Positions 1 to 64,000 of a DNA stretch of 64,000 nt are shown here, piece after piece. The translations under genes were made by a program, and so were the position numbers. Within the stretch, counting starts at the first letter, position 1, and every line of letters starts with the position of its first letter. A model generated the notes under the pieces. It saw nothing but the letters and a program-made list of their open reading frames with translations. It was not told the origin of the DNA and did no database searches. This stretch comes from Geothrix sp. 21YS21S-4. GTDB lineage: Bacteria; Acidobacteriota; Holophagae; Holophagales; Holophagaceae. The stretch is taken from the NCBI RefSeq assembly GCF_030845995.1, contig NZ_CP132719.1, positions 1,240,001 to 1,304,000 on the forward strand, given 5' to 3'.

Positions 1-101
1 TGTTCCGGGGACTCGGCGGCGGCGAGCCAGGCGGCATAGTCCAGGCCGGATTCGAAGACCGCCTTCCAATCGACGACGGGGAGGGTGGCGGGGCGGGGCA
101 T
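1..101 (-). CDS. N-terminal fragment of an unrecognised protein
   Basis: The start of a minus-strand gene whose remainder lies left of the window. The ATG at 101 is preceded by a good GGAGGTCC ribosome site at 103-110. The visible peptide begins [20 protein letters not shown] and continues with an acidic, amphipathic stretch. There is no signal peptide or membrane segment, so the product is probably cytoplasmic. I do not recognise the family from about 33 residues. It is divergent from the chemotaxis receptor to its right, with about 120 bp between the two starts. Confidence 0.6.
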
Positions 102-222
102 GGGACCTCCAGAAATCAGGTCGGACGGGAGGCGTGCCGTAAGGGAAAGGTCTCGCCTCGGGCCAGACTCGATATCCTCCCACGGCTTCGCCGCTCGCGA
201 TCACTGTCTCGAAGGGAGTTGT

Positions 223-1818
223 ATGCGCAGCTCTTGGTACGCCCACCTTTCTTTGAAGGGAAAGCTGGTTCTGACCTTCGCGTGCCTGCTTGCGGTGCTG
301 GGCGGGATGGCGGCCTGGAGCCTGATGGCCCTTCGCCAGGAACACCAGCGGTTCGAAACGGCCTTCCGCGAGAACCTGCTCCCCATTTCCGCCCTGGCCC
401 AGGCCAACTCGGCGCGGCTGCGCGCCCAGTACCGCGTGGTCCTCCACGTGGCGACCGCTAATCCGGCCACCATGGCCGAGCAGGAGTCGCGGTGCAAGGA
501 GCTGGACCAGGAGTTCCAGCGGAAGATCGAGGGCTTCGAACAGGGCATCTCCCTGCCCATCGAGCGGGAGGTTTTCCCCAAGTTCAAGCAGGGCTATGCG
601 GACCAGGTCGCCCTGCGCGAGAACGAGATCTTCCCGGCCTCCCGGAGCGGCCAGAAGGCCCGCGCCCTGGAGCTGATGACGTCCAAGCTGGTTCCTTTGA
701 GCCTGGCGATGAACGGCATGGAGACGCAGCTCCGGGAGGCGAACCTGAAGGAGGCCGAGGACGGGACGCTCCGCGCGAGGGAGATCTACAACCGGACCTT
801 CGCCCTCTTATCCGGCCTCACCTTGATCTCCGTCCTCGTCAGCATCGGGCTGGGCGTCCTCCTCTACCGCGCCACCCAGCGGCCCATCCAGGCGTTCACC
901 CGCGTGCTGGAAGCCACGGCCAAGGGCGATCTCACCGCCCGCTGCGATCTAACCACCCGGGAGGAATTCGGGGCCATGGCCCGCACCCTCAATGGCATGG
1001 GCGAGAACCTGCGGGACACGGTGAGCGCCATCCAGCGGGCCGTGGAGCAGGTGGCCAGCGGCTCCCACGAGCTCTCCGCCGCGGCGGATCAGATGGCCCG
1101 GACCACGGCTTCCATCGCCCAGAGCTCCGACATCCAGCGCGAAGGGTCGGAACACATGGCGGCGGCCATCGCGGAGCTGAGCGCCAGCATCGCGGAAGTG
1201 GCCACGGGAGCCGCCCAGAGCCAGCGGCAGTTGCACGAGACCGAGCTGGCCACCGACCATGGCGTCTCTTCCGGCACCGCCACCACCCGGGCCATGGAGG
1301 ACATCACCCGCACCGCCGGCGAGATTTCCCGGGCGGTGGTGGTCATCCAGGAGATCGCCCGACAGACCAACCTGCTCTCCCTCAACGCCGCCATCGAGGC
1401 GGCCAAGGCCGGCGCCATGGGCAAGGGGTTCGCCGTCGTCGCGGAGGAGGTCCGCAAGCTGGCGGAGCGGTCCGGCGAAGCCGCCAAGGAGATCGGCGGC
1501 CTGCTCCAGGGCGCCCAGGACGCCGTGGCCCAGGGCGGCGCCACCGTGGAGGACACCGTCGGGGCGCTGGGCACCATCCAGCGGAATCTGGGGAGCTTTG
1601 CCCAGGCCGTCCGCCACATCACCGAGGCCACCGCCGAGCAGAACCGCACCGGGGAAGGCGCGGCCCGGCGGGTGGAGCAGGGCGTGTCCGAGGCCATGCA
1701 GACGGCTTCCGCCGCCACCCAGCTCGCTGCGACCACGGAGGAGATCGTCCGCACCGCCCGCGCCCTGGCCGAGCTGTCCCAGGACCTGGAGCGCCGGATG
1801 GCGGGTTTCCGCGTCTGA
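223..1818 (+). CDS. Methyl-accepting chemotaxis protein
   Basis: Inner-membrane chemoreceptor of about 531 residues that would signal to CheA/CheW. A first membrane helix at residues 14-35 is followed by a periplasmic four-helix-bundle-like sensor (36-190), a second helix (193-215), a HAMP linker (216-268) and a long cytoplasmic coiled coil. The signalling tip, [20 protein letters not shown], is at about 378-397 and is the MCP hallmark. There is no C-terminal pentapeptide tether for CheR/CheB. The ATG at 223 follows GAAGGGA at 211-217 and begins directly before the first helix. The frame is open further upstream, but those residues look non-coding. The ligand is unknown. No che genes are adjacent; cheX lies 46 kb away. 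Confidence 0.93.
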
Positions 1819-1917
1819 CCCCGGCGAGAAGGCCCTGGGATGGCACGCACCCCGAGGTGCCTTCTGTCCCCGTGGAGCGCGGATGCCTAGAGTGGAATTC
1901 CGATCCGAGGAGCTTCC

Positions 1918-2961
1918 ATGGCCATCGCCAAAGCCTATGCCGCCACTTCCCCCTCCGCGCCCCTGGCGCCCTTCCAGATCGAGCGCCGGGAGGTCGGCCC
2001 CCACGACGTCCAGATCGAGGTGGCCTACTGCGGGATCTGCCATTCGGACCTCCACCAGGTGAAGGACGAGTGGGGCGGCGCCAAGTTCCCCATGGTGCCC
2101 GGCCACGAGATCGTGGGCCGCGTCACCGCCGTGGGCGCCCACGTGAAGAACTTCAAGGAAGGCGACCTGGCGGGCGTGGGCTGCATGGTGGACAGCTGCC
2201 GCACGTGCCCCAGCTGCGAGCGGGACCTGGAGCAGTTCTGCGAGAAGGGCGCGGCCTTCACCTACAACGGCACCGAGATGGACCGGAAGACGCCCACCTA
2301 CGGCGGCTACTCCTCCAGCCTGGTGGTGAACGAGGGCTTCGCCCTCAAGATCTCGCCCAAGTTGGACCTCGCCGCCGTCGCGCCCCTGCTGTGCGCCGGC
2401 ATCACCACCTATTCCCCCCTGCGCCACTGGAAGGTGAAGAAGGGCGACAAGGTGGGCGTCGTGGGCCTGGGCGGTCTGGGCCACATGGCCGTCAAGCTCG
2501 CCGCCGCCATGGGCGCCGAAGTCACCATGCTGAGCACGTCCAAGAGCAAGGAAGAGGACGCGCGCAAGCTGGGCGCCCACCACTTCGGGCTCACGTCGGA
2601 CGAGGCCACCTTCAAGCGGCTGGCGGGCCACTTCGACCTGATCATCGACACCATCTCCGCGCCCCACGACTACAACAAGTACCTGGGCCTCCTCCGCGTG
2701 GAAGGCGCCATGGTGCTGCTGGGCGTTCCCCCCGAGCCCACGCCCGTCGCCGCGGGCTCCCTGATCTTCGGGCGCCGCACCCTCAGCGGGTCGCTGATCG
2801 GCGGAATCAAGGAGACCCAGGAGATGCTCGATTTCTGCGCCGAGCACGGCATCGTCTCCGAGATCGAGCTGATCCCCGTCCAGCAGGTGAACGAAGCCTA
2901 CGAGCGCATGCTGAAGAACGACGTCCGCTACCGCTTCGTCCTGGACATGAAGACCCTGTAG
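1918..2961 (+). CDS. Zinc-dependent alcohol dehydrogenase, YahK/cinnamyl-ADH type
   Basis: Medium-chain NAD(P)-dependent alcohol/aldehyde oxidoreductase of 347 residues, the usual family length, and cytoplasmic. The catalytic zinc ligands appear as CGICHSD (Cys41) and GHE (His63). The structural-zinc loop follows as four cysteines in CRTCPSCERDLEQFC (about 95-112). A Rossmann fold is marked by GLGGLGHMAVKLA (about 182-194). The ATG follows GAGGAGC. The family reduces a broad range of aldehydes, commonly with NADPH, so the physiological substrate cannot be read from sequence. The gene stands alone on the plus strand and its 3' end runs into a palindromic repeat shared with the convergent neighbour. 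Confidence 0.9.
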   Translation: MAIAKAYAATSPSAPLAPFQIERREVGPHDVQIEVAYCGICHSDLHQVKDEWGGAKFPMVPGHEIVGRVTAVGAHVKNFKEGDLAGVGCMVDSCRTCPSCERDLEQFCEKGAAFTYNGTEMDRKTPTYGGYSSSLVVNEGFALKISPKLDLAAVAPLLCAGITTYSPLRHWKVKKGDKVGVVGLGGLGHMAVKLAAAMGAEVTMLSTSKSKEEDARKLGAHHFGLTSDEATFKRLAGHFDLIIDTISAPHDYNKYLGLLRVEGAMVLLGVPPEPTPVAAGSLIFGRRTLSGSLIGGIKETQEMLDFCAEHGIVSEIELIPVQQVNEAYERMLKNDVRYRFVLDMKTL

Positions 2962-2975
2962 CCTTCAAAAAGTAA

Positions 2976-3039
2976 TTCACCGCCAAGGCACCAAGAAAAA
3001 GAGCTTGAGTCAGAGCTTTTCTTGGTGTCTTGGTGGTGA
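2976..3039. repeat. Family-A intergenic palindrome (copy 1)
   Basis: An imperfect inverted repeat. The left arm at 2976-2999 reads ccgccaaggcaccaagaaaa. The right arm at 3017-3039 reads ttttcttggtgtcttggtgg and continues with tga. It fills the gap between two convergent genes. The right arm is followed by ttttggatgcaaaacggcat, which runs into the next gene's stop codon; the same tail follows copies 2 and 3. It probably folds as a bidirectional terminator-like hairpin. That function is an inference. Confidence 0.8.
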
Positions 3040-3061
3040 TTCTTTTGGATGCAAAACGGCA

Positions 3062-3814
3062 TCAATCCCGCGGAATCGGCAGCCCCTGCTGGCGGAGAAA
3101 GCTGAGCTTGTCCCAGTAGCCGCGCTGGAAGGCGATGCGGCCTTCCACCACGCGGAAGAAGCCGCAGCCGCGGAGGCCCAGGGGGTCGCGCCATTCAAGG
3201 ATCGCCCACTCGCCGTCCTCGAACAGGTTCTCCACCACGCACACCATCTCCGCCGCGGCGAATTCCCGCTCGAACATGGCTTGAATCGCAACGCGTCCTT
3301 CCACGGGGCTCTCGGCCACCTGGTGGTTGATGGCGTCCTCGTGGTACATCGCGCTCAGGGCCGCCACGTCGGCGCGGTTGAAGGCCTCGACCCAGGCGGC
3401 GACCACGGCCCTGGGCCGCGAGGAGGCCGCTTCGCCCAGGGGCCGCGCGAAGGCCAGGACGTGGCCGTCGGGATCCAGGGAATAGGCCGCGGCGTGGCCC
3501 CAGTCGCGGGGAAGCCACGGGCTGAGTTCCTTCGCCCCGGCCGCCAGGGCGCGGGCATGGGCGGCCTCGGCGTCCGCCATCTGGAGGTACAGTTCCGCCC
3601 GCGGGAGATCGGGACCCGTCAGGTCCACGCCCGATCCCAGCAGCCGCTGGGCGTTCGCCTTGGGCATCAGCCCCAGGATTCCGCCGCCGGGCAGTTCGAA
3701 TTCCGTCATCCCCGGGACATCGAGCCGGGGCCCGTATCCCAGTGCCGCCGCGTAGAACGCCGCGCTGCGGGCCTGGTCGGACACGTAGAGGACGAAATGG
3801 GAGACGGGATTCAT
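3062..3814 (-). CDS. VOC-fold protein fused to a SnoaL-like domain
   Basis: 250 residues with two small domains. Residues 1-125 are a glyoxalase/bleomycin-resistance (VOC) fold, starting HFVLYVSDQARSAAFYAAAL and closing with YSLDPDGHVLAFARP. Residues 132-250 resemble an NTF2/SnoaL-like domain (VVAAWVEAFNRADVAALSAM, then NHQVAESPVEGR). VOC proteins act in detoxification or metal-dependent ring chemistry, and SnoaL folds act as small-molecule isomerases or hydrolases. The combination gives no specific substrate. The usual metal-binding His/Glu set of glyoxalase is not obvious. Last gene of a minus-strand run, separated from the next gene upstream by a palindrome. Confidence 0.8.
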   Translation of the reverse strand: MNPVSHFVLYVSDQARSAAFYAAALGYGPRLDVPGMTEFELPGGGILGLMPKANAQRLLGSGVDLTGPDLPRAELYLQMADAEAAHARALAAGAKELSPWLPRDWGHAAAYSLDPDGHVLAFARPLGEAASSRPRAVVAAWVEAFNRADVAALSAMYHEDAINHQVAESPVEGRVAIQAMFEREFAAAEMVCVVENLFEDGEWAILEWRDPLGLRGCGFFRVVEGRIAFQRGYWDKLSFLRQQGLPIPRD

Positions 3815-3888
3815 CGCTTCATCCTGCCAGAGAGGGTTACGCGGGGGCTTCGCGGGCGGCGGGATAGCGCTTCGCCATGTTTTTTCTC

Positions 3889-3990
3889 CGTCAAGCCGCC
3901 AAGAAAAGCTCTACCCCCCTGGGGATGCGGTTCTTTGTGCCCTTCGTGCCTTGGTGGTGATCCGTATTTTTTGAATGCAGAGGGGCATCA
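3889..3990. repeat. Family-A intergenic palindrome (copy 2, degenerate)
   Basis: The left arm gtcaagccgccaagaaaag (3890-3908) pairs imperfectly with the right arm cttcgtgccttggtggtga (3942-3960). The right arm is followed by tttttgaatgcagaggggca (3969-3988), the tail also seen after copies 1 and 3, here running into the stop codon of the minus-strand gene. This is the only family-A copy not at a convergent junction. Both flanking genes are on the minus strand. Confidence 0.65.
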
Positions 3991-4911
3991 GAGCTTGCTG
4001 AGGTACTTGATCCCCGTATCGCACATCACGGTGACGAGGGTGGCGCCCGGTTCCAGGCGTTCCGCCAGCCGGAGCGCGGCCACGACGTTGGCGCCGGTGG
4101 AGGTTCCCGCGAACAGGCCCTCCTCCCGCGCCAGGCGACCGCACATGGCCGTGGCTTCCTCCGTGGAGACGCGCTCGATGTCGTCCGCCAGGTCCTTGCG
4201 CCACAGGGGGACGACGAATCCGGCGCCGATTCCGTCGATCCGGTGGGCGCCGGGATTCCCGCCGGACAGGACGGGCGATTCCGCGGGTTCCACCGCCACG
4301 AGGCGGATCGGCCCGTCGCGGCGGCGCAGGGCTTCCGCCGTTCCCCGGAAGGAGGCCGCGGTGCCCACGCTCTGGACGAAGGCGTCGACGGCGCCGCCCG
4401 TCTGCTCCCAGATTTCCGTCGCCAGGGTTTCGTAGGCCGCGAGCTGGTCGGTGTTGTTCAACTGGTCCGTCCAGAAGCTGCCGGGCTGTTCCGCGATGCG
4501 CCCGGCGGCTTCCACCATCTCCCGCGTGAGCCGCTCCGTCATCCCGCCGCCCTCGCTCCGCACCACCTGGAGTTCGGCTCCCAGGATCCGCATGTGGTCC
4601 AGCTTCTCCCGGGCGAAGGCGTCGGACGTCACGATGCGCAGGGGATAGCCCTTCACGGCGCAGATCAGCGCGAGCGAAACCCCGGTGCTGCCGCCGGTGT
4701 ATTCCACGACGAAGCCGCCCGGCTGCAGGCGGCCGCTCGCTTCGGCGGCCTCGATCATGGCGAGGGCCATCCGGTCCTTCATGCTGCCCGTGGGATTCCC
4801 GGCTTCCACCTTCAACAGGATGCGGGAGCCATTGGAGGGTGCCAGGCGGTGGAGGGCGACGAGCGGCGTCCGGCCGATGGCATCGAGGATGTTCGGGTGG
4901 ATGGGAGACAT
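3988..4911 (-). CDS. PLP-dependent cysteine synthase family enzyme
   Basis: Fold-type II PLP enzyme of 307 residues, the normal length for O-acetylserine sulfhydrylase relatives. The PLP-binding lysine is Lys45 in NPTGSMKDR. The substrate loop is EYTGGSTGVSLA rather than the TSGNTG of classical CysK. The glycine-rich phosphate loop is altered (SVGTAAS). The C-terminus is CDTGIKYLS. These changes are shared across the protein and look like a subfamily, so the thiol or amine acceptor may not be sulfide. The upstream isochorismatase-like gene is 28 bp away, suggesting co-transcription. Annotating it as cysK would be too specific. Confidence 0.82.
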   Translation of the reverse strand: MSPIHPNILDAIGRTPLVALHRLAPSNGSRILLKVEAGNPTGSMKDRMALAMIEAAEASGRLQPGGFVVEYTGGSTGVSLALICAVKGYPLRIVTSDAFAREKLDHMRILGAELQVVRSEGGGMTERLTREMVEAAGRIAEQPGSFWTDQLNNTDQLAAYETLATEIWEQTGGAVDAFVQSVGTAASFRGTAEALRRRDGPIRLVAVEPAESPVLSGGNPGAHRIDGIGAGFVVPLWRKDLADDIERVSTEEATAMCGRLAREEGLFAGTSTGANVVAALRLAERLEPGATLVTVMCDTGIKYLSKL

Positions 4912-4939
4912 CGTCCGCTTCCTTTCCGGTGGGAAGGAA

Positions 4940-5488
4940 TCAGAGGGCCGCGCAGAGTTCCTCGGTGGGGAGGACCTTGGCGAACAATCCGTTCAGGGCC
5001 GCAAGGTAGGCCGCCTGGACGTTTTCCGCGGGCACCTGGACGCCGTTGAACGCCAGGGCGCGGGTGGCGCAGCCGTCCTGGGCGAGGGCGCAGGTGAGGC
5101 CGAGATCCGCCGTCGCCCGAAGGGTGGTGTCGATGCACATGTGGGTCATCATTCCCGCGACCGTCAGGTGGGAGATGCCGTTCGCGCGCAGATGCTCCAG
5201 CAGCGGCGTCTCCTTGAAGGCGCTGGGGAACGCCTTCTTGAACACCGCCTCGCCGGGCGCGGGCTGGACGGAGGCGTGGAATTCCGCGCCGGGCGTTCCC
5301 GGCAGGAAGAAGGTCGCCCCGGGCCGGGCACTCACATGCTGGATGTGGATGACGGGCAGCCCCTTTTCCCGGAAGGCGGCGAGCAGCTTCCCGGCCTGCG
5401 CGGCGGCGGCCTCGGCGCCCACCACCTCCATGGCCCCGCCGGGGAAGTAGTCGTTCTGGATGTCGATCAGCAGAAGCGCCGCAGCCAT
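4940..5488 (-). CDS. Isochorismatase-family cysteine hydrolase
   Basis: 182-residue cytoplasmic hydrolase with the family triad visible: Asp9 in LLLIDIQNDY, Lys84/Lys85 in AVFKKAFPSAF, and nucleophile Cys118 in AGMMTHMCIDTT. Members cleave amides or ethers (nicotinamide, isochorismate, carbamoylsarcosine). Residues around the pocket do not identify a substrate. It sits 28 bp from the cysteine-synthase-like gene downstream and 28 bp from a VOC gene upstream, so it is probably in one transcript with them. Confidence 0.88.
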   Translation of the reverse strand: MAAALLLIDIQNDYFPGGAMEVVGAEAAAAQAGKLLAAFREKGLPVIHIQHVSARPGATFFLPGTPGAEFHASVQPAPGEAVFKKAFPSAFKETPLLEHLRANGISHLTVAGMMTHMCIDTTLRATADLGLTCALAQDGCATRALAFNGVQVPAENVQAAYLAALNGLFAKVLPTEELCAAL

Positions 5489-5516
5489 GGGAACCTCAGG
5501 AAACCAGAGGAATAGA

Positions 5517-5879
5517 TTAGCTCCGCTTGGGAGTCAGGAAGCGGACGCTGTTGCCGTCCGGATCCCTCAGATACATCTCCCGGTTTCCCCAGGTCTGGTC
5601 CGTGGGCTCCAGGGGGATGGGCAGGCCCCGGCCCGCGAATTCCGCGCGGAGGGCGTCCACGTCCTCGACGAAGAGGTTGACGGCGCTCCCCGCCACGCCG
5701 TCCCCCGCGTGGGAGGACAGGTGCAGCCAGACGCCGTCCCGTTCGAGGGCCAGATAGCAGGGATCCGCCCCGTCGGCGGCGCTGGAGGAGGCCTTCCGGA
5801 AGCCCAAGCCCCCGCAGTAGAATGCCTCGGCCTTCCGGGCGTTGGAGACGTGAAGGAGCGGAACGGCGACTTGGAACAT
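5517..5879 (-). CDS. Small VOC-family (glyoxalase/bleomycin-resistance-like) protein
   Basis: 120 residues forming one VOC domain: an opening strand VAVPLLHVSNARKAEAFYCG, a central LALERDGVWLHLSSH, and a closing MYLRDPDGNSVRFLTP. The glutamate-containing last strand of glyoxalase I is replaced by an Asn-Ser stretch, so metal binding is uncertain. The ATG at 5879 was chosen because the domain starts immediately there, although the frame is open for about 780 bp further upstream, antisense to nothing but overlapping the methyltransferase. It sits 26 bp after the O-methyltransferase gene. Confidence 0.85.
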   Translation of the reverse strand: MFQVAVPLLHVSNARKAEAFYCGGLGFRKASSSAADGADPCYLALERDGVWLHLSSHAGDGVAGSAVNLFVEDVDALRAEFAGRGLPIPLEPTDQTWGNREMYLRDPDGNSVRFLTPKRS

Positions 5880-5905
5880 GGGGGCTCCGGGATGGATCCG
5901 CGTCC

Positions 5906-6490
5906 TCAGGCCGATGCCCGCGTGGCCAGGAATTCGCCGTTGCCCACGGGCACGGTGCAGGTGGCGAAGTCGGCATCCGCGGCCACCAGCGCCACGAAGG
6001 GCGCCATTTCCGCGGCGTGCGAGAGGGCGTTGTCCACCACCAGCAGCCCGCCCGGTCGCAGCACCCGCTTGAGGTCGGGCCACCACGCGGAATATTCGGA
6101 GCGCTCGGAGTCGAGGAACACGAGGTCGAAACCGGCCTCGGCGGAACTCTGCAGCAGCGCTCCGGCCTCCCCCTGGACCTGCGTGATGAATTCGGAAAGC
6201 CCCGACCGCTCGAAGTTCCGGGCCGCGAGGCCGCACTTGAACTCGGACCACTCGACCGTGATCACCCGCCCGCCCACGGCCTCCGCCGCCGAAGCCAGCC
6301 ACAGCGTGGAATACCCGTTCGACGTCCCGATCTCCAGCACCCGCCGGGCGCCCATCGCGCGCACCAGCACCGCCAGCAGCTCCCCGGTGTCCCGGGTGAT
6401 GTTGAGCATCCGGCGCGGGCGCTCCGCGATCGCGCTGTCGTTGCTCTGCCCGAACGCTTCGAGTTCGCGGAGGAGGACGGGAAGGGACAT
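5906..6490 (-). CDS. SAM-dependent O-methyltransferase (catechol-type)
   Basis: 194-residue class I methyltransferase of the small O-methyltransferase family. The SAM-binding motif I is ARRVLEIGTSNGYSTLWLAS (about 52-71). GRVITVEWSEFK and LVFLDSERSEY follow as motifs II and III, the latter with the metal-binding Asp. The ATG at 6490 is preceded by CCGGAG; an upstream in-frame ATG at 6577 adds residues with no domain support. Substrates in the family are catechols or caffeoyl-CoA-like molecules, and which one applies is unknown. First gene of a tight four-gene run reading methyltransferase, VOC, isochorismatase-like, cysteine-synthase-like. Confidence 0.87.
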   Translation of the reverse strand: MSLPVLLRELEAFGQSNDSAIAERPRRMLNITRDTGELLAVLVRAMGARRVLEIGTSNGYSTLWLASAAEAVGGRVITVEWSEFKCGLAARNFERSGLSEFITQVQGEAGALLQSSAEAGFDLVFLDSERSEYSAWWPDLKRVLRPGGLLVVDNALSHAAEMAPFVALVAADADFATCTVPVGNGEFLATRASA

Positions 6491-6595
6491 AGGGGCTCCG
6501 GGGATTTCCCACACGGTAACTCGGCGCCATGAAGAAGGGACACCGGGATTCGCCGAGCCGGAGCCCGCGCGATCCAAGAGGATCTTGGCCCTCGG

Positions 6596-6865
6596 TCAAC
6601 TCCCGCTTGGCTTCACCGGTCGCCGCAGCCCCGTATCCAGCTTGTCGATGATGCCGGCCCAATCCGCGTCGTCCTGGACCTGCTCGCGGAGGAACTGGGC
6701 CTGGGAGAGGCTCCAGAAGGGCGCTTGGTAGAGGGGGATGTGGGTGTCGAGCGGGCAGTTGGATTCGATGAACGCCTGGATCTCGGCCGGCTGGGAAGGA
6801 AGGCCCAACTGGACGAAGAGGTCGGTCATCGAATGGTGGGTGACGGAATGAAGGTTGCCGTTCAT
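6596..6865 (-). CDS. DUF2789 family protein
   Basis: 89 residues matching the DUF2789 pattern as I know it: HSMTDLFVQLGLPSQPAEIQ, then PLYQAPFWSLSQAQFLREQV and DDADWAGIIDKLD. The fold is small and helical, with no known function. The ATG at 6865 follows GGAGGG nine bases upstream. A plausible sigma-70 promoter lies at 6921-6949. It is 105 bp upstream of the methyltransferase gene and could be in the same transcript. Confidence 0.8.
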   Translation of the reverse strand: MNGNLHSVTHHSMTDLFVQLGLPSQPAEIQAFIESNCPLDTHIPLYQAPFWSLSQAQFLREQVQDDADWAGIIDKLDTGLRRPVKPSGS

Positions 6866-6920
6866 CGAGGGGAGCCCTCCATGGGAAAGAGTAGGCCCCC
6901 TTTAGGGAAGATGAGGTGTG

Positions 6921-6949
6921 ATTTTGAATTGGTAAAAAAAGACAGTCAA
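6921..6949 (-). promoter_or_regulatory. Candidate sigma-70 promoter
   Basis: Reading the minus strand, a TTGACT -35 element (6944-6949) is 17 bp from a CAAAAT -10 element (6921-6926). It lies in a locally AT-rich stretch about 55 bp before the DUF2789 start codon. Hexamer match and spacing are the only evidence. Confidence 0.45.
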
Positions 6950-7033
6950 CCGGCGCGTTGATGAAGCGATCTCATCCTCTCCCTCCGAAGGGGGGAAGTG
7001 GGTTTCGAGTTGAGCCCGTCCGGGGCTCACACC

Positions 7034-7249
7034 TCAGGGGCGGGCCGGGGGCGTCGTCCGGAGTTTGGGTTTCGCCTGTTTGTGGGGAGCGCAGACCCCG
7101 CAGGTGCCTCCGGCATTGCAGTGCTTGCAGCGACTGCAGTTCCGGCAAGCGCGGCAACTGGGGGAACCCGTGCACCGGCCCGCGAGGGCGGGCGAGGCGC
7201 TCCCCAAAAAGATGCCCAGGAGCAGGATGGTGGACGAGAACTTGATCAT
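7034..7249 (-). CDS. Small secreted cysteine-rich peptide
   Basis: 71 residues. A clear signal peptide (residues 1-23, ending SASPALA|GR) is followed by a short mature part with eight cysteines at 26, 32, 35, 38, 41, 44, 50 and 53. Five of them are spaced CxxC-like in series (CRACRNCSRCKHC), followed by GGTCGVC. A basic, proline-rich tail completes it. The regular three-residue Cys spacing suggests metal binding or a disulfide-rich mini-fold. It lacks CxxCH haem motifs. GGAGG lies 6 bp before the ATG. It follows the putative lipoprotein gene by 35 bp and is probably co-transcribed. I have an impression of having seen similar motifs elsewhere but cannot name a family. Confidence 0.75.
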   Translation of the reverse strand: MIKFSSTILLLGIFLGSASPALAGRCTGSPSCRACRNCSRCKHCNAGGTCGVCAPHKQAKPKLRTTPPARP

Positions 7250-7284
7250 CGGATCCTCCAATCGGAACTTCGGGGAAGGGAGCG

Positions 7285-7737
7285 TCAAGACTGGGTGACT
7301 TTGTATACGTTTCCGGCCGTATCTTTGGCCACGCCCAGCAGGGGAGCGTCCTTGGTTTCCTCTCTGTAAAACTCGAGCTGGAATTCCGTGCCCCGGTTGC
7401 CGAGGATCTTGGATTTCCCATGCCACTTGGACCCCAGCACATGGGCCGTGTAATAGCCTTGGCCGAATAGGAGGTCCCAGGAGCCGGACAATTCCGAGGT
7501 CATCTGACCCGGCGGAACGCGCGCCCATGGGCCTTCGCACGCCTCCCCACTGGGCAACTGGAAGGAGATGAAGCCGGAGGTGAGGCCGCTCGTGGAGGCC
7601 GTGATGGCGAGCGCGGGACTTTGATCTGAAAAGGGTCCCTTCACCGGATAAAGAAAGAGCCTGGGATGCAGAACTGGAATGCAGGCTGTGTGGATAAGCA
7701 GGCACATGCCCGCTGAAAGGACGAACGGCATTCTCAT
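7285..7737 (-). CDS. Putative exported lipoprotein, unknown function
   Basis: 150 residues starting MRMPFVLSAGMCLLIHTACI, a hydrophobic leader ending at a cysteine that could be lipidated, although HTAC is a poor lipobox. The mature part is beta-rich, with alternating polar and hydrophobic strands and many Gly, Ser and Thr. No domain is recognised. Near the C-terminus, LLGVAKDTAGNVYKV resembles a small beta-barrel strand pair. AAAGGAG sits 7 bp before the ATG at 7737; the in-frame extension to 7875 lacks such a site. It is followed 35 bp later by the Cys-rich peptide. Confidence 0.65.
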   Translation of the reverse strand: MRMPFVLSAGMCLLIHTACIPVLHPRLFLYPVKGPFSDQSPALAITASTSGLTSGFISFQLPSGEACEGPWARVPPGQMTSELSGSWDLLFGQGYYTAHVLGSKWHGKSKILGNRGTEFQLEFYREETKDAPLLGVAKDTAGNVYKVTQS

Positions 7738-7909
7738 GAAGGACTCCTTTCGAGGCGCTCCAGGTCCCGCCGGCGCCCGGGAAGAAATCAGCCGGATGGC
7801 GCGAGGGCTTTCGCCTGATTCAGGATTCGAATGAGCAAGGACGGACCGCCTCCAGGGAATCCCCACGGGGGCCATCCGTCAATGCCGATCTGGAGGGAAT
7901 CTTCGAGGC

Positions 7910-9202
7910 TCAGCCCCAGACGCGCTTTCCGCCGACCCACGTCCCGACCACCTTGCCGGGGAGGCTCCAACCCTTGAAGGGCGTGTTGTAGGACTTGGAC
8001 TGGATGAACGCGCGGTCCACCTGGACGGTGGCCTGGGGATCGAAGAGCACGAAATCCGCCGGGGAGCCGGGCGCGAGGGTGCCCAGGCCGCGGCGATCCA
8101 GGTGGAAGACCTGGGCCGGTTTCCAGGACAGGAGGGCGACCGCGCGGGCCAGGTCGATGACCTTGCGGTTCACCAGCAGTTCGAGGGTGAGGGGCAGGGC
8201 GGTCTCCAGGCCGATCACGCCGAAGGCGGCGATGGGCAGCTCCACTTCCTTGTCGTCCCAGCCGTGGGGGGCGTGGTCCGTGGCAATGGCGTCCACGGTG
8301 CCGTCGGCGAGGGCCTCCAGGACGGCCTGGATGTCGGCTTCGGTCCGCAGAGGCGGGTTCATCTTGTGGTCGCTGTCGAACTTCATCAGCTCCTTGTCCG
8401 ACAGGGCGAAGTGGTGGGGCGTCACTTCGCAGGTGACGTTCAGTCCCCGGGCCTTGGCCTCTCGCACCATGCGCATGGAGCCCCGGGTGCTGAGGTGGGC
8501 CAGGTGCAGGTGGCCGCCGGTGTGCTCCGCCAGGACGAGGTCCCGGGCCACCATCGCTTCTTCCGCCGCCGCGGGAATGCCCAGGCAGCCGAGGGACGCG
8601 CTGACGGCCCCTTCGTGCATGTAGCCCTTGCCTGCGAGGTCGCGATCCTCCTCGTGGGCCACGATGGGAACCTCCAGCCAGCGGGTGTATTCCAACGCCC
8701 GGCGCATCAGCGCGGCGTTGCCGATGGGCAGCCCGTCGTCGCTGAAAGCCACGCAGCCCGCGGCTTTCAGGGTGCCCATGTCCGCGAGTTCCTCGCCCTT
8801 CATCTCGCGGCTGACGGTCCCGATGGGGAAGTAGCGGCAGAGGCCGGCCTTCTCGGCGCGAGCCAGCATCATCTCCGTGATGGCGACGCTGTCGTTCACG
8901 GGCTTGGTGTTGGCCATGGCGCACACGGATGTGAACCCTCCGGCCACCGCCGCCCGGCTGCCGGTCTCGATGCTCTCCTTGCGGGTCTGCCCCGGCTCGC
9001 GGAAATGCACGTGGAGATCCACGAACCCCGGCGCCAGGACCGCGCCGCCACCATCCAGCACCTCGGTGCCTTCGCGCTTGGGAATCGCGGCCGCGTCCGC
9101 AGCGATCGCCTCCACCGTCCCGTCCGTCACCAGCAGCACGCCGGGCCCGTCCAGGTTCTGCGAGGGATCCACGAGGCGGACGTTCTTCACGAGGAGGGAC
9201 AT
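7910..9202 (-). CDS. pyrC: Dihydroorotase (type I)
   Basis: 430-residue cytoplasmic amidohydrolase that closes N-carbamoyl-aspartate to dihydroorotate in pyrimidine synthesis. Metal ligands His64 and His66 lie in GFVDLHVHFREPG. Further histidines lie in VPIVAHEEDRDL and HLHLAHLSTRGS, and the catalytic Asp is in AIATDHAPH. The substrate motif NPPLRTEAD is present. Length and motifs fit the long, type I form (PyrC in Bacillus, as opposed to the 350-residue E. coli form). The ATG follows GGAG. The nearest upstream gene is the GxxExxY element, which separates pyrC from guaB. Confidence 0.95.
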   Translation of the reverse strand: MSLLVKNVRLVDPSQNLDGPGVLLVTDGTVEAIAADAAAIPKREGTEVLDGGGAVLAPGFVDLHVHFREPGQTRKESIETGSRAAVAGGFTSVCAMANTKPVNDSVAITEMMLARAEKAGLCRYFPIGTVSREMKGEELADMGTLKAAGCVAFSDDGLPIGNAALMRRALEYTRWLEVPIVAHEEDRDLAGKGYMHEGAVSASLGCLGIPAAAEEAMVARDLVLAEHTGGHLHLAHLSTRGSMRMVREAKARGLNVTCEVTPHHFALSDKELMKFDSDHKMNPPLRTEADIQAVLEALADGTVDAIATDHAPHGWDDKEVELPIAAFGVIGLETALPLTLELLVNRKVIDLARAVALLSWKPAQVFHLDRRGLGTLAPGSPADFVLFDPQATVQVDRAFIQSKSYNTPFKGWSLPGKVVGTWVGGKRVWG

Positions 9203-9684
9203 GGGAACTCCAGAAAACCACCGATGTCCAAGAGATTAAAAGAAGAACACCGATGAACACTGATAAAAGCTGATGAACACCGAAAACACGGTCGACGGGA
9301 AAGGCGTTTGATCTGGGGTTTGGGAAGGCCGAAGTTGATGAGGAGGCAGGTGGAAAGGCGGGTGGCTTTGAGATAGTTCAGGCACTGGGCCGTGTGGATC
9401 TCCTCCAAGGCCCGGCAGGCTTTCAGTTCGAGAAGAAGGCATCCCTCCACCACGAGATCCGCGATGTAAGTCCCGACGACGCGATCCTCATAATGGACGC
9501 TGATGGGAACCTGCTGCTGATGGACCAGGCCAGCCCTTTCAAGTTCAAAGGCCAGCGCGTTTTCATACACCTTTTCCAGGAACCCCGAACCCAGCGCATT
9601 GGCCACCTTGAACACGCATCCGATGACAGCCTCGGTCAGCGGATCGTGATCGACGCGGGCCGCCCTTGCTTGATCGGTGTTCAT
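9187..9684 (-). CDS. GxxExxY protein (PD-(D/E)XK nuclease-fold family)
   Basis: A 165-codon frame. Its core (residues 15-128) is the GxxExxY family, with the name motif in GSGFLEKVYENAL and the nuclease-like residues in YIADLVVEGCLLLELKA (Asp, then Glu-x-Lys). The family is assigned to the PD-(D/E)XK superfamily by fold, and its function is unknown. The last 37 codons translate the left inverted repeat and the spacer before pyrC (RCSSAFISVHRC and onward) and look like read-through. The stop overlaps the pyrC start by 16 bp. The start ATG lies inside the right inverted repeat and has no ribosome site, so translation may depend on the repeat. Confidence 0.8.
   Translation of the reverse strand: MNTDQARAARVDHDPLTEAVIGCVFKVANALGSGFLEKVYENALAFELERAGLVHQQQVPISVHYEDRVVGTYIADLVVEGCLLLELKACRALEEIHTAQCLNYLKATRLSTCLLINFGLPKPQIKRLSRRPCFRCSSAFISVHRCSSFNLLDIGGFLEFPCPSS
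9245..9283. repeat. Left 39-bp inverted repeat of the GxxExxY element
   Basis: A perfect reverse complement of 9674-9712. It encodes the extra C-terminal residues if the GxxExxY frame is read through to its stop codon. Just outside it, the stretch accaccgatgtccaagag (9218-9234) looks like a decayed further unit. Confidence 0.85.
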
Positions 9685-9712
9685 CAGCTTTTATCAGTGT
9701 TCATCGGTGTTC
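9674..9712. repeat. Right 39-bp inverted repeat of the GxxExxY element
   Basis: A perfect reverse complement of 9245-9283. The GxxExxY start codon (9682-9684, minus strand) lies within it, and the guaB stop codon follows 9 bp to the right. Confidence 0.85.
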
Positions 9713-9721
9713 CGCTTTGTC

Positions 9722-11182
<1,461 letters not shown>

Positions 11183-11267
11183 CGGGAAGCCTTCTTCCGG
11201 GCCCGCGGCCTGCGGGACCTTGCATCCCATGGTCTCATGGCCGGCGCGCGGCTTCCAGCCTTGGCGG

Positions 11268-12209
11268 TCACGTCCGCTCAGCGGCGAGTTCCAGGGGAAA
11301 CGGGCAGCGCCAGCCGTCGGAAGGCGTTCCCTGCCAGGGCCCGGGGTCCAGGCAGCATTCCGAGGCGGAAGGGCAGCGGGGCCGGAAGGCGCAGCCCCCG
11401 GGGCGTTCGCCGGGAACCGGCAGGAACCCGGATTCGGAGGACGGCTGGCGCTGCGCCGCCTCCACCAGGCGGGCGGTGTAGGGGTGTCGGGGGGTGGCGA
11501 GCAGGCGGGAAGCGGGGCCGGCCTCCATGGCCTCGCCGCCGTAGAGGACCAGGAGCCGGTCACAGGCGCGGCGGGCCAGATCGAGGTCGTGGGTGATCCA
11601 CAGGAAGCCGAGGTTCCGTTCCCGCTGGAGGTCCAAGGTCACATCCAGGAAGGCCGCTTCCGCTGCCGGGTCGAGGGCGGTGGTGGGCTCGTCCAGCACC
11701 AGCATGTCGGGCTCGCAGGAGAGGGCCATGGCCAGCACCAACCGCTGGCGCTGCCCGCCGCTCACCTGATGGGGGAAGCGGGCCAGGAAGGCCGGATCGG
11801 AGGGGAGCCGGAGGCGCTCCAGAAGGGGCGCGAGCCGTGTCGCCGCCGTGCGGGAGGACTCTCCCCGATGGATGCGCGGCAGGAGGCCCAGATGCTCGCC
11901 GAGGGTGAGGAGGGGATTCAGGGCCCGACCGGGTTCCTGGGGCACCCAACCCAGCCGGTTCCCGCGGATCCGGTCCCGGGCCGGACCTGGCGGGTCGAGA
12001 GGTGTCCCGAAGGCCGCGAGGGACCCTGCCGCCTGCCTCACGCCCGGCGGCAGGACGCCGAACATGGCCCGGGTGAGGAGGCTTTTGCCCGAGCCGCTCT
12101 CCCCCACCAGGCCCAGCCGGTCGCCGGGGGCCACCTGGAGGCTGAGGGGTCCCAGCAGCCGCACCCCGTCCGCCCGTTCCAGGAGCAGTGCGTCGACGGT
12201 GAGGGACAT
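11268..12209 (-). CDS. ABC transporter ATP-binding protein, oligopeptide/dipeptide type
   Basis: 313-residue cytoplasmic ATPase of the OppD/DppD class. Walker A is GESGSGKS (about 37-44), the Q-loop is [12 protein letters not shown], the signature is VSGGQRQRL, Walker B is [13 protein letters not shown], and the switch histidine is in [11 protein letters not shown]-terminal oligo-HPY extension with the Cys pattern [15 protein letters not shown] is typical of peptide importers. No permease, binding protein or second ATPase is adjacent, so this is an orphan subunit here and its partners must lie elsewhere. No substrate can be assigned. Confidence 0.88.
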
Positions 12210-12355
12210 TCCCGGAGAATGCCACGGAAGTGATGGGGATCAAAGGGTTTCGAACGGGTCAAGAATGGCTCTTGACGCCCCCTTTCCCCGTCCTACCCTT
12301 GGTCCACCGAACCCACCCGCGGGACCACCCGCCCCGCCTAAGGCATGGAGGTTTC

Positions 12356-12589
12356 ATGGATTTTCTGCGCCCAGAACTTCAGGACCGCCTCATGAAGGAG
12401 CACTTCGAATTCCGCAAGCTGATGGAGGAACACCGGGCCGCCGACACGCGCCTCGGCGATCTCCAGAGAAAGCCCAGCCTGTCGGCCAAGGAGTCCCTCG
12501 AAGAGGTGGAACTGAAGAAGACCAAGCTGCGCGCCAAGGAACGCATCTACAGCATCGTGCAGGAAGCCTCCCACCGCGCCGAACACTAG
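12356..12589 (+). CDS. YdcH/DUF465-like small coiled-coil protein
   Basis: 77 residues, highly charged and helical throughout. RPELQDRLMKEHFEFRKLME resembles the LxxEHxxLdxxI opening of DUF465 proteins. The second half, EEVELKKTKLRAKERIYSIV, matches their LKkxKLxlKDri pattern. Function unknown. The ATG is 4 bp after GGAGG (12347-12351). It is monocistronic and ends in a strong intrinsic terminator. It resembles a short-coiled-coil DUF465 variant rather than a canonical one, so the assignment is moderate. Confidence 0.7.
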   Translation: MDFLRPELQDRLMKEHFEFRKLMEEHRAADTRLGDLQRKPSLSAKESLEEVELKKTKLRAKERIYSIVQEASHRAEH

Positions 12590-12607
12590 GCTTCCGCGCT
12601 CGCGGGA

Positions 12608-12643
12608 AAAGCCCCGGGAATCGGCCCGGGGCTTTGTTTTTTT
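12608..12643 (+). terminator. Rho-independent terminator
   Basis: A perfect 11-bp stem (aaagccccggg at 12608-12618, cccggggcttt at 12625-12635) with a 6-base loop, followed by g and seven T. It ends the DUF465-like gene and abuts a family-B palindrome. Confidence 0.9.
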
Positions 12644-12718
12644 AACCGCAGAGGGCTGCCGATGGAAAGCCGCCATTCTTCGGCCCTTCATCTGCGCAAA
12701 TCGGCGTCATCTGCGGTT
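12644..12718. repeat. Family-B intergenic palindrome (aaccgcag...ctgcggtt)
   Basis: Terminal arms aaccgcaga (12644-12652) and tctgcggtt (12710-12718) are perfectly complementary over 9 bp. The right arm is the end of cggcgtcatctgcggtt. A related string, cgtcatctgcggaatctgcg, recurs at 48899-48918. It lies between convergent genes. Confidence 0.7.
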
Positions 12719-12732
12719 CAAATCCATTCATT

Positions 12733-13938
12733 TCAGGACAGGAACCTCGGCCGATAGGCCTCGCCCACCCAGTAGACCAGTTCCAGCATGTCCTCCACGT
12801 CCCACAGCAGCACCTCCGCGCGGGCGCCGGGGTGCAGGTGCCCCAGGTCATCGCGGCGCAGGCTTCGGGCGGGATGGAGGGTGAGGGCCGTGAAGGCTTC
12901 CTCGAAGGTCATCCGGAGCTGAAGGCAGCCCAGCCGGAGGATGGTGAGCGGGTCGAGACACGGGCAGGAGCCGGGGTTGAAGTCCGTCGCCAGGGCCACG
13001 CGGCACCCGGCTTCGATCATCTTCCGGGCGGGCGCCCAGTCGCGCATCCCCAGGAACAGCGTGGTTCCCGGCAGCAGGACGGGCGTGACGTCCGCGGCGG
13101 CCATGGCCTTCATGCCCGCGTCGCTGCAGAACATGAGGTGATCCGCGCTGGCGGCGCCCAGCTCCGCCGCCAACTCCGCGCCGCCCGTCCAGGACAGCTC
13201 GTCCGCGTGGACCCGGGGGATCAGGCCCAGGCGCTTCCCGGCCTCAAGGACCCGCCGGCCTTGGTCCGCCGTGTAGACGCCGGTCTCCACGAACACGTCG
13301 CAGAACCGCCCCACGCCGGGGTGGCGGCGCACCAGTTCAGGCAGCCAGTCCTCGGCCACGGCGCGGGCGTTGGCTTCGGCATCGCCTCTGAACTCCGGCG
13401 CCAGATCGTGGGCGGGCAGGAGGGTCACGTCGAGGCTCCAGCCGCGCCGCTGCAGTTCCGCGTAGGCGGCGGTGAGGCGGGACTCCGACTCCAGCTCCAG
13501 CCCGTAGCCGGTCTTGCATTCGAGGTGGACGACGCCTCGCTCGCGGAAGGCCCGCAGCCGCGTTTCGCCCACAGCCACCAGCTCTTCGACCGTGGCGCCG
13601 CGGGTGGCGCGGACGGTCTCCCGGATCCCGCCACCTTCCGCGGCGATCTCCTGGTAGGTGGCCCCCTGGAGGCGCCGGTTGAACTCTCCGGAGCGGTTGC
13701 CGCCGAATAGCAGGTGCGTGTGCGGATCCACGAAGCCCGGCGTCACCCACGCCCCGCCGCCGTCCACCTGTGGAGCGTCCGCCCAGGCGACGGGCAGGTC
13801 CGCCGCCGGACCCATCCAGGCCACGCGGTCCCCTTCCAGGGCCAGGACGGCGTCCGGAATGCGGTCCACCGCCCACGTCCGGGCAGGATCGGGGGTCAGC
13901 AGGCCCCGGAGGTTCACGAGCACGCGGCGGTCCGACAT
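12733..13938 (-). CDS. hutI: Imidazolonepropionase
   Basis: 401-residue cytoplasmic metallo-amidohydrolase that opens 4-imidazolone-5-propionate to N-formimino-glutamate in histidine degradation. Metal-binding His73 and His75 lie in GFVDPHTHLLFGGNR. The characteristic LECKTGYGLELESE and TLLPAHDLAPEF follow. HADELSWTGGAELAAELGA and ATDFNPGSCP complete the site. Length and motifs are typical. The other hut genes (H, U, G) are not in the window. The start at 13938 (MSDRRVLVNLRG) begins at the domain edge; there is no strong ribosome site. Confidence 0.93.
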   Translation of the reverse strand: MSDRRVLVNLRGLLTPDPARTWAVDRIPDAVLALEGDRVAWMGPAADLPVAWADAPQVDGGGAWVTPGFVDPHTHLLFGGNRSGEFNRRLQGATYQEIAAEGGGIRETVRATRGATVEELVAVGETRLRAFRERGVVHLECKTGYGLELESESRLTAAYAELQRRGWSLDVTLLPAHDLAPEFRGDAEANARAVAEDWLPELVRRHPGVGRFCDVFVETGVYTADQGRRVLEAGKRLGLIPRVHADELSWTGGAELAAELGAASADHLMFCSDAGMKAMAAADVTPVLLPGTTLFLGMRDWAPARKMIEAGCRVALATDFNPGSCPCLDPLTILRLGCLQLRMTFEEAFTALTLHPARSLRRDDLGHLHPGARAEVLLWDVEDMLELVYWVGEAYRPRFLS

Positions 13939-14086
13939 GGGAGCAGTTTGGCAGGGGAGGGCGGCGGAGGAAGGGGCAGGGGACCGTTCGAGACAGAACG
14001 TCAAGGAGGGGATGGGCGCGCCATGCGAACCTCTTCTTCAGCCCCACTCGACCTTTCGATCCGAATTTCCGTCGAGGTATCCCGCC

Positions 14087-14881
14087 ATGATTCGTCCGTC
14101 GCTTCTGCTCGCTTTCCTTCTCAGCTTCGGGGCTGTGGCCCAAACGGTGGCCCCTCCGGTACCCGCGCCGACTCTCAAAGCTGGCGAGGGGCTGGCCATC
14201 GCGCTGGGGGAGGACGAGGTCCGCACTTACGGCGCGGCGCGGACGGAGGCGCCCATGGGGGACCTCGCGAAGCTGGTGTGGATGAAGCTGGAGGGAGCGG
14301 ACTGGTCCGCGCGGGGGGTGCGGTTCCGGTGCGGGGGCGCGCCCGCCTGTCGGGAACCCAAGGGCCACGGCCGGGTGGATCTGGCGGGGGCGCTTCAAAG
14401 GGATTGCGATGCGGCCTTTCTGGCCTGGATCGGGGAGTCCTCCACGCAAAACACGGAGCTGTACGGGCCCGAGGGAGCGCGGCTCCGGGTCGACGAAGCC
14501 TTCGGGCCCTTCCTCGGCCGCCGCCTGCCCCCCGGCGATCGCCTTCCGGCGTTGACGGCGGCCTGGGTGGGGCGCGGCGATCTGCTCCGAACCAGTCCCG
14601 AGGCCTTCCTCCGCTGGCTGATGGAGCCGGACCGCACGGAGGTGGTCACCTTCGGGCGGCGCTACCTGGCGGGCTTCTGGGTGGAGGTGAAGGATCTCCT
14701 CGGCAAGGAGGGCTGGTGGTTCAAGACGGCCACGGCCCCGATCCCCGGCGACCCTTCCCGCACCAGTGCCTGGGTGGCGGGAGGACGGGGGCCCATCCTG
14801 GTGGTGCTCCATGTCCCCGAAGGGCGGGGCGAGCGGGAGGGGATGGCGCGGATCCGCGAGATCCTGGGGCTGGATCGATGA
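14087..14881 (+). CDS. Exported transpeptidase/class-D beta-lactamase-like protein with degenerate active site
   Basis: 264 residues with a signal peptide (1-19, ending GAVAQ). The remainder follows the layout of penicillin-binding transpeptidase or class D serine hydrolase domains. An SxxK-position motif reads DLAK (59-62), an SxN-position motif reads DCD (106-108, in HGRVDLAGALQRDCDAAFLA), and a KTG-position motif reads KTA (213-215, in GWWFKTATA). The nucleophilic serine is therefore absent and a catalytic role is unlikely; ligand sensing or a structural role is possible. This is a pattern-level assignment and could be wrong. The stop overlaps the next gene's start (ATGA), so translation is coupled. 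Confidence 0.6.
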   Translation: MIRPSLLLAFLLSFGAVAQTVAPPVPAPTLKAGEGLAIALGEDEVRTYGAARTEAPMGDLAKLVWMKLEGADWSARGVRFRCGGAPACREPKGHGRVDLAGALQRDCDAAFLAWIGESSTQNTELYGPEGARLRVDEAFGPFLGRRLPPGDRLPALTAAWVGRGDLLRTSPEAFLRWLMEPDRTEVVTFGRRYLAGFWVEVKDLLGKEGWWFKTATAPIPGDPSRTSAWVAGGRGPILVVLHVPEGRGEREGMARIREILGLDR

Positions 14882-15156
14882 CGGGAACGCCTGATGGCGC
14901 GGCGGCCTGGACCGTGTACCTCCTCCGCTGCGGCGACGGGACGCTCTACTGCGGGATTGCCCTGGATGTGGCGGCGCGGCTGGCCCTCCACCGCGAAGGG
15001 AAGGGCGCCAAGTACACGCGGGGCCGAGGGCCGCTGGAACTGGCGTACTGGGAGACCTGCGGCTCGAAGGCGGAAGCCCTCCGGCGGGAGCGGGCGCTCA
15101 AGCGCCTGCCGCGGGAGGCCAAGCTCAGGCTGTGCGGCCCGACCGCATCTCGCTGA
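14878..15156 (+). CDS. GIY-YIG domain nuclease-like protein (YhbQ/UPF0213 type)
   Basis: 92 residues comprising a single GIY-YIG domain. The first motif appears as WTVYLLRCGDGTLYCGI (V-Y-L, then Y-C-G). The conserved Arg-His helix is AARLALHREGKGAKYTRGRG, and SKAEALRRERALKRLPREAK is the expected C-terminal helix. Standalone members are small and poorly characterised; some have DNA endonuclease activity. The start ATG overlaps the preceding stop by 4 bp. Its 3' end overlaps convergent rpe by 32 bp. Confidence 0.87.
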   Translation: MTGTPDGAAAWTVYLLRCGDGTLYCGIALDVAARLALHREGKGAKYTRGRGPLELAYWETCGSKAEALRRERALKRLPREAKLRLCGPTASR

Positions 15157-15811
15157 GCAGGGACGCCACGGCCGCCTTCGGATCCTCGGCCTTGAACACG
15201 GCGTTCCCGGCCACGAGACAGTCGGCCCCCGCGCGGATGAGGTCGGCGGCGTTCTTGGATCCGACGCCGCCGTCCACTTGGATGAAAAAGGGGACGCCCC
15301 GCTCGCTGCGGAGGGCGTCCAGCCGCCGCACCTTGTCCAGGACACGGGGGATGAAGCTCTGGCCGCCGAAGCCAGGATTGACGCTCATCAGCAGGACGAA
15401 ATCGAAGTCGCCCACCAGGTCCACCAGCGTCTCCACGGGCGTCCCGGGATTCAGAACCACCCCGGCCTTCCCGCCCGCCTGGCGGATGGCGGCGAGGGTG
15501 CGGTGGAGGTGGGGATCGGCCTCCTGATGGACGCTCACCCAGTTGGCGCCGGCCTTCACGAAGTCCGCGGCGTAGCGAAGGGGCTCCACGATCATCAGGT
15601 GGCAGTCGAGGGGCAGGGCGGTGGCCTTCCGCAGGCTCTCCACCACGGGCAGGCCGATGGTGATGTTCGGCACGAAGCGGCCGTCCATCACGTCCACGTG
15701 CACCACCTGCGCGCCCGCGGCCTCGATGGTCCGCAGTTCCTCGCCCAGCCGCGCGAAGTCGGCGGACAGGAGGGAGGGCGCCAGGAGGGGGGCGGGAGGG
15801 CGGAGGTCCAT
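15125..15811 (-). CDS. rpe: Ribulose-phosphate 3-epimerase
   Basis: 228-residue TIM-barrel enzyme interconverting ribulose-5-P and xylulose-5-P in the pentose phosphate pathway. Conserved pieces are LAPSLLSADFARLGEE, HVDVMDGRFVPNITIG (metal His/Asp and catalytic Asp), LDCHLMI, LLMSVNPGFGGQSFIP and IQVDGGV with GNAVF for the phosphate. The normal length is about 220. It lies 4 bp after the upstream amidohydrolase, implying one transcript, and overlaps the convergent GIY-YIG gene by 32 bp. Confidence 0.95.
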   Translation of the reverse strand: MDLRPPAPLLAPSLLSADFARLGEELRTIEAAGAQVVHVDVMDGRFVPNITIGLPVVESLRKATALPLDCHLMIVEPLRYAADFVKAGANWVSVHQEADPHLHRTLAAIRQAGGKAGVVLNPGTPVETLVDLVGDFDFVLLMSVNPGFGGQSFIPRVLDKVRRLDALRSERGVPFFIQVDGGVGSKNAADLIRAGADCLVAGNAVFKAEDPKAAVASLLSEMRSGRTA

Positions 15812-15815
15812 GGCC

Positions 15816-17414
15816 CTAGTGTGCCAGGGGCACTTCCGCGCCGTTCACCCAGAGGCGGCCGGGACGGAGCTTCCTCAGGTCCGCCGGGCTGAGGTTTCCC
15901 ACGGGAGCCTGGACCCACAGGAGATCGGCGGCGGCCCCCTTCCGGAGGACGCCGAGATCCTTCGCGCGGCCCAGCGCGGCGGCGTTTCCGGCAGTGTAGG
16001 CGCCGATGGCCTCGGCGCGGGTGAGGCGCTGGGCGGGCAGGAAGCCCTCCGGCGGGTTCCCTTCGGGATCCTGCCGGGTCTCCGCGGCGGCGAGGCCCAG
16101 GAAGGGATTCGGATCCTCCACCGGCGCGTCGCTGCCGAAGGCGAGGAGGGCGCCGCCGTTCACGAGGGTCCGCCAGGGGAAGGCCTCCGCCAGGCGGGCG
16201 GGGCCGAGCCGGGCGGGCGTCCAGGCGTGATCCGAGGTGCAGTGGACGGGCTGGACACTGGCCACCACGCCCAGCTTCCCGAACCGGGCGGCGTCCTCCG
16301 CGGTGACGATCTGGGCGTGCTCGATCCGGGGACGGAGGGAGCCGCGGCCCTTCCGTTGGGCCTGGGCGAGGAGGTCGAGGGCGGCGCGGTTGGCGGCGTC
16401 GCCGATGGCGTGGATGGCGGGCTGGTAGCCGGCCCGGAGGGTGGCGGTGGCATCCGCCGCCACCTTGGCCGGCTCCGTGACCCACAGCCCCTGGGTGGCG
16501 GGCTCGTCCGCGTAGGGCGCCAGGAGGCGCGCGCCGCGGCTGCCCAGGGCGCCGTCCAGGTAGAACTTCACGCCCTGCACCTGGAAGAAGGACAGCGCCC
16601 TGGCGCGGGGCTGCTTGAGTTCGCGCAGCATGAGGTCGTGGTCGTGGCTGAGGTAGGCGAACACGCGGATGGGGAGGGTGCCCGCGGCGGCCATCCGGCG
16701 GTAGGCCGCCAGTTCAGGGGCCTCGATTCCCATATCCGCGACGGCGGTGAATCCCTGGGCGCGCAGGGCCTCCAGCCCGGCTTTCAGGCGAGCCTCCACT
16801 TCCGCGGGAACCGGCGCGGGGATGCGCTTCCGGATGAGTTCCACGGCCGCGTCCAGGAGGATGCCCGTGGGCCGGCCGAATTTATCTTTCAGGATGCGCC
16901 CGCCGGCGGGATCGGGCGTGGTGGGGCCGATCCCCGCCAGCGCCAGGGCGGCGCTGTTCACCCAGGCCGCGTGGCCGTCCACGCGCTGGAGGAACACGGG
17001 GCGGCTGCCGGTGAAGGCGTCGAGGTCCAAGGCTTTCGGGAACGCCTTGGAGGGCCAGCGATTCTGGTCCCAGCCCCGGCCTTCCAGCCAACCGGCGGGA
17101 TGGGCGTCGGCCCAGGCGCGGATGCGCGCCAGGGTGGCGGGCAGGTCCGCCATGCCGGTGAGGTCCACCTTCCGCCCCAGGGCGCCGAGGCCGCCGACGT
17201 GGGCGTGGCCTTCGATGAAACCGGGAAGCAGGGTGCCGCCGGGAAGATCCGTGCGGCGGGCGGCGGGGTAGGCCTTGGCCAGGGCCTCCGGCGTTCCGAC
17301 GGCGAGAATCCGACCTTTGCGCACGGCGACGGCCTGGCCGCGCTGGGGGCCTTCAGGGGTCCAGAGATCGGCTCCGGCGAGGATCTGGGCGGGCGGCGGG
17401 GGCGGCAGCGGCAT
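15816..17414 (-). CDS. YtcJ-like metal-dependent amidohydrolase
   Basis: 532 residues of the amidohydrolase superfamily group that includes N-substituted formamide deformylase. Metal ligands lie in GFIEGHAHVGGLG. The family signature GRGWDQNRWP, the loop FLQRVDGHAAWVNSAALALAGI, a later AIHAIGDAANRAALDLL, RIEHAQIVT and FGSDAPVEDPNPFLG all fit. No signal peptide is obvious. The start at 17414 (MPLPPPPPAQILAGA) has only a weak ribosome site. The substrate is unknown. Divergent from the mutase gene with 76 bp between them, and immediately upstream of rpe. Confidence 0.85.
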   Translation of the reverse strand: MPLPPPPPAQILAGADLWTPEGPQRGQAVAVRKGRILAVGTPEALAKAYPAARRTDLPGGTLLPGFIEGHAHVGGLGALGRKVDLTGMADLPATLARIRAWADAHPAGWLEGRGWDQNRWPSKAFPKALDLDAFTGSRPVFLQRVDGHAAWVNSAALALAGIGPTTPDPAGGRILKDKFGRPTGILLDAAVELIRKRIPAPVPAEVEARLKAGLEALRAQGFTAVADMGIEAPELAAYRRMAAAGTLPIRVFAYLSHDHDLMLRELKQPRARALSFFQVQGVKFYLDGALGSRGARLLAPYADEPATQGLWVTEPAKVAADATATLRAGYQPAIHAIGDAANRAALDLLAQAQRKGRGSLRPRIEHAQIVTAEDAARFGKLGVVASVQPVHCTSDHAWTPARLGPARLAEAFPWRTLVNGGALLAFGSDAPVEDPNPFLGLAAAETRQDPEGNPPEGFLPAQRLTRAEAIGAYTAGNAAALGRAKDLGVLRKGAAADLLWVQAPVGNLSPADLRKLRPGRLWVNGAEVPLAH

Positions 17415-17490
17415 GGCGAACTCGTGAGGAAAGGGCCAGTGTAGCGTCCGCGCGAGACCCGGCGATAAGGTGGATCCCAACGGAGGCCCC

Positions 17491-19146
<1,656 letters not shown>

Positions 19147-19216
19147 GCACCCTTATTGCAAGGCTGTGACCGTCCGTCCCGCTCCCCCGCGGGACCTTCA
19201 CCCCCCGGAGGCCCCC

Positions 19217-19468
19217 ATGCGCATCGCCACCCTCGCAGCCGCTGCCGCGCTGCTCGTCGCCCTTCCCGCCCAGGCCAAGATGCCGTGGGTGAAGAAGTCC
19301 CAGGAACTCGGTTTCACCGACGTGAAGGATTGCAAGGCCTGTCATGTGGGCACGCCGAAGAAGGGTGGGGAATTCACCGCCCGCGGCCAGTTCCTGGAGG
19401 AGACCAAGGCCAAGAAGAAGGCCGCCGAGGTCGATCTCGCTTGGCTGAAGGACTACAAGGGCAAGTGA
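19217..19468 (+). CDS. Small secreted monohaem c-type cytochrome-like protein (paralogue 1)
   Basis: 83 residues with a signal peptide ending PAQA (residue 20), then a 63-residue mature part with one CxxCH haem site (CKACH) preceded by MPWVKKSQELGFTDVKD. A lysine-rich helix closes it (FLEETKAKKKAAEVDLAWLK). No distal Met ligand is obvious. It is clearly paralogous to the gene at 21613-21870: the frame PWVKK-(x)n-LG-(x)n-CKxCH-(x)n-KAxKKAAE-D-AW-K is shared. GGAGG lies 5 bp before the ATG. A terminator separates it from the large cytochrome. Likely a periplasmic electron carrier; that is inferred. Confidence 0.85.
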   Translation: MRIATLAAAAALLVALPAQAKMPWVKKSQELGFTDVKDCKACHVGTPKKGGEFTARGQFLEETKAKKKAAEVDLAWLKDYKGK

Positions 19469-19484
19469 TCGGACTTTTCACCGG

Positions 19485-19514
19485 CAACCGGGCGGATTTC
19501 CGCCCGGTTGTTTT
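19485..19514 (+). terminator. Rho-independent terminator
   Basis: A GC-rich inverted repeat (caaccgggcgga at 19485-19496, tccgcccggttg at 19499-19510) followed by tttt. It ends the first monohaem gene. Confidence 0.8.
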
Positions 19515-19574
19515 GTACGTCCGCCCCGGAGATGTCGGTGCGGCGCTTTTCTTCCCGCACGAATCCGTACAAAT

Positions 19575-19600
19575 GTCACAACTCCCGTGACGCAGGTCAT
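19575..19600. promoter_or_regulatory. Candidate Crp/Fnr-family operator upstream of the multihaem cytochrome
   Basis: GTGAC-GCAG-GTCAT (19587-19600) is a near-palindrome centred about 65 bp before the cytochrome start. It matches the TTGAC-N4-GTCAA style of Fnr/Dnr sites apart from one mismatch at each end. A second dyad, GTCAC-N7-GTGAC (19575-19591), overlaps it. Redox- or oxygen-dependent control is an inference. Confidence 0.4.
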
Positions 19601-19658
19601 CTGCCCCTAGCATCCGCCCGAAGAATCAGGCTAGGGTTAGAAGACTTGAGAGGTGGCT

Positions 19659-21524
19659 ATGCGTCGGGTGCTCGCTGGAATCTTCGCCCTCGCCCTCGGG
19701 GCCGCGCCCCCGTCCGCGAAGGATTGCGTGGGCTGCCACGACGTGGACTTGGCCAAGTTCGCGACCACCAAGCACGGCAGCATGGCCTGCACCGACTGTC
19801 ACAGCAGCATCACCAAGCTGCCCCACGCCGACAAGCCGGTGCCCGTGAAGTGCGCCACGTGCCACGAGGACCAGGTCAAGGCCTACGGCAAGAGCATCCA
19901 TGGCATCGCCAAGCAGAACGGCATGTCCGACGCCGCGACCTGCGTCTCCTGCCACGGCCCCGCGCACAACATCGTGGGCAGCAGCGAGCCCGGCTCCAAG
20001 GTGAACAAGAAGAACCTGGCGGACACCTGCGGCGCCTGCCACTCGAATCCCGAGTTCCTTGCCAAGCACCAGATTCCCTTCGCCAAGCCGGTGGAGGCCT
20101 ATCGCCTGAGCATCCACGGGCGCGAAGTGGCGAAGGGCAACACCGCCGCCGCTTCCTGCTCCGATTGCCATGGCAGCCATGACATCCTGCCCTCCTCCAA
20201 CCCCGACGCGAAGGTGAACCGCGCGCGCGTGGCCGAGACCTGCGGCATGTGCCACAGCGACATCCAGGCCGTCTACGCCGACAGCGTCCATGGCCTCGCG
20301 GTGAAGCGCGGCTCCAAGGATTCGCCCACCTGCACCGGCTGCCACGGCGAGCACAACATCCTGGCGCCCAAGGAAGCGGGCTCGCTCGTGAACCCCGCCC
20401 GCGTGTCCACCGTCACCTGCGGCCGCTGCCACGGCGACGAGCGGCTGGATTCCCGCTACGGCTTCGGCGACAAGGTCCCCGCCTTCCAGGACAGCTTCCA
20501 CGGCCTGGCCATCCGGGGCGGACAGAAGACCGCCGCCAACTGCGCCTCCTGCCACGGCGTGCACAACATCCTTCCCTCCGCCGACATCCGCTCCACCGTC
20601 AATCCCGCCAACCTCAAGCAGACCTGCGGCCAGTGCCACCCCGGCGTGAGCGACAAGATCACCCGCGGCAAGGTCCACGTGGGCATGGCGAGCAGCGTCG
20701 AGCACATCTCCGTCAAGTGGATCCGCTGGGCCTACTACGCCCTCATTCCCATGACCATCGGCTTCATGCTGTTCCACAACGGCCTCGACTACGTCGCCAA
20801 GCTCCGCCGCCACAAGCCGCACCACGGGACCGGCGAGCAGCTTCCCCGCATGAACAAGATGTTCCGCATCACCCACGGGATGGTGATGGTCAGCTTCATC
20901 CTCCTGGTCATCACCGGCTTCGCCCTCAAGTTCCCCGAGGCGGGCTGGGTGAAGGTCCTCGGCATGAGCGGCGCGGGCACCGTCCGCGGCGTCATCCACC
21001 GCGTCGCCGCGATCGTCATGCTCGCCGCCACCGGCCTCCACATCGTCCACCTCGCCCTGGTGAAGAAGGACCGCGTCATCCTCAAGGAACTGCTGCCTGG
21101 CCTGCAGGACGCCAAGGACATCGCCAACGTCATCCGCTACAACCTGGGCCTCACGTCCAAGCGGCCGACCTTCGGGGTGTTCGGCTACGCCGAGAAGATG
21201 GAGTACTGGGCCTTCATGTGGGGCACCGTGGTGATGGCCGTGACCGGCATCCTCCTCTGGGCCCAGAACTGGAGCCTGCGCGTCTTCCCGATCTGGGTGC
21301 TCGACGCCGCCACCGCCGCCCACTGGTATGAAGCGATCCTGGCCAGCCTCTCCATCCTCGTGTGGCACTGGTATCTGGTGATCTTCGACCCCGAGGTCTA
21401 TCCGATGGATCTCGCCTGGCTCACCGGCAAGGCCTCCGCGGACCACCTGCGCGAAACGCGGCCGGAGTACTACGCGGCCCTGATGAAGAAGCACAAGCCC
21501 TCAGGCGGCGACCACGCCGAATAG
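19659..21524 (+). CDS. Inner-membrane b/c-type cytochrome: 11-haem c domain fused to cytochrome b
   Basis: 621 residues. After a signal sequence (1-20), a periplasmic domain (about 20-345) carries eleven CxxCH motifs: CVGCH, CTDCH, CATCH, CVSCH, CGACH, CSDCH, CGMCH, CTGCH, CGRCH, CASCH and CGQCH. The C-terminal 270 residues hold five hydrophobic helices with histidines typical of hydrogenase/formate-dehydrogenase-type cytochrome b (FRITHGMVMVSF, VIHRVAAIVMLAATGLHIVH, HWYLVIFDPEVYP). The architecture resembles CbcL-type quinol oxidoreductases that pass electrons from menaquinol to periplasmic cytochromes. The ATG at 19659 has GAGAGG just upstream; a GTG two codons earlier (19653) is possible. 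A terminator follows. Confidence 0.9.
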   Translation: MRRVLAGIFALALGAAPPSAKDCVGCHDVDLAKFATTKHGSMACTDCHSSITKLPHADKPVPVKCATCHEDQVKAYGKSIHGIAKQNGMSDAATCVSCHGPAHNIVGSSEPGSKVNKKNLADTCGACHSNPEFLAKHQIPFAKPVEAYRLSIHGREVAKGNTAAASCSDCHGSHDILPSSNPDAKVNRARVAETCGMCHSDIQAVYADSVHGLAVKRGSKDSPTCTGCHGEHNILAPKEAGSLVNPARVSTVTCGRCHGDERLDSRYGFGDKVPAFQDSFHGLAIRGGQKTAANCASCHGVHNILPSADIRSTVNPANLKQTCGQCHPGVSDKITRGKVHVGMASSVEHISVKWIRWAYYALIPMTIGFMLFHNGLDYVAKLRRHKPHHGTGEQLPRMNKMFRITHGMVMVSFILLVITGFALKFPEAGWVKVLGMSGAGTVRGVIHRVAAIVMLAATGLHIVHLALVKKDRVILKELLPGLQDAKDIANVIRYNLGLTSKRPTFGVFGYAEKMEYWAFMWGTVVMAVTGILLWAQNWSLRVFPIWVLDAATAAHWYEAILASLSILVWHWYLVIFDPEVYPMDLAWLTGKASADHLRETRPEYYAALMKKHKPSGGDHAE

Positions 21525-21536
21525 CCTGCACGGTTG

Positions 21537-21563
21537 AGGGGCGCCTTCGGGCGCCCCTTTTTT
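21537..21563 (+). terminator. Rho-independent terminator
   Basis: A 9-bp perfect stem (aggggcgcc at 21537-21545, ggcgcccct at 21550-21558) with a ttcg tetraloop and a run of six T. It ends the multihaem cytochrome gene. Confidence 0.92.
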
Positions 21564-21612
21564 CGGTCCGGACCTTGAGCCGGATCTTCCCCCCAAAGAG
21601 TAAGGAGTCAAC

Positions 21613-21870
21613 ATGCGCCGCATCACCCTGCTCACCGCCGCCCTCGCCCTGGCCGTCGCTCCCGTCGCCAGCGCCAAGGTGCCCTGGGTCAAGAAGGCCA
21701 AGGATCTGGGCATCCCCCAGATCGAGAACTGCAAGTCCTGCCACGGCGACAAGAACACCAAGGACAGCCTGAACGACGCCGGCAAGTGGATGATGGAGCA
21801 GAAGGCCGCGAAGAAGGCCGCCGAGTGCGACGTGGCCTGGATGAAGGAATACTACGCGAAGAAGAAGTAG
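21613..21870 (+). CDS. Small secreted monohaem c-type cytochrome-like protein (paralogue 2)
   Basis: 85 residues with a signal peptide ending APVASA (residue 21), a single CKSCH haem site in IPQIENCKSCHGDKN, and a basic helical C-terminus (MMEQKAAKKAAECDVAWMKE) containing an extra cysteine. It is paralogous to 19217-19468. AAGGAG lies 7 bp before the ATG. It has its own strong bidirectional terminator. Two paralogues flanking one quinol-oxidoreductase-like cytochrome suggest interchangeable electron acceptors for it. Confidence 0.86.
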   Translation: MRRITLLTAALALAVAPVASAKVPWVKKAKDLGIPQIENCKSCHGDKNTKDSLNDAGKWMMEQKAAKKAAECDVAWMKEYYAKKK

Positions 21871-21880
21871 GCTTCGCACG

Positions 21881-21919
21881 CACGAAAAAGCGGCGCCGAA
21901 AGGGCGCCGCTTTTTCGTG
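21881..21919. terminator. Bidirectional intrinsic terminator
   Basis: A 17-bp perfect stem (21881-21897 with 21903-21919) containing an A run on one side and a T run on the other, with a 5-base loop. It serves the convergent monohaem gene and the phosphosugar mutase. Confidence 0.93.
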
Positions 21920-21931
21920 GCCGATGGAGGC

Positions 21932-23632
21932 TTAGAGGCCCAGCAGGGCGCGGGCTTCCGCTTCCAGGCGGTCCAGGAGGTCCTCTCCGCCGCGGGACTG
22001 AAGGTAGACCTTGAGCTTGGGTTCGGTGCCGCTGGGGCGGAAGGCCGCGAAGGCGCCGCTCTCCAGACGGAACTTGAGGACGTTGCTGCGGGGGATGGGC
22101 AGGGCCACCACCGGGCGGTCCGGGCGGTCGAGGATGGGCTCGCTGCGGCCATCCACGTGGTGCTGGCCCGTGTGGAAGTCCTCCCAGGCCACCACCTTCT
22201 CGCCGGCCAGGGAACCCAGGCCCGCCGCGCGGATCCGGCCCATGGCGTCGGCGAAGCGCTTGGCGCCGCCGGGACGGGGATCCTCCAGGTTCACGAGGCG
22301 GTTGCGGAAGGTGCCCACCTTGGCCATCAGGGCGTCCACGGCGTCATAGAGGCCGAGGCCCAGCGCTTTGTAGTGGCCCGCCATCTCGGCGACCACCAGC
22401 GCCGCGGTGACGCCATCCTTGTCGCGGAGGTCCGGCGGCAGCAGCATTCCGTAGCTCTCCTCCGCGCCGAACGCGTAGGGCTCGCCGAGGGCCTCCAGGC
22501 GGTCCATGCACACGGCGATGTTCTTGAAGCCCGTGAGGGTCCACACGACCGGAAGTCCGTGATGGCGGGCCACGTCGGCCATGAAGTCGGAGGTGACCAC
22601 GGTGCTCACCACCGCGCCCTGCCGGCCCTTCTGGGCGCACAGGTAGTCCAGGGTGAGGGCCGCCAGGTCGTTGCCGGACATCAGCTCCCATTCGCCGTTG
22701 CGCTTTGCCACCACGCCGATGCGGTCCGCGTCGGGGTCGTTGGCCAGGATGAGCTCGGCGCCCATGGCCTCCGCTTCCCGGAGAGGTGCGGCGTAGGCCG
22801 CCAGCTCCTCGGGATTGGGCCGGGGCGCGGTGGGAAAGGCGCCGTCCTGGATGCCCTGGCTGGGACTGAGGGTGAGGGGGATGCCCGCGGTCTCGAACAG
22901 GGTGGGCACGAAGGCTCCGCCCGTCCCGTGGAAGGGGGTGTACAGGATCCGCACGGGCTCGAAGGGCTGGGGATGCTGGAGCAGGGACAGGCCCATGGCG
23001 ACGTAGGCCGATTCCACTTCCGCGGGAATGGGCAGGATGCTCCCTTCCACGGGGCGGGGCGGTTCGGGGACCAGGGGCAGGGAGGCCATGTGCGCTTCGA
23101 TCTCCGCATCCCAGGGCTCCACCACCTGGCCGCCGAGGTCGTTGTAGGCCTTGAACCCGTTGTATTCCTTGGGATTGTGGCTGGCGGTCACGATCACGCC
23201 GCAGGCCGCGCCCAGCCGGCGCATCGCGAAGCAGAGGAAGGGCGTGGGAAGGGGCCGGGTGCCGATGAACACCTGGAAGCCCGCGGCGGCCAGGACGGCG
23301 GCGCTCTCGGCGGCGAAGGTATCGGACTGGATGCGGGTGTCGTAGCCCACCACCGCGATCCGCTTTCCGGGCGCGCGCCGGAGGGCCACGGCGGCCAAGC
23401 CGAGCGTCGCGCGGCGGATATTGGGCCGGTTCATCCGGCGGAGGCCGGCGGCCATGAAGCCGCGCAGTCCGCCCGTACCGAAGGCGAGGGGCTCCGCGAA
23501 CCGATCGTCCAGTTCCACGAGGGCCGCGGCATCGCCCTGTTCAGCCCGTGCCACCAAGGGCTCCAGCTCCGCGCGGAGGTCCGCTTCGAGGTGGGGAAAG
23601 GCAAGGTAGGCGCGGGCTGAATCGAGGCTCAT
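21932..23632 (-). CDS. Phospho-sugar mutase (phosphoglucomutase/phosphomannomutase family)
   Basis: 566-residue cytoplasmic alpha-D-phosphohexomutase. The phosphoserine is Ser151 in VTASHNPKEYNG, the metal loop is NDPDADR, the sugar loop is FGAEESYG, and the phosphate-binding end is FRPSGTEPKLKVY. The length and the early FGTGGLRG motif match the Bacillus PgcA-like group more than the 460-residue ManB/AlgC group, so interconversion of glucose-1-P and glucose-6-P is most likely. Mannose specificity cannot be excluded. AGGA lies upstream of the ATG. Confidence 0.9.
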   Translation of the reverse strand: MSLDSARAYLAFPHLEADLRAELEPLVARAEQGDAAALVELDDRFAEPLAFGTGGLRGFMAAGLRRMNRPNIRRATLGLAAVALRRAPGKRIAVVGYDTRIQSDTFAAESAAVLAAAGFQVFIGTRPLPTPFLCFAMRRLGAACGVIVTASHNPKEYNGFKAYNDLGGQVVEPWDAEIEAHMASLPLVPEPPRPVEGSILPIPAEVESAYVAMGLSLLQHPQPFEPVRILYTPFHGTGGAFVPTLFETAGIPLTLSPSQGIQDGAFPTAPRPNPEELAAYAAPLREAEAMGAELILANDPDADRIGVVAKRNGEWELMSGNDLAALTLDYLCAQKGRQGAVVSTVVTSDFMADVARHHGLPVVWTLTGFKNIAVCMDRLEALGEPYAFGAEESYGMLLPPDLRDKDGVTAALVVAEMAGHYKALGLGLYDAVDALMAKVGTFRNRLVNLEDPRPGGAKRFADAMGRIRAAGLGSLAGEKVVAWEDFHTGQHHVDGRSEPILDRPDRPVVALPIPRSNVLKFRLESGAFAAFRPSGTEPKLKVYLQSRGGEDLLDRLEAEARALLGL

Positions 23633-23705
23633 GGGGAATCCTGGGCGAACCTCCAGGATCGCAGAGGAACGCGGGCGGGCTCAAGTCGCGGCGCGCCGCC
23701 GGAGC

Positions 23706-25091
23706 TCAGGCGCCGCCCAGCGAGATGTCCTCCAGGAGGATGCTCAAGCCGGCTTCGCTGCCGTACCACCGGAGGTCGTTCCCCAGCGCCACGATCCGGG
23801 TGAGGAAGTCCTTCAGGTTGCCGGCGAAGGTGAGCTTGTCCACCGGTTCGGCCACGGCGCCGCCGCGGATGCGGAGGCCCGAGGCGCCCACGCTGAGATC
23901 GCCGCTGACGGGATCCACGGTGTGCAGGCCCATGATTTCCGTGATGATCACGCCGTCGCCGACCATCCGGTACAGCGCCTCCGGCGAGGTCTCTCCCGGC
24001 AGGGGGAAGAGGTTGAACGTCGTGGCGCCAGGCTGGCTGCCCAGCCCGCGTCCGGCGCTGCCCGTGGGGGCGTGGCCCATTTCCGCGGCGGTCTTGAGGG
24101 TGTGGAGGTAGGTCTTGAGGACGCCCCCTTCGATGAGGGTGTTGCGCCGGGTGGGAAGACCCTCGGCATCCCAGGCTTTGGTGCCCAGAGCCGGGCAGCC
24201 CGCGGCCTCGGCCAGGCGGCCGTCGTCCACCAGGGTGAGCAGGGGTGACGCGATGGATTCGCCCAGCTTTCCCGCGAACAGGCTGCGCTGCTTGAGGACG
24301 GATTCCGCGTCCAGCATGCCCGCGACCAGGCCCAGGACGTCCACCGCCACTTCGGGATCCAGGACGACGCGGTACTTGCCCGCGGGGAGCCGCTGGGGAT
24401 TGAGCTTCCGCTCGCCCTTCCGGGCGGCTTCCGCGCCGAGGGCAGCGAGATCCAGCCCCGGCCGGCGCGCGGCGTCCCAGTGCCAGGCGGCCTGGCGCTC
24501 ATCGCCATCGCCCATGGCCAGCTCGATGGACGCCGAGCAGCTGGACCATACGTCCGGGGCCCGCACGCCCTTCTGGGTGAGGAGGAGGCTGGCGCCGGAC
24601 CCGTCGCTCCAGGCGGACTGGCGGACCGCGGCCACCTTCGACGACGCCTTGCGCGCTTCGGCTTCCAGCTCGAGGGCCCATCCGATGCGCTGCCCGGGCG
24701 TGAGGTTGTCCACCGCCGGATCGAAGTGGCTGGGCAGGTCGTCGGCGCCGTGGGGCTCCGCCTGGCGCAGCCAGGGATCCTCGTCGCCCAGGGCGCTCAG
24801 TTCCCAGGCCTGGGCGATGAGGCCGCGGAAATCCGCCGCGCCCAAGTCCGTGGTGGTGGCCATGCCCGTGCGGAATCCCTTGCCGCCGCCGCGGATCACG
24901 CGGACGCCGACGCCGCCGCGCTTGCTGGTGGTGAGGTCCTCGAGGGCGCCGTTCTGCACCTTGGCCTTGCGGCTGCGGGAGACGGACACGAAGGCCTCGG
25001 CGCCTTCCGCACCCAGTTTCAGGGCGTGCTGGATGCCCTCCTGGAGGCGGACTTCGAGTTCCGCGGGAATGAAAGATGTCAGATCGGTCAT
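23706..25091 (-). CDS. pmbA: TldE/PmbA-family metalloprotease subunit
   Basis: 461 residues. Family landmarks include RSRKAKVQNGALEDLTTSKR, a GVRVIRGGGKGFRTGM loop, TLIEGGVLKTYLHTLKTAAEMGHAPTGSAGRG and the C-terminal VVALGNDLRWYGS. It lacks the HExxxH of its partner, as expected: TldE is non-catalytic and forms a heterodimer with TldD that degrades unfolded peptides and, in some hosts, matures RiPPs. The gene starts 2 bp after the TldD stop, so the two are coupled. The ATG at 25091 (MTDLTSFIP) was chosen over an upstream Arg-rich extension. Confidence 0.92.
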   Translation of the reverse strand: MTDLTSFIPAELEVRLQEGIQHALKLGAEGAEAFVSVSRSRKAKVQNGALEDLTTSKRGGVGVRVIRGGGKGFRTGMATTTDLGAADFRGLIAQAWELSALGDEDPWLRQAEPHGADDLPSHFDPAVDNLTPGQRIGWALELEAEARKASSKVAAVRQSAWSDGSGASLLLTQKGVRAPDVWSSCSASIELAMGDGDERQAAWHWDAARRPGLDLAALGAEAARKGERKLNPQRLPAGKYRVVLDPEVAVDVLGLVAGMLDAESVLKQRSLFAGKLGESIASPLLTLVDDGRLAEAAGCPALGTKAWDAEGLPTRRNTLIEGGVLKTYLHTLKTAAEMGHAPTGSAGRGLGSQPGATTFNLFPLPGETSPEALYRMVGDGVIITEIMGLHTVDPVSGDLSVGASGLRIRGGAVAEPVDKLTFAGNLKDFLTRIVALGNDLRWYGSEAGLSILLEDISLGGA

Positions 25092-25093
25092 GG

Positions 25094-27184
25094 TCAGCTC
25101 GCGCTCGGAACGGCGTCGGCGGTGCCGCCCACCACGAGGGCGGGGCACAGGATCGTGGGGAGGGCGTCGCTCACGGGGACGCCCTGGCCGTCCTTCCCGC
25201 AGGTGCCGATGTCGAAGAAGTGGAGGTCGCTTCCGATGCGCGTGATGCTCTTCAGCACGTCGGGGCCGCAGCCGCTCAGGGTGGCGTTCTTCACGGGATA
25301 CTTGGGCTCGCCGTTCTCCACCCAGTAGCCCTCGGTCACCTGGAACACGAAATTGCCCGTCACCGTGTCCACTTGGCCGCCCCCCATGTGCTTGACGAGG
25401 AGGCCGTGGTCCAGGTCGCGGAGGATGGTCTCGGGCGCCTCGTTTCCGGCGGCCAGGAAGGTGTTGCGCATCCGGGGGATGGGCAGGTTGCGGTAGCCCT
25501 CCCGCCGGCCGTTGCCCGTGGGTTCCATTCCCATCTTCCGGGAGGTCTTGCGGGACTGGAGGAAGGCCTTGAGGACGCCGTTCTCGATGAGGACCACCCG
25601 GGTGGCCGGATTCCCCTCGTCGTCCACGGCCTGGCTGCCCCGCTTGTGGGGCAGGGTGCCGTCGTCGATGATCGTGACGCTATCGGCGGCGACCTTCTCC
25701 CCGAGCTTGCCCGCGAAGGCGCTCATGCCCGCGAGGACGAGGTCAGCCTCCAGGGCGTGGCCGCAGGCCTCGTGGACCATGGTGCCGCCCGCGCTGCTGC
25801 TGAGGACCACGGGGAACGTGCCCGCCGGCGCAGGCCGCGCGTCCAGCGCCTGGACGGCGAGCCGCGCCGCTTCGCGCACGGTGTCCGCCACGGCGGTTTC
25901 GGTGAACAGTTCGAAGCCCCGGGTCTCGCCCAGCGCCCGGTAGCCGGTCTGGAGCTGGGTTCCGTCGCCCACAGTGATGTTGGCGCGGAGGACAACCTGG
26001 GTCCGGTGGTCCTCGGTGAGGCGGGTGGACCAGGTGTCCTCTCCCCGCTCCGCGCTGGCGATCCACACCCGCTGGGTGCTGTCGCTGTAACCCACGGAGG
26101 CCTGCTTGAGCGAGCCGGTTCGAAGGGCTTCGGTCTCGGTCCGCGCGAGGGCTTCCGCCCGGCGCACCAGGGCCACCTTTTCCGCAAGGGGCACCGTGCC
26201 GGGCTCCCGCTCCACGGGGCTCGGCGTGGGATGGATCTCCACCGCGAGAGCCGGCACCAGCGCCGCGTTGCCGGTGCCCGGCGCGGCGAGGGTGCGGGCG
26301 GCGTCCGTCAGTTCGTCGAAGGTGGGCGCGATCAGATCCGCGAACCGGGTGGTGTCGCCGTCGACCAGGCGAAGGCTGGCGCCGAAGGTCTCCGAGGCGA
26401 GCACGTCCTCCATCCGGCCGTCGTCCATCGCCAGGCCGTGGGCGCGGCGGCGCTCGACGAACGCCTCGCCGTAGTCGCCGCCGCGGCTGAGGAGAAGGGT
26501 GAGGACGTCGCGCAGCTGGTCGGCGCTGAAGGGTGCGGGCATCGGGTCTCTCCAGGTCCGCCCTCGGCGGAGCCGCCAGTTTGCCAGAAGGGATGCCTCC
26601 CCTTCCGCCAGGATTCCTTCCAGGGCCCGGCCATCATTGACGATCACGAGATCGGCATGCAGCGCCCGCTCGGAAGAGGTCGCCTGGGCGCGGATCCGCG
26701 CCAGGGCGGCCTCCCGGGGCAGCCCGTCCCGCGCTTCCAGGCGGGCCAGGCGCAGTTCCTCGGGGGCGTCCACGGTCCAGAAGGCGTCGAAATGGTGGGT
26801 CCGGCCGCGCTCCACCCACAGCGCCGCGTCCAGCACTGCGCCCCGCGTGGTCGACGGCAGCGCCGCGAGGCGCTCGCCGAGCAGCGCCTCGATCCGGGGA
26901 TGGAGAATCGCGTTCAGTCGCGCGCGGGCCCCCGCGTCCCCGAACACCCGCGCCGCCATCCAGGGCCGATCCAGTCCGCCGTCCGGGCCAAGGCAGTCCG
27001 GTCCGAAGGCTGCCACCACCGCCACCAAGCCCTCGGTCCCCGGCAGCACCGCCTCCCGCGCCAGAGCATCCGCGTCGATCACCGCCCAGCCCCGTTCCGC
27101 CATCCGCCCCGCCACGAAACTCTTCCCCGCCGCGATGCCGCCGCTGAGGCCGAGGAGGGGGAAGGGCGCGCCGGGCAATTTCAT
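25094..27184 (-). CDS. Dephospho-CoA kinase fused in frame to TldD metalloprotease
   Basis: One open frame of 696 codons. Residues 1-214 are CoaE, the last CoA-biosynthesis kinase: P-loop GGIAAGKS at 15-22, DADALAREA, and ILHPRIEALLGERL. Residues 215-696 are a full-length TldD with HEACGH zinc motif at 471-476 and a C-terminal LSGCGPDVLKS. There is no stop between them. An internal ATG at 26542 (residue 215, MPAPFSADQL) has GGAGAG 7 bp upstream, so free TldD of 482 residues may also be made. In most bacteria the two genes are separate. TldD/PmbA are encoded back to back here, and the CoaE part would ride along. Confidence 0.85.
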   Translation of the reverse strand: MKLPGAPFPLLGLSGGIAAGKSFVAGRMAERGWAVIDADALAREAVLPGTEGLVAVVAAFGPDCLGPDGGLDRPWMAARVFGDAGARARLNAILHPRIEALLGERLAALPSTTRGAVLDAALWVERGRTHHFDAFWTVDAPEELRLARLEARDGLPREAALARIRAQATSSERALHADLVIVNDGRALEGILAEGEASLLANWRLRRGRTWRDPMPAPFSADQLRDVLTLLLSRGGDYGEAFVERRRAHGLAMDDGRMEDVLASETFGASLRLVDGDTTRFADLIAPTFDELTDAARTLAAPGTGNAALVPALAVEIHPTPSPVEREPGTVPLAEKVALVRRAEALARTETEALRTGSLKQASVGYSDSTQRVWIASAERGEDTWSTRLTEDHRTQVVLRANITVGDGTQLQTGYRALGETRGFELFTETAVADTVREAARLAVQALDARPAPAGTFPVVLSSSAGGTMVHEACGHALEADLVLAGMSAFAGKLGEKVAADSVTIIDDGTLPHKRGSQAVDDEGNPATRVVLIENGVLKAFLQSRKTSRKMGMEPTGNGRREGYRNLPIPRMRNTFLAAGNEAPETILRDLDHGLLVKHMGGGQVDTVTGNFVFQVTEGYWVENGEPKYPVKNATLSGCGPDVLKSITRIGSDLHFFDIGTCGKDGQGVPVSDALPTILCPALVVGGTADAVPSAS

Positions 27185-27290
27185 GGGGATCCGTTTGGGG
27201 GCGGGGGAATAGCGACCTGAGAGGCTTCAAAGCCCTTGCTGGGCTTCCGGCCCGCCTGTCAGGATGCCGGAAACGCCCGAGGAGATCGGC

Positions 27291-29243
27291 TTGAAAGTGG
27301 TGCGCTCATTTGTCGTGTTGTGTCTTTCCATTCCGCTCTGGGGGGCCAATCCCTGGGCTCCTATTCCTGCGGAGGTGTGGGCCATCAAGGAGGGACCGAA
27401 AGGAGCCGTGGTCCTGGAGGAGCGGGTGCGCTTCCAGCTCCGCGAGATGGAGACCATCTATCGCGTCCGGATTTTCACGGAAGAAGGGCGGAATGCCGCT
27501 GCCATTCCGGATCTTCCCAAGGAGGCGCTGGGCATCCAGGGACGGACCGTCTATCCCGACGGACGGGAGATCGCCTTCGACAGCCAAAAGGACTTTGCCG
27601 AGCGGAAAATCGAAGCGGGAGGGCGGGAATACGCCCAGGTGCATCTCATGGCCCCCGGCGTGACGTCGGACTGCGTGGTCGAGGTCCGCTGGAAAGAACG
27701 ATCCAATGGATACCGAGAAGGGCTTCCCAAGCGGTTCTCGGATGGCTACTACGGAAGGTGGACGGTGGGGAATCCCTATCCCACTCAACTGTGCGCGGTG
27801 GAAGTCGCCAAGAACTTCAGTTTCGCCTTCTTCATCGCAGGAGGAACGGTCGGGAAGTCCGAAAGCTCCGAGAAGGACGGATTCCGCGTCATCACCTACC
27901 GGAACCTGCCCGCCATGGAGGCGCTTCCCTATTCCATGCTCGCCACCAACGGTTTCCCGCGCATGGAGATCTTCTGGCAGCCGGACGATCTGATCCGGGC
28001 GATCAACCGCGGGGCGGACGGCTATTGGTCGGAGGCCTTCGATCTCATCTACAAGCGGGACTACGAGGACTCCGTGGATAAAGGCGGAGCTTTCCGCCAG
28101 CTGTCCGCGGATCTGCTGAAGGGACTTCCGGAGGGGCCCCAAGCCAAGGCCAAGGAGCTTCTGGCCCGGTTGGAGGCGAGGGTCAAGAACATCTCCATGC
28201 CCACGGCGCGGGAGAAGGCGGCGCTTTCGAAGAGCTTCTGGGACGACTACGAGTACAAGCGCCTGGATAAGGCCGCAGCCTCCGGTCTGGCGAGCGCGCG
28301 GGGAATGCGGCTGATGTACTACCACTTGCTGAAGGCCGCGGGTATTTATCCCAAGATTGCGAAGCTGGTGGATCGGGAGCAGAACCTGTTCAACTATGCG
28401 CGCTTGAATGCCTGGCAGTTCGACCACGAGATCCTGGGCATCGCGGAAGAGGGGAAGGCAGATCTGTGGATCGATCCGGGAAACCGCTACGCGGCGCCCG
28501 GCGTGATCCATCCGGACTATCAGGCCGTTCCCATGCTGGTGTACGCGCCCCAGGACGCGAAGACCTGGCGCCCCCTTCGGGATGTCCTCCCGGCTGCGCC
28601 CCCCACCTTCAACACCCGTACCTACGCCTACAACCTGGAACTGGGGGAGGACTCCGACCAGTTCGAGGTGCGCGCACAGTTCCGCGGATACCCCGAGTAC
28701 GCCGAGCGCTACCACTATCTCTCCTACGAGGCGGCGGACCAGTCCCGTCTTCTGAAGGAGTCGTTCGAGAAGAGCAGCAAGACCCTCGTGATCTCCAAGG
28801 CGGCCGTTCTGGACGTCACTGATCCCGCCAAGGACGTGTCCTGGGAGGTAAAGGGCAGCCGGGAACAGGAGTCCGGTCGGCGCCGGGAGGTCTTTCCATT
28901 CCCTGGAATGCCCTGGCCTCTCCCGGTGCCCGACAGACTGGACGTGCCCCGCTCAGTGCCCATTGTGCTTCCCTACCTCGTGTCCCACACGGCCACCTGC
29001 ACTTTCGAGGTGCCGCGGGGGTACCGGTTCAATCCTCCCGGGGTCCTGGAAAGCGGTAACGATTTCGGAACGGTCAAATGGTCGGCCTCCTTCCAACCCG
29101 AAACGCGGAAGGCGACGGTCCAACTCGCCGTCGAAGTGGCCGCGATCAATAGAAGCGCGTCGCAGTGGCGAGCCTTCCGGGAGTACCTCGGCTGGATCCA
29201 GGACGCCTGCACCCGCGCCCTCGTGCTGACGAAAGAGGACTGA
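27291..29243 (+). CDS. Exported DUF3857/transglutaminase-fold protein, probably inactive
   Basis: About 650 residues. I prefer the TTG at 27291, which follows GAGGAG at 27279-27284 and opens directly into a signal peptide (KVVRSFVVLCLSIPLWGA); the in-frame ATG at 27264 is the alternative. The N-terminal half is beta-rich and DUF3857-like (VLEERVRFQLREMETIYRVR). A central transglutaminase-like core has a His (QFDHEIL) and Asp (LWIDPGN), but the position of the cysteine nucleophile reads ASARGM in place of GDCKDL. It is therefore probably non-catalytic. It overlaps the next, active-looking relative by 1 bp. Confidence 0.75.
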   Translation: MKVVRSFVVLCLSIPLWGANPWAPIPAEVWAIKEGPKGAVVLEERVRFQLREMETIYRVRIFTEEGRNAAAIPDLPKEALGIQGRTVYPDGREIAFDSQKDFAERKIEAGGREYAQVHLMAPGVTSDCVVEVRWKERSNGYREGLPKRFSDGYYGRWTVGNPYPTQLCAVEVAKNFSFAFFIAGGTVGKSESSEKDGFRVITYRNLPAMEALPYSMLATNGFPRMEIFWQPDDLIRAINRGADGYWSEAFDLIYKRDYEDSVDKGGAFRQLSADLLKGLPEGPQAKAKELLARLEARVKNISMPTAREKAALSKSFWDDYEYKRLDKAAASGLASARGMRLMYYHLLKAAGIYPKIAKLVDREQNLFNYARLNAWQFDHEILGIAEEGKADLWIDPGNRYAAPGVIHPDYQAVPMLVYAPQDAKTWRPLRDVLPAAPPTFNTRTYAYNLELGEDSDQFEVRAQFRGYPEYAERYHYLSYEAADQSRLLKESFEKSSKTLVISKAAVLDVTDPAKDVSWEVKGSREQESGRRREVFPFPGMPWPLPVPDRLDVPRSVPIVLPYLVSHTATCTFEVPRGYRFNPPGVLESGNDFGTVKWSASFQPETRKATVQLAVEVAAINRSASQWRAFREYLGWIQDACTRALVLTKED

Positions 29244-31222
29244 TGCTTCGCCGCCTGTTGCTTCTTTTTTTCATCCCTCTCGTCCTGAAGGCCCAGATGT
29301 TCTCCGCCCGCCTGCCGGAATGGGCGGCGGCCGCCTCGCAATCCGTCCTTGCGGAAAAGGCGCCGGAAGGCGCTGATGCCTGGGTTCTCCTCGATCGGAC
29401 GGAAATCGCTTACGTGGGAGCTGGAGAGATCCGCCAGCGCCGGTTCCGGGTCGTCCAGGTCCTTACCGAGCGGGGAACCAATCAGGCGGCCTTTCTGCTT
29501 CAGGGGCTGGGCGGCAAAGCGAGCCAGGTGAAGAAGCTCAGAGCGTGGAATCTGCGCCCTGACGGCGAGATGGTGAAGCTGGACCGGAGCGACGCCGTGA
29601 CCATCCACGACGCGGGGAGTGCGGAATTCAGCACGGATACGGTGACGGGAGTTGCGCTGGATCGGGTGGTGGTGGGGAGCCTTCTGGCTTTCGAATCCCT
29701 CGAAGCGATCCAGAACCCGATCGGGCCGATCGCGGGGGAGAGGATCCTGGAAGCGAATCCCGTCCGGCGCTGGGAACTGGCGGTGGCAAAGAAGGAGGGA
29801 TGGTTCACCGACCTGAAGGCCGTGGGCGTTCTCATGGAGAAACACCACTTCCGGCCGTGGATCGAGCAGGTCGATGAAGTGGCTGGGCAACGAATCACCC
29901 TGTCGAACCTTCCCGCTCTTCCCAAAGATGAGGGCGGCCACCCCGATCTGGGGGAGATCCTGCCCATGGTCCGAGTGCGGTTCTTCGACCCGGACCTGCC
30001 GGTGTCGCGGATGTGGGGCAGTTGGGACACCCTTGCGGCTTGGGAGGAGGAAACTTTTGGAGGGAAGCGCGCCCCCGCCACCGCGCCTTCGAGGGGCTGG
30101 GCGGGTCTGACGGGTCTTCGCTCACTCCACGCCTGGATGGGGGAGACTTTCACCTACCGGCAGGTCTACCTCACCCCGGAACGGGGATGGGTTCCCGAGC
30201 GGGCTGACCAGGTGGGGCGGAAGCGGTATGGCGACTGCAAGGACCTCACCTGCGTCCTCATCTCCGAAGCGAAGGCACTGGGATATGCGGGCTATCCCGT
30301 GCTGGCCACCATCGGTGGCCCCCGCGTGGCGCCCGACACCTCCCCGTTCCCCTTCTTCAACCATGTGATCACGGCCTTGAAGCTGGAGACGAGTCTCGGC
30401 CTCCCGGCGGAAGTGGAGACTCCTGGCGGGCGCTTCCTTCTGGTGGATCCCACGGATTTCTTCACTCCGTTGGGCCTTCTGGGGACCGCCCACCGAGGTC
30501 GGCAGGTGATGATCTGCGCTGATGGTGTGGCACGGTGGGTGAGCATTCCCGATTCGGCCGTCCAGCCCAGCCGACTGGAACTGGAAGTGGAGGGTTCCGC
30601 CTCTCGGGAGGGGAAGCTGACAGCCACTCTGCGGATCCGGGAGACGGGAGACGCCTGGGGTTTGCGGTCCATGGCCAAAGCTCGGGGCGCCAAGGGTGTC
30701 CATGATCGGCTGGTGGAGGATCTTTTGGACCTCCCTCCCACCGGGGCGGTGGTGGTGCAGGCGGTGGAGAACCCGCTGGAGCTGGACAAACCTTTCGAAG
30801 TGACGGTCAAGGTGGACCATCCGCAGGGTTTCCGCCTCAACGGCGGCGAGCGTGAGCTGGTGGGATGGGGCATTCCATGGCCTCCCAAACTGATCCAGAA
30901 AGTGGGAGTGCCGCGGCGCTATCCGGTCCAGTCCGGTGCCTTTGGGGAGCAAGTCCTCCGGGTCCGGCTGAGGGTGCCCGGGGCCGTCCAGCCGGTGCTT
31001 CCGGCCCGCTCCGGGGAGACCCCCTTCCGGGCCTTCACCTGGGAGGCCACCTCCGAGCGGGAAGGCGCGGAGTCGGTCGTCTCCCTCCGCTTCGATATCC
31101 GGTGGAAGCCGGCGACATACGGGTTCGAGGCACGGGAAGAAGGGCTTGGGGCCTGGAAGAAGGATCGGAGCTCGTACAAAGCCTTCCGGGAGGAGGCTCT
31201 GGGCTTCAAGGTCCTGCCCTAA
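29243..31222 (+). CDS. Exported DUF3857 plus transglutaminase-like protein
   Basis: 659 residues. The signal peptide is MLRRLLLLFFIPLVLKA. An N-terminal DUF3857-like beta domain (RTEIAYVGAGEIRQRRFRVV, then LRPDGEMVKLD) precedes a transglutaminase core with an intact triad: Cys332 in RYGDCKDLTCVL, His374 in FNHVITALKL and Asp402 in LLVDPTD. A further beta domain follows. Such proteins are periplasmic and mostly uncharacterised; cysteine-protease or cross-linking chemistry is possible. The start ATG shares one base with the previous stop (TGATG), implying translational coupling. Confidence 0.82.
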   Translation: MLRRLLLLFFIPLVLKAQMFSARLPEWAAAASQSVLAEKAPEGADAWVLLDRTEIAYVGAGEIRQRRFRVVQVLTERGTNQAAFLLQGLGGKASQVKKLRAWNLRPDGEMVKLDRSDAVTIHDAGSAEFSTDTVTGVALDRVVVGSLLAFESLEAIQNPIGPIAGERILEANPVRRWELAVAKKEGWFTDLKAVGVLMEKHHFRPWIEQVDEVAGQRITLSNLPALPKDEGGHPDLGEILPMVRVRFFDPDLPVSRMWGSWDTLAAWEEETFGGKRAPATAPSRGWAGLTGLRSLHAWMGETFTYRQVYLTPERGWVPERADQVGRKRYGDCKDLTCVLISEAKALGYAGYPVLATIGGPRVAPDTSPFPFFNHVITALKLETSLGLPAEVETPGGRFLLVDPTDFFTPLGLLGTAHRGRQVMICADGVARWVSIPDSAVQPSRLELEVEGSASREGKLTATLRIRETGDAWGLRSMAKARGAKGVHDRLVEDLLDLPPTGAVVVQAVENPLELDKPFEVTVKVDHPQGFRLNGGERELVGWGIPWPPKLIQKVGVPRRYPVQSGAFGEQVLRVRLRVPGAVQPVLPARSGETPFRAFTWEATSEREGAESVVSLRFDIRWKPATYGFEAREEGLGAWKKDRSSYKAFREEALGFKVLP

Positions 31223-31303
31223 AGGTCCCCGTTCCCGCGGCCTGCGGGCCCGGAAGCCTCCTCTCGGCTACACTGGACCGTTCCGTTTTTGACCCGAGGT
31301 CCC

Positions 31304-32263
31304 ATGAAAGACGCGTCGCCCGAACAGGCTCTGGACCTGTCCCAGCTGGAAAAGCCGGTGCTCGAACTGGAGGCCCAGATCCGGGCCATGGAGATGGATC
31401 CTTCCCAGGCGCGGGAACGGGAGAAGCTGCAGCGGAAGCTGGAAAAACTGAAGGCGGAACTGTTCTCCAACCTGACGGACTGGCAGCGGGCCCAGCTCGC
31501 CCGCCATCCCAAGCGGCCCTACACCCTGGACTACCTGGAGCGCATCTGCGAGCGGTTCGAGGAGCTGCACGGGGACCGCAACTTCGGCGACGATGCGGCC
31601 ATCGTGGGTGGGATGGGGTGGATCGAGGGCAATCCGGTGATGGTCATCGGCCAGCAGAAGGGCCGGGACACCAAGCAGAAGATCCTGCGCAATTTCGGGA
31701 TGCCCAAGCCCGAGGGCTACCGCAAGGCCTTGCGCTTGATGAAGCTGGCCGAGAAGTTCCAGCGGCCCGTCCTCTGCCTGATCGATACGCCGGGGGCCTA
31801 CCCGGGCGTGGACGCGGAGGAGCGGGGGCAGGCGGAGGCCATCGCCCGCAACCTGCTGGAGATGGCGAAGCTGGAAGTGCCGATCGTGGCGGTGGTCATC
31901 GGCGAGGGCGGCAGCGGCGGCGCCCTGGCCCTCGGCGTGGCCGACCGCGTCCTGATGATGGAGAACGCCATCTACTCCGTGATCTCGCCCGAAGGCTGCG
32001 CTTCCATCCTGTGGAAGGACGCGGCCCAGGCCCCCAAGGCAGCCGCGGCCCTGAAACTCACCGCGCCGCACCTTCTCGACCTCGGCGTCATCGATGGCAT
32101 CGTGAAGGAGCCCCTGGGCGGCGCCCACGCGGATTTCGACGCCGCCGCCGAAGCCCTGAAGGAAGCCATCATCGAGGCTTTCTCCGAACTGTCGGACCTG
32201 TCGGCGGAGCGGCTGGTGGAGGAGCGCTACCAGAAGTTCGCCCGCATGGGCAGCGTGGGCTGA
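31304..32263 (+). CDS. accA: Acetyl-CoA carboxylase carboxyltransferase subunit alpha
   Basis: 319 residues. Forms the carboxyltransferase with AccD and moves CO2 from biotin to acetyl-CoA for fatty acid synthesis. The family opening [16 protein letters not shown], then [20 protein letters not shown], the crotonase-fold oxyanion holes [18 protein letters not shown] and [16 protein letters not shown], and [14 protein letters not shown] are all present. The ATG at 31304 follows GAGG (31296-31299). A TACACT -10-like hexamer is at 31269-31274. First gene of a plus-strand run continuing into recJ 1 bp later. Confidence 0.96.
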
Positions 32264-32264
32264 G

Positions 32265-33935
32265 ATGGAAGCGAAAGCCTGGCGCCTCCGGCGGGAGATC
32301 CCGGCGGGTCCGGCGCCCTGGAGAGCCCTGGGCGAGGCCTGGGATCTGGATCCGCGGGCGGCCCGGCTGGCCTGGCTGCGGGGCGCGGACCGGCCGGAGG
32401 ACCTGGCCTGGCGCCTGGATGCCTCCTGGGGCCGGACCACGGATCCCCACCTCCTGCCGGGCGTGGACGCGGCCGTGGCGAGGATCCGCCGCGCCGTGGA
32501 GGCCCGCGAGCGCATCGTGATCTACGGCGATTACGACGTGGACGGCGTCACCGCCACGGCCCTCCTCGTGCGGGCCCTGGAGAAGCTGGGCGCCGATGTG
32601 TCCTTTTTCATCCCCAACCGGTTCTCGGATGGCTACGGCCTCCACCTGGATTGCATCCGCGAGCTGAAGGAGACGCGCGATCCCGCGCTGCTGGTTTCCG
32701 TGGATTGCGGCGGGCGCAGCGCGGAGGACGTGAGGGCCAGCGCGGAACTGGGCATGGACTGGGTGATCACCGACCACCACGCGCTGGGTGCCGAGCTGCC
32801 TCCCGCCTGCGCCGTGGTGCATCCCCATCTGGACGGCTACGCCAACCCGTTCCTCGCCGGCGTGGGCGTGGCCTTCAAGCTGGCCCAGGCCCTGATCGGC
32901 GCCGCGCCCCATCCTTCGGGCGCGGACGCCGCCTTCCTGGACGGGCTGCTCAAGCTGGTGGCCATCGGCACCGTGGCGGACGTCATGCCCCTCGCCGGGG
33001 AGAACGCCCTGCTGGTGCGGCGGGGGCTGGATGCCCTGGCGGGAAAGAACGGTCCCGGCCTCGCCGCTCTTCTGCGGGCTGCGAAAAAGGAAGGCGCTCT
33101 GGGCGGCCAGGACATCGCCTTCGGCCTGGCGCCGAGACTCAACGCCGTGGGGCGGATGGGCGGGGCCGAGGACGCCGTCCGCCTGCTGCTGACGCGGGAC
33201 GCGGCGGAGGCCGAGACGCTCATGGCGCGGGTGGAGGCGCTGAACTCGGAGCGGCGGGCCATCCAGCAGGAACTGGCGGCCCGGCTCCCGGCGCCGGAGG
33301 GCGCTTTCGATCTGGCCCTCGATCCCACCGCCCACAAGGGCGTCATCGGCATCGTGGCGGGCCAGCGCATGCGCGCCAGCGGCCGGCCCGCGGGCGTATG
33401 CACCGTGATCGACGGCGTGGCCCACGGCAGTCTCCGCGCTCCGGACGGCTACGATCTGGCGGAACTCCTGGCCCTGGCCCAGCCGTTCATCCTCGGCGGC
33501 GGCGGGCACCGCGCCGCGGCGGGGCTCAGCTTCGAAGCCTCGCGGTTCCCCTTTGTCCGCCAGGCGCTCCAGCGGGGCGCGGAGACCCAGGGTGAGGGCC
33601 GGGGAAGATCCGCTCTGGCCGTGGACGGCGGACCCGGGGACCTTCCCGATGGCACAAACTTGGCCCGCCTGGAGCCCTTCGGGCAGGGCTTCGCCCCGCC
33701 GCTGGCGCGAATCGACGGCCCTCTCGCCTCCGTTTCCGCGTTCGGCGCGGACCACTGGAAACTCCGCGTGGCGGGCCTTGCGGATCCGCTGACGTGGTTC
33801 GCCGGGAGCGATCGCCCCGCCCAGCCTGTCTCGGGCGAGCGGATCTCCCTCGCCGCCGGTCCCCAGGACAGCGCCCGGTGGGGCCGGTCGTGGATCGTCG
33901 ACGCGCCCCTGGAAGCGGGGGAGGCCGTCCCGTGA
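32265..33935 (+). CDS. recJ: Single-stranded-DNA-specific exonuclease RecJ
   Basis: 556 residues. A 5'-3' ssDNA exonuclease of recombination and mismatch repair. DHH-phosphoesterase motifs are visible: VIYGDYDVDGVTAT (motif I), VSVDCG, WVITDHHAL (DHH), GVGVAFKLAQAL, and the DHHA1 end ILGGGGHRAAAGL. The OB-like C-terminus (ARLEPFGQGFAPPLARID) is present. The start is 1 bp after the accA stop and the end overlaps the next gene by 4 bp, so translation is coupled along the run. Confidence 0.95.
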   Translation: MEAKAWRLRREIPAGPAPWRALGEAWDLDPRAARLAWLRGADRPEDLAWRLDASWGRTTDPHLLPGVDAAVARIRRAVEARERIVIYGDYDVDGVTATALLVRALEKLGADVSFFIPNRFSDGYGLHLDCIRELKETRDPALLVSVDCGGRSAEDVRASAELGMDWVITDHHALGAELPPACAVVHPHLDGYANPFLAGVGVAFKLAQALIGAAPHPSGADAAFLDGLLKLVAIGTVADVMPLAGENALLVRRGLDALAGKNGPGLAALLRAAKKEGALGGQDIAFGLAPRLNAVGRMGGAEDAVRLLLTRDAAEAETLMARVEALNSERRAIQQELAARLPAPEGAFDLALDPTAHKGVIGIVAGQRMRASGRPAGVCTVIDGVAHGSLRAPDGYDLAELLALAQPFILGGGGHRAAAGLSFEASRFPFVRQALQRGAETQGEGRGRSALAVDGGPGDLPDGTNLARLEPFGQGFAPPLARIDGPLASVSAFGADHWKLRVAGLADPLTWFAGSDRPAQPVSGERISLAAGPQDSARWGRSWIVDAPLEAGEAVP

Positions 33936-35674
33936 GCGTTCCCCTGGTCGATCGGATCCCCTCCGCCCGCCATCCGCTGTGGCGGGGGCTGGGGTGGGCC
34001 CTGGCGGTGGGCACCCTGGGGCTGACGGTGCGCTTCCTGACCTCGGGGAGCGACGGGATGCCGGGCCGGATCGTGGGCGGCGACCCCCTGTTCGGGGAAG
34101 GGACGAAGGGCAGCGTCGGCACGCTCACCGAGCAGGTGGGCCCCAACCGCATGGTGCTGTCCTACAAGACCATCGAAGGCACGGAGGAGGACCTGCGCCT
34201 GGAGCAGGTCACGGGCCGGCTGGATGAGCAGGCCGGCCAGTGGCGGCTCCTGTCCCCGCGGGCCCGCCGCGAAGGGGGCGTGTGGGTGCTCCAGGCTCCC
34301 CTGGACCTGGAAGTGGTCCAGGCGGGCAACGGGCCCTCCCTGGGCCGCGGCCGGGTCGAAGGCAGCGGGCCGGCCCTCCGCTGGGCCGGGGGCGAGTGGG
34401 AAGGGCTCGGGCCCCTGCGGTGGGAATCCCGCGAGGGCGCTACTCAGGGAGTTTGGAACCTGCCCGCGGGCTGGCGGCGCGAGATGGATGGCCGGATCCG
34501 CGTGGATCATGGGCCGGTACGGTGGCAGGCTCCGCCCGACGGAGGTCCCGCCACGCTCAAGGCCATGGACGCGGACCGCCTGTGGGCCACGCCGGGTTTT
34601 TTGACGGGCCACCTGGAGGGCGTGAAGGCCCAGCTGACGGAGGGTTCCCTCCAGGCGTCGGTGGCCGACCTCACGCCCGAGACGGTCACGTGGCCCGGGC
34701 CCCTCTCCTTCGAGCGGAACGACGGCTGGCGGGGCGAGGCCAAGAGCGGCGCGGCGCCCCGGCCCGCGCCGGGCGCCCGGTTCCAGCAGGTGGATTTCCG
34801 CGGATTCCAGGCCCGCCGCGCCGGGCCGACCGGCGAAGAGCGCCTGTCCACGGAAGGGGCGCGATGGACGCCCGCAGGGCTGCGCCTGGAAGGCAACGTG
34901 ATATGGGATCAGCCCCTGGATGGCCAGCGGATGGTCCTGAAGGCGCCGCGCGTCCTGATGCGGGAGGCGCCGGGGGCGGAACTGCCGGACTCGCTGCCCG
35001 TGGGCCATTCGGCCGCGGAAGGCCAGGCCCTGCTCACCTGGGGCCGGCGGAGCCTCGGCTCGCCGCGCATCGTGGTGGAGCGCGCCACCCGGCGGTGGAA
35101 GCTGCAGGCGCCGGTCCTGGGCCGCGGCGAGGACGGCACCTTCAGCAGCGGGGCGGGCGAGGGCGATCCGCGGTCGTGGAGTTTCGACGGGCCCGTGCAG
35201 GTGAACCTGTTCTCCGGCGGCAACCTGCGGGGCGCGAAACTGGTGTGGGAGGACACGGTCTGGACCCTCACCGGCCGGCCCGCCGCCTGGACGCGGCTCC
35301 GGGAGCGCCTCTCCGGCCCGCGGATCGTGCGCCGCGGAGAGACCGTCACTTTTCCGGAAGGCCTCAGCGGCACCCTGGCGGCGGCGGACGGCGACCTGTT
35401 CCTCCGCGCGGAGAAGGGCCAGAGCGAGGCCCAGCGGATCACCCTCGGCGGCGGTGTGGAGTGCCAGGGGCAGGGCTGGCGGCTGGCGGCGGAGGCGGTG
35501 ACCGTCACCGTCGGCGCGGACCGTTCGGTGAAGCTGATCCAGGCCCAGGGCGGCGTGACCCTGCGGGGTCGGCTGGGCGAGGGACAGGGCGAGGCCCTGG
35601 AGCTGGAGCCCGCGGGCCAGGCCGTCCGCTGGCAGGGCCGCGTGCGCGGGAAGGGCGCGGGTCCCGGGTGGTGA
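33932..35674 (+). CDS. LptC/LptA-like LPS export protein, fused or expanded
   Basis: 580 residues starting with GTG at 33932 in a GTGA overlap with recJ, after GGGGAGG. A single N-terminal membrane anchor (LGWALAVGTLGLTVRFL) precedes a long, strand-rich periplasmic region. The first part (about 50-200) looks like LptC; the last (about 330-575) has OstA/LptA-like repeats such as GLRLEGNVIW, RITLGGGVECQGQGWRLAAE and KLIQAQGGVTLRGRLGEG. The position directly before lptB and rpoN is where lptC and lptA sit in many proteobacteria. Function as the periplasmic bridge is inferred from position and composition rather than strong motifs. Confidence 0.65.
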   Translation: MSVPLVDRIPSARHPLWRGLGWALAVGTLGLTVRFLTSGSDGMPGRIVGGDPLFGEGTKGSVGTLTEQVGPNRMVLSYKTIEGTEEDLRLEQVTGRLDEQAGQWRLLSPRARREGGVWVLQAPLDLEVVQAGNGPSLGRGRVEGSGPALRWAGGEWEGLGPLRWESREGATQGVWNLPAGWRREMDGRIRVDHGPVRWQAPPDGGPATLKAMDADRLWATPGFLTGHLEGVKAQLTEGSLQASVADLTPETVTWPGPLSFERNDGWRGEAKSGAAPRPAPGARFQQVDFRGFQARRAGPTGEERLSTEGARWTPAGLRLEGNVIWDQPLDGQRMVLKAPRVLMREAPGAELPDSLPVGHSAAEGQALLTWGRRSLGSPRIVVERATRRWKLQAPVLGRGEDGTFSSGAGEGDPRSWSFDGPVQVNLFSGGNLRGAKLVWEDTVWTLTGRPAAWTRLRERLSGPRIVRRGETVTFPEGLSGTLAAADGDLFLRAEKGQSEAQRITLGGGVECQGQGWRLAAEAVTVTVGADRSVKLIQAQGGVTLRGRLGEGQGEALELEPAGQAVRWQGRVRGKGAGPGW

Positions 35675-35722
35675 GGCGCCGTGGAATGTCGGTCCTGAGC
35701 GCTCCCGTGGTCTGATAGAACC

Positions 35723-36460
35723 ATGACCGAGTCCGCTCCTTGCCTCGAGGCCGTGAACCTCCAGAAGCGCTATGGCGACCGCACCGTGGTGCGCGACGTC
35801 AGCTTGTCTGTGGGCACGGGCGAAGTAGTGGGCCTGCTGGGGCCCAACGGCGCGGGCAAGACCACGACCTTCTACATGGTGGTAGGCGTGGAGGCGCCGG
35901 ACCGCGGCGGCATCCGGTGGCTGGGCCAGGACGTGACGGCCCTTCCCATGCACCGCCGGGCGCGCCTCGGCATCGGCTACCTGGCGCAGGAATCCAGCGT
36001 CTTCCGCGGGCTCACCGTGTGGGAGAACCTGATGGCCCTGGGCGAGCTCCAGCCCATCCCCAAGGCCGAGCAGCGCGCCCGCTGCGAGCGCCTGCTGGCG
36101 GACTTCCACCTGGAGAAGGTGCGCGACACGCTGGGCATGAGCCTCTCCGGCGGCGAGCGGCGGCGCTGCGAGCTGGCTCGCGCCCTGGTGACCGAACCGC
36201 GGATCATGCTGCTGGACGAGCCCTTCGCGGGCGTGGACCCCAAGTCCGTGCTGGAGATCCAGGGGCTGATCGCGGACCTGAAGGCTCGGGGCATCGGCGT
36301 GCTGATCACCGATCACAATGTCCGGGAAACCTTGCAGATCGCCGACCGGGCCTATATCTTGGCGGACGGAATGATCATGAAACACGGCCTGCCCAGCGAG
36401 ATCGCAGAGGATCCGGACATCCGCCGGGTCTACCTCGGCGATCGGTTCAGGTTGGACTGA
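35723..36460 (+). CDS. lptB: LPS export ABC transporter ATPase LptB
   Basis: 245 residues. The cytoplasmic ATPase of LptB2FG that extracts LPS from the inner membrane. Walker A is LLGPNGAGKTTTFYMVVGV (about 37-55), the Q-loop is IGYLAQESSVFRGLTVWEN, the signature is LSGGERRRCELARAL, Walker B is IMLLDEPFAGVDP, and the H-loop is VLITDHNVRETL. YLGDRFRLD near the end is the usual LptB tail. No strong ribosome site precedes the ATG. The stop overlaps the rpoN start by 1 bp. Confidence 0.96.
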   Translation: MTESAPCLEAVNLQKRYGDRTVVRDVSLSVGTGEVVGLLGPNGAGKTTTFYMVVGVEAPDRGGIRWLGQDVTALPMHRRARLGIGYLAQESSVFRGLTVWENLMALGELQPIPKAEQRARCERLLADFHLEKVRDTLGMSLSGGERRRCELARALVTEPRIMLLDEPFAGVDPKSVLEIQGLIADLKARGIGVLITDHNVRETLQIADRAYILADGMIMKHGLPSEIAEDPDIRRVYLGDRFRLD

Positions 36461-38028
36461 TGGCGGCCGGCCCGTACCTCTCCCAGCGACTGGCCCAGAG
36501 CCAGACCCTCGCGCTGACGCCCGCCATGCAGCTGAAGCTCAAGCTGTGGCAGATGAACCTCCAGGAACTCTCCCAGACCATCGAGCGGGAGCTGGAGGAG
36601 AACCCCCTGCTGGAGCTGGCGGAGGACGGCGACGAAGTGCCCACCCTGGAGGCCATCGAGGAGGGCCGCGATTCCGACGTCACGGAACTCTCCCCCGAAC
36701 AGGCCGCCGAGGGCGTCGAACTGCCCGAGGGGGTGGACACCGTCGATCTGGGACCCATGCTGGACGCGGCGGGCGAGATGAATCCCGAAAGCGACTTGGA
36801 AAAATTCACGGAAGAAGGCGTCGCGCAGGTGCAGGAGACCGAACTGGGCGCCGAGAACAGCTGGGATTCCGAACTGCCCCGCACCAGCAACCTGCCGGAA
36901 GAGGATCGCCTGTCCTGGGAGGATCGCCTCAGCGCCAGCGAATCGCTTCAGGACCACCTTCTCGGGCAGCTCTACGAGACGCTCGAACACGAGGATCCCC
37001 GGGCCGCGCTGGTGGAGCGCCTCATCGACCGCCTGGATCCCAAGGGATTCCTCCGCCTGGACCCCGACCAGCCCGCCCTGGAAGCCACGCCCGCGGCCCT
37101 GGCGGCGGATCTCGGCGTCAGCGAGGAGGACCTGCGGGCCGCGGTGGACGTGCTTCAGGAATTCGATCCCTCCGGCGTGGGCTGCTTCACGGTCCAGGAG
37201 AGCCTCCTCCTCCAGCTCCGCCACGCGGGCGCCGAGCCCGACGACCTCGCCGTGCGGATCATCCAGAGCCACTCGGCCCTGCTGGCCCAGCGGGACAGCG
37301 GCCGCCTTCGCAAGGCCATCGGCTGCTCCGAAGAGGAACTGGGCGTCGCCATGGAGCAGCTCAAGCACCTCAACCCCTCGCCGGGCCGGGCCTTCGATCC
37401 CGAGGGCGAGCGGGTGGTGAAGCCCGACGTGGTGGTGCTCAAGGGCGAAGACGGCAACTGGAAGATCTACCTGAACGACGAGGGCCTTCCCCGCCTCAAG
37501 GTGAACGGCGAGTACCAGCGGTTCATGGCCTCCAGCGAGGCCAAGTCGGACAAGGACTTCATCCGCGAGCGCTTCCGCAGCGCCCGGGATTTCATCCGGG
37601 GCGTGGAGGACCGCAACCGCACGGTGCTGCGCGTCTCCGCCCAGATCGTGGATCTGCAGAAGGAATTCCTGGAGCACGGCATCGAGCGCCTGCGGCCCAT
37701 GGTGCTGCGCGACGTGGCCGAGGCCACCGGCTTCCACGAGAGCACCATCAGCCGCGTGGTGAAGGCCAAGACCATCCACACGCCCCAGGGCCTGTACGAC
37801 CTCAACTATTTCTTCTCCGCGCGGCCGAAGGATTCGGACGTGTCGGCCACTGTCGTCAAGCACCGCATCAAGGCCTTCGTGCAGGCCGAGGACTCTGCCA
37901 AGCCGCTATCGGATGAAGCCATCGCCGGCCTGCTGGAGCGGGACGGCATCAAGGTGGCGCGCCGCACGGTGAACAAGTACCGCGAGGAGCTGAAGATTCC
38001 TCCAGCTTCCCAACGGCGGCGACGATGA
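36460..38028 (+). CDS. rpoN: RNA polymerase sigma-54 factor
   Basis: 522 residues. Region I (LSQRLAQSQTLALTPAMQLK, Gln/Leu-rich, 6-50) binds activators. An acidic region II (60-160) follows. The core-binding domain comes next, with DPSGVGCFTVQESLLLQL. The helix-turn-helix is LRDVAEATGFHESTISRVVK, and the RpoN box ARRTVNKYREELKIP lies near the C-terminus. Sigma-54 promoters (TGGC-N9-TGC) are therefore in use in this organism. The TGATG overlap with lptB matches the lptB-rpoN-hpf order seen in many Gram-negatives. Confidence 0.97.
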   Translation: MAAGPYLSQRLAQSQTLALTPAMQLKLKLWQMNLQELSQTIERELEENPLLELAEDGDEVPTLEAIEEGRDSDVTELSPEQAAEGVELPEGVDTVDLGPMLDAAGEMNPESDLEKFTEEGVAQVQETELGAENSWDSELPRTSNLPEEDRLSWEDRLSASESLQDHLLGQLYETLEHEDPRAALVERLIDRLDPKGFLRLDPDQPALEATPAALAADLGVSEEDLRAAVDVLQEFDPSGVGCFTVQESLLLQLRHAGAEPDDLAVRIIQSHSALLAQRDSGRLRKAIGCSEEELGVAMEQLKHLNPSPGRAFDPEGERVVKPDVVVLKGEDGNWKIYLNDEGLPRLKVNGEYQRFMASSEAKSDKDFIRERFRSARDFIRGVEDRNRTVLRVSAQIVDLQKEFLEHGIERLRPMVLRDVAEATGFHESTISRVVKAKTIHTPQGLYDLNYFFSARPKDSDVSATVVKHRIKAFVQAEDSAKPLSDEAIAGLLERDGIKVARRTVNKYREELKIPPASQRRRR

Positions 38029-38095
38029 AGGGGCACCGGCCCCCGCCGCCGGCTTTCCGGTTCCCGGGCCGCCCGGCCCTTTTCAGGAGACTCCC

Positions 38096-38425
38096 ATGAA
38101 GGTCCACTACACCGGCCGCCACATGGAGCTCACCGAGCCCCTGAAGCAGTTCACGCAGGAGCGGCTGGACAAGATGGCCGCCTACCTGGACGACATCATC
38201 GACGTCCACGTGATCCTGGGCGTCGAGAAGCACCGCCACGCGGCCGAGATCACGCTGAAGACCCGCGCCAGCGCCTTCGTGGCCTCCGCCACCACCGACG
38301 ACATGTACTCGAGCATCACCCAGGCCGTGGAGAAGCTGGAGACCCAGGCCCACAAGCACCAGGACAAGCGCACCACCCGGCCCCACGACAGCGCCAAGAC
38401 CGGCGCCGCCGAAGCGGAAGCCTAG
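38096..38425 (+). CDS. hpf: Ribosome hibernation-promoting factor, short form
   Basis: 109 residues. Binds the decoding centre and helps form inactive 100S dimers, usually when growth stops. The pattern VHYTGRHMELTEPLKQFTQE, KMAAYLDDIIDVHVIL and VEKHRHAAEITLKTR is diagnostic. The length fits the short form, without the extra dimerisation domain. AGGAG lies 8 bp before the ATG. It follows rpoN by 67 bp and is closed by a hairpin. Confidence 0.94.
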   Translation: MKVHYTGRHMELTEPLKQFTQERLDKMAAYLDDIIDVHVILGVEKHRHAAEITLKTRASAFVASATTDDMYSSITQAVEKLETQAHKHQDKRTTRPHDSAKTGAAEAEA

Positions 38426-38449
38426 GCTTCACCCACTCCCTTTTCCCCC

Positions 38450-38475
38450 AAAGGCGGCCCGTCTGGGCCGCCTTT
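38450..38475 (+). terminator. Hairpin after hpf, terminator-like
   Basis: A perfect 11-bp stem (aaaggcggccc at 38450-38460, gggccgccttt at 38465-38475) with a gtct loop. Only a short T-poor stretch follows, so termination may be partial and allow read-through into the next genes. Confidence 0.65.
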
Positions 38476-38483
38476 GCTATTCT
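38475..38483 (+). promoter_or_regulatory. Candidate extended -10 promoter
   Basis: TGC-TATTCT (38475-38483) forms an extended -10 immediately after the hpf hairpin and 20 bp before the next start codon. No convincing -35 is present. It could drive the zinc-ribbon gene and mqnC. Confidence 0.35.
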
Positions 38484-38502
38484 GGAGGGCCTGGAGTCCG
38501 CC

Positions 38503-38667
38503 ATGCCCGATCCCACGCACCTCTACGCCCCCAAGACCTGCACCGAGCCCACCCAGATCTGCGAGAAGTGCCGGAGCCCCTACACGCTGGAGCACTTCCA
38601 GCACGGCGTGGAAGGCCAGGAGTGCGTGTGCCGCCGCTGCCTCCAGGTGATGGGGTACAAGGTCTAG
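38503..38667 (+). CDS. Small zinc-ribbon-like protein
   Basis: 54 residues. Six cysteines at 13, 20, 23, 41, 43 and 46: CEKC then, after 17 residues, CVCRRC. The CxxC-(x)n-CxxC layout indicates a zinc ribbon or knuckle. The ATG follows CTGGAG by 5 bp. It ends 2 bp before the mqnC start, so the two are translated together. I do not recognise a named family. A regulatory or chaperone role for the neighbouring radical-SAM enzyme is conceivable but not supported by more than position. Confidence 0.78.
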   Translation: MPDPTHLYAPKTCTEPTQICEKCRSPYTLEHFQHGVEGQECVCRRCLQVMGYKV

Positions 38668-38669
38668 GC

Positions 38670-39767
38670 ATGTCCGCCGTCCTGTCGTCCGACGCGATCC
38701 TGGAGCAGGTGCTCCGGGGGGGGCGTGTCAGCGCCGCCGAGGCCCTGGTCCTGCTGGAGGAAGCGGAGCTGCCCGACCTCGCCGTGGCCGCCACCGCCGT
38801 CCGCGATCGCCACAACGATCCCCGGCGCGTGAGCTACGTCATCGACCGCAACGTCAACTACACCGACGTGTGCAACGTCTACTGCACCTTCTGCGCCTTC
38901 TACCACAAGCCCGGCGACACCCGCGGCTACGTGCTGACGAAGGACCAGCTGAAGCAGAAGGCCGAAGAGACCCAGGCCCTCGGCGGGACGGGCTTCCTCC
39001 TGCAAGGCGGCGTGAACCCCGACCTTCCCTGGGACTACTACCTCGATCTCGTGAGCTACCTCCACCGCGACCTGGGGATCTGGGTCCACGGCTTCTCGCC
39101 GGTGGAGATCCAGATGATGGCCAAGCTCAGCGGCCAGACCCTGCGGAAGACCATCGCCGACCTGCGCGAGGCCGGCCTGGGCTCCATTCCCGGCGGCGGC
39201 GCGGAGATCCTGGTGGACCGCATCCGCAAGAAGATCGCCCCGCTGAAGGGCGGCCGGGAGAAGTGGCTCGAAGTGATGGAGGCCGCCCACGAGGAGGGCG
39301 TGAAGACCACGGGCACCATGATGTTCGGGATCACCGAGACCTTCGCGGAGCGCATCGAGCACCTGGAGGCCCTGCGAGACCAGCAGGACCGGGCCCTGGC
39401 GCGGAACAACGGCGGGGGCTACACCGCCTTCGCGGCCTGGCCCTTCCAGAGCGGCCACACGCCCTGGGAAGGCAAGGTGCCCAAGCCCACGGACGTCGAG
39501 TACCTCCGCACCATCGCCGTGGCGCGGATCTTCCTCGACAACTTCGCCCACGTCCAGAGCAGCTGGGTCACCATGGGCCGCAAGACCGGCCAGCTGGCCC
39601 TCCACTACGGCTGCGACGACATGGGCAGCCTGATGCTGGAGGAGAACGTCGTCAGCGCCGCGGGCACCTGCTACAGCGTGAACAATGACGAGATGACCCG
39701 GATGATCCGCGCCGCGGGCTATGAGCCCTGGCAGCGGGACAACGTCTACGGCGAGGTGTCCGCCTAG
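38670..39767 (+). CDS. mqnC: Cyclic dehypoxanthinyl futalosine synthase
   Basis: 365-residue radical-SAM enzyme of the futalosine menaquinone pathway that cyclises dehypoxanthine futalosine. The cluster motif is CNVYCTFCAFY (CxxxCxxC) in VIDRNVNYTDVCNVYCTFCAFYHK, a string characteristic of MqnC. GGTGFLLQGGVNPDL, VHGFSPVEI, SIPGGGAEIL and TGTMMFGITETFAERIEH are further matches. Presence of MqnC implies menaquinone made by this route, consistent with the quinol-oxidoreductase-like cytochrome at 19.7 kb. The start is 2 bp after the zinc-ribbon stop. Confidence 0.95.
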   Translation: MSAVLSSDAILEQVLRGGRVSAAEALVLLEEAELPDLAVAATAVRDRHNDPRRVSYVIDRNVNYTDVCNVYCTFCAFYHKPGDTRGYVLTKDQLKQKAEETQALGGTGFLLQGGVNPDLPWDYYLDLVSYLHRDLGIWVHGFSPVEIQMMAKLSGQTLRKTIADLREAGLGSIPGGGAEILVDRIRKKIAPLKGGREKWLEVMEAAHEEGVKTTGTMMFGITETFAERIEHLEALRDQQDRALARNNGGGYTAFAAWPFQSGHTPWEGKVPKPTDVEYLRTIAVARIFLDNFAHVQSSWVTMGRKTGQLALHYGCDDMGSLMLEENVVSAAGTCYSVNNDEMTRMIRAAGYEPWQRDNVYGEVSA

Positions 39768-39776
39768 GAGGAGGCC

Positions 39777-40193
39777 GTGCGGGTTCTGCTGCTGCTTCCG
39801 TTGCTCCTCCTGGCTGCCTTGGGATGCCGCCGGCCCGAAGCCGCGCCTTCGCCCCAGGCCCGGCTCGTGGTGCGCTTCCTGGACCGCGACGCCGTCCTGG
39901 ACCTTCCGGCGCCCGCCGCCGAGGGTGCCTGGCGCGTGATGAACGCGGGGCAATGGGAGCCCCTGGAGGTCCGGTGGAAACCCGGCGCGCCTATCCTGGG
40001 CGCGGCTGTGATCGGGCGCACCGCCCCGGATTGGGTGCTCTTGGAGGATCCGGCCCGGGATACCCACCGCATCGTGGTGCGCGGGCCGGGACCGGAGGAA
40101 CTGGAGATCCGCAACGGCCGCTTCGATCCCGAGGAAAGCGACGCACTGGCCGCCCTCGGTGTCCTGTGGGTGCTCAGCTGGGTGCGGCGCTGA
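39777..40193 (+). CDS. Small putative lipoprotein
   Basis: 138 residues from a GTG start preceded by GGAGGAGG. The leader MRVLLLLPLLLLAALGC ends in a good lipobox (LAALGC, Cys17). The mature part is beta-rich, with LVVRFLDRDAVLDLP, WVLLEDPARDTHRIVV and a C-terminal helix. Family not recognised. It follows mqnC by 9 bp and looks like the last gene of the run that began at accA. Its 3' end meets two stacked palindromic repeats. Confidence 0.8.
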   Translation: MRVLLLLPLLLLAALGCRRPEAAPSPQARLVVRFLDRDAVLDLPAPAAEGAWRVMNAGQWEPLEVRWKPGAPILGAAVIGRTAPDWVLLEDPARDTHRIVVRGPGPEELEIRNGRFDPEESDALAALGVLWVLSWVRR

Positions 40194-40250
40194 CGCCCAG
40201 AGGCGATCCCGGACCAAGCCAAGCCCTGGGTTTTGAGAAAGACTGTTTTC

Positions 40251-40332
40251 AAAGCGGAGGAATGCGGAGCGGCGGAGGAAAGCAGAGGTATTCCTCTCCG
40301 TTTTCCTCCGCCGCTCTGTTTCCCTCCGCTTT
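40251..40332. repeat. Family-C intergenic palindrome (gcggaggaa type)
   Basis: Nested inverted repeats. The outer arms aaagcggagg (40251-40260) and cctccgcttt (40323-40332) enclose a perfect 15-bp stem gagcggcggaggaaa (40267-40281) with tttcctccgccgctc (40302-40316). An inner agagg/cctct completes it. This is one long cruciform-capable hairpin at a convergent junction. Confidence 0.85.
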
Positions 40333-40373
40333 CAGGCTTTGATGCCAATGGGCGATCAAGACCCAATCTTTTT

Positions 40374-40460
40374 TCACCGCCAAGAACTGAATAAAGACAC
40401 TGCTTTGTCTTTCTTGGTGTTCTTGGCGGTGATCTTTATTCGTTGAATGCAAAGGGGCAT
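40374..40460. repeat. Family-A intergenic palindrome (copy 3)
   Basis: The stem tcaccgccaagaa (40374-40386) pairs perfectly with ttcttggcggtga (40420-40432). An inner stem aaagaca/tgtcttt (40393-40399, 40406-40412) follows. The tail ttgaatgcaaaggggcat (40443-40460) matches the tails after copies 1 and 2. It is stacked beside the family-C palindrome between convergent genes. Confidence 0.88.
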
Positions 40461-40479
40461 GACGCCAGGCCGGGCGCCC

Positions 40480-40905
40480 TCAGCCGCGGATCAGCCAGAT
40501 GGGGCGCCCCTCGCGGACGGCTTCGCGCAGGAGGCGCTGGGCCTTGGCCAGATCGAGGGCTTCGATGGCGAGTCCGTTCAGTTCCATGCCCGTGACCGGA
40601 TGATCGGGGCGGGGCAGCGGGAGGTGGACCGGACGGGTGAAGGCCTTGGATTCGGCCACGCCCGCGGCGGGAAGGGCGATGGAGGCCGTCTCCAGTTCGG
40701 CGCGGGAGTAGTCGAGGCGCTGCTCCAGGAGGGTCCAGGTGCGGCGGCCGGGCTTGCGCGCGCCGGTCTCCCACAGCGACACCGTCTGCTGGGTCACCTG
40801 CAGATACTCGGCGAAGGTTCGCTGGCCCATGTTCAGGCTCTCGCGGATCTGCTTGAGGTTCTCGGGGAACCAGTTCTTCGGCGCGCGGCGGGTCTTGGTG
40901 GTCAT
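40480..40905 (-). CDS. XRE-family transcriptional regulator
   Basis: 141 residues. A helix-turn-helix of the Cro/CI type occupies about 15-60 (LKQIRESLNMGQRTFAEYLQ, then VTQQTVSLWETGARKPGRRT). The C-terminal half (about 75-141) has no recognised domain and ends in AKAQRLLREAVREGRPIWLI. The ATG at 40905 follows CCGGAG; the frame is open upstream but those codons look non-coding. A dyad at 41072-41086 upstream is a candidate operator for autoregulation. No toxin partner is adjacent, so a toxin-antitoxin role is not supported. Confidence 0.85.
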   Translation of the reverse strand: MTTKTRRAPKNWFPENLKQIRESLNMGQRTFAEYLQVTQQTVSLWETGARKPGRRTWTLLEQRLDYSRAELETASIALPAAGVAESKAFTRPVHLPLPRPDHPVTGMELNGLAIEALDLAKAQRLLREAVREGRPIWLIRG

Positions 40906-41071
40906 CGGCCGCTCCGGATCCGACAACCCTGCTGTCGCCAGCTCCTTCCGGTCCTCTCGCACCGGATCGGGAGGCGAGGAACGGCGGAGCGCGGCATGAA
41001 ATCCAGTCTGGAAGCCCGTCCGTTCTCTCCGGAAGGGAGGGGCCGAAACCCAGGCGGGGCGCGGCTCGATG

Positions 41072-41086
41072 GACAATTTAGTTGTC
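41072..41086. promoter_or_regulatory. Dyad GACAA-N5-TTGTC, candidate operator
   Basis: A perfect 5+5 inverted repeat in a locally AT-rich patch 167 bp before the XRE start. On the minus strand it overlaps a TTGACA hexamer (41084-41089) that could be a -35 element, though no good -10 follows. A regulator site is an inference. Confidence 0.35.
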
Positions 41087-41161
41087 AATGTAGGCTTTCC
41101 CGGCCCCGCCAAGAGGGGAATGGGTCAGGAACGCTTCCGTCCCGGTGCGTTCAGCCGACGC

Positions 41162-42316
41162 TTACCCGCGCAGGGCTTCCCGGGCGGCGAGGACCTTGGC
41201 GAGGGCGGCTTCGGGCGTGTCCGCGAGGGCGGTGAGGTGCCCCATCTTGCGGCCGGGGCGCGCCTCCGTCTTGCCGTAGAGGTGCAGCTTCACGTCGCGG
41301 TGCGCGAGGAGGCGCTCCCACGCCGGCTGGCCGTCCGCGGGCCACAGGTCGCCCAGGAGGTTGGCCATGGCGGCCGGGCGGAGCAGGGCGGTGTCCCCCA
41401 GGGGCAGGCCGCACACGGCCCGGACCTGCTGCTCGAATTGGCTCGTGACGCAGGCGTCGATGGTGGCGTGGCCGCTGTTGTGGGGCCGCGGCGCCAGTTC
41501 GTTCACCAGCAGTTCCCCGCCGGGCTTGAGGAAGAACTCCACGGTCAGCATCCCCACCACGCCCAGGGTCTCGGCGATGGCCAGGGCCGTGGTCTGGGCC
41601 CGCTGCGCGACCTCGGCGGGGATCCGCGCCGGGAAGACGGTGGTGTCCAGGATGTGGTTCCGGTGGTCGTTCTCCGCCACGGGCCACACGCTGGACTCGC
41701 CGCTGGAGGACCGCGCGCAGACGACGCTGCACTCCAGCTCGAAGGGCACCCAGGCTTCGAGGATGCCCTGCTGGCCCCCGAGCGCCGCGAAGGCCGGGGC
41801 GATGTCGGCGGCCTCCTTCAGCTTCCGCTGGCCCTTGCCGTCGTAGCCGAAGGCCGCGGTCTTGAGGACGGAGGGGAAACCGAGGGCCTCCGCCGCCTCG
41901 CGCAGGTCGGACTCGCGGTTGATCTCGCGGAAGGGCGTGACGGGGAAGCCGTGCTGGAACAGGAACCGCTTCTCGCGCAGCCGGTGCTGGACCGTGTGCA
42001 GGACGGAGGCGCCGGGATGCATGGGGCGGAGCGTGGCCACGGCCTCCAGGGTTTCCGCAGGGATGTTCTCGAATTCCACCGTCACCACGTCCACCCCCCG
42101 GGCCAGGGCCTGGGCGGCGTAGACGTCGTTGTAGGCGGCGCGGATCTCCACGTCCGCCACCTGGCCCGCAGGGCAGTCGTGGCCGGGGTCGAGGGCGTGC
42201 ACGCGGAAGCCCAGGTTGCGGGCCGCCAACGTGAACATGCGGCCCAGCTGGCCGCCGCCGAGCAGCCCCAGGGCGGCCCCGGGACGGATGGGTGGGAGCG
42301 GGCGGGTGTCGGCCAT
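41162..42316 (-). CDS. purK: 5-(carboxyamino)imidazole ribonucleotide synthase
   Basis: 384-residue ATP-grasp enzyme that carboxylates AIR with bicarbonate in purine synthesis. The N-terminal loop ALGLLGGGQLGRMFTLAA, TVEFENIP, KTAAFGYDGKGQ, WVPFELECSVV, VEFFLKPGGELLVNELAPRP and HNSGHATIDACVTSQFEQQ are diagnostic. Its usual partner purE is not adjacent. The start at 42316 (MADTRPLPPIRPG) is preferred; an ATG five codons upstream at 42331 is the alternative. Divergent from the mog/moaB-like gene. Confidence 0.94.
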   Translation of the reverse strand: MADTRPLPPIRPGAALGLLGGGQLGRMFTLAARNLGFRVHALDPGHDCPAGQVADVEIRAAYNDVYAAQALARGVDVVTVEFENIPAETLEAVATLRPMHPGASVLHTVQHRLREKRFLFQHGFPVTPFREINRESDLREAAEALGFPSVLKTAAFGYDGKGQRKLKEAADIAPAFAALGGQQGILEAWVPFELECSVVCARSSSGESSVWPVAENDHRNHILDTTVFPARIPAEVAQRAQTTALAIAETLGVVGMLTVEFFLKPGGELLVNELAPRPHNSGHATIDACVTSQFEQQVRAVCGLPLGDTALLRPAAMANLLGDLWPADGQPAWERLLAHRDVKLHLYGKTEARPGRKMGHLTALADTPEAALAKVLAAREALRG

Positions 42317-42366
42317 TCCCCATTGTGGCATTCTCGGGAGCGGACTGTTTCCGCGGGGAGGGCCGG

Positions 42367-42852
42367 ATGGAGCGCGTTCATCTCGTCACCCTGTCGGACC
42401 GGGCCTTTCGCGGCGACTACCACGACGAGGCCACGCCCCTTCTCACCCAGTGGCTGGAAGGGCAGGGCGTGGCGGCGGTGGTCTCCTCCCTGATGCCGGA
42501 CGATCCCGCGGCCCTGGAGGCGGATCTGCGGGCCGCGGTGGCTTCGGAAGCGCCGCTGGTCCTGACCTGCGGCGGCACGGGCTTCGGCCTCCGGGATACC
42601 ACGCCCGAGGCCACGCGCCGCGTCATCGAGCGGGAGGCTCCGGGCGTGTGCGAACTGATCCGCGCCAAGGGCGGCCATCCCCTGGCCTTCGCCAGTCGAG
42701 CCGTCTGCGGGATCGCGGGGCGGACGGTGATCCTCAACCTGTCGGGCCGGCCCGCCGCGGCGTTGGAGCAGATCCAGCTTGCCTGGCCGGTCCTCGTCCA
42801 CGCCGTGGGCGTCCTCCGGAAGGAAGCGGCGGTGGGAGGGCCGTGCTCATGA
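42367..42852 (+). CDS. MogA/MoaB-family molybdopterin adenylyltransferase-like protein
   Basis: 161 residues. Adenylates molybdopterin before molybdenum insertion. LVTLSDRAFRGDYHDEATPL, LTCGGTGFGLRDTTPEATRRV and ILNLSGRPAAALEQIQLAWPV are the family core, with GGTG binding the pterin. GGGGAGG lies 5 bp before the ATG. It implies molybdenum- or tungsten-cofactor enzymes elsewhere in the genome. It is followed closely by a small unrecognised gene. Confidence 0.9.
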   Translation: MERVHLVTLSDRAFRGDYHDEATPLLTQWLEGQGVAAVVSSLMPDDPAALEADLRAAVASEAPLVLTCGGTGFGLRDTTPEATRRVIEREAPGVCELIRAKGGHPLAFASRAVCGIAGRTVILNLSGRPAAALEQIQLAWPVLVHAVGVLRKEAAVGGPCS

Positions 42853-42862
42853 AGGAGCGGCC

Positions 42863-43078
42863 ATGAACGTCTGGGCGCGGATCAACCGCGTGGGCTGGGT
42901 CCACTTCTGGCGCCGCCGCGAGGACTTCGACGCGGCGGAGCCTTCGGCCCACTTCGTGAACGCCCGCACCGATCCGCGGTGGCTGGAGGCCACCCTGAGC
43001 GCCGCCCAGTGGGCGGCCCTCGAGGTCGGGGAACTCGTGGAGATCGAGGATCCCGGCTACTTCACCGACGAGGACTGA
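42863..43078 (+). CDS. Small hypothetical protein
   Basis: 71 residues, acidic at the C-terminus, with an aromatic N-terminus (NVWARINRVGWVHFWRRRED). No signal peptide and no known domain. AAGGAG lies 5 bp before the ATG, which is 10 bp after the mog/moaB-like stop, so the two are probably co-transcribed. Its last 22 bp overlap the convergent membrane-protein gene. Confidence 0.7.
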   Translation: MNVWARINRVGWVHFWRRREDFDAAEPSAHFVNARTDPRWLEATLSAAQWAALEVGELVEIEDPGYFTDED

Positions 43079-43815
43079 TCGGGGCTGGCGTCCGCCACGG
43101 CGGTTTCCAGCCGGTGGTAGAGGGCCAGCAGGGCGCAGCTCAGCCACACGTTCACGATCCCGCCCAGCAGCCCGAAGGCCCAGAAGGCCGGGTGCTTCAG
43201 GCGCAGCCAAGCGTCGGCCCCCAGTTCCCCCGCGGCGGCGGGCACCAGTCGTCCCAGGCTCCAGCCGGCGGCCACCTGGTAGAGCATCGCCACCAGGGCC
43301 ATGGCGAGCACGGCCTGGACCACCCGCGGCCAATGCCGAGCCATCGCGGCCTGGCTCCAGCGGAGGGCCGCGACGGGGGCGTCCCCGCGGATCAGCAGGC
43401 GCAGGGGCGCCCAGCCGAAGATGGCGAGGACCAGGACCCCGGGGATCACGAACAGCAGGAGTCCCAGGGCGATGAGCAGGCTGAGCCCCAGCCGCAGGAG
43501 AAAGGCCCGGGCCCAGCGCCGGTCGAAGGCGCCCCGCCACTCCCCTTCGGCGCGGCCCGGGGCGGGGCGCAGTTCCGCGTCGAGGCGCGCCTGGAGCCGG
43601 GGAATGAAGTACATCTCCAGCGGAAGGAGCCCCGCGAAGGCGAACAGGGGCTGCGCCAGGAAGCTGGAGACGCCCGCGGCCAGCTCCAGGGCCGGACCCA
43701 CCTGCGTCAGGACCATGGCGAGCACCGCCAGCCCCAGGGCGAGGGCCGGATGCCGCAGAAAGAGCGCCACGCCTTCACGGAGGGCGCCGAGGTGGGAAGT
43801 CGGGAAGCGGGACAT
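43057..43815 (-). CDS. Multi-pass membrane protein, unknown function
   Basis: 252 residues with about five or six hydrophobic helices: ALALGLAVLAMVLTQVGPAL, FLAQPLFAFAGLLPLEMYF, LSLLIALGLLLFVIPGVLVL, VVQAVLAMALVAMLYQVA and FWAFGLLGGIVNVWLSCALL. The layout, with GVLVLAIFGWAPLRLLI followed by AALRWSQAAM, resembles the loosely defined YciC/DUF975-type integral membrane proteins. No enzyme or transporter motif is present. It overlaps the convergent gene by 22 bp and is divergent from yqgE. Confidence 0.75.
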   Translation of the reverse strand: MSRFPTSHLGALREGVALFLRHPALALGLAVLAMVLTQVGPALELAAGVSSFLAQPLFAFAGLLPLEMYFIPRLQARLDAELRPAPGRAEGEWRGAFDRRWARAFLLRLGLSLLIALGLLLFVIPGVLVLAIFGWAPLRLLIRGDAPVAALRWSQAAMARHWPRVVQAVLAMALVAMLYQVAAGWSLGRLVPAAAGELGADAWLRLKHPAFWAFGLLGGIVNVWLSCALLALYHRLETAVADASPDQSSSVK

Positions 43816-43860
43816 CCTTCCAGCCTAGCCCGAGTGGCCCGGTGGGCTATCATCGGCCTC

Positions 43861-44376
43861 ATGACGCCTCTGGCCCCCTCTCTCCTGGTGGCGAGCCCCG
43901 CGCTCCTGGATCCCAACTTCCTTCACACCGTCGTTCTGGTGGTGGATCACGACGAGGAAGGCGCCCTGGGCCTGATCCTCAACCGGCCGCTGCCGCTCAC
44001 CCTCGCCCAGGTTTCCCACGAGGGTGGAATGGAATTCCAGGGCTCCGAGGAGGCCACCGCGTGGCGCGGCGGGCCGGTGGACCCCCAGCGGGGCATCCTC
44101 CTCGTCCAGGGCGGCCTGCCGGAGGAGGAGGACACGGTGGTGGATCTCACCCACTTCGTCAGCCACCGCAAGGACCTGCTGGAATCCCTGCTCACCGATC
44201 CCATGGCCCGCTATCGCTTGTTCCTGGGCTACGCCGGCTGGGGGCCGGGCCAGCTGGACCAGGAGCTGGATCACGGTGCCTGGATCCGGCTGCCGGTGGT
44301 CTCCGAATGGCTGCTCCACCCCGATCCCTCGGGCCTGTGGCAGGTGGCCCACGGCGAGCGGCGGGAGGAAGGCTGA
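43861..44376 (+). CDS. YqgE/AlgH family protein
   Basis: 171 residues. The opening LAPSLLVASPALLDPNFLHTVVLVVDHDEEGALGLILNRP is the classic UPF0301/AlgH start. GGPVDPQRGILLVQ and RLFLGYAGWGPGQLDQEL complete the signature. Function is unknown; AlgH was first linked to alginate regulation. There is no Shine-Dalgarno sequence, and TATCAT lies 7-13 bp before the ATG, so the transcript may be leaderless. Confidence 0.92.
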   Translation: MTPLAPSLLVASPALLDPNFLHTVVLVVDHDEEGALGLILNRPLPLTLAQVSHEGGMEFQGSEEATAWRGGPVDPQRGILLVQGGLPEEEDTVVDLTHFVSHRKDLLESLLTDPMARYRLFLGYAGWGPGQLDQELDHGAWIRLPVVSEWLLHPDPSGLWQVAHGERREEG

Positions 44377-44454
44377 GGTTCGCGGGCCCCTCCTGATAGA
44401 GTGGGGGAAAGCGCGTTTCTATCCCTTTCCGCTCCACAGGCTTACGGGTAGCCC

Positions 44455-44736
44455 ATGCACACCATCCGATTCGACGGCAAGACCCCCGGAGCGGCGGAAT
44501 GCGACCGCGAGACGGCCCTTCTCGCCGCCAGCACCCGCGCCGGCATCCCCCTGAATCACCGCTGCGGCGGCCACGCCCGCTGCGGCACCTGCCTCGTCAC
44601 CGTCGTTGAAGGCGCCGAGCACCTCAGCGATAAGGGCGCGGCCGAAGCCCGCGTCCTGGCCGTCCTCAAAGCCGGCCCCGATCAGCGCCTCGCCTGCCAG
44701 GCCTGGGCCAAGGGCGACGTGTCGGTGAAGTACTGA
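44455..44736 (+). CDS. [2Fe-2S] ferredoxin, plant/vertebrate-type fold
   Basis: 93 residues. Cluster cysteines 37, 43, 46 and 81 sit in NHRCGGHARCGTC and RLACQ, the CX5CX2C-(x)n-C pattern of plant-type ferredoxins. A soluble electron carrier; its partner reductase is not adjacent. A TAGAGT -10-like hexamer is at 44397-44402. The 3' end runs into family-A palindrome copy 4. Confidence 0.92.
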   Translation: MHTIRFDGKTPGAAECDRETALLAASTRAGIPLNHRCGGHARCGTCLVTVVEGAEHLSDKGAAEARVLAVLKAGPDQRLACQAWAKGDVSVKY

Positions 44737-44748
44737 TTTCGAATTACA

Positions 44749-44828
44749 AAAAGATCACCGCCAAATTTTCTCCAGGCCGATCGCCAGTCCAGTTCTTGGC
44801 GCCCTTGGTGTCTTGGCGGTGATCTTTT
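44749..44828. repeat. Family-A intergenic palindrome (copy 4)
   Basis: A 16-bp perfect inverted repeat aaaagatcaccgccaa (44749-44764) with ttggcggtgatctttt (44813-44828). Inside, cttggtgtcttggcggtgat shows the family core. It lies between convergent ferredoxin and recR genes. Confidence 0.9.
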
Positions 44829-44847
44829 AAAGAGCTGATGTCCCGGC

Positions 44848-45447
44848 TTACCCGATAAGCCGCCGCCCTTCCATGGCCCGATCCAGGGTGAGTTCGTCGG
44901 CGTATTCCAGGTCGCTGCCGATGGGGAGCCCCAGCCCGATCCGGGTGGTGCGCACGCCGATGGGTTCGAGGATGCGGGCCAGCCAGCTGGCGGTGGCTTC
45001 GCCGTCCACGGTGGGATTGGTGGCGAGGATCAGCTCCTGGATGGCGCCATCCTCGAGCCGCCTGAGCAGTTCACGCACGCGCAACTGGTCCGGTCCCACC
45101 CCGCGCAGGGGGGAGATCAGGCCGCCGAGGACGTGGTAGCGCCCCCGGAAGTGGCCGCTCCGCTCGAAGCTGAGGACGTTGGAGGCTTCGGCCACGACCA
45201 CGAGGCTGGCGGCATCCCGCCGGGGATCCAGGCAGATGGGGCACACGGGCTGGTCGGTGAAGGCGCCGCAGACCTGGCAGAAGCCCACCTTGTCGGCCGC
45301 CTGCTGGAGTTGGTGGGCCAGATGGGTCATCGCCTGGGGGCCCTCCTTCAGGAGGTGCAGGGCCATCCGCTGGGCGGACTTGGCGCCCACGCCCGGCAGC
45401 TTCTGGAGGCTCTCGACCACGGCCTCCAGGGGCGGCGGCAGCTTCAT
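44848..45447 (-). CDS. recR: Recombination mediator RecR
   Basis: 199 residues. Works with RecF/RecO to load RecA at gaps. A helix-hairpin-helix (LQKLPGVGAKSAQRMALHLL) precedes a C4 zinc finger (Cys57, 60, 69, 72). The TOPRIM domain follows, from SLVVVAEASNVLSFERSGHF. GLPIGSDLEYADELTL is the expected C-terminus. It starts 4 bp after the ybaB stop, the conserved dnaX-ybaB-recR arrangement, although dnaX is missing here. Confidence 0.96.
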   Translation of the reverse strand: MKLPPPLEAVVESLQKLPGVGAKSAQRMALHLLKEGPQAMTHLAHQLQQAADKVGFCQVCGAFTDQPVCPICLDPRRDAASLVVVAEASNVLSFERSGHFRGRYHVLGGLISPLRGVGPDQLRVRELLRRLEDGAIQELILATNPTVDGEATASWLARILEPIGVRTTRIGLGLPIGSDLEYADELTLDRAMEGRRLIG

Positions 45448-45451
45448 GGGA

Positions 45452-45754
45452 TCAGAGTCCGAGGCCCGGGAGGCCCAGGCCCGCGCCCATGCCGCCCATC
45501 TGCTTCTTCATGGTCTCGTCGGCCTTGGCGGCGGCGTCGCGGAAAGCGGCCAGCAGCAGGTCTTCGAGCATGGAAGGATCCTCGGGATCCATGGCGTCCT
45601 TGGCGATGGACAGCCCGACCAGCTCCTTCGAGCCGTTGAGGGTGACCTTGACCAGCTCGCCGCCGGCGGTGCCCTCGACGCGCAGGTTGGTCTGGGCCTC
45701 CTGCAGCTTCGCCTGCATCTGCTGGGCCTGTTTCATCAGGAAACGCATGTCCAT
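45452..45754 (-). CDS. YbaB/EbfC nucleoid-associated protein
   Basis: 100 residues. A small dimeric DNA-binding protein. FLMKQAQQMQAKLQEAQTNL, then VEGTAGGELVKVTLNGSKEL and DPEDPSMLEDLLLAAFRDAA are diagnostic. The C-terminus is Gly/Met-rich. CCGGAG lies upstream of the ATG. It is directly coupled to recR downstream. Confidence 0.95.
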   Translation of the reverse strand: MDMRFLMKQAQQMQAKLQEAQTNLRVEGTAGGELVKVTLNGSKELVGLSIAKDAMDPEDPSMLEDLLLAAFRDAAAKADETMKKQMGGMGAGLGLPGLGL

Positions 45755-45756
45755 GG

Positions 45757-46329
45757 TCAGTCTCCGGAAGGGGAATCGTGGGGAGGGTGGGGGAGGTGGG
45801 GCCAGTGCATCCGGCGCAACCGGCGGGCGAGCCACAGCATCAGGAAGTATCCCAGGGGCAGGGCGAGAAGGGTGCAGACCGTGCCGCCGAGCAGGTAGGA
45901 CTTGAGGATCGGGCGGAGCATGGTGGTCATGGCTTCGAAGCCGTCCCAGGTCACGAAGCTGCGCCAGCCGATCTCGTGCCATTCGATGCGGGGCATGGGA
46001 CCGCCGTGGAACCGGCCCCGCACCAGGTTGCCGACCCAGGTGCTGGCGGTGGCGATGGGGACCATGGTCCAGGGATTGTTGATCAGCATGGCCAGGATCA
46101 TCAGGGGCCGGTGCAGGCGGCGGAAGATCACGCAGAACAGGAACACCATCCCCGTGTGCAGCCCCAGCAGCGGATTCCACGCGATGGAGAAGCCCAGGGC
46201 GAAGCTCCAGGCCACCTGCTCCGCGCTCAGCTCTGGATGGAGGATGTGGGCCTTGAGGCGGTTCCACGGGCCCTTCGGCGGGCTCCCGGAAGCGGGGGCG
46301 GGGGCGGTCTGCGCGGTGGGATCGGTCAT
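45757..46329 (-). CDS. DUF2062 membrane protein
   Basis: 190 residues. The DUF2062 pattern is clear: SAEQVAWSFALGFSIAWNPLLGLHTGM, AMLINNPWTMVPIATASTWVGN and a final hydrophobic segment (GGTVCTLLALPLGYFLMLWL). Two to three membrane helices. Function unknown. The start overlaps the thiL stop by 4 bp, and it is 2 bp from ybaB, so thiL-DUF2062-ybaB-recR forms one run. Confidence 0.9.
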   Translation of the reverse strand: MTDPTAQTAPAPASGSPPKGPWNRLKAHILHPELSAEQVAWSFALGFSIAWNPLLGLHTGMVFLFCVIFRRLHRPLMILAMLINNPWTMVPIATASTWVGNLVRGRFHGGPMPRIEWHEIGWRSFVTWDGFEAMTTMLRPILKSYLLGGTVCTLLALPLGYFLMLWLARRLRRMHWPHLPHPPHDSPSGD

Positions 46330-47240
46330 GGGGCGAAGTGGTCGAATCCGAGATCCGGCACGGCGCGCGGACGTTCCCCATCATAGACGAGCAGGGACGC
46401 CGCCCCGCGTTCCACCGCGCGGCCCACGGGAATCAGGCTCCGGCCCAGGCGGCGCTCCAGTTCCGCTTGGGGCAGCGAACTCCCGAAACATCGGGCGTAG
46501 TCCTCTCCGCCGCGCAGGGCGTCCTCGTCCAGGCCGGGATCCACGATGATGCTCACGCCCGAGGCCTCCGCCAAATTCCGGAGGTCGCGGCTGAGGCCGT
46601 CGGACAGGTCGAGGCAGGCGTGGACTTCGGGAAGGGCCGCCAACTGTCGACCCAGGCCGAGGTTGGGTCGCGGCGCGAGGTGGGCTTCGAGATCCGGATC
46701 GGGATGGGCGGGATCCCAGCGCTGGCCCGCCTGCAATTTCCGCAGCCCGCGGAGGCTGGCGCCGAGGCGCTGGTCCGCGAAGAGTCCGTCCCCCGGTTGC
46801 AACCCGTCGCGCCGGAGCCAGCGCGCCGCGAATCCCAGGGCGGTGAGACCGAGTCCCAGCCCTGCCGGACGGCCCACGGTGTCGCCGCCCAGAACCCGCA
46901 CGCCGGCCTCCCGCGAGGCGGCGGCCAGCCCCCCGAGGAACGCCTCCAGCCAGGGCGGGTCGATCTCCGGGCCCAGGGCGAGGGTGAGGGTGTAGCCGAA
47001 GGGCTCGGCCCCGGAGGCGTCCAGGTCCGACAGGTTCACCGCCAGGAGCTTGCGCGCCAGGAGGTCCGCCGGATGCCAATCCAGGCGGAAGTGCTGGCCC
47101 GCTTCCATGAGGTCCGTCGTCACCAGCAGGGTGTGGCCCGGAGGCGGCGGCGGCACGGCTCCGCAGTCGTCGAACAGACCCTCGCCGCCGGGCAGCAGCG
47201 CCCGGATGCGGGCCAGAATGCCTGATTCCCGCAGGGTCAT
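46326..47240 (-). CDS. thiL: Thiamine-monophosphate kinase
   Basis: 304 residues. Phosphorylates thiamine-P to the coenzyme TPP. FDDCGAVPPPPPGHTLLVTTDLMEAGQHFRLDW, LLAVNLSDLDASGAEPFGYTL, VLGGDTVG and ACLDLSDGLSRDLRNLAEAS are the PurM-fold motifs. The usual first motif (DDAA) reads DDCG, a small variation in the nucleotide loop. The ATG at 47240 follows GGAG. Confidence 0.93.
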   Translation of the reverse strand: MTLRESGILARIRALLPGGEGLFDDCGAVPPPPPGHTLLVTTDLMEAGQHFRLDWHPADLLARKLLAVNLSDLDASGAEPFGYTLTLALGPEIDPPWLEAFLGGLAAASREAGVRVLGGDTVGRPAGLGLGLTALGFAARWLRRDGLQPGDGLFADQRLGASLRGLRKLQAGQRWDPAHPDPDLEAHLAPRPNLGLGRQLAALPEVHACLDLSDGLSRDLRNLAEASGVSIIVDPGLDEDALRGGEDYARCFGSSLPQAELERRLGRSLIPVGRAVERGAASLLVYDGERPRAVPDLGFDHFAP

Positions 47241-47377
47241 AGGATCTCCGTCACAACTCCAGTCTCCCACGCCCGCGGAGCCCACGCGGCCCTTGGTCGA
47301 GGGGCCCGGGCGATGCTAATTTGTTTGGATTGAGCCCGCCCCCCGGGCCCCTAAATGAACCCTTGAGGAGACGACTC

Positions 47378-47632
47378 ATGGCCATCACCAAAGTGTGGAT
47401 CGAAGAAGGCTGCATCGTGTGCAACGCCTGCGAAGCGGAGTGTCCCGACGTGTTCCACGTCACCGATTCCAGCTGCAACATCAACGGTTCCGTGCGCGAG
47501 GACGGCCAGGACACCGAGAACCGCGACGAGATGAGCCCCCTGTCCGGCAGCTACGGCACGGACCTGGAAGCCAGCATCGAGGCCGCCGCCGCCGGTTGCC
47601 CCGTGGAAGTCATCAAGTTCGAGAAGGCCTGA
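47378..47632 (+). CDS. Ferredoxin, [4Fe-4S] type
   Basis: 84 residues. GCIVCNACEAECPDVF supplies Cys12, 15, 18 and 22, and AAGCPVEVI gives Cys74, with an additional Cys33. The C-x2-C-x2-C plus distal CP pattern fits a single [4Fe-4S] cluster ferredoxin with a long acidic insertion (DGQDTENRDEMSPLSGSYGT). It may serve a low-potential oxidoreductase elsewhere. GAGGAG is 7 bp before the ATG at 47378. A bidirectional terminator follows. Confidence 0.9.
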   Translation: MAITKVWIEEGCIVCNACEAECPDVFHVTDSSCNINGSVREDGQDTENRDEMSPLSGSYGTDLEASIEAAAAGCPVEVIKFEKA

Positions 47633-47650
47633 GACCTTCACGCTGGACCG

Positions 47651-47679
47651 AAAAAGGGGCGCCGTCGGCGCCCCTTTTT
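47651..47679. terminator. Bidirectional intrinsic terminator
   Basis: A 13-bp perfect stem (47651-47663 with 47667-47679, aaaaaggggcgcc/ggcgccccttttt) and a gtc loop, between the convergent ferredoxin and cheX genes. Confidence 0.94.
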
Positions 47680-47702
47680 CATGCGTATGCGGAAGCCGCT
47701 TC

Positions 47703-48164
47703 CTAGTCCTTCAGGCCCACGTTCACTTCGAACTCGCCGGCGGACGTGCGGAAGGGGATCGCGATGCAGGGGATGTCGCCGCTGCGGCTGATCTTGTGCC
47801 CCTTGCCCACCACCACGGTGGGAACGGAGATGGACAGGCTGAACCCGTCCTGGATGAGCAGCCGGCGGGCGTCGCCCACGACGATGTTCCCGATCTCGCC
47901 GATGGCGTCCTCCACGCTCTGGTTCAGCTCCTTGATCTCCTCCATCAGCATGTTGCTGGCGATGCGGCACGCGAGGCCGACCGGGAAGCTGAGGATGATG
48001 GAGCCTGACGTGTCGCCCGTGATCCCGATGATCGCGGAGATGTCATAGGTGGTGATGAGGTCTTCCTTGACGGCCAGTCCCGCCTTCTCGGCGGTGACGC
48101 TGGCCATCATCTCCAGGCTGCGGAGGGTGGACTCGATGAATGGATTGATGAAGGCGACGTTCAT
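47703..48164 (-). CDS. cheX: CheX-family chemotaxis phosphatase
   Basis: 153 residues. CheX/CheC/FliY-type phosphatase that dephosphorylates CheY-P. The ExxN active-site motif is EIGNIVVGDARR (Glu, then Asn). NPFIESTLRSLEMMASVTAE and SGSIILSFPVGLACRIASNM fit CheX. The length is usual. It is far from the chemoreceptor in this window. Confidence 0.85.
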   Translation of the reverse strand: MNVAFINPFIESTLRSLEMMASVTAEKAGLAVKEDLITTYDISAIIGITGDTSGSIILSFPVGLACRIASNMLMEEIKELNQSVEDAIGEIGNIVVGDARRLLIQDGFSLSISVPTVVVGKGHKISRSGDIPCIAIPFRTSAGEFEVNVGLKD

Positions 48165-48298
48165 GGGGCCCCAGGTTCACATCTTGATGATGGCAGTTTC
48201 GGCTAAGGAATTCTCCGGCATGATTTCCGGGGCAGGGGATTCCCGCCCTTGAGGGGCCTTTCCGGGTCGGCCACCATAGGGCTCCTTCGGAGTTGCCC

Positions 48299-48748
48299 AT
48301 GCTCGCTCGCCTTCAGGCCGACCTCAAGACCGCCATGCTGGCCAAGGACGCCGCCCGGACCCAGGTCCTGCGGATGGCCCTGGCCGCCTACAAGAACGAG
48401 GCGGTGGCCAAGGGGCTCAGCCCCCAGGGGGAGCTGCCCGAAGCGGATGCCCTGGCGGTCTTCAAGCGCCTGGTGAAGTCCCGGGAGGACAGCGTCGCCC
48501 AGTTCGAGAAAGTCGGGCAGGCGGACCGCGCGGCCCAGGAGCGGGCGGAGATCGAGCTGCTGACGCCCTACCTCCCGGCGATGCTGGAGGGTCCGGAGTT
48601 GGAAGCGGCGGTCAAGGCCGCCATCGCCCGCACGGGCGCCACCGCGAAGAAGGACATGGGCCAGGTGATGAAGGCCCTGCAGGCGGACCACGGCGCCGCC
48701 TTCGACGGCAAAGCCGCCAGCGCCCTGGTGCAGAGCCTCCTGAACTGA
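48299..48748 (+). CDS. GatB/YqeY domain protein
   Basis: 149 residues matching YqeY: LQADLKTAMLAKDAARTQVLRMALAAYKNEAVAKG, VFKRLVKSREDSVAQFEKVGQAD and LTPYLPAML, ending with a small helical tail. Related to the C-terminal tRNA-binding domain of GatB; standalone function unclear. The ATG at 48299 follows CGGAG; a TTG two codons earlier is possible. The stop codon overlaps the left arm of a palindromic repeat. Confidence 0.93.
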   Translation: MLARLQADLKTAMLAKDAARTQVLRMALAAYKNEAVAKGLSPQGELPEADALAVFKRLVKSREDSVAQFEKVGQADRAAQERAEIELLTPYLPAMLEGPELEAAVKAAIARTGATAKKDMGQVMKALQADHGAAFDGKAASALVQSLLN

Positions 48749-49029
48749 AACTGCGAAAGACGCGAAAGGGCGCGGAAAAAAGAGGGATTCCGGAATCGCC
48801 CTCCCCATCACTGGTGAATCTCGAGCTGAAAAATCTGGAACTGCAGATTGAAAAACGGGGCGGGGGCCGATGTGGGATGCGGCTCCGCAGGCGCAGGAGA
48901 CGCCCATCTGCGTCATCTGCGGAATCTGCGGTTTCAGCTTTACGCCTTACGAACATGGACCTGAGCCCGATCCATGGCCAAGCCGCCTTTTTCGCGGGCC
49001 CGCAGGGCTTTCGCGCCTTTCGCGGTTTC
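48747..49029. repeat. Composite palindromic repeat region (gcgaaag type) filling the yqeY-proS gap
   Basis: The 335-bp gap holds no gene. Arms at 48747-48768 and 49008-49029 are inverted copies with two mismatches over 22 bp (gaaaccgcgaaaggcgcgaa in the consensus). Between them is a family-B-like string, cgtcatctgcggaatctgcg (48899-48918). A short inverted repeat, atctggaactgcagat (48833-48848), lies further left. The rest shows no coding signal. Nested insertion of one repeat into another is plausible. Confidence 0.75.
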
Positions 49030-49059
49030 CTGCTTCTGAGTGGGAGCCGCTGCCTGGGT

Positions 49060-49065
49060 TAGACT
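49060..49065 (+). promoter_or_regulatory. -10-like hexamer TAGACT before proS
   Basis: The same hexamer serves the tRNA-Lys gene. It is placed 18 bp before the proS ATG, with no clear -35. Confidence 0.35.
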
Positions 49066-49083
49066 CGAAAGTTCGAGGCCCCC

Positions 49084-50922
49084 ATGAAGCAGTCGAAGCT
49101 CCTGATCCAGACCCTGCGCGAGACGCCGCGCGACGCCGACGTGGTGAGCCAGCAGCTCATGATGCGGGCGGGGATGATCCAGAAGGTCGCGGCGGGGATC
49201 TACAGCTACCTGCCCCTGGCCTTCCGGAGCATCCGGAAGTTCGAGGAGATCGTCCGGGAGGAGCTGGCGAAGGACGGCTGCCAGGAACTGCTGATGCCCG
49301 CGGTGCTGCCTGCGGAGCTGTGGCAGGAGAGCGGCCGCTGGAAGTTCTACGGCGACGAGCTGCTCCGCTTCTGCGACCGGAAGGCCAAGGCCGAGCTCGC
49401 TGAGCGCCGCGCCCGGGGCGAGAAGCCCGACGAGCGCGAGTTCTACAACTTCTGTTTGGGTCCCACCCACGAAGAGGCGATCACCGACATCGTTCGCAAG
49501 AACGTGCGCAGCTACAAGCAGCTGCCCATGAACCTCTTCCAGATCCAGACCAAGTTCCGGGACGAGCGCCGCCCCCGCTTCGGCCTGATGCGGGGCCGGG
49601 AATTCAGCATGAAGGACGGCTACTCCTTCCACCCCGACGACGCCTGCGCGGACCGCATGTACTGGGCGATGTTCAACGCCTACAAGCGGATCTTCTCGCG
49701 GCTGGGCGTGAAGTTCCGGCCCGTGGAAGCGGACAGCGGCGCCATCGGCGGCAGCTTCACCCACGAGTTCCACGTCCTGGCGGGCAGCGGCGAGGACGCC
49801 ATCCTCAGCTGCGACGCCTGCGAATACACCTCCAACATCGAGAAGACCGAGGCTCCGGCCCTGCCCGCGGGCGACCATGGGAAGGCCTTCGAGCTGAAGC
49901 GCGACCACTTCAGCACCCCCGGGATCGTGGGCCAGGCGGAGCAGGCGGCGGCCATGAAGGACGCCGACCACGACGGCATGCCCATCGCGCAGACCAGCAA
50001 GTTCTTCCTCTACCGCGCCACCTTCGCCGATGGGGCCACCCAGCTGGTGGGAGCGGTGCTCCGCGGCGACCACGAGGTCAATCCGGTCAAGGTGAAGAAC
50101 CTCCTCGGCGCCGCCGAGCTGGAGCTGATGCCCCTGGAGGAGGCCGAGGCCTTCACCGGCGCCAAGACCGGGTTCATGGGGCCTGTGGGTCTCAAGGATG
50201 TAAAGCTTCTCGTCGACCGCAGCCTGGAAGGCGCGGTCAACCTCACCTGCGGCGCGAACCGCACGGACTTCCACCACTTCGGGCTCGATCCCGCCCGGGA
50301 CCTGCCGGGCTGCGCCTTCGCGGACCTGCGGATGGCGGCCGAGGGCGACGCCTGCACCCGCTGCGGGAAGGGCCATTACCAGGCCTTCCGCGGGATCGAA
50401 GTGGGCCAGGTCTTCAAGCTGGGCCTGAAGTACTCCAAGGCCATGTCCTGCACCTTCCTCGACGAGCAGGGCAAGGAGAACCCCATGGTGATGGGCTGCT
50501 ACGGCATCGGGATCACCCGCACCGTGGCCGCGACCATCGAGCAGAACTACGACGCCGACGGCATCGTCTGGCCCTGGCCCCTGGCGCCCTACCACGTCCA
50601 CGTGGTCTGCCTGGATCCCGCCAATGAGGACGTGGCCGGCGTGGCCGCGCAGGTGGAGAAGGATCTGGAGGCCGCGGGCTTCGAGGTGCTCCACGACGAC
50701 CGCGAGGGCCTCAGCCCCGGCGCCAAGTTCAAGGACGCGGACCTCCTCGGCTTCCCCCTGCGCCTCACCGTCGGCGCCAAGGGGCTGAAGGACGGCATCG
50801 TGGAACTGCGCGACCGCCGCACCAAGGAAGTCGTCAAGCTCAAGCCCGAAGCCGCCGTGGCGGAGGTTTCCGTGGCCCGGGACCGCCTGCTCCAGGAGCT
50901 GGAGACGGCCGGGGGGCGGTGA
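49084..50922 (+). CDS. proS: Prolyl-tRNA synthetase, bacterial type
   Basis: 612 residues. Class II synthetase. Motif 1 is MMRAGMIQKVAAGIYSYLPL, motif 2 is FQIQTKFRDERRPRFGLMRGREF, and motif 3 is CYGIGITRT. Between motifs 2 and 3, about 235-400, is the INS editing domain that removes Ala-tRNAPro. The anticodon-binding domain occupies the C-terminus. A family-atypical short insertion rich in Arg and Glu lies after motif 1 (RKAKAELAERRARGEKPDER). The stop overlaps the next start. Confidence 0.95.
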   Translation: MKQSKLLIQTLRETPRDADVVSQQLMMRAGMIQKVAAGIYSYLPLAFRSIRKFEEIVREELAKDGCQELLMPAVLPAELWQESGRWKFYGDELLRFCDRKAKAELAERRARGEKPDEREFYNFCLGPTHEEAITDIVRKNVRSYKQLPMNLFQIQTKFRDERRPRFGLMRGREFSMKDGYSFHPDDACADRMYWAMFNAYKRIFSRLGVKFRPVEADSGAIGGSFTHEFHVLAGSGEDAILSCDACEYTSNIEKTEAPALPAGDHGKAFELKRDHFSTPGIVGQAEQAAAMKDADHDGMPIAQTSKFFLYRATFADGATQLVGAVLRGDHEVNPVKVKNLLGAAELELMPLEEAEAFTGAKTGFMGPVGLKDVKLLVDRSLEGAVNLTCGANRTDFHHFGLDPARDLPGCAFADLRMAAEGDACTRCGKGHYQAFRGIEVGQVFKLGLKYSKAMSCTFLDEQGKENPMVMGCYGIGITRTVAATIEQNYDADGIVWPWPLAPYHVHVVCLDPANEDVAGVAAQVEKDLEAAGFEVLHDDREGLSPGAKFKDADLLGFPLRLTVGAKGLKDGIVELRDRRTKEVVKLKPEAAVAEVSVARDRLLQELETAGGR

Positions 50923-51395
50923 TGGCCGAAGGCCGGGTCCACCTCACCACCTTCATCGAGGGCGTGCTGGTCCACGGGCAGCAGACGCCGTTTGTCCTGC
51001 TGGTGCCTTCGCCCCACAGTCCGCACCGCGGCCTGCTCATGCCCGCCCAGATCCCCTGGTCGCCGGGGTTCCTGCCCACGGCGTTGCTCAACGCCCAGGT
51101 AGAGGCCGCCTGGGGCATGCCCTTCCGGTTCGTGGACGACTCGCGCCTGCCGGTGGTGTTCGACGAGCGGACCAGCCGCCTGCCCACGCCGTGGCTGCTG
51201 CGGCTGGAGGGGCTTGAAGGCCAGCAGCGGCTCTACCTCAGTCATCTGCTCCGCACCAAGGCGCCGGAGGAGGAGCTTCCGGTGCCTCCGCCCGGCGGCC
51301 AGTGGTTCAGCGACCGGGGTCTCCAGGCCGCCGACCTGCTTCCCGGCGTCCGGCGCCTGTGCCAGTCGGCCCTTCAGGCGGTGGCGGAGGGCTGA
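50922..51395 (+). CDS. Hypothetical protein downstream of proS
   Basis: 157 residues. No signal peptide, no membrane segment and no recognised domain. VHLTTFIEGVLVHGQQTPFVLLVPSP and RGLLMPAQIPWSPGFLPTALLNAQVEAAWG suggest a compact alpha/beta fold; a distant Nudix-like resemblance was considered but the Nudix box is absent. The ATG shares a base with the proS stop, so translation is coupled. It ends at a strong terminator. Confidence 0.75.
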   Translation: MAEGRVHLTTFIEGVLVHGQQTPFVLLVPSPHSPHRGLLMPAQIPWSPGFLPTALLNAQVEAAWGMPFRFVDDSRLPVVFDERTSRLPTPWLLRLEGLEGQQRLYLSHLLRTKAPEEELPVPPPGGQWFSDRGLQAADLLPGVRRLCQSALQAVAEG

Positions 51396-51409
51396 GGGCT
51401 CCCTTCACG

Positions 51410-51440
51410 CGAAAACCGGCGCCTGAGGCGCCGGTTTTCG
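51410..51440. terminator. Bidirectional intrinsic terminator
   Basis: A 14-bp perfect stem cgaaaaccggcgcc (51410-51423) with ggcgccggttttcg (51427-51440) and a tga loop, between convergent genes. Confidence 0.94.
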
Positions 51441-51458
51441 TCTGGGATTCTCCCCGGT

Positions 51459-51878
<420 letters not shown>

Positions 51879-52017
51879 GTTCTCTCCGGAATCCAAACGA
51901 TCAGTGTGCCCGCAGTGGGTAACTTCGGCAACCGCGGGACCTTGGGAACGCGCCCTGCGACTGGGAATCGACGGTGCCTCGGGTTACAATCAGCGGTTTA
52001 CGCGATTGGATGGTTCC

Positions 52018-54636
<2,619 letters not shown>

Positions 54637-54656
54637 TTCTCAGTCGTCGCACGCTT

Positions 54657-54688
54657 CGAGGGGCCTCCGCGGAGGCCCCTCGGTTTTT
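54657..54688 (+). terminator. Rho-independent terminator
   Basis: cgaggggcctccg (54657-54669) and cggaggcccctcg (54670-54682) form a perfect inverted repeat whose middle bases make the loop. A run of five T follows. Confidence 0.88.
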
Positions 54689-54714
54689 GCTGACTCCGCG
54701 CGCCCGACACCTGA

Positions 54715-54720
54715 TAGCGT
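54715..54720 (+). promoter_or_regulatory. -10-like hexamer TAGCGT before rapZ
   Basis: Centred so that transcription would begin at or within a base of the rapZ ATG (54728), implying a leaderless mRNA. There is no Shine-Dalgarno sequence and no convincing -35. Confidence 0.35.
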
Positions 54721-54727
54721 CTAGCCC

Positions 54728-55579
54728 ATGGAACTCATCGTCGTAACGGGCCTTTCGGGAGCCGGGCGCCACTCCGTCCTGGGGGCGCTGGAGGATACCG
54801 GCTGCACGGCCCTGGACAACGTCCCGCCCCGCCTTTTGGAGCCCCTGCTGGAACTGGAGTCGAAGCTCCAGCCCGGCCGGGATCGGCTGGTGGTGGGGAT
54901 GGACAGCCGGCAGGAGGACTTCGCCCAGGAATTCGGCCCCTTGGTCGAGCGCCTGCGGATGGGGAACATCCCGGTGCAGGTGGTCTTCATGGAGGCGGAC
55001 GACGAGATCCTCTTCCGTCGCTATTCCGAAACCCGCCGGCCCCACCACCTCGCCCTGCTGGGCTCCGCGGGGGAGGGCATCCGCCGGGAGCGGGAGCTGC
55101 TGGCGCCCATCCGCGCCCTCGCCACGACCATTCTCGACACCAGCCGGATGGGCCTGTCGGAGCTGCGGCAGCGGGTGGCGGCGCTGGTCCCGGCCCTTCC
55201 GACGCGTCGCACCGCCGTGCGGCTCCTCAGCTTCGGGTTCAAGCGCGGTGTGCCGCCGGACGCCGACGTGGTGCTCGACGCCCGCTTCCTGCCCAATCCC
55301 TACTACGTGGAGGCCCTCAAGCCCCTCACCGGCCGCGATTGGCCGGTACAGGAGTACCTCCTGGAGTGCCCCGAATTCCGGGAGTTCCTGGAGCGCGCCG
55401 AATCCTGGCTCCGCTGGTCCCTTCCGTTGGTCCAGCAGGAGGGCCGCGCCTACCACACGCTGGCGATCGGCTGCACCGGCGGCCAGCACCGCTCCGTGGC
55501 CCTGGTGGAGATGCTGGCCTGCCGCCTGGAGCGGGAAGTGACCTCCCTGAGCGTCCGCCACCGGGAACTGGAAGGCTGA
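54728..55579 (+). CDS. rapZ: RapZ/YvcJ-family nucleotide-binding protein
   Basis: 283 residues. In enterobacteria RapZ guides RNase E to GlmZ; in other phyla the role is less clear. The P-loop GLSGAGRHSVLGALED (8-23) has Arg-His in place of the usual Lys-Ser/Thr, a change seen in part of the family. VFMEADDEILFRRYSETRRPHHL, FGFKRGVPPDADVVLDARFLPNPYY and AIGCTGGQHRSVALVE are diagnostic. The start has no ribosome site. Confidence 0.9.
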   Translation: MELIVVTGLSGAGRHSVLGALEDTGCTALDNVPPRLLEPLLELESKLQPGRDRLVVGMDSRQEDFAQEFGPLVERLRMGNIPVQVVFMEADDEILFRRYSETRRPHHLALLGSAGEGIRRERELLAPIRALATTILDTSRMGLSELRQRVAALVPALPTRRTAVRLLSFGFKRGVPPDADVVLDARFLPNPYYVEALKPLTGRDWPVQEYLLECPEFREFLERAESWLRWSLPLVQQEGRAYHTLAIGCTGGQHRSVALVEMLACRLEREVTSLSVRHRELEG

Positions 55580-55599
55580 GCCGTTCACAAGAAAAAGAC

Positions 55600-55652
55600 T
55601 CACCACCAAGACACCAAGAAAAGCGGGGTCGTTCTTGGTGTCTTGGTGGTGA
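55600..55652. repeat. Family-A intergenic palindrome (copy 5, perfect)
   Basis: A 21-bp perfect inverted repeat: 55600-55620 (caccaccaagacaccaagaa preceded by t) and 55632-55652, with an 11-base loop. This is the cleanest copy of the family, between convergent rapZ and the saccharopine-dehydrogenase-like gene. Confidence 0.95.
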
Positions 55653-55663
55653 AACGTTTTTGA

Positions 55664-56785
55664 TCAGCCCTCCCGGAACACGACGCCGCGCTTGGCGAGC
55701 TCTTCGCGGATGAAGTCCCAGGCGCCGGGCTCCTGGCCCACGCGCTCCGGGGGGCTGATGCCCTTGCGGGCGTAGCCACCGGCGGCGAGAAGGCGCACGG
55801 CGGCGGTGCAGGTGTAGCCGGTGGTGCGCGCCATGGAGGTGGTCCGGGTGGCGGGATCGTAGCGGTCCAGGAGGTTCAGTTCCCGCCGCATCCGCTGGCC
55901 GCCCTTCTCGCCCTCCACAGCCACGCGCATCACCGTGAAATCCTCGTCGCCCTCCTCCATCTGCCACAGCGGGAAAAGCAGCGCGGTCGCCAGATCGAGG
56001 GGCACCACCTGGCCGTCGCCCACGGGAATCGGGCTCTTGCGGAAGAAGCCCGTCTCGCGGAGGATCCGCATCTTCTCGATGTGGCCCGGGTAGCGCAGGG
56101 TCTTCTCCTTCATGTCGGGGATCTCGGGAAAGCTGCGGATGAGGCTGCGGAGGCCGTCGGTGTTGAAGGATTCGAGGGTGCCCAGCCCGCCGAAATCGAT
56201 CAGTTCCGGCTCCGACAGGGCGGGCATCGTCACCGTGCGGCCGCCCTTCACGTAGCGGGCGGGGCGGGTGTACTCCTCGATCACGTCGATGGGACTGAAC
56301 CCGGCCTTGTATTCGTAGGGCCACGTCCGCACGACGGGGAGTCCGCCCACCAGGCACTCGAAGGCGTCGATCCGGTCCCATTGGCGCGACAGGTCGCCCA
56401 GGATGAGGTTCCCGCAGCCGGGCGCCACGCCGCAATCCACGATGGCGGTGAGGTTCTTGGCCTTGGCCAGGGCGTCCAGCTCGAAGCAGTCCTCGTCGAA
56501 GAAGGAGATGTCCACCAGCGGCTTGCCGGCTTCGAGAATGGCCTTGGCCGTGGCGAAGCCCATGAACCCGGGCACCGCGCCCACGGCGAGGTCCGCCTCC
56601 GCGACGGCGGTCTTCACCTGGGCGGGATCGGCGAGATTCGCGGCGCGGGCGGCGATGCCGGCCTCCCGCATCCGCGCCAGCGCGGGTTCGGAGCGGTCGG
56701 CCACGGTGACGTCGAAATCCGGCGCCAGGTCCCGGGCCATGGCGCCGCCCACGCGGCCGGCGCCGAGGATGACGAGGTGGGTCAT
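55664..56785 (-). CDS. Saccharopine dehydrogenase-family oxidoreductase
   Basis: 373 residues. An N-terminal Rossmann fold HLVILGAGRVGGAMARDL (3-20) is followed by the saccharopine-dehydrogenase-type catalytic region: VDISFFDEDCFELDALAK, IVDCGVAPGCGNLILGD, and ECLVGGLPVVRTWPYEYKAGFSPIDVIEEYTRPA. Members act in lysine metabolism or on other amino acid imines (carboxynorspermidine, homospermidine), and the exact reaction is not readable. The upstream gene is an amino acid permease 10 bp away, so the pair may handle one substrate. Confidence 0.9.
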   Translation of the reverse strand: MTHLVILGAGRVGGAMARDLAPDFDVTVADRSEPALARMREAGIAARAANLADPAQVKTAVAEADLAVGAVPGFMGFATAKAILEAGKPLVDISFFDEDCFELDALAKAKNLTAIVDCGVAPGCGNLILGDLSRQWDRIDAFECLVGGLPVVRTWPYEYKAGFSPIDVIEEYTRPARYVKGGRTVTMPALSEPELIDFGGLGTLESFNTDGLRSLIRSFPEIPDMKEKTLRYPGHIEKMRILRETGFFRKSPIPVGDGQVVPLDLATALLFPLWQMEEGDEDFTVMRVAVEGEKGGQRMRRELNLLDRYDPATRTTSMARTTGYTCTAAVRLLAAGGYARKGISPPERVGQEPGAWDFIREELAKRGVVFREG

Positions 56786-56795
56786 GGGAACTCCT

Positions 56796-58211
56796 TCAGG
56801 AGCGGGCGACGCGGGGCTTCCCCGCCAGGTAGACGGGCCAGCCCAGCGCCACGAGGATGAGGCCCGGCCAGGAGTAGCTGGGGCGGTGGATGAAGAGGGC
56901 GCCGACGATGGCCAAGGCCCCCACCAAATACAGCGCGGGGACCACGGGATAGCCCCAGGCCCGGACGGGACGGTGCAGGTCCGGCCGCCGCCGCCGGAGG
57001 AGGAACAGGCCGCCCACCGTGAGGGCGTAGAAGAGGATCGTGGGCAGCATGACGAAGTCCAGCAACTGCCCGTAGGTGCCCGTCAGCGTCAGGAGGCAGG
57101 TCCACAGCGCCTGGATGCCCAGCCCGAAGCCCGGCACGCCGTGGGCGTTGAGGACCGCGGCGCGGGGATGGAAGAGGCCGTCCGCGGCCATGCGCTGGTA
57201 CACCCGCGCGCCGGACAGCACCAGGCCGTTCAGGCAGCCGAACATCGAGATGAGGATGCTCCCGGCCATCAGGAGTCCCCCGCCCGGCCCCAGCAGGGCC
57301 TGGAGCGCCGCGCTGCCCACCCGATCCTGGGGCGCCGTGGCGATGCCCGCGGGCCCGAGGACCTTCAGGTAGGCGGCGTTGGCGAGGACGTAGAGGCCGC
57401 AGACCAGCGTGGTGCCGATGAACAGGGAAAGGGGGATGGTCCGTTCGGGGGCCTTCACTTCGCCGGCGATGAAGGTGATGGCGTTCCAGGCGTCCGCCGA
57501 GAACAGGCTGCCCGTCTGCACCACCAGCAGGGCCGTGAGGAAGGGCAGGGCGGTCCCAGCCGCGGGCACGAAGGGGGCCTGGGAAGGAAGGACCGGAGGG
57601 CGGAGGAAGAGGCCCAGCAGGATGAGGGCCGCCAGCCCGCCGATCTTGACCACGGTGAACAGGTTCTGGATGCGGGAGCCCAGCTTCACGCCGTAGAGGT
57701 TCACGGCGCTGAGCAGCACCACCACGGCGATGGCCGACAGCCGCGACGGCGTCAGCCCCAGGTGGTAGGGGCCCACCGCGATCCCCCCGCCCACTTTCAA
57801 CAGGGGCACGTCCAGATGGGGGCCCAGCCAGACGGTATCGGTGACCGCCGGATAGAAGGACCCCAGGTATTTCCCGAAACCCACCGCCACGGCCGCGATG
57901 GTGCCGCACTCGATGACGACGAAGAAGGTCCAGCCGTAGAGGAAGCCCGCTGCGGGGCCGTAGGTCTCGCGAAGGTAGGTGTACTGGCCGCCGGCCTGGG
58001 GGAAGAGCCCTGCCAGTTCGCCGTAGCTGAGGGCCGCGAAGAGCGTCAGCACCGCCGTGAGCCCCCAGGCCGTGAGCAGGAATCCGCCGGATCCGCCGGT
58101 GCGCACCATATCCGCTGCGACGATAAAAACGCCGCTGCCGATCATGGAGCCGGCGATCAGCATGGTGGCTGAGAAGAGGCCGACGTGGCGGCGGTAGCCG
58201 GTGTCGTTCAT
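56796..58211 (-). CDS. APC-superfamily amino acid permease
   Basis: 471 residues with about 12 membrane helices. The first carries LFSATMLIAGSMIGSGVFIV with the unwound GSMIGSG substrate-binding motif of the LeuT/APC fold. AALSYGELAGLFPQAGGQYTYLRETYGPAAGFLYGW is the second and third-helix signature. Probably an antiporter or symporter of amino acids. Co-transcription with the saccharopine-dehydrogenase-like gene downstream is likely. The ATG at 58211 is preferred over 58244. Confidence 0.92.
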   Translation of the reverse strand: MNDTGYRRHVGLFSATMLIAGSMIGSGVFIVAADMVRTGGSGGFLLTAWGLTAVLTLFAALSYGELAGLFPQAGGQYTYLRETYGPAAGFLYGWTFFVVIECGTIAAVAVGFGKYLGSFYPAVTDTVWLGPHLDVPLLKVGGGIAVGPYHLGLTPSRLSAIAVVVLLSAVNLYGVKLGSRIQNLFTVVKIGGLAALILLGLFLRPPVLPSQAPFVPAAGTALPFLTALLVVQTGSLFSADAWNAITFIAGEVKAPERTIPLSLFIGTTLVCGLYVLANAAYLKVLGPAGIATAPQDRVGSAALQALLGPGGGLLMAGSILISMFGCLNGLVLSGARVYQRMAADGLFHPRAAVLNAHGVPGFGLGIQALWTCLLTLTGTYGQLLDFVMLPTILFYALTVGGLFLLRRRRPDLHRPVRAWGYPVVPALYLVGALAIVGALFIHRPSYSWPGLILVALGWPVYLAGKPRVARS

Positions 58212-58258
58212 GGGGTCCCTGGGTGGATGGATCCACGCTAGCACGGCATTCTGGAGCC

Positions 58259-59275
58259 ATGGCGCGTTCCTCCACCTCCCTTCGTCTCCTCCTGGCCACC
58301 GCCGTTCTGGCCGTGGCCCCGGCTGTGGGCGGGTGGTGGGCGTGGAAGGGCACCGGGCCCCTCCGTCGGGACGCCACCGTCCTGGTGAAGCGCGGCGCGA
58401 GTGTGGATCAGGTGGCGGAGCAGCTGGAGCGGGACGGCGTGATCCGCTCGGCCTCCCTGTTCAAGCTGTGGGCCCGCGCCCGCAAGCTCCAATTGATCCG
58501 CGGCGAGTACACCTTCACTTCCCGCGCCAGCCTCGCGGACGTGGCCGGCAAGCTGCGGCGGGCGGAGATCCACTACACCCCGGTCACGCTTCCCGAAGGC
58601 GTCCACGGGTGGTCCATCCAGCGGCGGCTGAAGGACTTCGTGCCCGAGAGCGTGTTCTGGACCCTATGGAAGAGCCCGCGGTTGGCGAAGATCGCGGGCT
58701 TCGAGGGCGCGGAGAACCTCGAAGGCCTGGTGGCGCCCGCCACCTACCGGCTCCATCACGCCATGGAGCCCGAGGAGGTGATGCTCCTGCTCGTCGAGGC
58801 CTTCCGCGACCAGGTGCGGCCCAAATTGGAAGAGGGACCGCTCCCGCCCTACGAGACCCTGATCCTGGCCAGCCTCGTGGAAAAGGAGACGAAGCTGCCG
58901 GAGGAGCAGCCCAAGGTGGCGGGCGTCTACAAGCGCCGCCTGGATCTGGGCATGCGGCTCCAGTGCGATCCCACCAGCCTGTACGCCCGGTGGGCCAGCG
59001 GGGACCTGCGCTTCACGCCGCCCACCCGCGAGGACATCCACCGCCCCAGCCGCTTCAACACCTACGCCGTGGCCGGACTGCCGCCGACGCCCATCGCGAT
59101 CCCCAGTCCCGCCGCCATCGAGGCCGCGCGGGAGCCGCTTTCGGGAAAGGACCTGTACTTCGTCGCCACGGGGAAGGGCGGGCACACGTTCGCGCCGGAT
59201 CTGGGCGGCCACAACCGGAATGTGGGCGCCTACCGCAAGGAGATCGCGCGGCAGAGGAAGCTGAGCCGTGGCTAA
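58259..59275 (+). CDS. mltG: Endolytic murein transglycosylase MltG
   Basis: 338 residues. A single N-terminal membrane anchor (SLRLLLATAVLAVAPAVGGWW), then a LysM-like domain (VLVKRGASVDQVAEQLERDGVI). The YceG domain with catalytic Glu208 in ILASLVEKET follows. LGMRLQCDPTSLYAR, RFNTYAVAGLPPTPIAIPS and LYFVATGKGGHTFA are diagnostic. Cleaves nascent glycan strands to set their length. CTGGAG is 2-7 bp before the ATG. It overlaps tlyA by 8 bp. Confidence 0.95.
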   Translation: MARSSTSLRLLLATAVLAVAPAVGGWWAWKGTGPLRRDATVLVKRGASVDQVAEQLERDGVIRSASLFKLWARARKLQLIRGEYTFTSRASLADVAGKLRRAEIHYTPVTLPEGVHGWSIQRRLKDFVPESVFWTLWKSPRLAKIAGFEGAENLEGLVAPATYRLHHAMEPEEVMLLLVEAFRDQVRPKLEEGPLPPYETLILASLVEKETKLPEEQPKVAGVYKRRLDLGMRLQCDPTSLYARWASGDLRFTPPTREDIHRPSRFNTYAVAGLPPTPIAIPSPAAIEAAREPLSGKDLYFVATGKGGHTFAPDLGGHNRNVGAYRKEIARQRKLSRG

Positions 59276-60047
59276 AGCGCGCCTCGATCAACTGCTCGTG
59301 CAGCGCGGCCTGTGCGAGACCCGCGCCAAGGCCCAGGCCCGGATCCTGGCGGGGGACGTGCTGGTGGACGACCGCCCCGTCACCAAGGCCGGGACGGCCG
59401 TGGACGAGGCAGCCCCCATCCGCCTGCGGGGCGAGGCGCTTCCTTTCGTCAGCCGCGGCGGGCTCAAGCTGGCGGGCGCCCTGGACCGCTGGAACCTCGA
59501 TCCCGCCGGCCGGACCTGCTTCGACGCGGGATCCAGCACCGGCGGCTTCACGGACTGCCTCCTCCAGCGGGGCGCGGCGAAGGTCTACGCCGTGGACGTG
59601 GGCACGAACCAGCTCCATTGGAAGCTGCGCAGCGACGCGCGGGTGGTCTCCATGGAGCAGGTGAACCTCCGCACCTGGGATCCCGCGGCCATTCCGGAGC
59701 GCTGCGGCCTGCTGGTGGCGGACCTGAGCTTCATCTCGCTGCGGCTGGCCATCCCGCCGGTGCTTCCCAGCCTCAGCCCGGGCGCCGATGCGGTCCTCTT
59801 GGTGAAGCCCCAGTTCGAGGCGGGGCGCGACGATGTGGGCGCCGGGGGAATCGTCCGCGATCCCGCCGTCCACCGGCGCGTCGTGGAGGAGGCCTGGGCC
59901 TTTTTCGCCGGCACGGACCTGCGCCCCCAGGACCTCGCCGAGAGTCCCATCAAGGGCGGTGAGGGCAACACCGAGTTCCTGCTGCGCCTGGTTCTCGGCG
60001 CCCCCGTGGGCGACCTCCCAGCGGCGCTTGGCCGGCTGGGCTTTTGA
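59268..60047 (+). CDS. tlyA: TlyA-family S4-domain methyltransferase
   Basis: 259 residues from a GTG start inside the end of mltG. The N-terminal S4 RNA-binding domain (ARLDQLLVQRGLCETRAKAQ) is followed by an FtsJ-like methyltransferase: FVSRGGLKLAGAL, CFDAGSSTGGFTDCLLQRGA (SAM site), VYAVDVG, LVADLSFISL and VKPQFEAGRDDVG. TlyA 2'-O-methylates rRNA in mycobacteria; related hemolysin-A-like proteins occur widely. Function as an rRNA methyltransferase is inferred. Confidence 0.92.
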   Translation: MAKARLDQLLVQRGLCETRAKAQARILAGDVLVDDRPVTKAGTAVDEAAPIRLRGEALPFVSRGGLKLAGALDRWNLDPAGRTCFDAGSSTGGFTDCLLQRGAAKVYAVDVGTNQLHWKLRSDARVVSMEQVNLRTWDPAAIPERCGLLVADLSFISLRLAIPPVLPSLSPGADAVLLVKPQFEAGRDDVGAGGIVRDPAVHRRVVEEAWAFFAGTDLRPQDLAESPIKGGEGNTEFLLRLVLGAPVGDLPAALGRLGF

Positions 60048-60074
60048 GGTTTCGTCTGGCTGCCTAGAAAGATT

Positions 60075-60140
60075 CGTCACCCAGACGCGAAGACCCCAAG
60101 AAAAACAGATCAGGCGTTCTCGGCGTCTTGGCGGTTGGCG
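60075..60140. repeat. Family-A intergenic palindrome (copy 6, degenerate)
   Basis: The left part cagacgcgaagaccccaaga (60082-60101) faces the right part gttctcggcgtcttggcggt (60116-60135). The arms are imperfect complements. It sits between the convergent tlyA and ALDH-like genes, like the cleaner copies. Confidence 0.65.
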
Positions 60141-60144
60141 CGTC

Positions 60145-61692
60145 CTACAGGCTGTCCCAGTCCGTCTGGAGGGTTCCCGCGGCGAGGGCGGGGGCGCCGG
60201 GGTGGGTGTCCTCGCAGGCGTCCCCTGCGAGGACCTGCCAGCGGGAGAAGACCTCCAGGGCGGGGCGGGCGCCGGGGCGAACGCCCAGGCCGGCGAGGGG
60301 GATGCGGGTGGATCCGTCCCCGGCGGGGGCGTTGATCCCCGTGAGGTCGGCGTGGATCTCGCGGGAGAAGCGGGCGATGGCGTGGGGATCCTGGGTGTAG
60401 AGGCTGCTGGCGACGCGCGCCGGCGACAGGTTCGCCCAGACCAGGGCCTCGTCGAAATCGCGGACCGAACACAGGTTCACGGAGGGCCCGGGCGTCTGGT
60501 CGGCGAACAGGTCCGATTCCGGTGTCACGCCCTCCCACACGCAGGGCTGGAGGTAGGCCCCGTGGCCCACGTCGCCCCGCACCTGCGCCGTGCGGTTGGC
60601 TTCGGTCCAGTGGTCGCCGCCGGCCACGAGGGCGGCCCCGCTTTCGCGGGCGGCATCCCGGCGGTCGCGGAAAGTCGTCGCCAGGCGGGCGTTCATCATC
60701 GGCCCGCAGATCACGTCCGCATCCGACAGGGGATTGCCCACGGGCAGTGCCGCCAGACCGGCGAGGAACCGTTCCCGGAAGGCCTTGGCGCAGGCCTCGT
60801 GGACCAGGATGTTGGCGAGGCCCACGGGGCGCTGCCCGGCCTGGCCGAAGCCCATGGCCAGCGCGTCCGCGGCGGCGCGGTCCAGGTCGGCGTCGGGCAG
60901 GACGAGGAAGGTGCCCTTGGCGGTGACCTCCAGGTCGGCCACCAGCAGGCGGCGGCCGCAGGTCTCGCCCACGGCGATGCCCAGGGGCGCCGAACCGATG
61001 AAGCTGAACGCCTGGTAGTGGCCCTTCTCGATGCCGCCCAGGAAGTGCTTTCCGCAGCCGGCGCGGCCCTTGCCGTTGACGGTGTTCACCACCCCGGCGG
61101 GCAGGCCGGCCTCCATCAGCAGCCTCATCAGGAGGTAGGCCGCGGTGGGGGCGTTGTCGCTGGGCTTCCACACCACGGTGTTCCCGGAGAGGAGCGCCGG
61201 CGCCAGCTTCCGCAGCGGCGCGGCCAGGGGCGAGGCGCCCGTGGCGAGAATTCCGCAGACCCCCACGGGACGGCGGTGGGCGCGGCGGGAGAGGTTCTCG
61301 GTCTCGGCCACGAAGAAGGCGCAGGCGTCGATGGCCTCCTGCAGTTCCGTTTGGGCCTCCTGTTGCGTCATCCCGATCTCGCGGGTGAGGATCCGGGCCA
61401 GCTTGTCGCGGTGGCGCTCCAGGTGCTCCGCCGCGCGGCGGATCAGGTCCGCACGGTGGGAGGCGGGCAGCGCGGACCAGGCGGGCAGGGCGTCGGCGGC
61501 GGCCTTGGCGGCGCGGGCCACGTCCTTCTCGCCGCTGTCGGGGAACATGCCCACCAGATCGCGCCGATCCACGGCCGATCGGGATTCGATCATCCCCAGG
61601 TCGCCTTCCACCTCGCGGCCGTTGACGATGTTGAAGCCGATCACGGACTTCCCGGCGCTCACGGCGGCGGGAGCGTTGGGCCTGAGGTGCAT
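60145..61692 (-). CDS. Aldehyde dehydrogenase-fold protein lacking the catalytic cysteine
   Basis: 515 residues with the ALDH superfamily layout: VGVCGILATGASPLAAPLRK, ALLSGNTVVWKPSDNAP, FSFIGSAPLGIAVGET (NAD loop), and the general base region LEVTAKGTFLVLPDADLDRA with Glu retained. The nucleophile motif, normally GQRCTA, reads GQAGQRPVGLANI: Pro289 (codon 60826-60828) replaces Cys. The closest familiar members are ketoglutarate-semialdehyde dehydrogenases. Without Cys it cannot form the thiohemiacetal, so dehydrogenase activity is not expected. A pseudo-enzyme or changed chemistry is inferred. Confidence 0.85.
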   Translation of the reverse strand: MHLRPNAPAAVSAGKSVIGFNIVNGREVEGDLGMIESRSAVDRRDLVGMFPDSGEKDVARAAKAAADALPAWSALPASHRADLIRRAAEHLERHRDKLARILTREIGMTQQEAQTELQEAIDACAFFVAETENLSRRAHRRPVGVCGILATGASPLAAPLRKLAPALLSGNTVVWKPSDNAPTAAYLLMRLLMEAGLPAGVVNTVNGKGRAGCGKHFLGGIEKGHYQAFSFIGSAPLGIAVGETCGRRLLVADLEVTAKGTFLVLPDADLDRAAADALAMGFGQAGQRPVGLANILVHEACAKAFRERFLAGLAALPVGNPLSDADVICGPMMNARLATTFRDRRDAARESGAALVAGGDHWTEANRTAQVRGDVGHGAYLQPCVWEGVTPESDLFADQTPGPSVNLCSVRDFDEALVWANLSPARVASSLYTQDPHAIARFSREIHADLTGINAPAGDGSTRIPLAGLGVRPGARPALEVFSRWQVLAGDACEDTHPGAPALAAGTLQTDWDSL

Positions 61693-61762
61693 GCTCCACT
61701 CCTGGAAGCAGTCAGCATAGCGTGTCCATCAGCCTGTACACTGGGTGATTGCCGGAGTCCGG

Positions 61763-62512
61763 GTGTTCGACAGCATCTCCATCCCCACCATTCTCGTCAG
61801 CTACGTGGCCCTCCTGTTCAGCCTCAGCGTGCACGAGGCCAGCCACGCCACGGCGGCGCACTGGCTGCAGGACGACACGGCGGCGCGGCTGGGGCGGATG
61901 ACGCTGAATCCGCTGGCCCACATGGATCCCATCGGGACCTTCGTGTTCCCCCTGCTGGGCATGGCGACGGGCATTCCCTTCATCGGCTGGGCCAAGCCCG
62001 TGCCCGTGGACGCCCGCAACCTCACCCGGCGCTTCACCCAGCGGGGCGGCATGGCCCTGGTCTCCGCCGCCGGCCCCATATCCAACGTCGCGCTGGCCGT
62101 CCTGTTCCTGGGCGTGCTCCTCGCGCTCGTCAAGATGGCGGCGCCGCCTCCGCCGCTGGAGCTGCGGCTGTTCGCCCACGCCCTCCTCGCCCAGCGCGTG
62201 GAAAGCCTCCAGGCTCTGGGTCTGGGCACGGGGCTGACGCTGGCCATGGCCCTCACGGGACGCTTGGTGCTGATCAACCTCGGCCTGGCCCTGTTCAACC
62301 TCCTGCCCATCGGGCCCCTCGACGGCTCCGGCATCCTGCGGGGGCTGCTGCCCTGGCGCTGGCTGCCCAAGTACGACCGCGTCCAGCCCTGGATGGGCGG
62401 CGTCCTCATCGTCCTCGCCCTCACCGGCCTGCTGGGCTACGTCATCGGCCCCGTGTTCGGCGTGATCCTGGCCGGAATCGAAACCATCGCCCGCCTGTTC
62501 CTTGGAGCCTGA
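61763..62512 (+). CDS. Site-2 protease-family intramembrane metalloprotease
   Basis: 249 residues from a GTG at 61763, six bases after CCGGAG; the GTG at 61745 is an alternative. Zinc motif SVHEASHATAAHWL (HExxH at 24-28, inside the first helix) and the third ligand in GPLDGSGIL (Asp187) are visible. Several membrane helices surround them, and there is no PDZ domain. This is the short, FtsH-free S2P (M50B) group, often called Rv-type. It may cleave anti-sigma factors; no target is evident. It ends 3 bp before trpS. Confidence 0.9.
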   Translation: MFDSISIPTILVSYVALLFSLSVHEASHATAAHWLQDDTAARLGRMTLNPLAHMDPIGTFVFPLLGMATGIPFIGWAKPVPVDARNLTRRFTQRGGMALVSAAGPISNVALAVLFLGVLLALVKMAAPPPPLELRLFAHALLAQRVESLQALGLGTGLTLAMALTGRLVLINLGLALFNLLPIGPLDGSGILRGLLPWRWLPKYDRVQPWMGGVLIVLALTGLLGYVIGPVFGVILAGIETIARLFLGA

Positions 62513-62515
62513 TCC

Positions 62516-63508
62516 ATGCAGCCCCGCGTCCTCTCCGGAATCCAGCCCTCCGGCTCCCAGCACATCGGCCACCTGGTGGGGGCCCTGGACAACTTCACGC
62601 GGCTCCAGGGCGAAGGCGAAGCCTTCTACATGATCGCGGACTGGCACGCCCTCACGTCGAAGTACGAGGCGGTGGAGGAGGTCTGGCCCGCCACGCTGGA
62701 GCTGACGGCCACCTACCTGGCGGCGGGGCTCGATCCGCAGAAGGCGACGATCTTCGTCCAGAGCCTGGTGAAGGAGCACGCGGAGCTGCACCTGCTGCTG
62801 TCGATGATCACGCCGCTCTCGTGGCTGGAGCGCGTGCCCACCTACAAGGAGAAGCTCCAGAACGCCGTGGCCGACCTCGGCAGCTACGGCTTCCTGGGCT
62901 ACCCGCTGCTCCAGACCGCCGACATCATCGTCTACAAGGCCCGGAAGGTGCCGGTGGGCGAGGATCAGCTCTTCCACCTGGAACTGGCGCGCGAAGTGGT
63001 GCGCCGCTTCAATCACCTCTACCAGCGTGAGGTCTTCCCCGAACCCGAGGCGGTGCTCACCAAGACGCCCAAGGTGCCAGGCCTCGACGGTCGCAAGATG
63101 TCCAAGAGCTACGGGAACTGCGTCTACCTGCGGGACACCGACGCCGCGATCCTGGAGAAGTGCACCCGCCAGATGGCCTCCGACCCGGCCCGCGTGCGCA
63201 AGACCGATCCCGGCAATCCCGAGATCTGCCCCGTGTTCGAGTTCCACAAGCTGTTCAGCGACGCCGCCACCGTGGAGCTGGTGAACGTGGAGTGCCGCCG
63301 CGCCGGAATCGGGTGCTTCGACTGCAAGAAGCGCGTCGCCGAAGCCGTCATCCGCCGCGTGGCCCCCGTGCGGGAGCGGATCGAGGACAGCCTTTCCCGC
63401 CCCGCCGACCTGCAGGCCGTTCTGAAGGACGGCAGCGCCCGGGCCCGGGCCGTGGCCGTGGAAACCATGGAGGATGTCCGCGCCGCCATGCGGATGCCCG
63501 CCCTGTGA
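62516..63508 (+). CDS. trpS: Tryptophanyl-tRNA synthetase, probably with a [4Fe-4S] cluster
   Basis: 330 residues. Class I synthetase: the HIGH motif is PSGSQHIGH (11-19) and KMSKS is at 194-198. PTYKEKLQNAVADLGSYGFLGYPLLQTADI is typical. In the anticodon-binding region there are four cysteines at 238, 260, 267 and 270 (C-x21-C-x6-C-x2-C, in CRRAGIGCFDC). To my recollection the Thermotoga maritima enzyme binds a [4Fe-4S] cluster with nearly the same spacing. The start is 3 bp after the protease gene. Confidence 0.95.
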   Translation: MQPRVLSGIQPSGSQHIGHLVGALDNFTRLQGEGEAFYMIADWHALTSKYEAVEEVWPATLELTATYLAAGLDPQKATIFVQSLVKEHAELHLLLSMITPLSWLERVPTYKEKLQNAVADLGSYGFLGYPLLQTADIIVYKARKVPVGEDQLFHLELAREVVRRFNHLYQREVFPEPEAVLTKTPKVPGLDGRKMSKSYGNCVYLRDTDAAILEKCTRQMASDPARVRKTDPGNPEICPVFEFHKLFSDAATVELVNVECRRAGIGCFDCKKRVAEAVIRRVAPVRERIEDSLSRPADLQAVLKDGSARARAVAVETMEDVRAAMRMPAL

Positions 63509-63522
63509 GCGAAAACGGGCGC

Positions 63523-63550
63523 TTGCATCCCGCAGAGCCCGTGCTAGACT
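63523..63550 (+). promoter_or_regulatory. tRNA-Lys promoter
   Basis: TTGCAT (63523-63528) is 16 bp from TAGACT (63545-63550). Transcription would start about 5-7 bp before the tRNA. The best sigma-70 match in the window. Confidence 0.65.
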
Positions 63551-63561
63551 AGTGTTCCTGG

Positions 63562-63638
63562 GGTTCCTTAGCTCAGCTGGTTAGAGCATCTGACTCTTAA
63601 TCAGAGGGTCCTGGGTTCGAGTCCCAGAGGAACCACCA
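63562..63638 (+). tRNA. tRNA-Lys (anticodon CTT)
   Basis: 77 bases including encoded CCA. Acceptor GGTTCCT pairs with AGGAACC. The D arm is GCTC-AGCTGGTTA-GAGC. The anticodon arm is TCTGA-CTCTTAA-TCAGA, giving anticodon CTT. The T arm is CTGGG-TTCGAGT-CCCAG, with discriminator A. Confidence 0.97.
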
Positions 63639-63647
63639 ACCCCAGAG

Positions 63648-63676
63648 GCCCGTGGATTTACGTCCGCGGGCTTTTT
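63648..63676 (+). terminator. Terminator after tRNA-Lys
   Basis: gcccgtgga (63648-63656) pairs with tccgcgggc (63663-63671), with one G-T pair, followed by five T. Confidence 0.8.
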
Positions 63677-63954
63677 GCATTGGGTCGAAACCTGTCAGGG
63701 AATGGGTCGGTTTGGCGCTCGGACGGGATTCGGACGGGGCCTTCATGTGTAGTAGCCGGAGGCCCAGCTTGGGAGGAGGCTCCTGTGCCGCCAGACGTGA
63801 GCGATTTTATGGTATTTTAGAGTGATAAATTACATTTATTGCCGAATTACTACAATCGACTTACAATCCTATCCTGCCTTTGATGGGGTATTCAGTTGAA
63901 CATCTCTCCCGTCGAACCGCAGGCCCCCTCCCCCTTCTCTTTGCGAGGCACGCG
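63677..63954. other. Intergenic region with an AT-rich block
   Basis: No gene is seen. The first 120 bp are GC-rich and unremarkable. From about 63799 to 63895 the composition drops to a run of A/T-rich words (tattttagagtgataaatta, then tttattgccgaattactaca), unlike anything else in the window. It may hold the promoter of the next gene or mark a junction with transferred DNA. Confidence 0.6.
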
Positions 63955-64000
63955 ATGACCACTCCCAAGAAATCCGAATCTCCCACCGGCACCGCCACCA
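63955..64000 (+). CDS. Start of an unrecognised gene, cut by the window end
   Basis: ATG at 63955 preceded by GAGG (63945-63948), with 15 codons visible: MTTPKKSESPTGTATT. A low-complexity Ser/Thr/Pro-rich N-terminus gives no family. The AT-rich block lies just upstream. The start assignment rests on the ribosome site alone. Confidence 0.45.
   Translation, partial: MTTPKKSESPTGTAT

Follow-up and report, generated by a model that had tools for sequence, protein, structure and literature searches.

How do electrons leave the quinone pool in the Acidobacteriota? This step is far less worked out there than in Geobacter or Shewanella. A locus in the complete 3.08 Mb genome of Geothrix sp. 21YS21S-4, from a genus of soils and sediments, supplies a defined candidate quinol oxidase, which occurs and is lost together with surface cytochromes, and an unnamed family of small cytochromes. 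The locus lies in the window analysed here, a stretch of 64,000 nucleotides to which all positions below refer unless otherwise marked. An initial annotation described it as an independent module of three genes, in which a quinol oxidase of the CbcL type, used for extracellular electron transfer, is bracketed by two alternative monohaem carriers. The position of the trio (19217–21870, all on the plus strand) is correct, and so is most of what was said about its proteins; the picture of an independent, conserved module is not. The reading favoured here, which is probable, is that the large protein (bc1) sits in the inner membrane and acts as a menaquinol oxidoreductase of the CbcL/MtoC/MtrH kind, feeding exchangeable small carriers and, from there, an extracellular route.

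The locus and its arrangement across Geothrix

The features of the locus are as follows:

19217–19468, plus strand: upstream monohaem protein (P0002), 83 aa, with signal peptide and CKACH, Lys-rich
about 19484–19511, plus strand: hairpin with T-rich tail, terminator-like, 3' of P0002 (z −3.9 versus shuffles)
19659–21524, plus strand: bc1 (P0001), fused 11-haem c/di-haem b cytochrome, 621 aa, ATG at 19659
19725–20639, plus strand: haem domain of bc1 (residues 23–327), eleven CxxCH by motif count
20706–21386, plus strand: b domain of bc1 (residues 350–576), five transmembrane (TM) helices, from the model and the FdnI alignment
about 21536–21559, plus strand: intrinsic terminator 3' of bc1, hairpin with T-run (z −3.7 versus shuffles)
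21613–21870, plus strand: downstream monohaem protein (P0003), 85 aa, with signal peptide and CKSCH
about 21881–21919, no strand assigned: hairpin with A-run and T-run 3' of P0003 (z −7.1 versus shuffles)

The last of these hairpins is probably a bidirectional terminator, common to P0003 and the convergent phosphoglucomutase gene. A strong hairpin with a T-run follows each gene, as expected from the earlier claim of separate terminators; in a generic consensus scan, which missed the hairpin after P0002, terminator-like sites are no more frequent than by chance. With separate terminators, operon structure alone gives no co-expression of bc1 and the monohaem proteins. A scan of the locus for sigma-70-type promoters returned none.

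Throughout the genus the locus is syntenic, flanked by genes for methylmalonyl-CoA mutase and phosphoglucomutase, so that the gene arrangement is not due to chance. The usual order is zero to three monohaem genes, bc1 (orthologues 66–87% identical), a second cytochrome gene (bc2), and the gene for a small dihaem protein. The bc2 protein is another 11-haem b/c cytochrome, about 31% identical to bc1 and present in most Geothrix genomes. A b/c protein with 19 haems, related to bc2, adjoins bc1 homologues in other phyla, and the tandem therefore looks old. The usual order is also the ancestral one, and bc2 has been lost in the clade to which the present genome belongs. It is missing from the locus here and in the seven genomes nearest in the bc1 tree (G002, G033, G062, G024, G020, G029 and G061); together these form one clade with moderate support (81/93), which fits a single loss. 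A few more distant Geothrix genomes also have no bc2 at the locus, and in Geothrix sp. 21YS21S-4 the gene is found nowhere in the genome. The trio is thus not fixed across the clade, as bc2 intervenes in most genomes and the number of upstream monohaem genes varies.

The fused b/c cytochrome

A single polypeptide does join an 11-haem domain to a five-helix cytochrome b: exactly 11 CxxCH motifs are present, and five TM helices are modelled (residues 350–384, 400–424, 440–467, 510–534 and 545–576; mean pLDDT 89). Across 46 aligned relatives of many phyla, each haem that is present retains its motif histidine. The haem domain has exactly eleven further conserved histidines (39, 56, 81, 103, 153, 174, 211, 232, 281, 302 and 340), so all eleven c haems can be bis-His, and this ligation is predicted for each of them.

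Towards the C terminus, bc1 matches prokaryotic cytochrome b561/FdnI, with Ni_hydr_CYTB at 397–579. When the bc1 model was searched against the PDB, only one entry matched at E<0.001, namely 1kqf_C, the FdnI chain of formate dehydrogenase N from E. coli, with a TM score of 0.82 over the target. Conserved histidines in the TM helices are 373, 406, 447, 461, 555 and 570; among these, 406, 447, 555 and 570 are invariant in the 46 sequences and align with FdnI His18, His57, His155 and His169. The two proteins thus have in common a b domain of four helices and its four His ligands. They differ in that FdnI has no c haems, while bc1 has an extra N-terminal helix as well as His373 and His461, and no formate dehydrogenase catalytic subunits are encoded beside it; its neighbours are the mutase, the small cytochromes and phosphoglucomutase. 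The model for formate dehydrogenase gamma subunits (TIGR01583) scores 56.1 bits against a cut-off of 115.85. His373 in TM1 and His461 in TM3 occur in 44/46 and 42/46 sequences, respectively, and both lie towards the cytoplasmic side, judged from helix order; they may belong to a quinone site or to a third b haem.

Cytochromes of the CbcL/MtoC/MtrH family have 3–23 CxxCH motifs, 416–1034 residues and mostly six, sometimes five TM helices, and their genes are often next to c-cytochrome genes (PMC6295460). bc1 shows the corresponding features, namely N-terminal CxxCH repeats and a C-terminal HydC/FdnI-like b domain in one polypeptide, and five modelled TM helices with invariant histidines that align with the haem b ligands of FdnI. 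The CbcL-type logic proposed earlier is therefore upheld by the fused multihaem domain and the dihaem b domain with all four FdnI ligands. CbcL of Geobacter sulfurreducens contains nine bis-His haems; it forms a redox complex with PpcA, a small cytochrome of the periplasm to which it is proposed to donate electrons (PMC9129911). Going by published descriptions of CbcL, bc1 resembles it in the fusion of multihaem c and b domains, in the predicted bis-His ligation of all periplasmic haems, in the c-cytochrome genes nearby, and in its proposed partner, a small carrier in the periplasm. The differences are 11 haems versus nine, five modelled TM helices versus six, mono- and dihaem proteins that would replace the triheme PpcA, and the presence of bc2 in tandem in most Geothrix genomes.

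This protein type is common, since a scan of bacterial and archaeal genomes gave at least 568 confirmed relatives in many phyla. Among the matches listed, the named members of the locus family are Geothrix campi, G. fuzhouensis and Geothrix sp. SG200. In 23 of 80 bc1-type loci from several phyla (80 of the at least 568 relatives), a NapC/ImcH-like gene is found within the flanks of up to 6 kb, so these two types of quinol oxidase are often neighbours. One genus (g23) has a shorter relative with nine CxxCH motifs, the number found in CbcL (L216 8864–10555; L221 8987–10684). A free-standing pentahaem protein in relatives (L062 8823–9377; G002:C1:843459) shares 57% identity with the N-terminal haem region of bc1; no such homologue was found in the genome of Geothrix sp. 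21YS21S-4.

The small cytochromes and the downstream slot

P0002 and P0003 were assigned to one family, and this holds: they are 48% identical, and each has a (M/V)PWVKK start, a single CxxCH and a C-terminal half rich in Lys. They are the only two members in the genome. Mature P0002 has a pI of about 9.5, and the monohaem and dihaem families are both basic (pI about 9.3–9.7). The monohaem family, which is undescribed, occurs in eight genera of the Holophagaceae and was not found in the two further families of the class covered by the search; its members are an unusual and exchangeable set of small cytochromes beside a widespread and known type of quinol oxidoreductase.

Pfam and NCBIfam return nothing for P0002 and only sub-threshold matches for P0003, and a monohaem model (mean pLDDT 80) finds no fold match in the PDB. 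All 72 non-redundant homologues, a set selected for carrying CxxCH, have the motif. Outside it, no His or Met is conserved in these 72 sequences, and the conserved residues are Lys, Asp and Trp. With neither a conserved distal Met or His nor a fold match, the proteins fall outside the class I monohaem cytochromes c. PpcA-type triheme cytochromes c7 are likewise small, Lys-rich and periplasmic; they have three bis-His haems, whereas the monohaem proteins have a single CxxCH without a conserved distal ligand and score at best 15.7 with PF14522 (cytochrome c7; cut-off 24.8). In the dihaem family, too, no non-motif His is conserved, and just one Met is invariant.

Upstream of bc1, P0002 orthologues (56–89% identical) are found in most Geothrix genomes. 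The downstream slot is different: of about 40 Geothrix genomes, only three (this genome, G000, together with G009 and G067) have a monohaem gene in it, with a dihaem gene in the others, which is at odds with an independent, conserved trio. Even the near relatives G002, G033 and G062 have the dihaem protein in this slot. The DNA of P0003 is 93.4% identical to its counterpart in G067, against 80.9% for the flanking bc1 and 78.8% for phosphoglucomutase; strong codon conservation could contribute to this high value. The excess over the flanks, together with the dihaem gene in the closest relatives, suggests an exchange through recombination. Resolution in the mutase tree is too low to put a date on the transfer. 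The signal peptide of P0003 is like that of the G002 dihaem protein from the same slot in 21 of 22 residues, and a strict signal-peptide chimera is plausible, although the start MRR.TL, which occurs in other monohaem proteins too, weakens this case. A homologue of the dihaem protein is encoded in Geothrix sp. 21YS21S-4 as well, unlinked to this locus (C1:988229–988504; L186 8229–8504).

In the monohaem tree, in which the proteins are short and many forks unresolved, one clade unites most monohaem genes of other genera with those upstream of bc1 in Geothrix, P0002 included. P0003 is placed outside it (99/98 support); with its two counterparts it is nearest to monohaem proteins of another genus (g25). 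By this phylogeny, P0002 and P0003 are deep paralogues that came to share one locus. A recent local duplication around bc1 would agree with the presence of one family on both sides at 48% identity; it is rejected by the tree, runs against the G067 comparison and the dihaem genes of G002, G033 and G062, and is left with almost no probability. The NapC/ImcH-linked monohaem proteins of G001, G011 and G021 also fall outside the main upstream-gene clade.

Monohaem genes adjoin NapC/ImcH-like genes in three lineages (L093–L095; L198/L200; L207) and lie at unlinked sites in several genera. In L207 (9379–12445), from another genus, a six-haem NapC/ImcH-like gene is bracketed by two monohaem genes. Cytochromes of the ImcH/NapC type are, like bc1, proposed quinol oxidases; they differ in lacking a b domain, and their membrane part is unrelated. 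As monohaem genes thus stand beside two unrelated types of quinol oxidase, a shared partner is the best explanation. The proteins might instead be five-coordinate or Lys-ligated sensors or binders of NO, CO or O2, or haem buffers, kept near cytochrome genes by chance. The motif His as the only conserved His or Met, the conserved Lys, Trp and Asp, the missing fold match and the free-standing copies all agree with such a role; the repeated adjacency to both oxidase types and the apparent interchange with the dihaem protein fit a carrier better, and a sensor or buffer role appears unlikely. A more far-reaching proposal, offered tentatively, is that the Holophagaceae use monohaem proteins in which neither His nor Met is the sixth haem ligand (the position being taken by Lys or the N-terminal amine, or left open) as plug-in carriers for two unrelated quinol oxidases, and that mono- and dihaem carriers have been swapped at one slot by recombination, partly between species.

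The proposed electron route and its alternatives

The link to extracellular electron transfer draws on 48 good Holophagaceae genomes. Genes for MtrC-like decahaem cytochromes are present in 42/42 genomes with a bc1-type gene, which at the threshold used includes shorter nine-haem relatives in some genera, and are absent from five of the six genomes without one; an ImcH-like gene is absent from all six. For two of these losses, congeneric genomes retain bc1, ImcH-like and MtrC-like genes (G074 beside G073; G079 beside G078, G080 and G082). This joint presence and loss agrees with the earlier suggestion and ties bc1 to extracellular electron transfer as support rather than proof, because shared loss of respiration as a whole in reduced genomes (g16) would partly produce the same pattern. 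The monohaem proteins are not obligatory partners of bc1, since three nearly complete genomes (G019, G029 and G066) have bc1 and no monohaem gene; the trio is therefore not obligatory either. G074 and G096 have a monohaem gene while bc1, ImcH-like and MtrC-like genes are all absent.

The sequences themselves show the domain make-up, the haem ligands, the synteny, the exchange of small-cytochrome genes and the co-occurrence. The route we infer, including its direction, partner contacts and extracellular acceptor, would begin at the FdnI-like b domain of bc1, where menaquinol would be oxidised. Electrons would cross two b haems to the periplasmic side, pass along the eleven c haems and probably be handed to small haem proteins. 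In this genome the small basic periplasmic carriers would be the dihaem protein encoded elsewhere and the pair of monohaem proteins, each made from its own transcript. From these, electrons would reach the outer-surface MtrC/OmcA-like decahaem lipoproteins, of which the genome has two, or other periplasmic acceptors. The carriers would be the exchangeable part, with zero to three monohaem proteins upstream and a dihaem or monohaem protein downstream depending on lineage. Monohaem proteins may also serve the second type of quinol oxidase, NapC/ImcH-like, of which this genome has one.

bc1 may instead mainly feed periplasmic reductases (nitrite, peroxide or fumarate-type), with the small cytochromes as general periplasmic carriers. 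The spread of the bc1 family over many phyla, the NrfHA-like pair and further multihaem genes in the genome, and the monohaem genes of genomes without genes for extracellular electron transfer are compatible with this; the NrfA-like gene, however, already has its own adjoining NrfH-like partner, and bc1 is present or lost jointly with the MtrC-like surface cytochromes. Such a main role seems improbable. Still less credible is a bc1 working in reverse as an MtoC-like quinone reductase, carrying electrons from outside to the quinone pool. No sequence feature of CbcL, MtrH and MtoC tells the direction (PMC6295460), which leaves room for it. Against it, the Geothrix loci read have no additional mtoA-like multihaem gene beside bc1. 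Geothrix isolates, moreover, are known as Fe(III) reducers, in keeping with the outward route favoured here.

Elsewhere in the window, at 25094–27184 on the minus strand, one open frame appears, judged by eye, to join a dephospho-CoA kinase to a TldD-like protease behind it; in relatives, frames of this type are of similar length (e.g. 694–735 aa).
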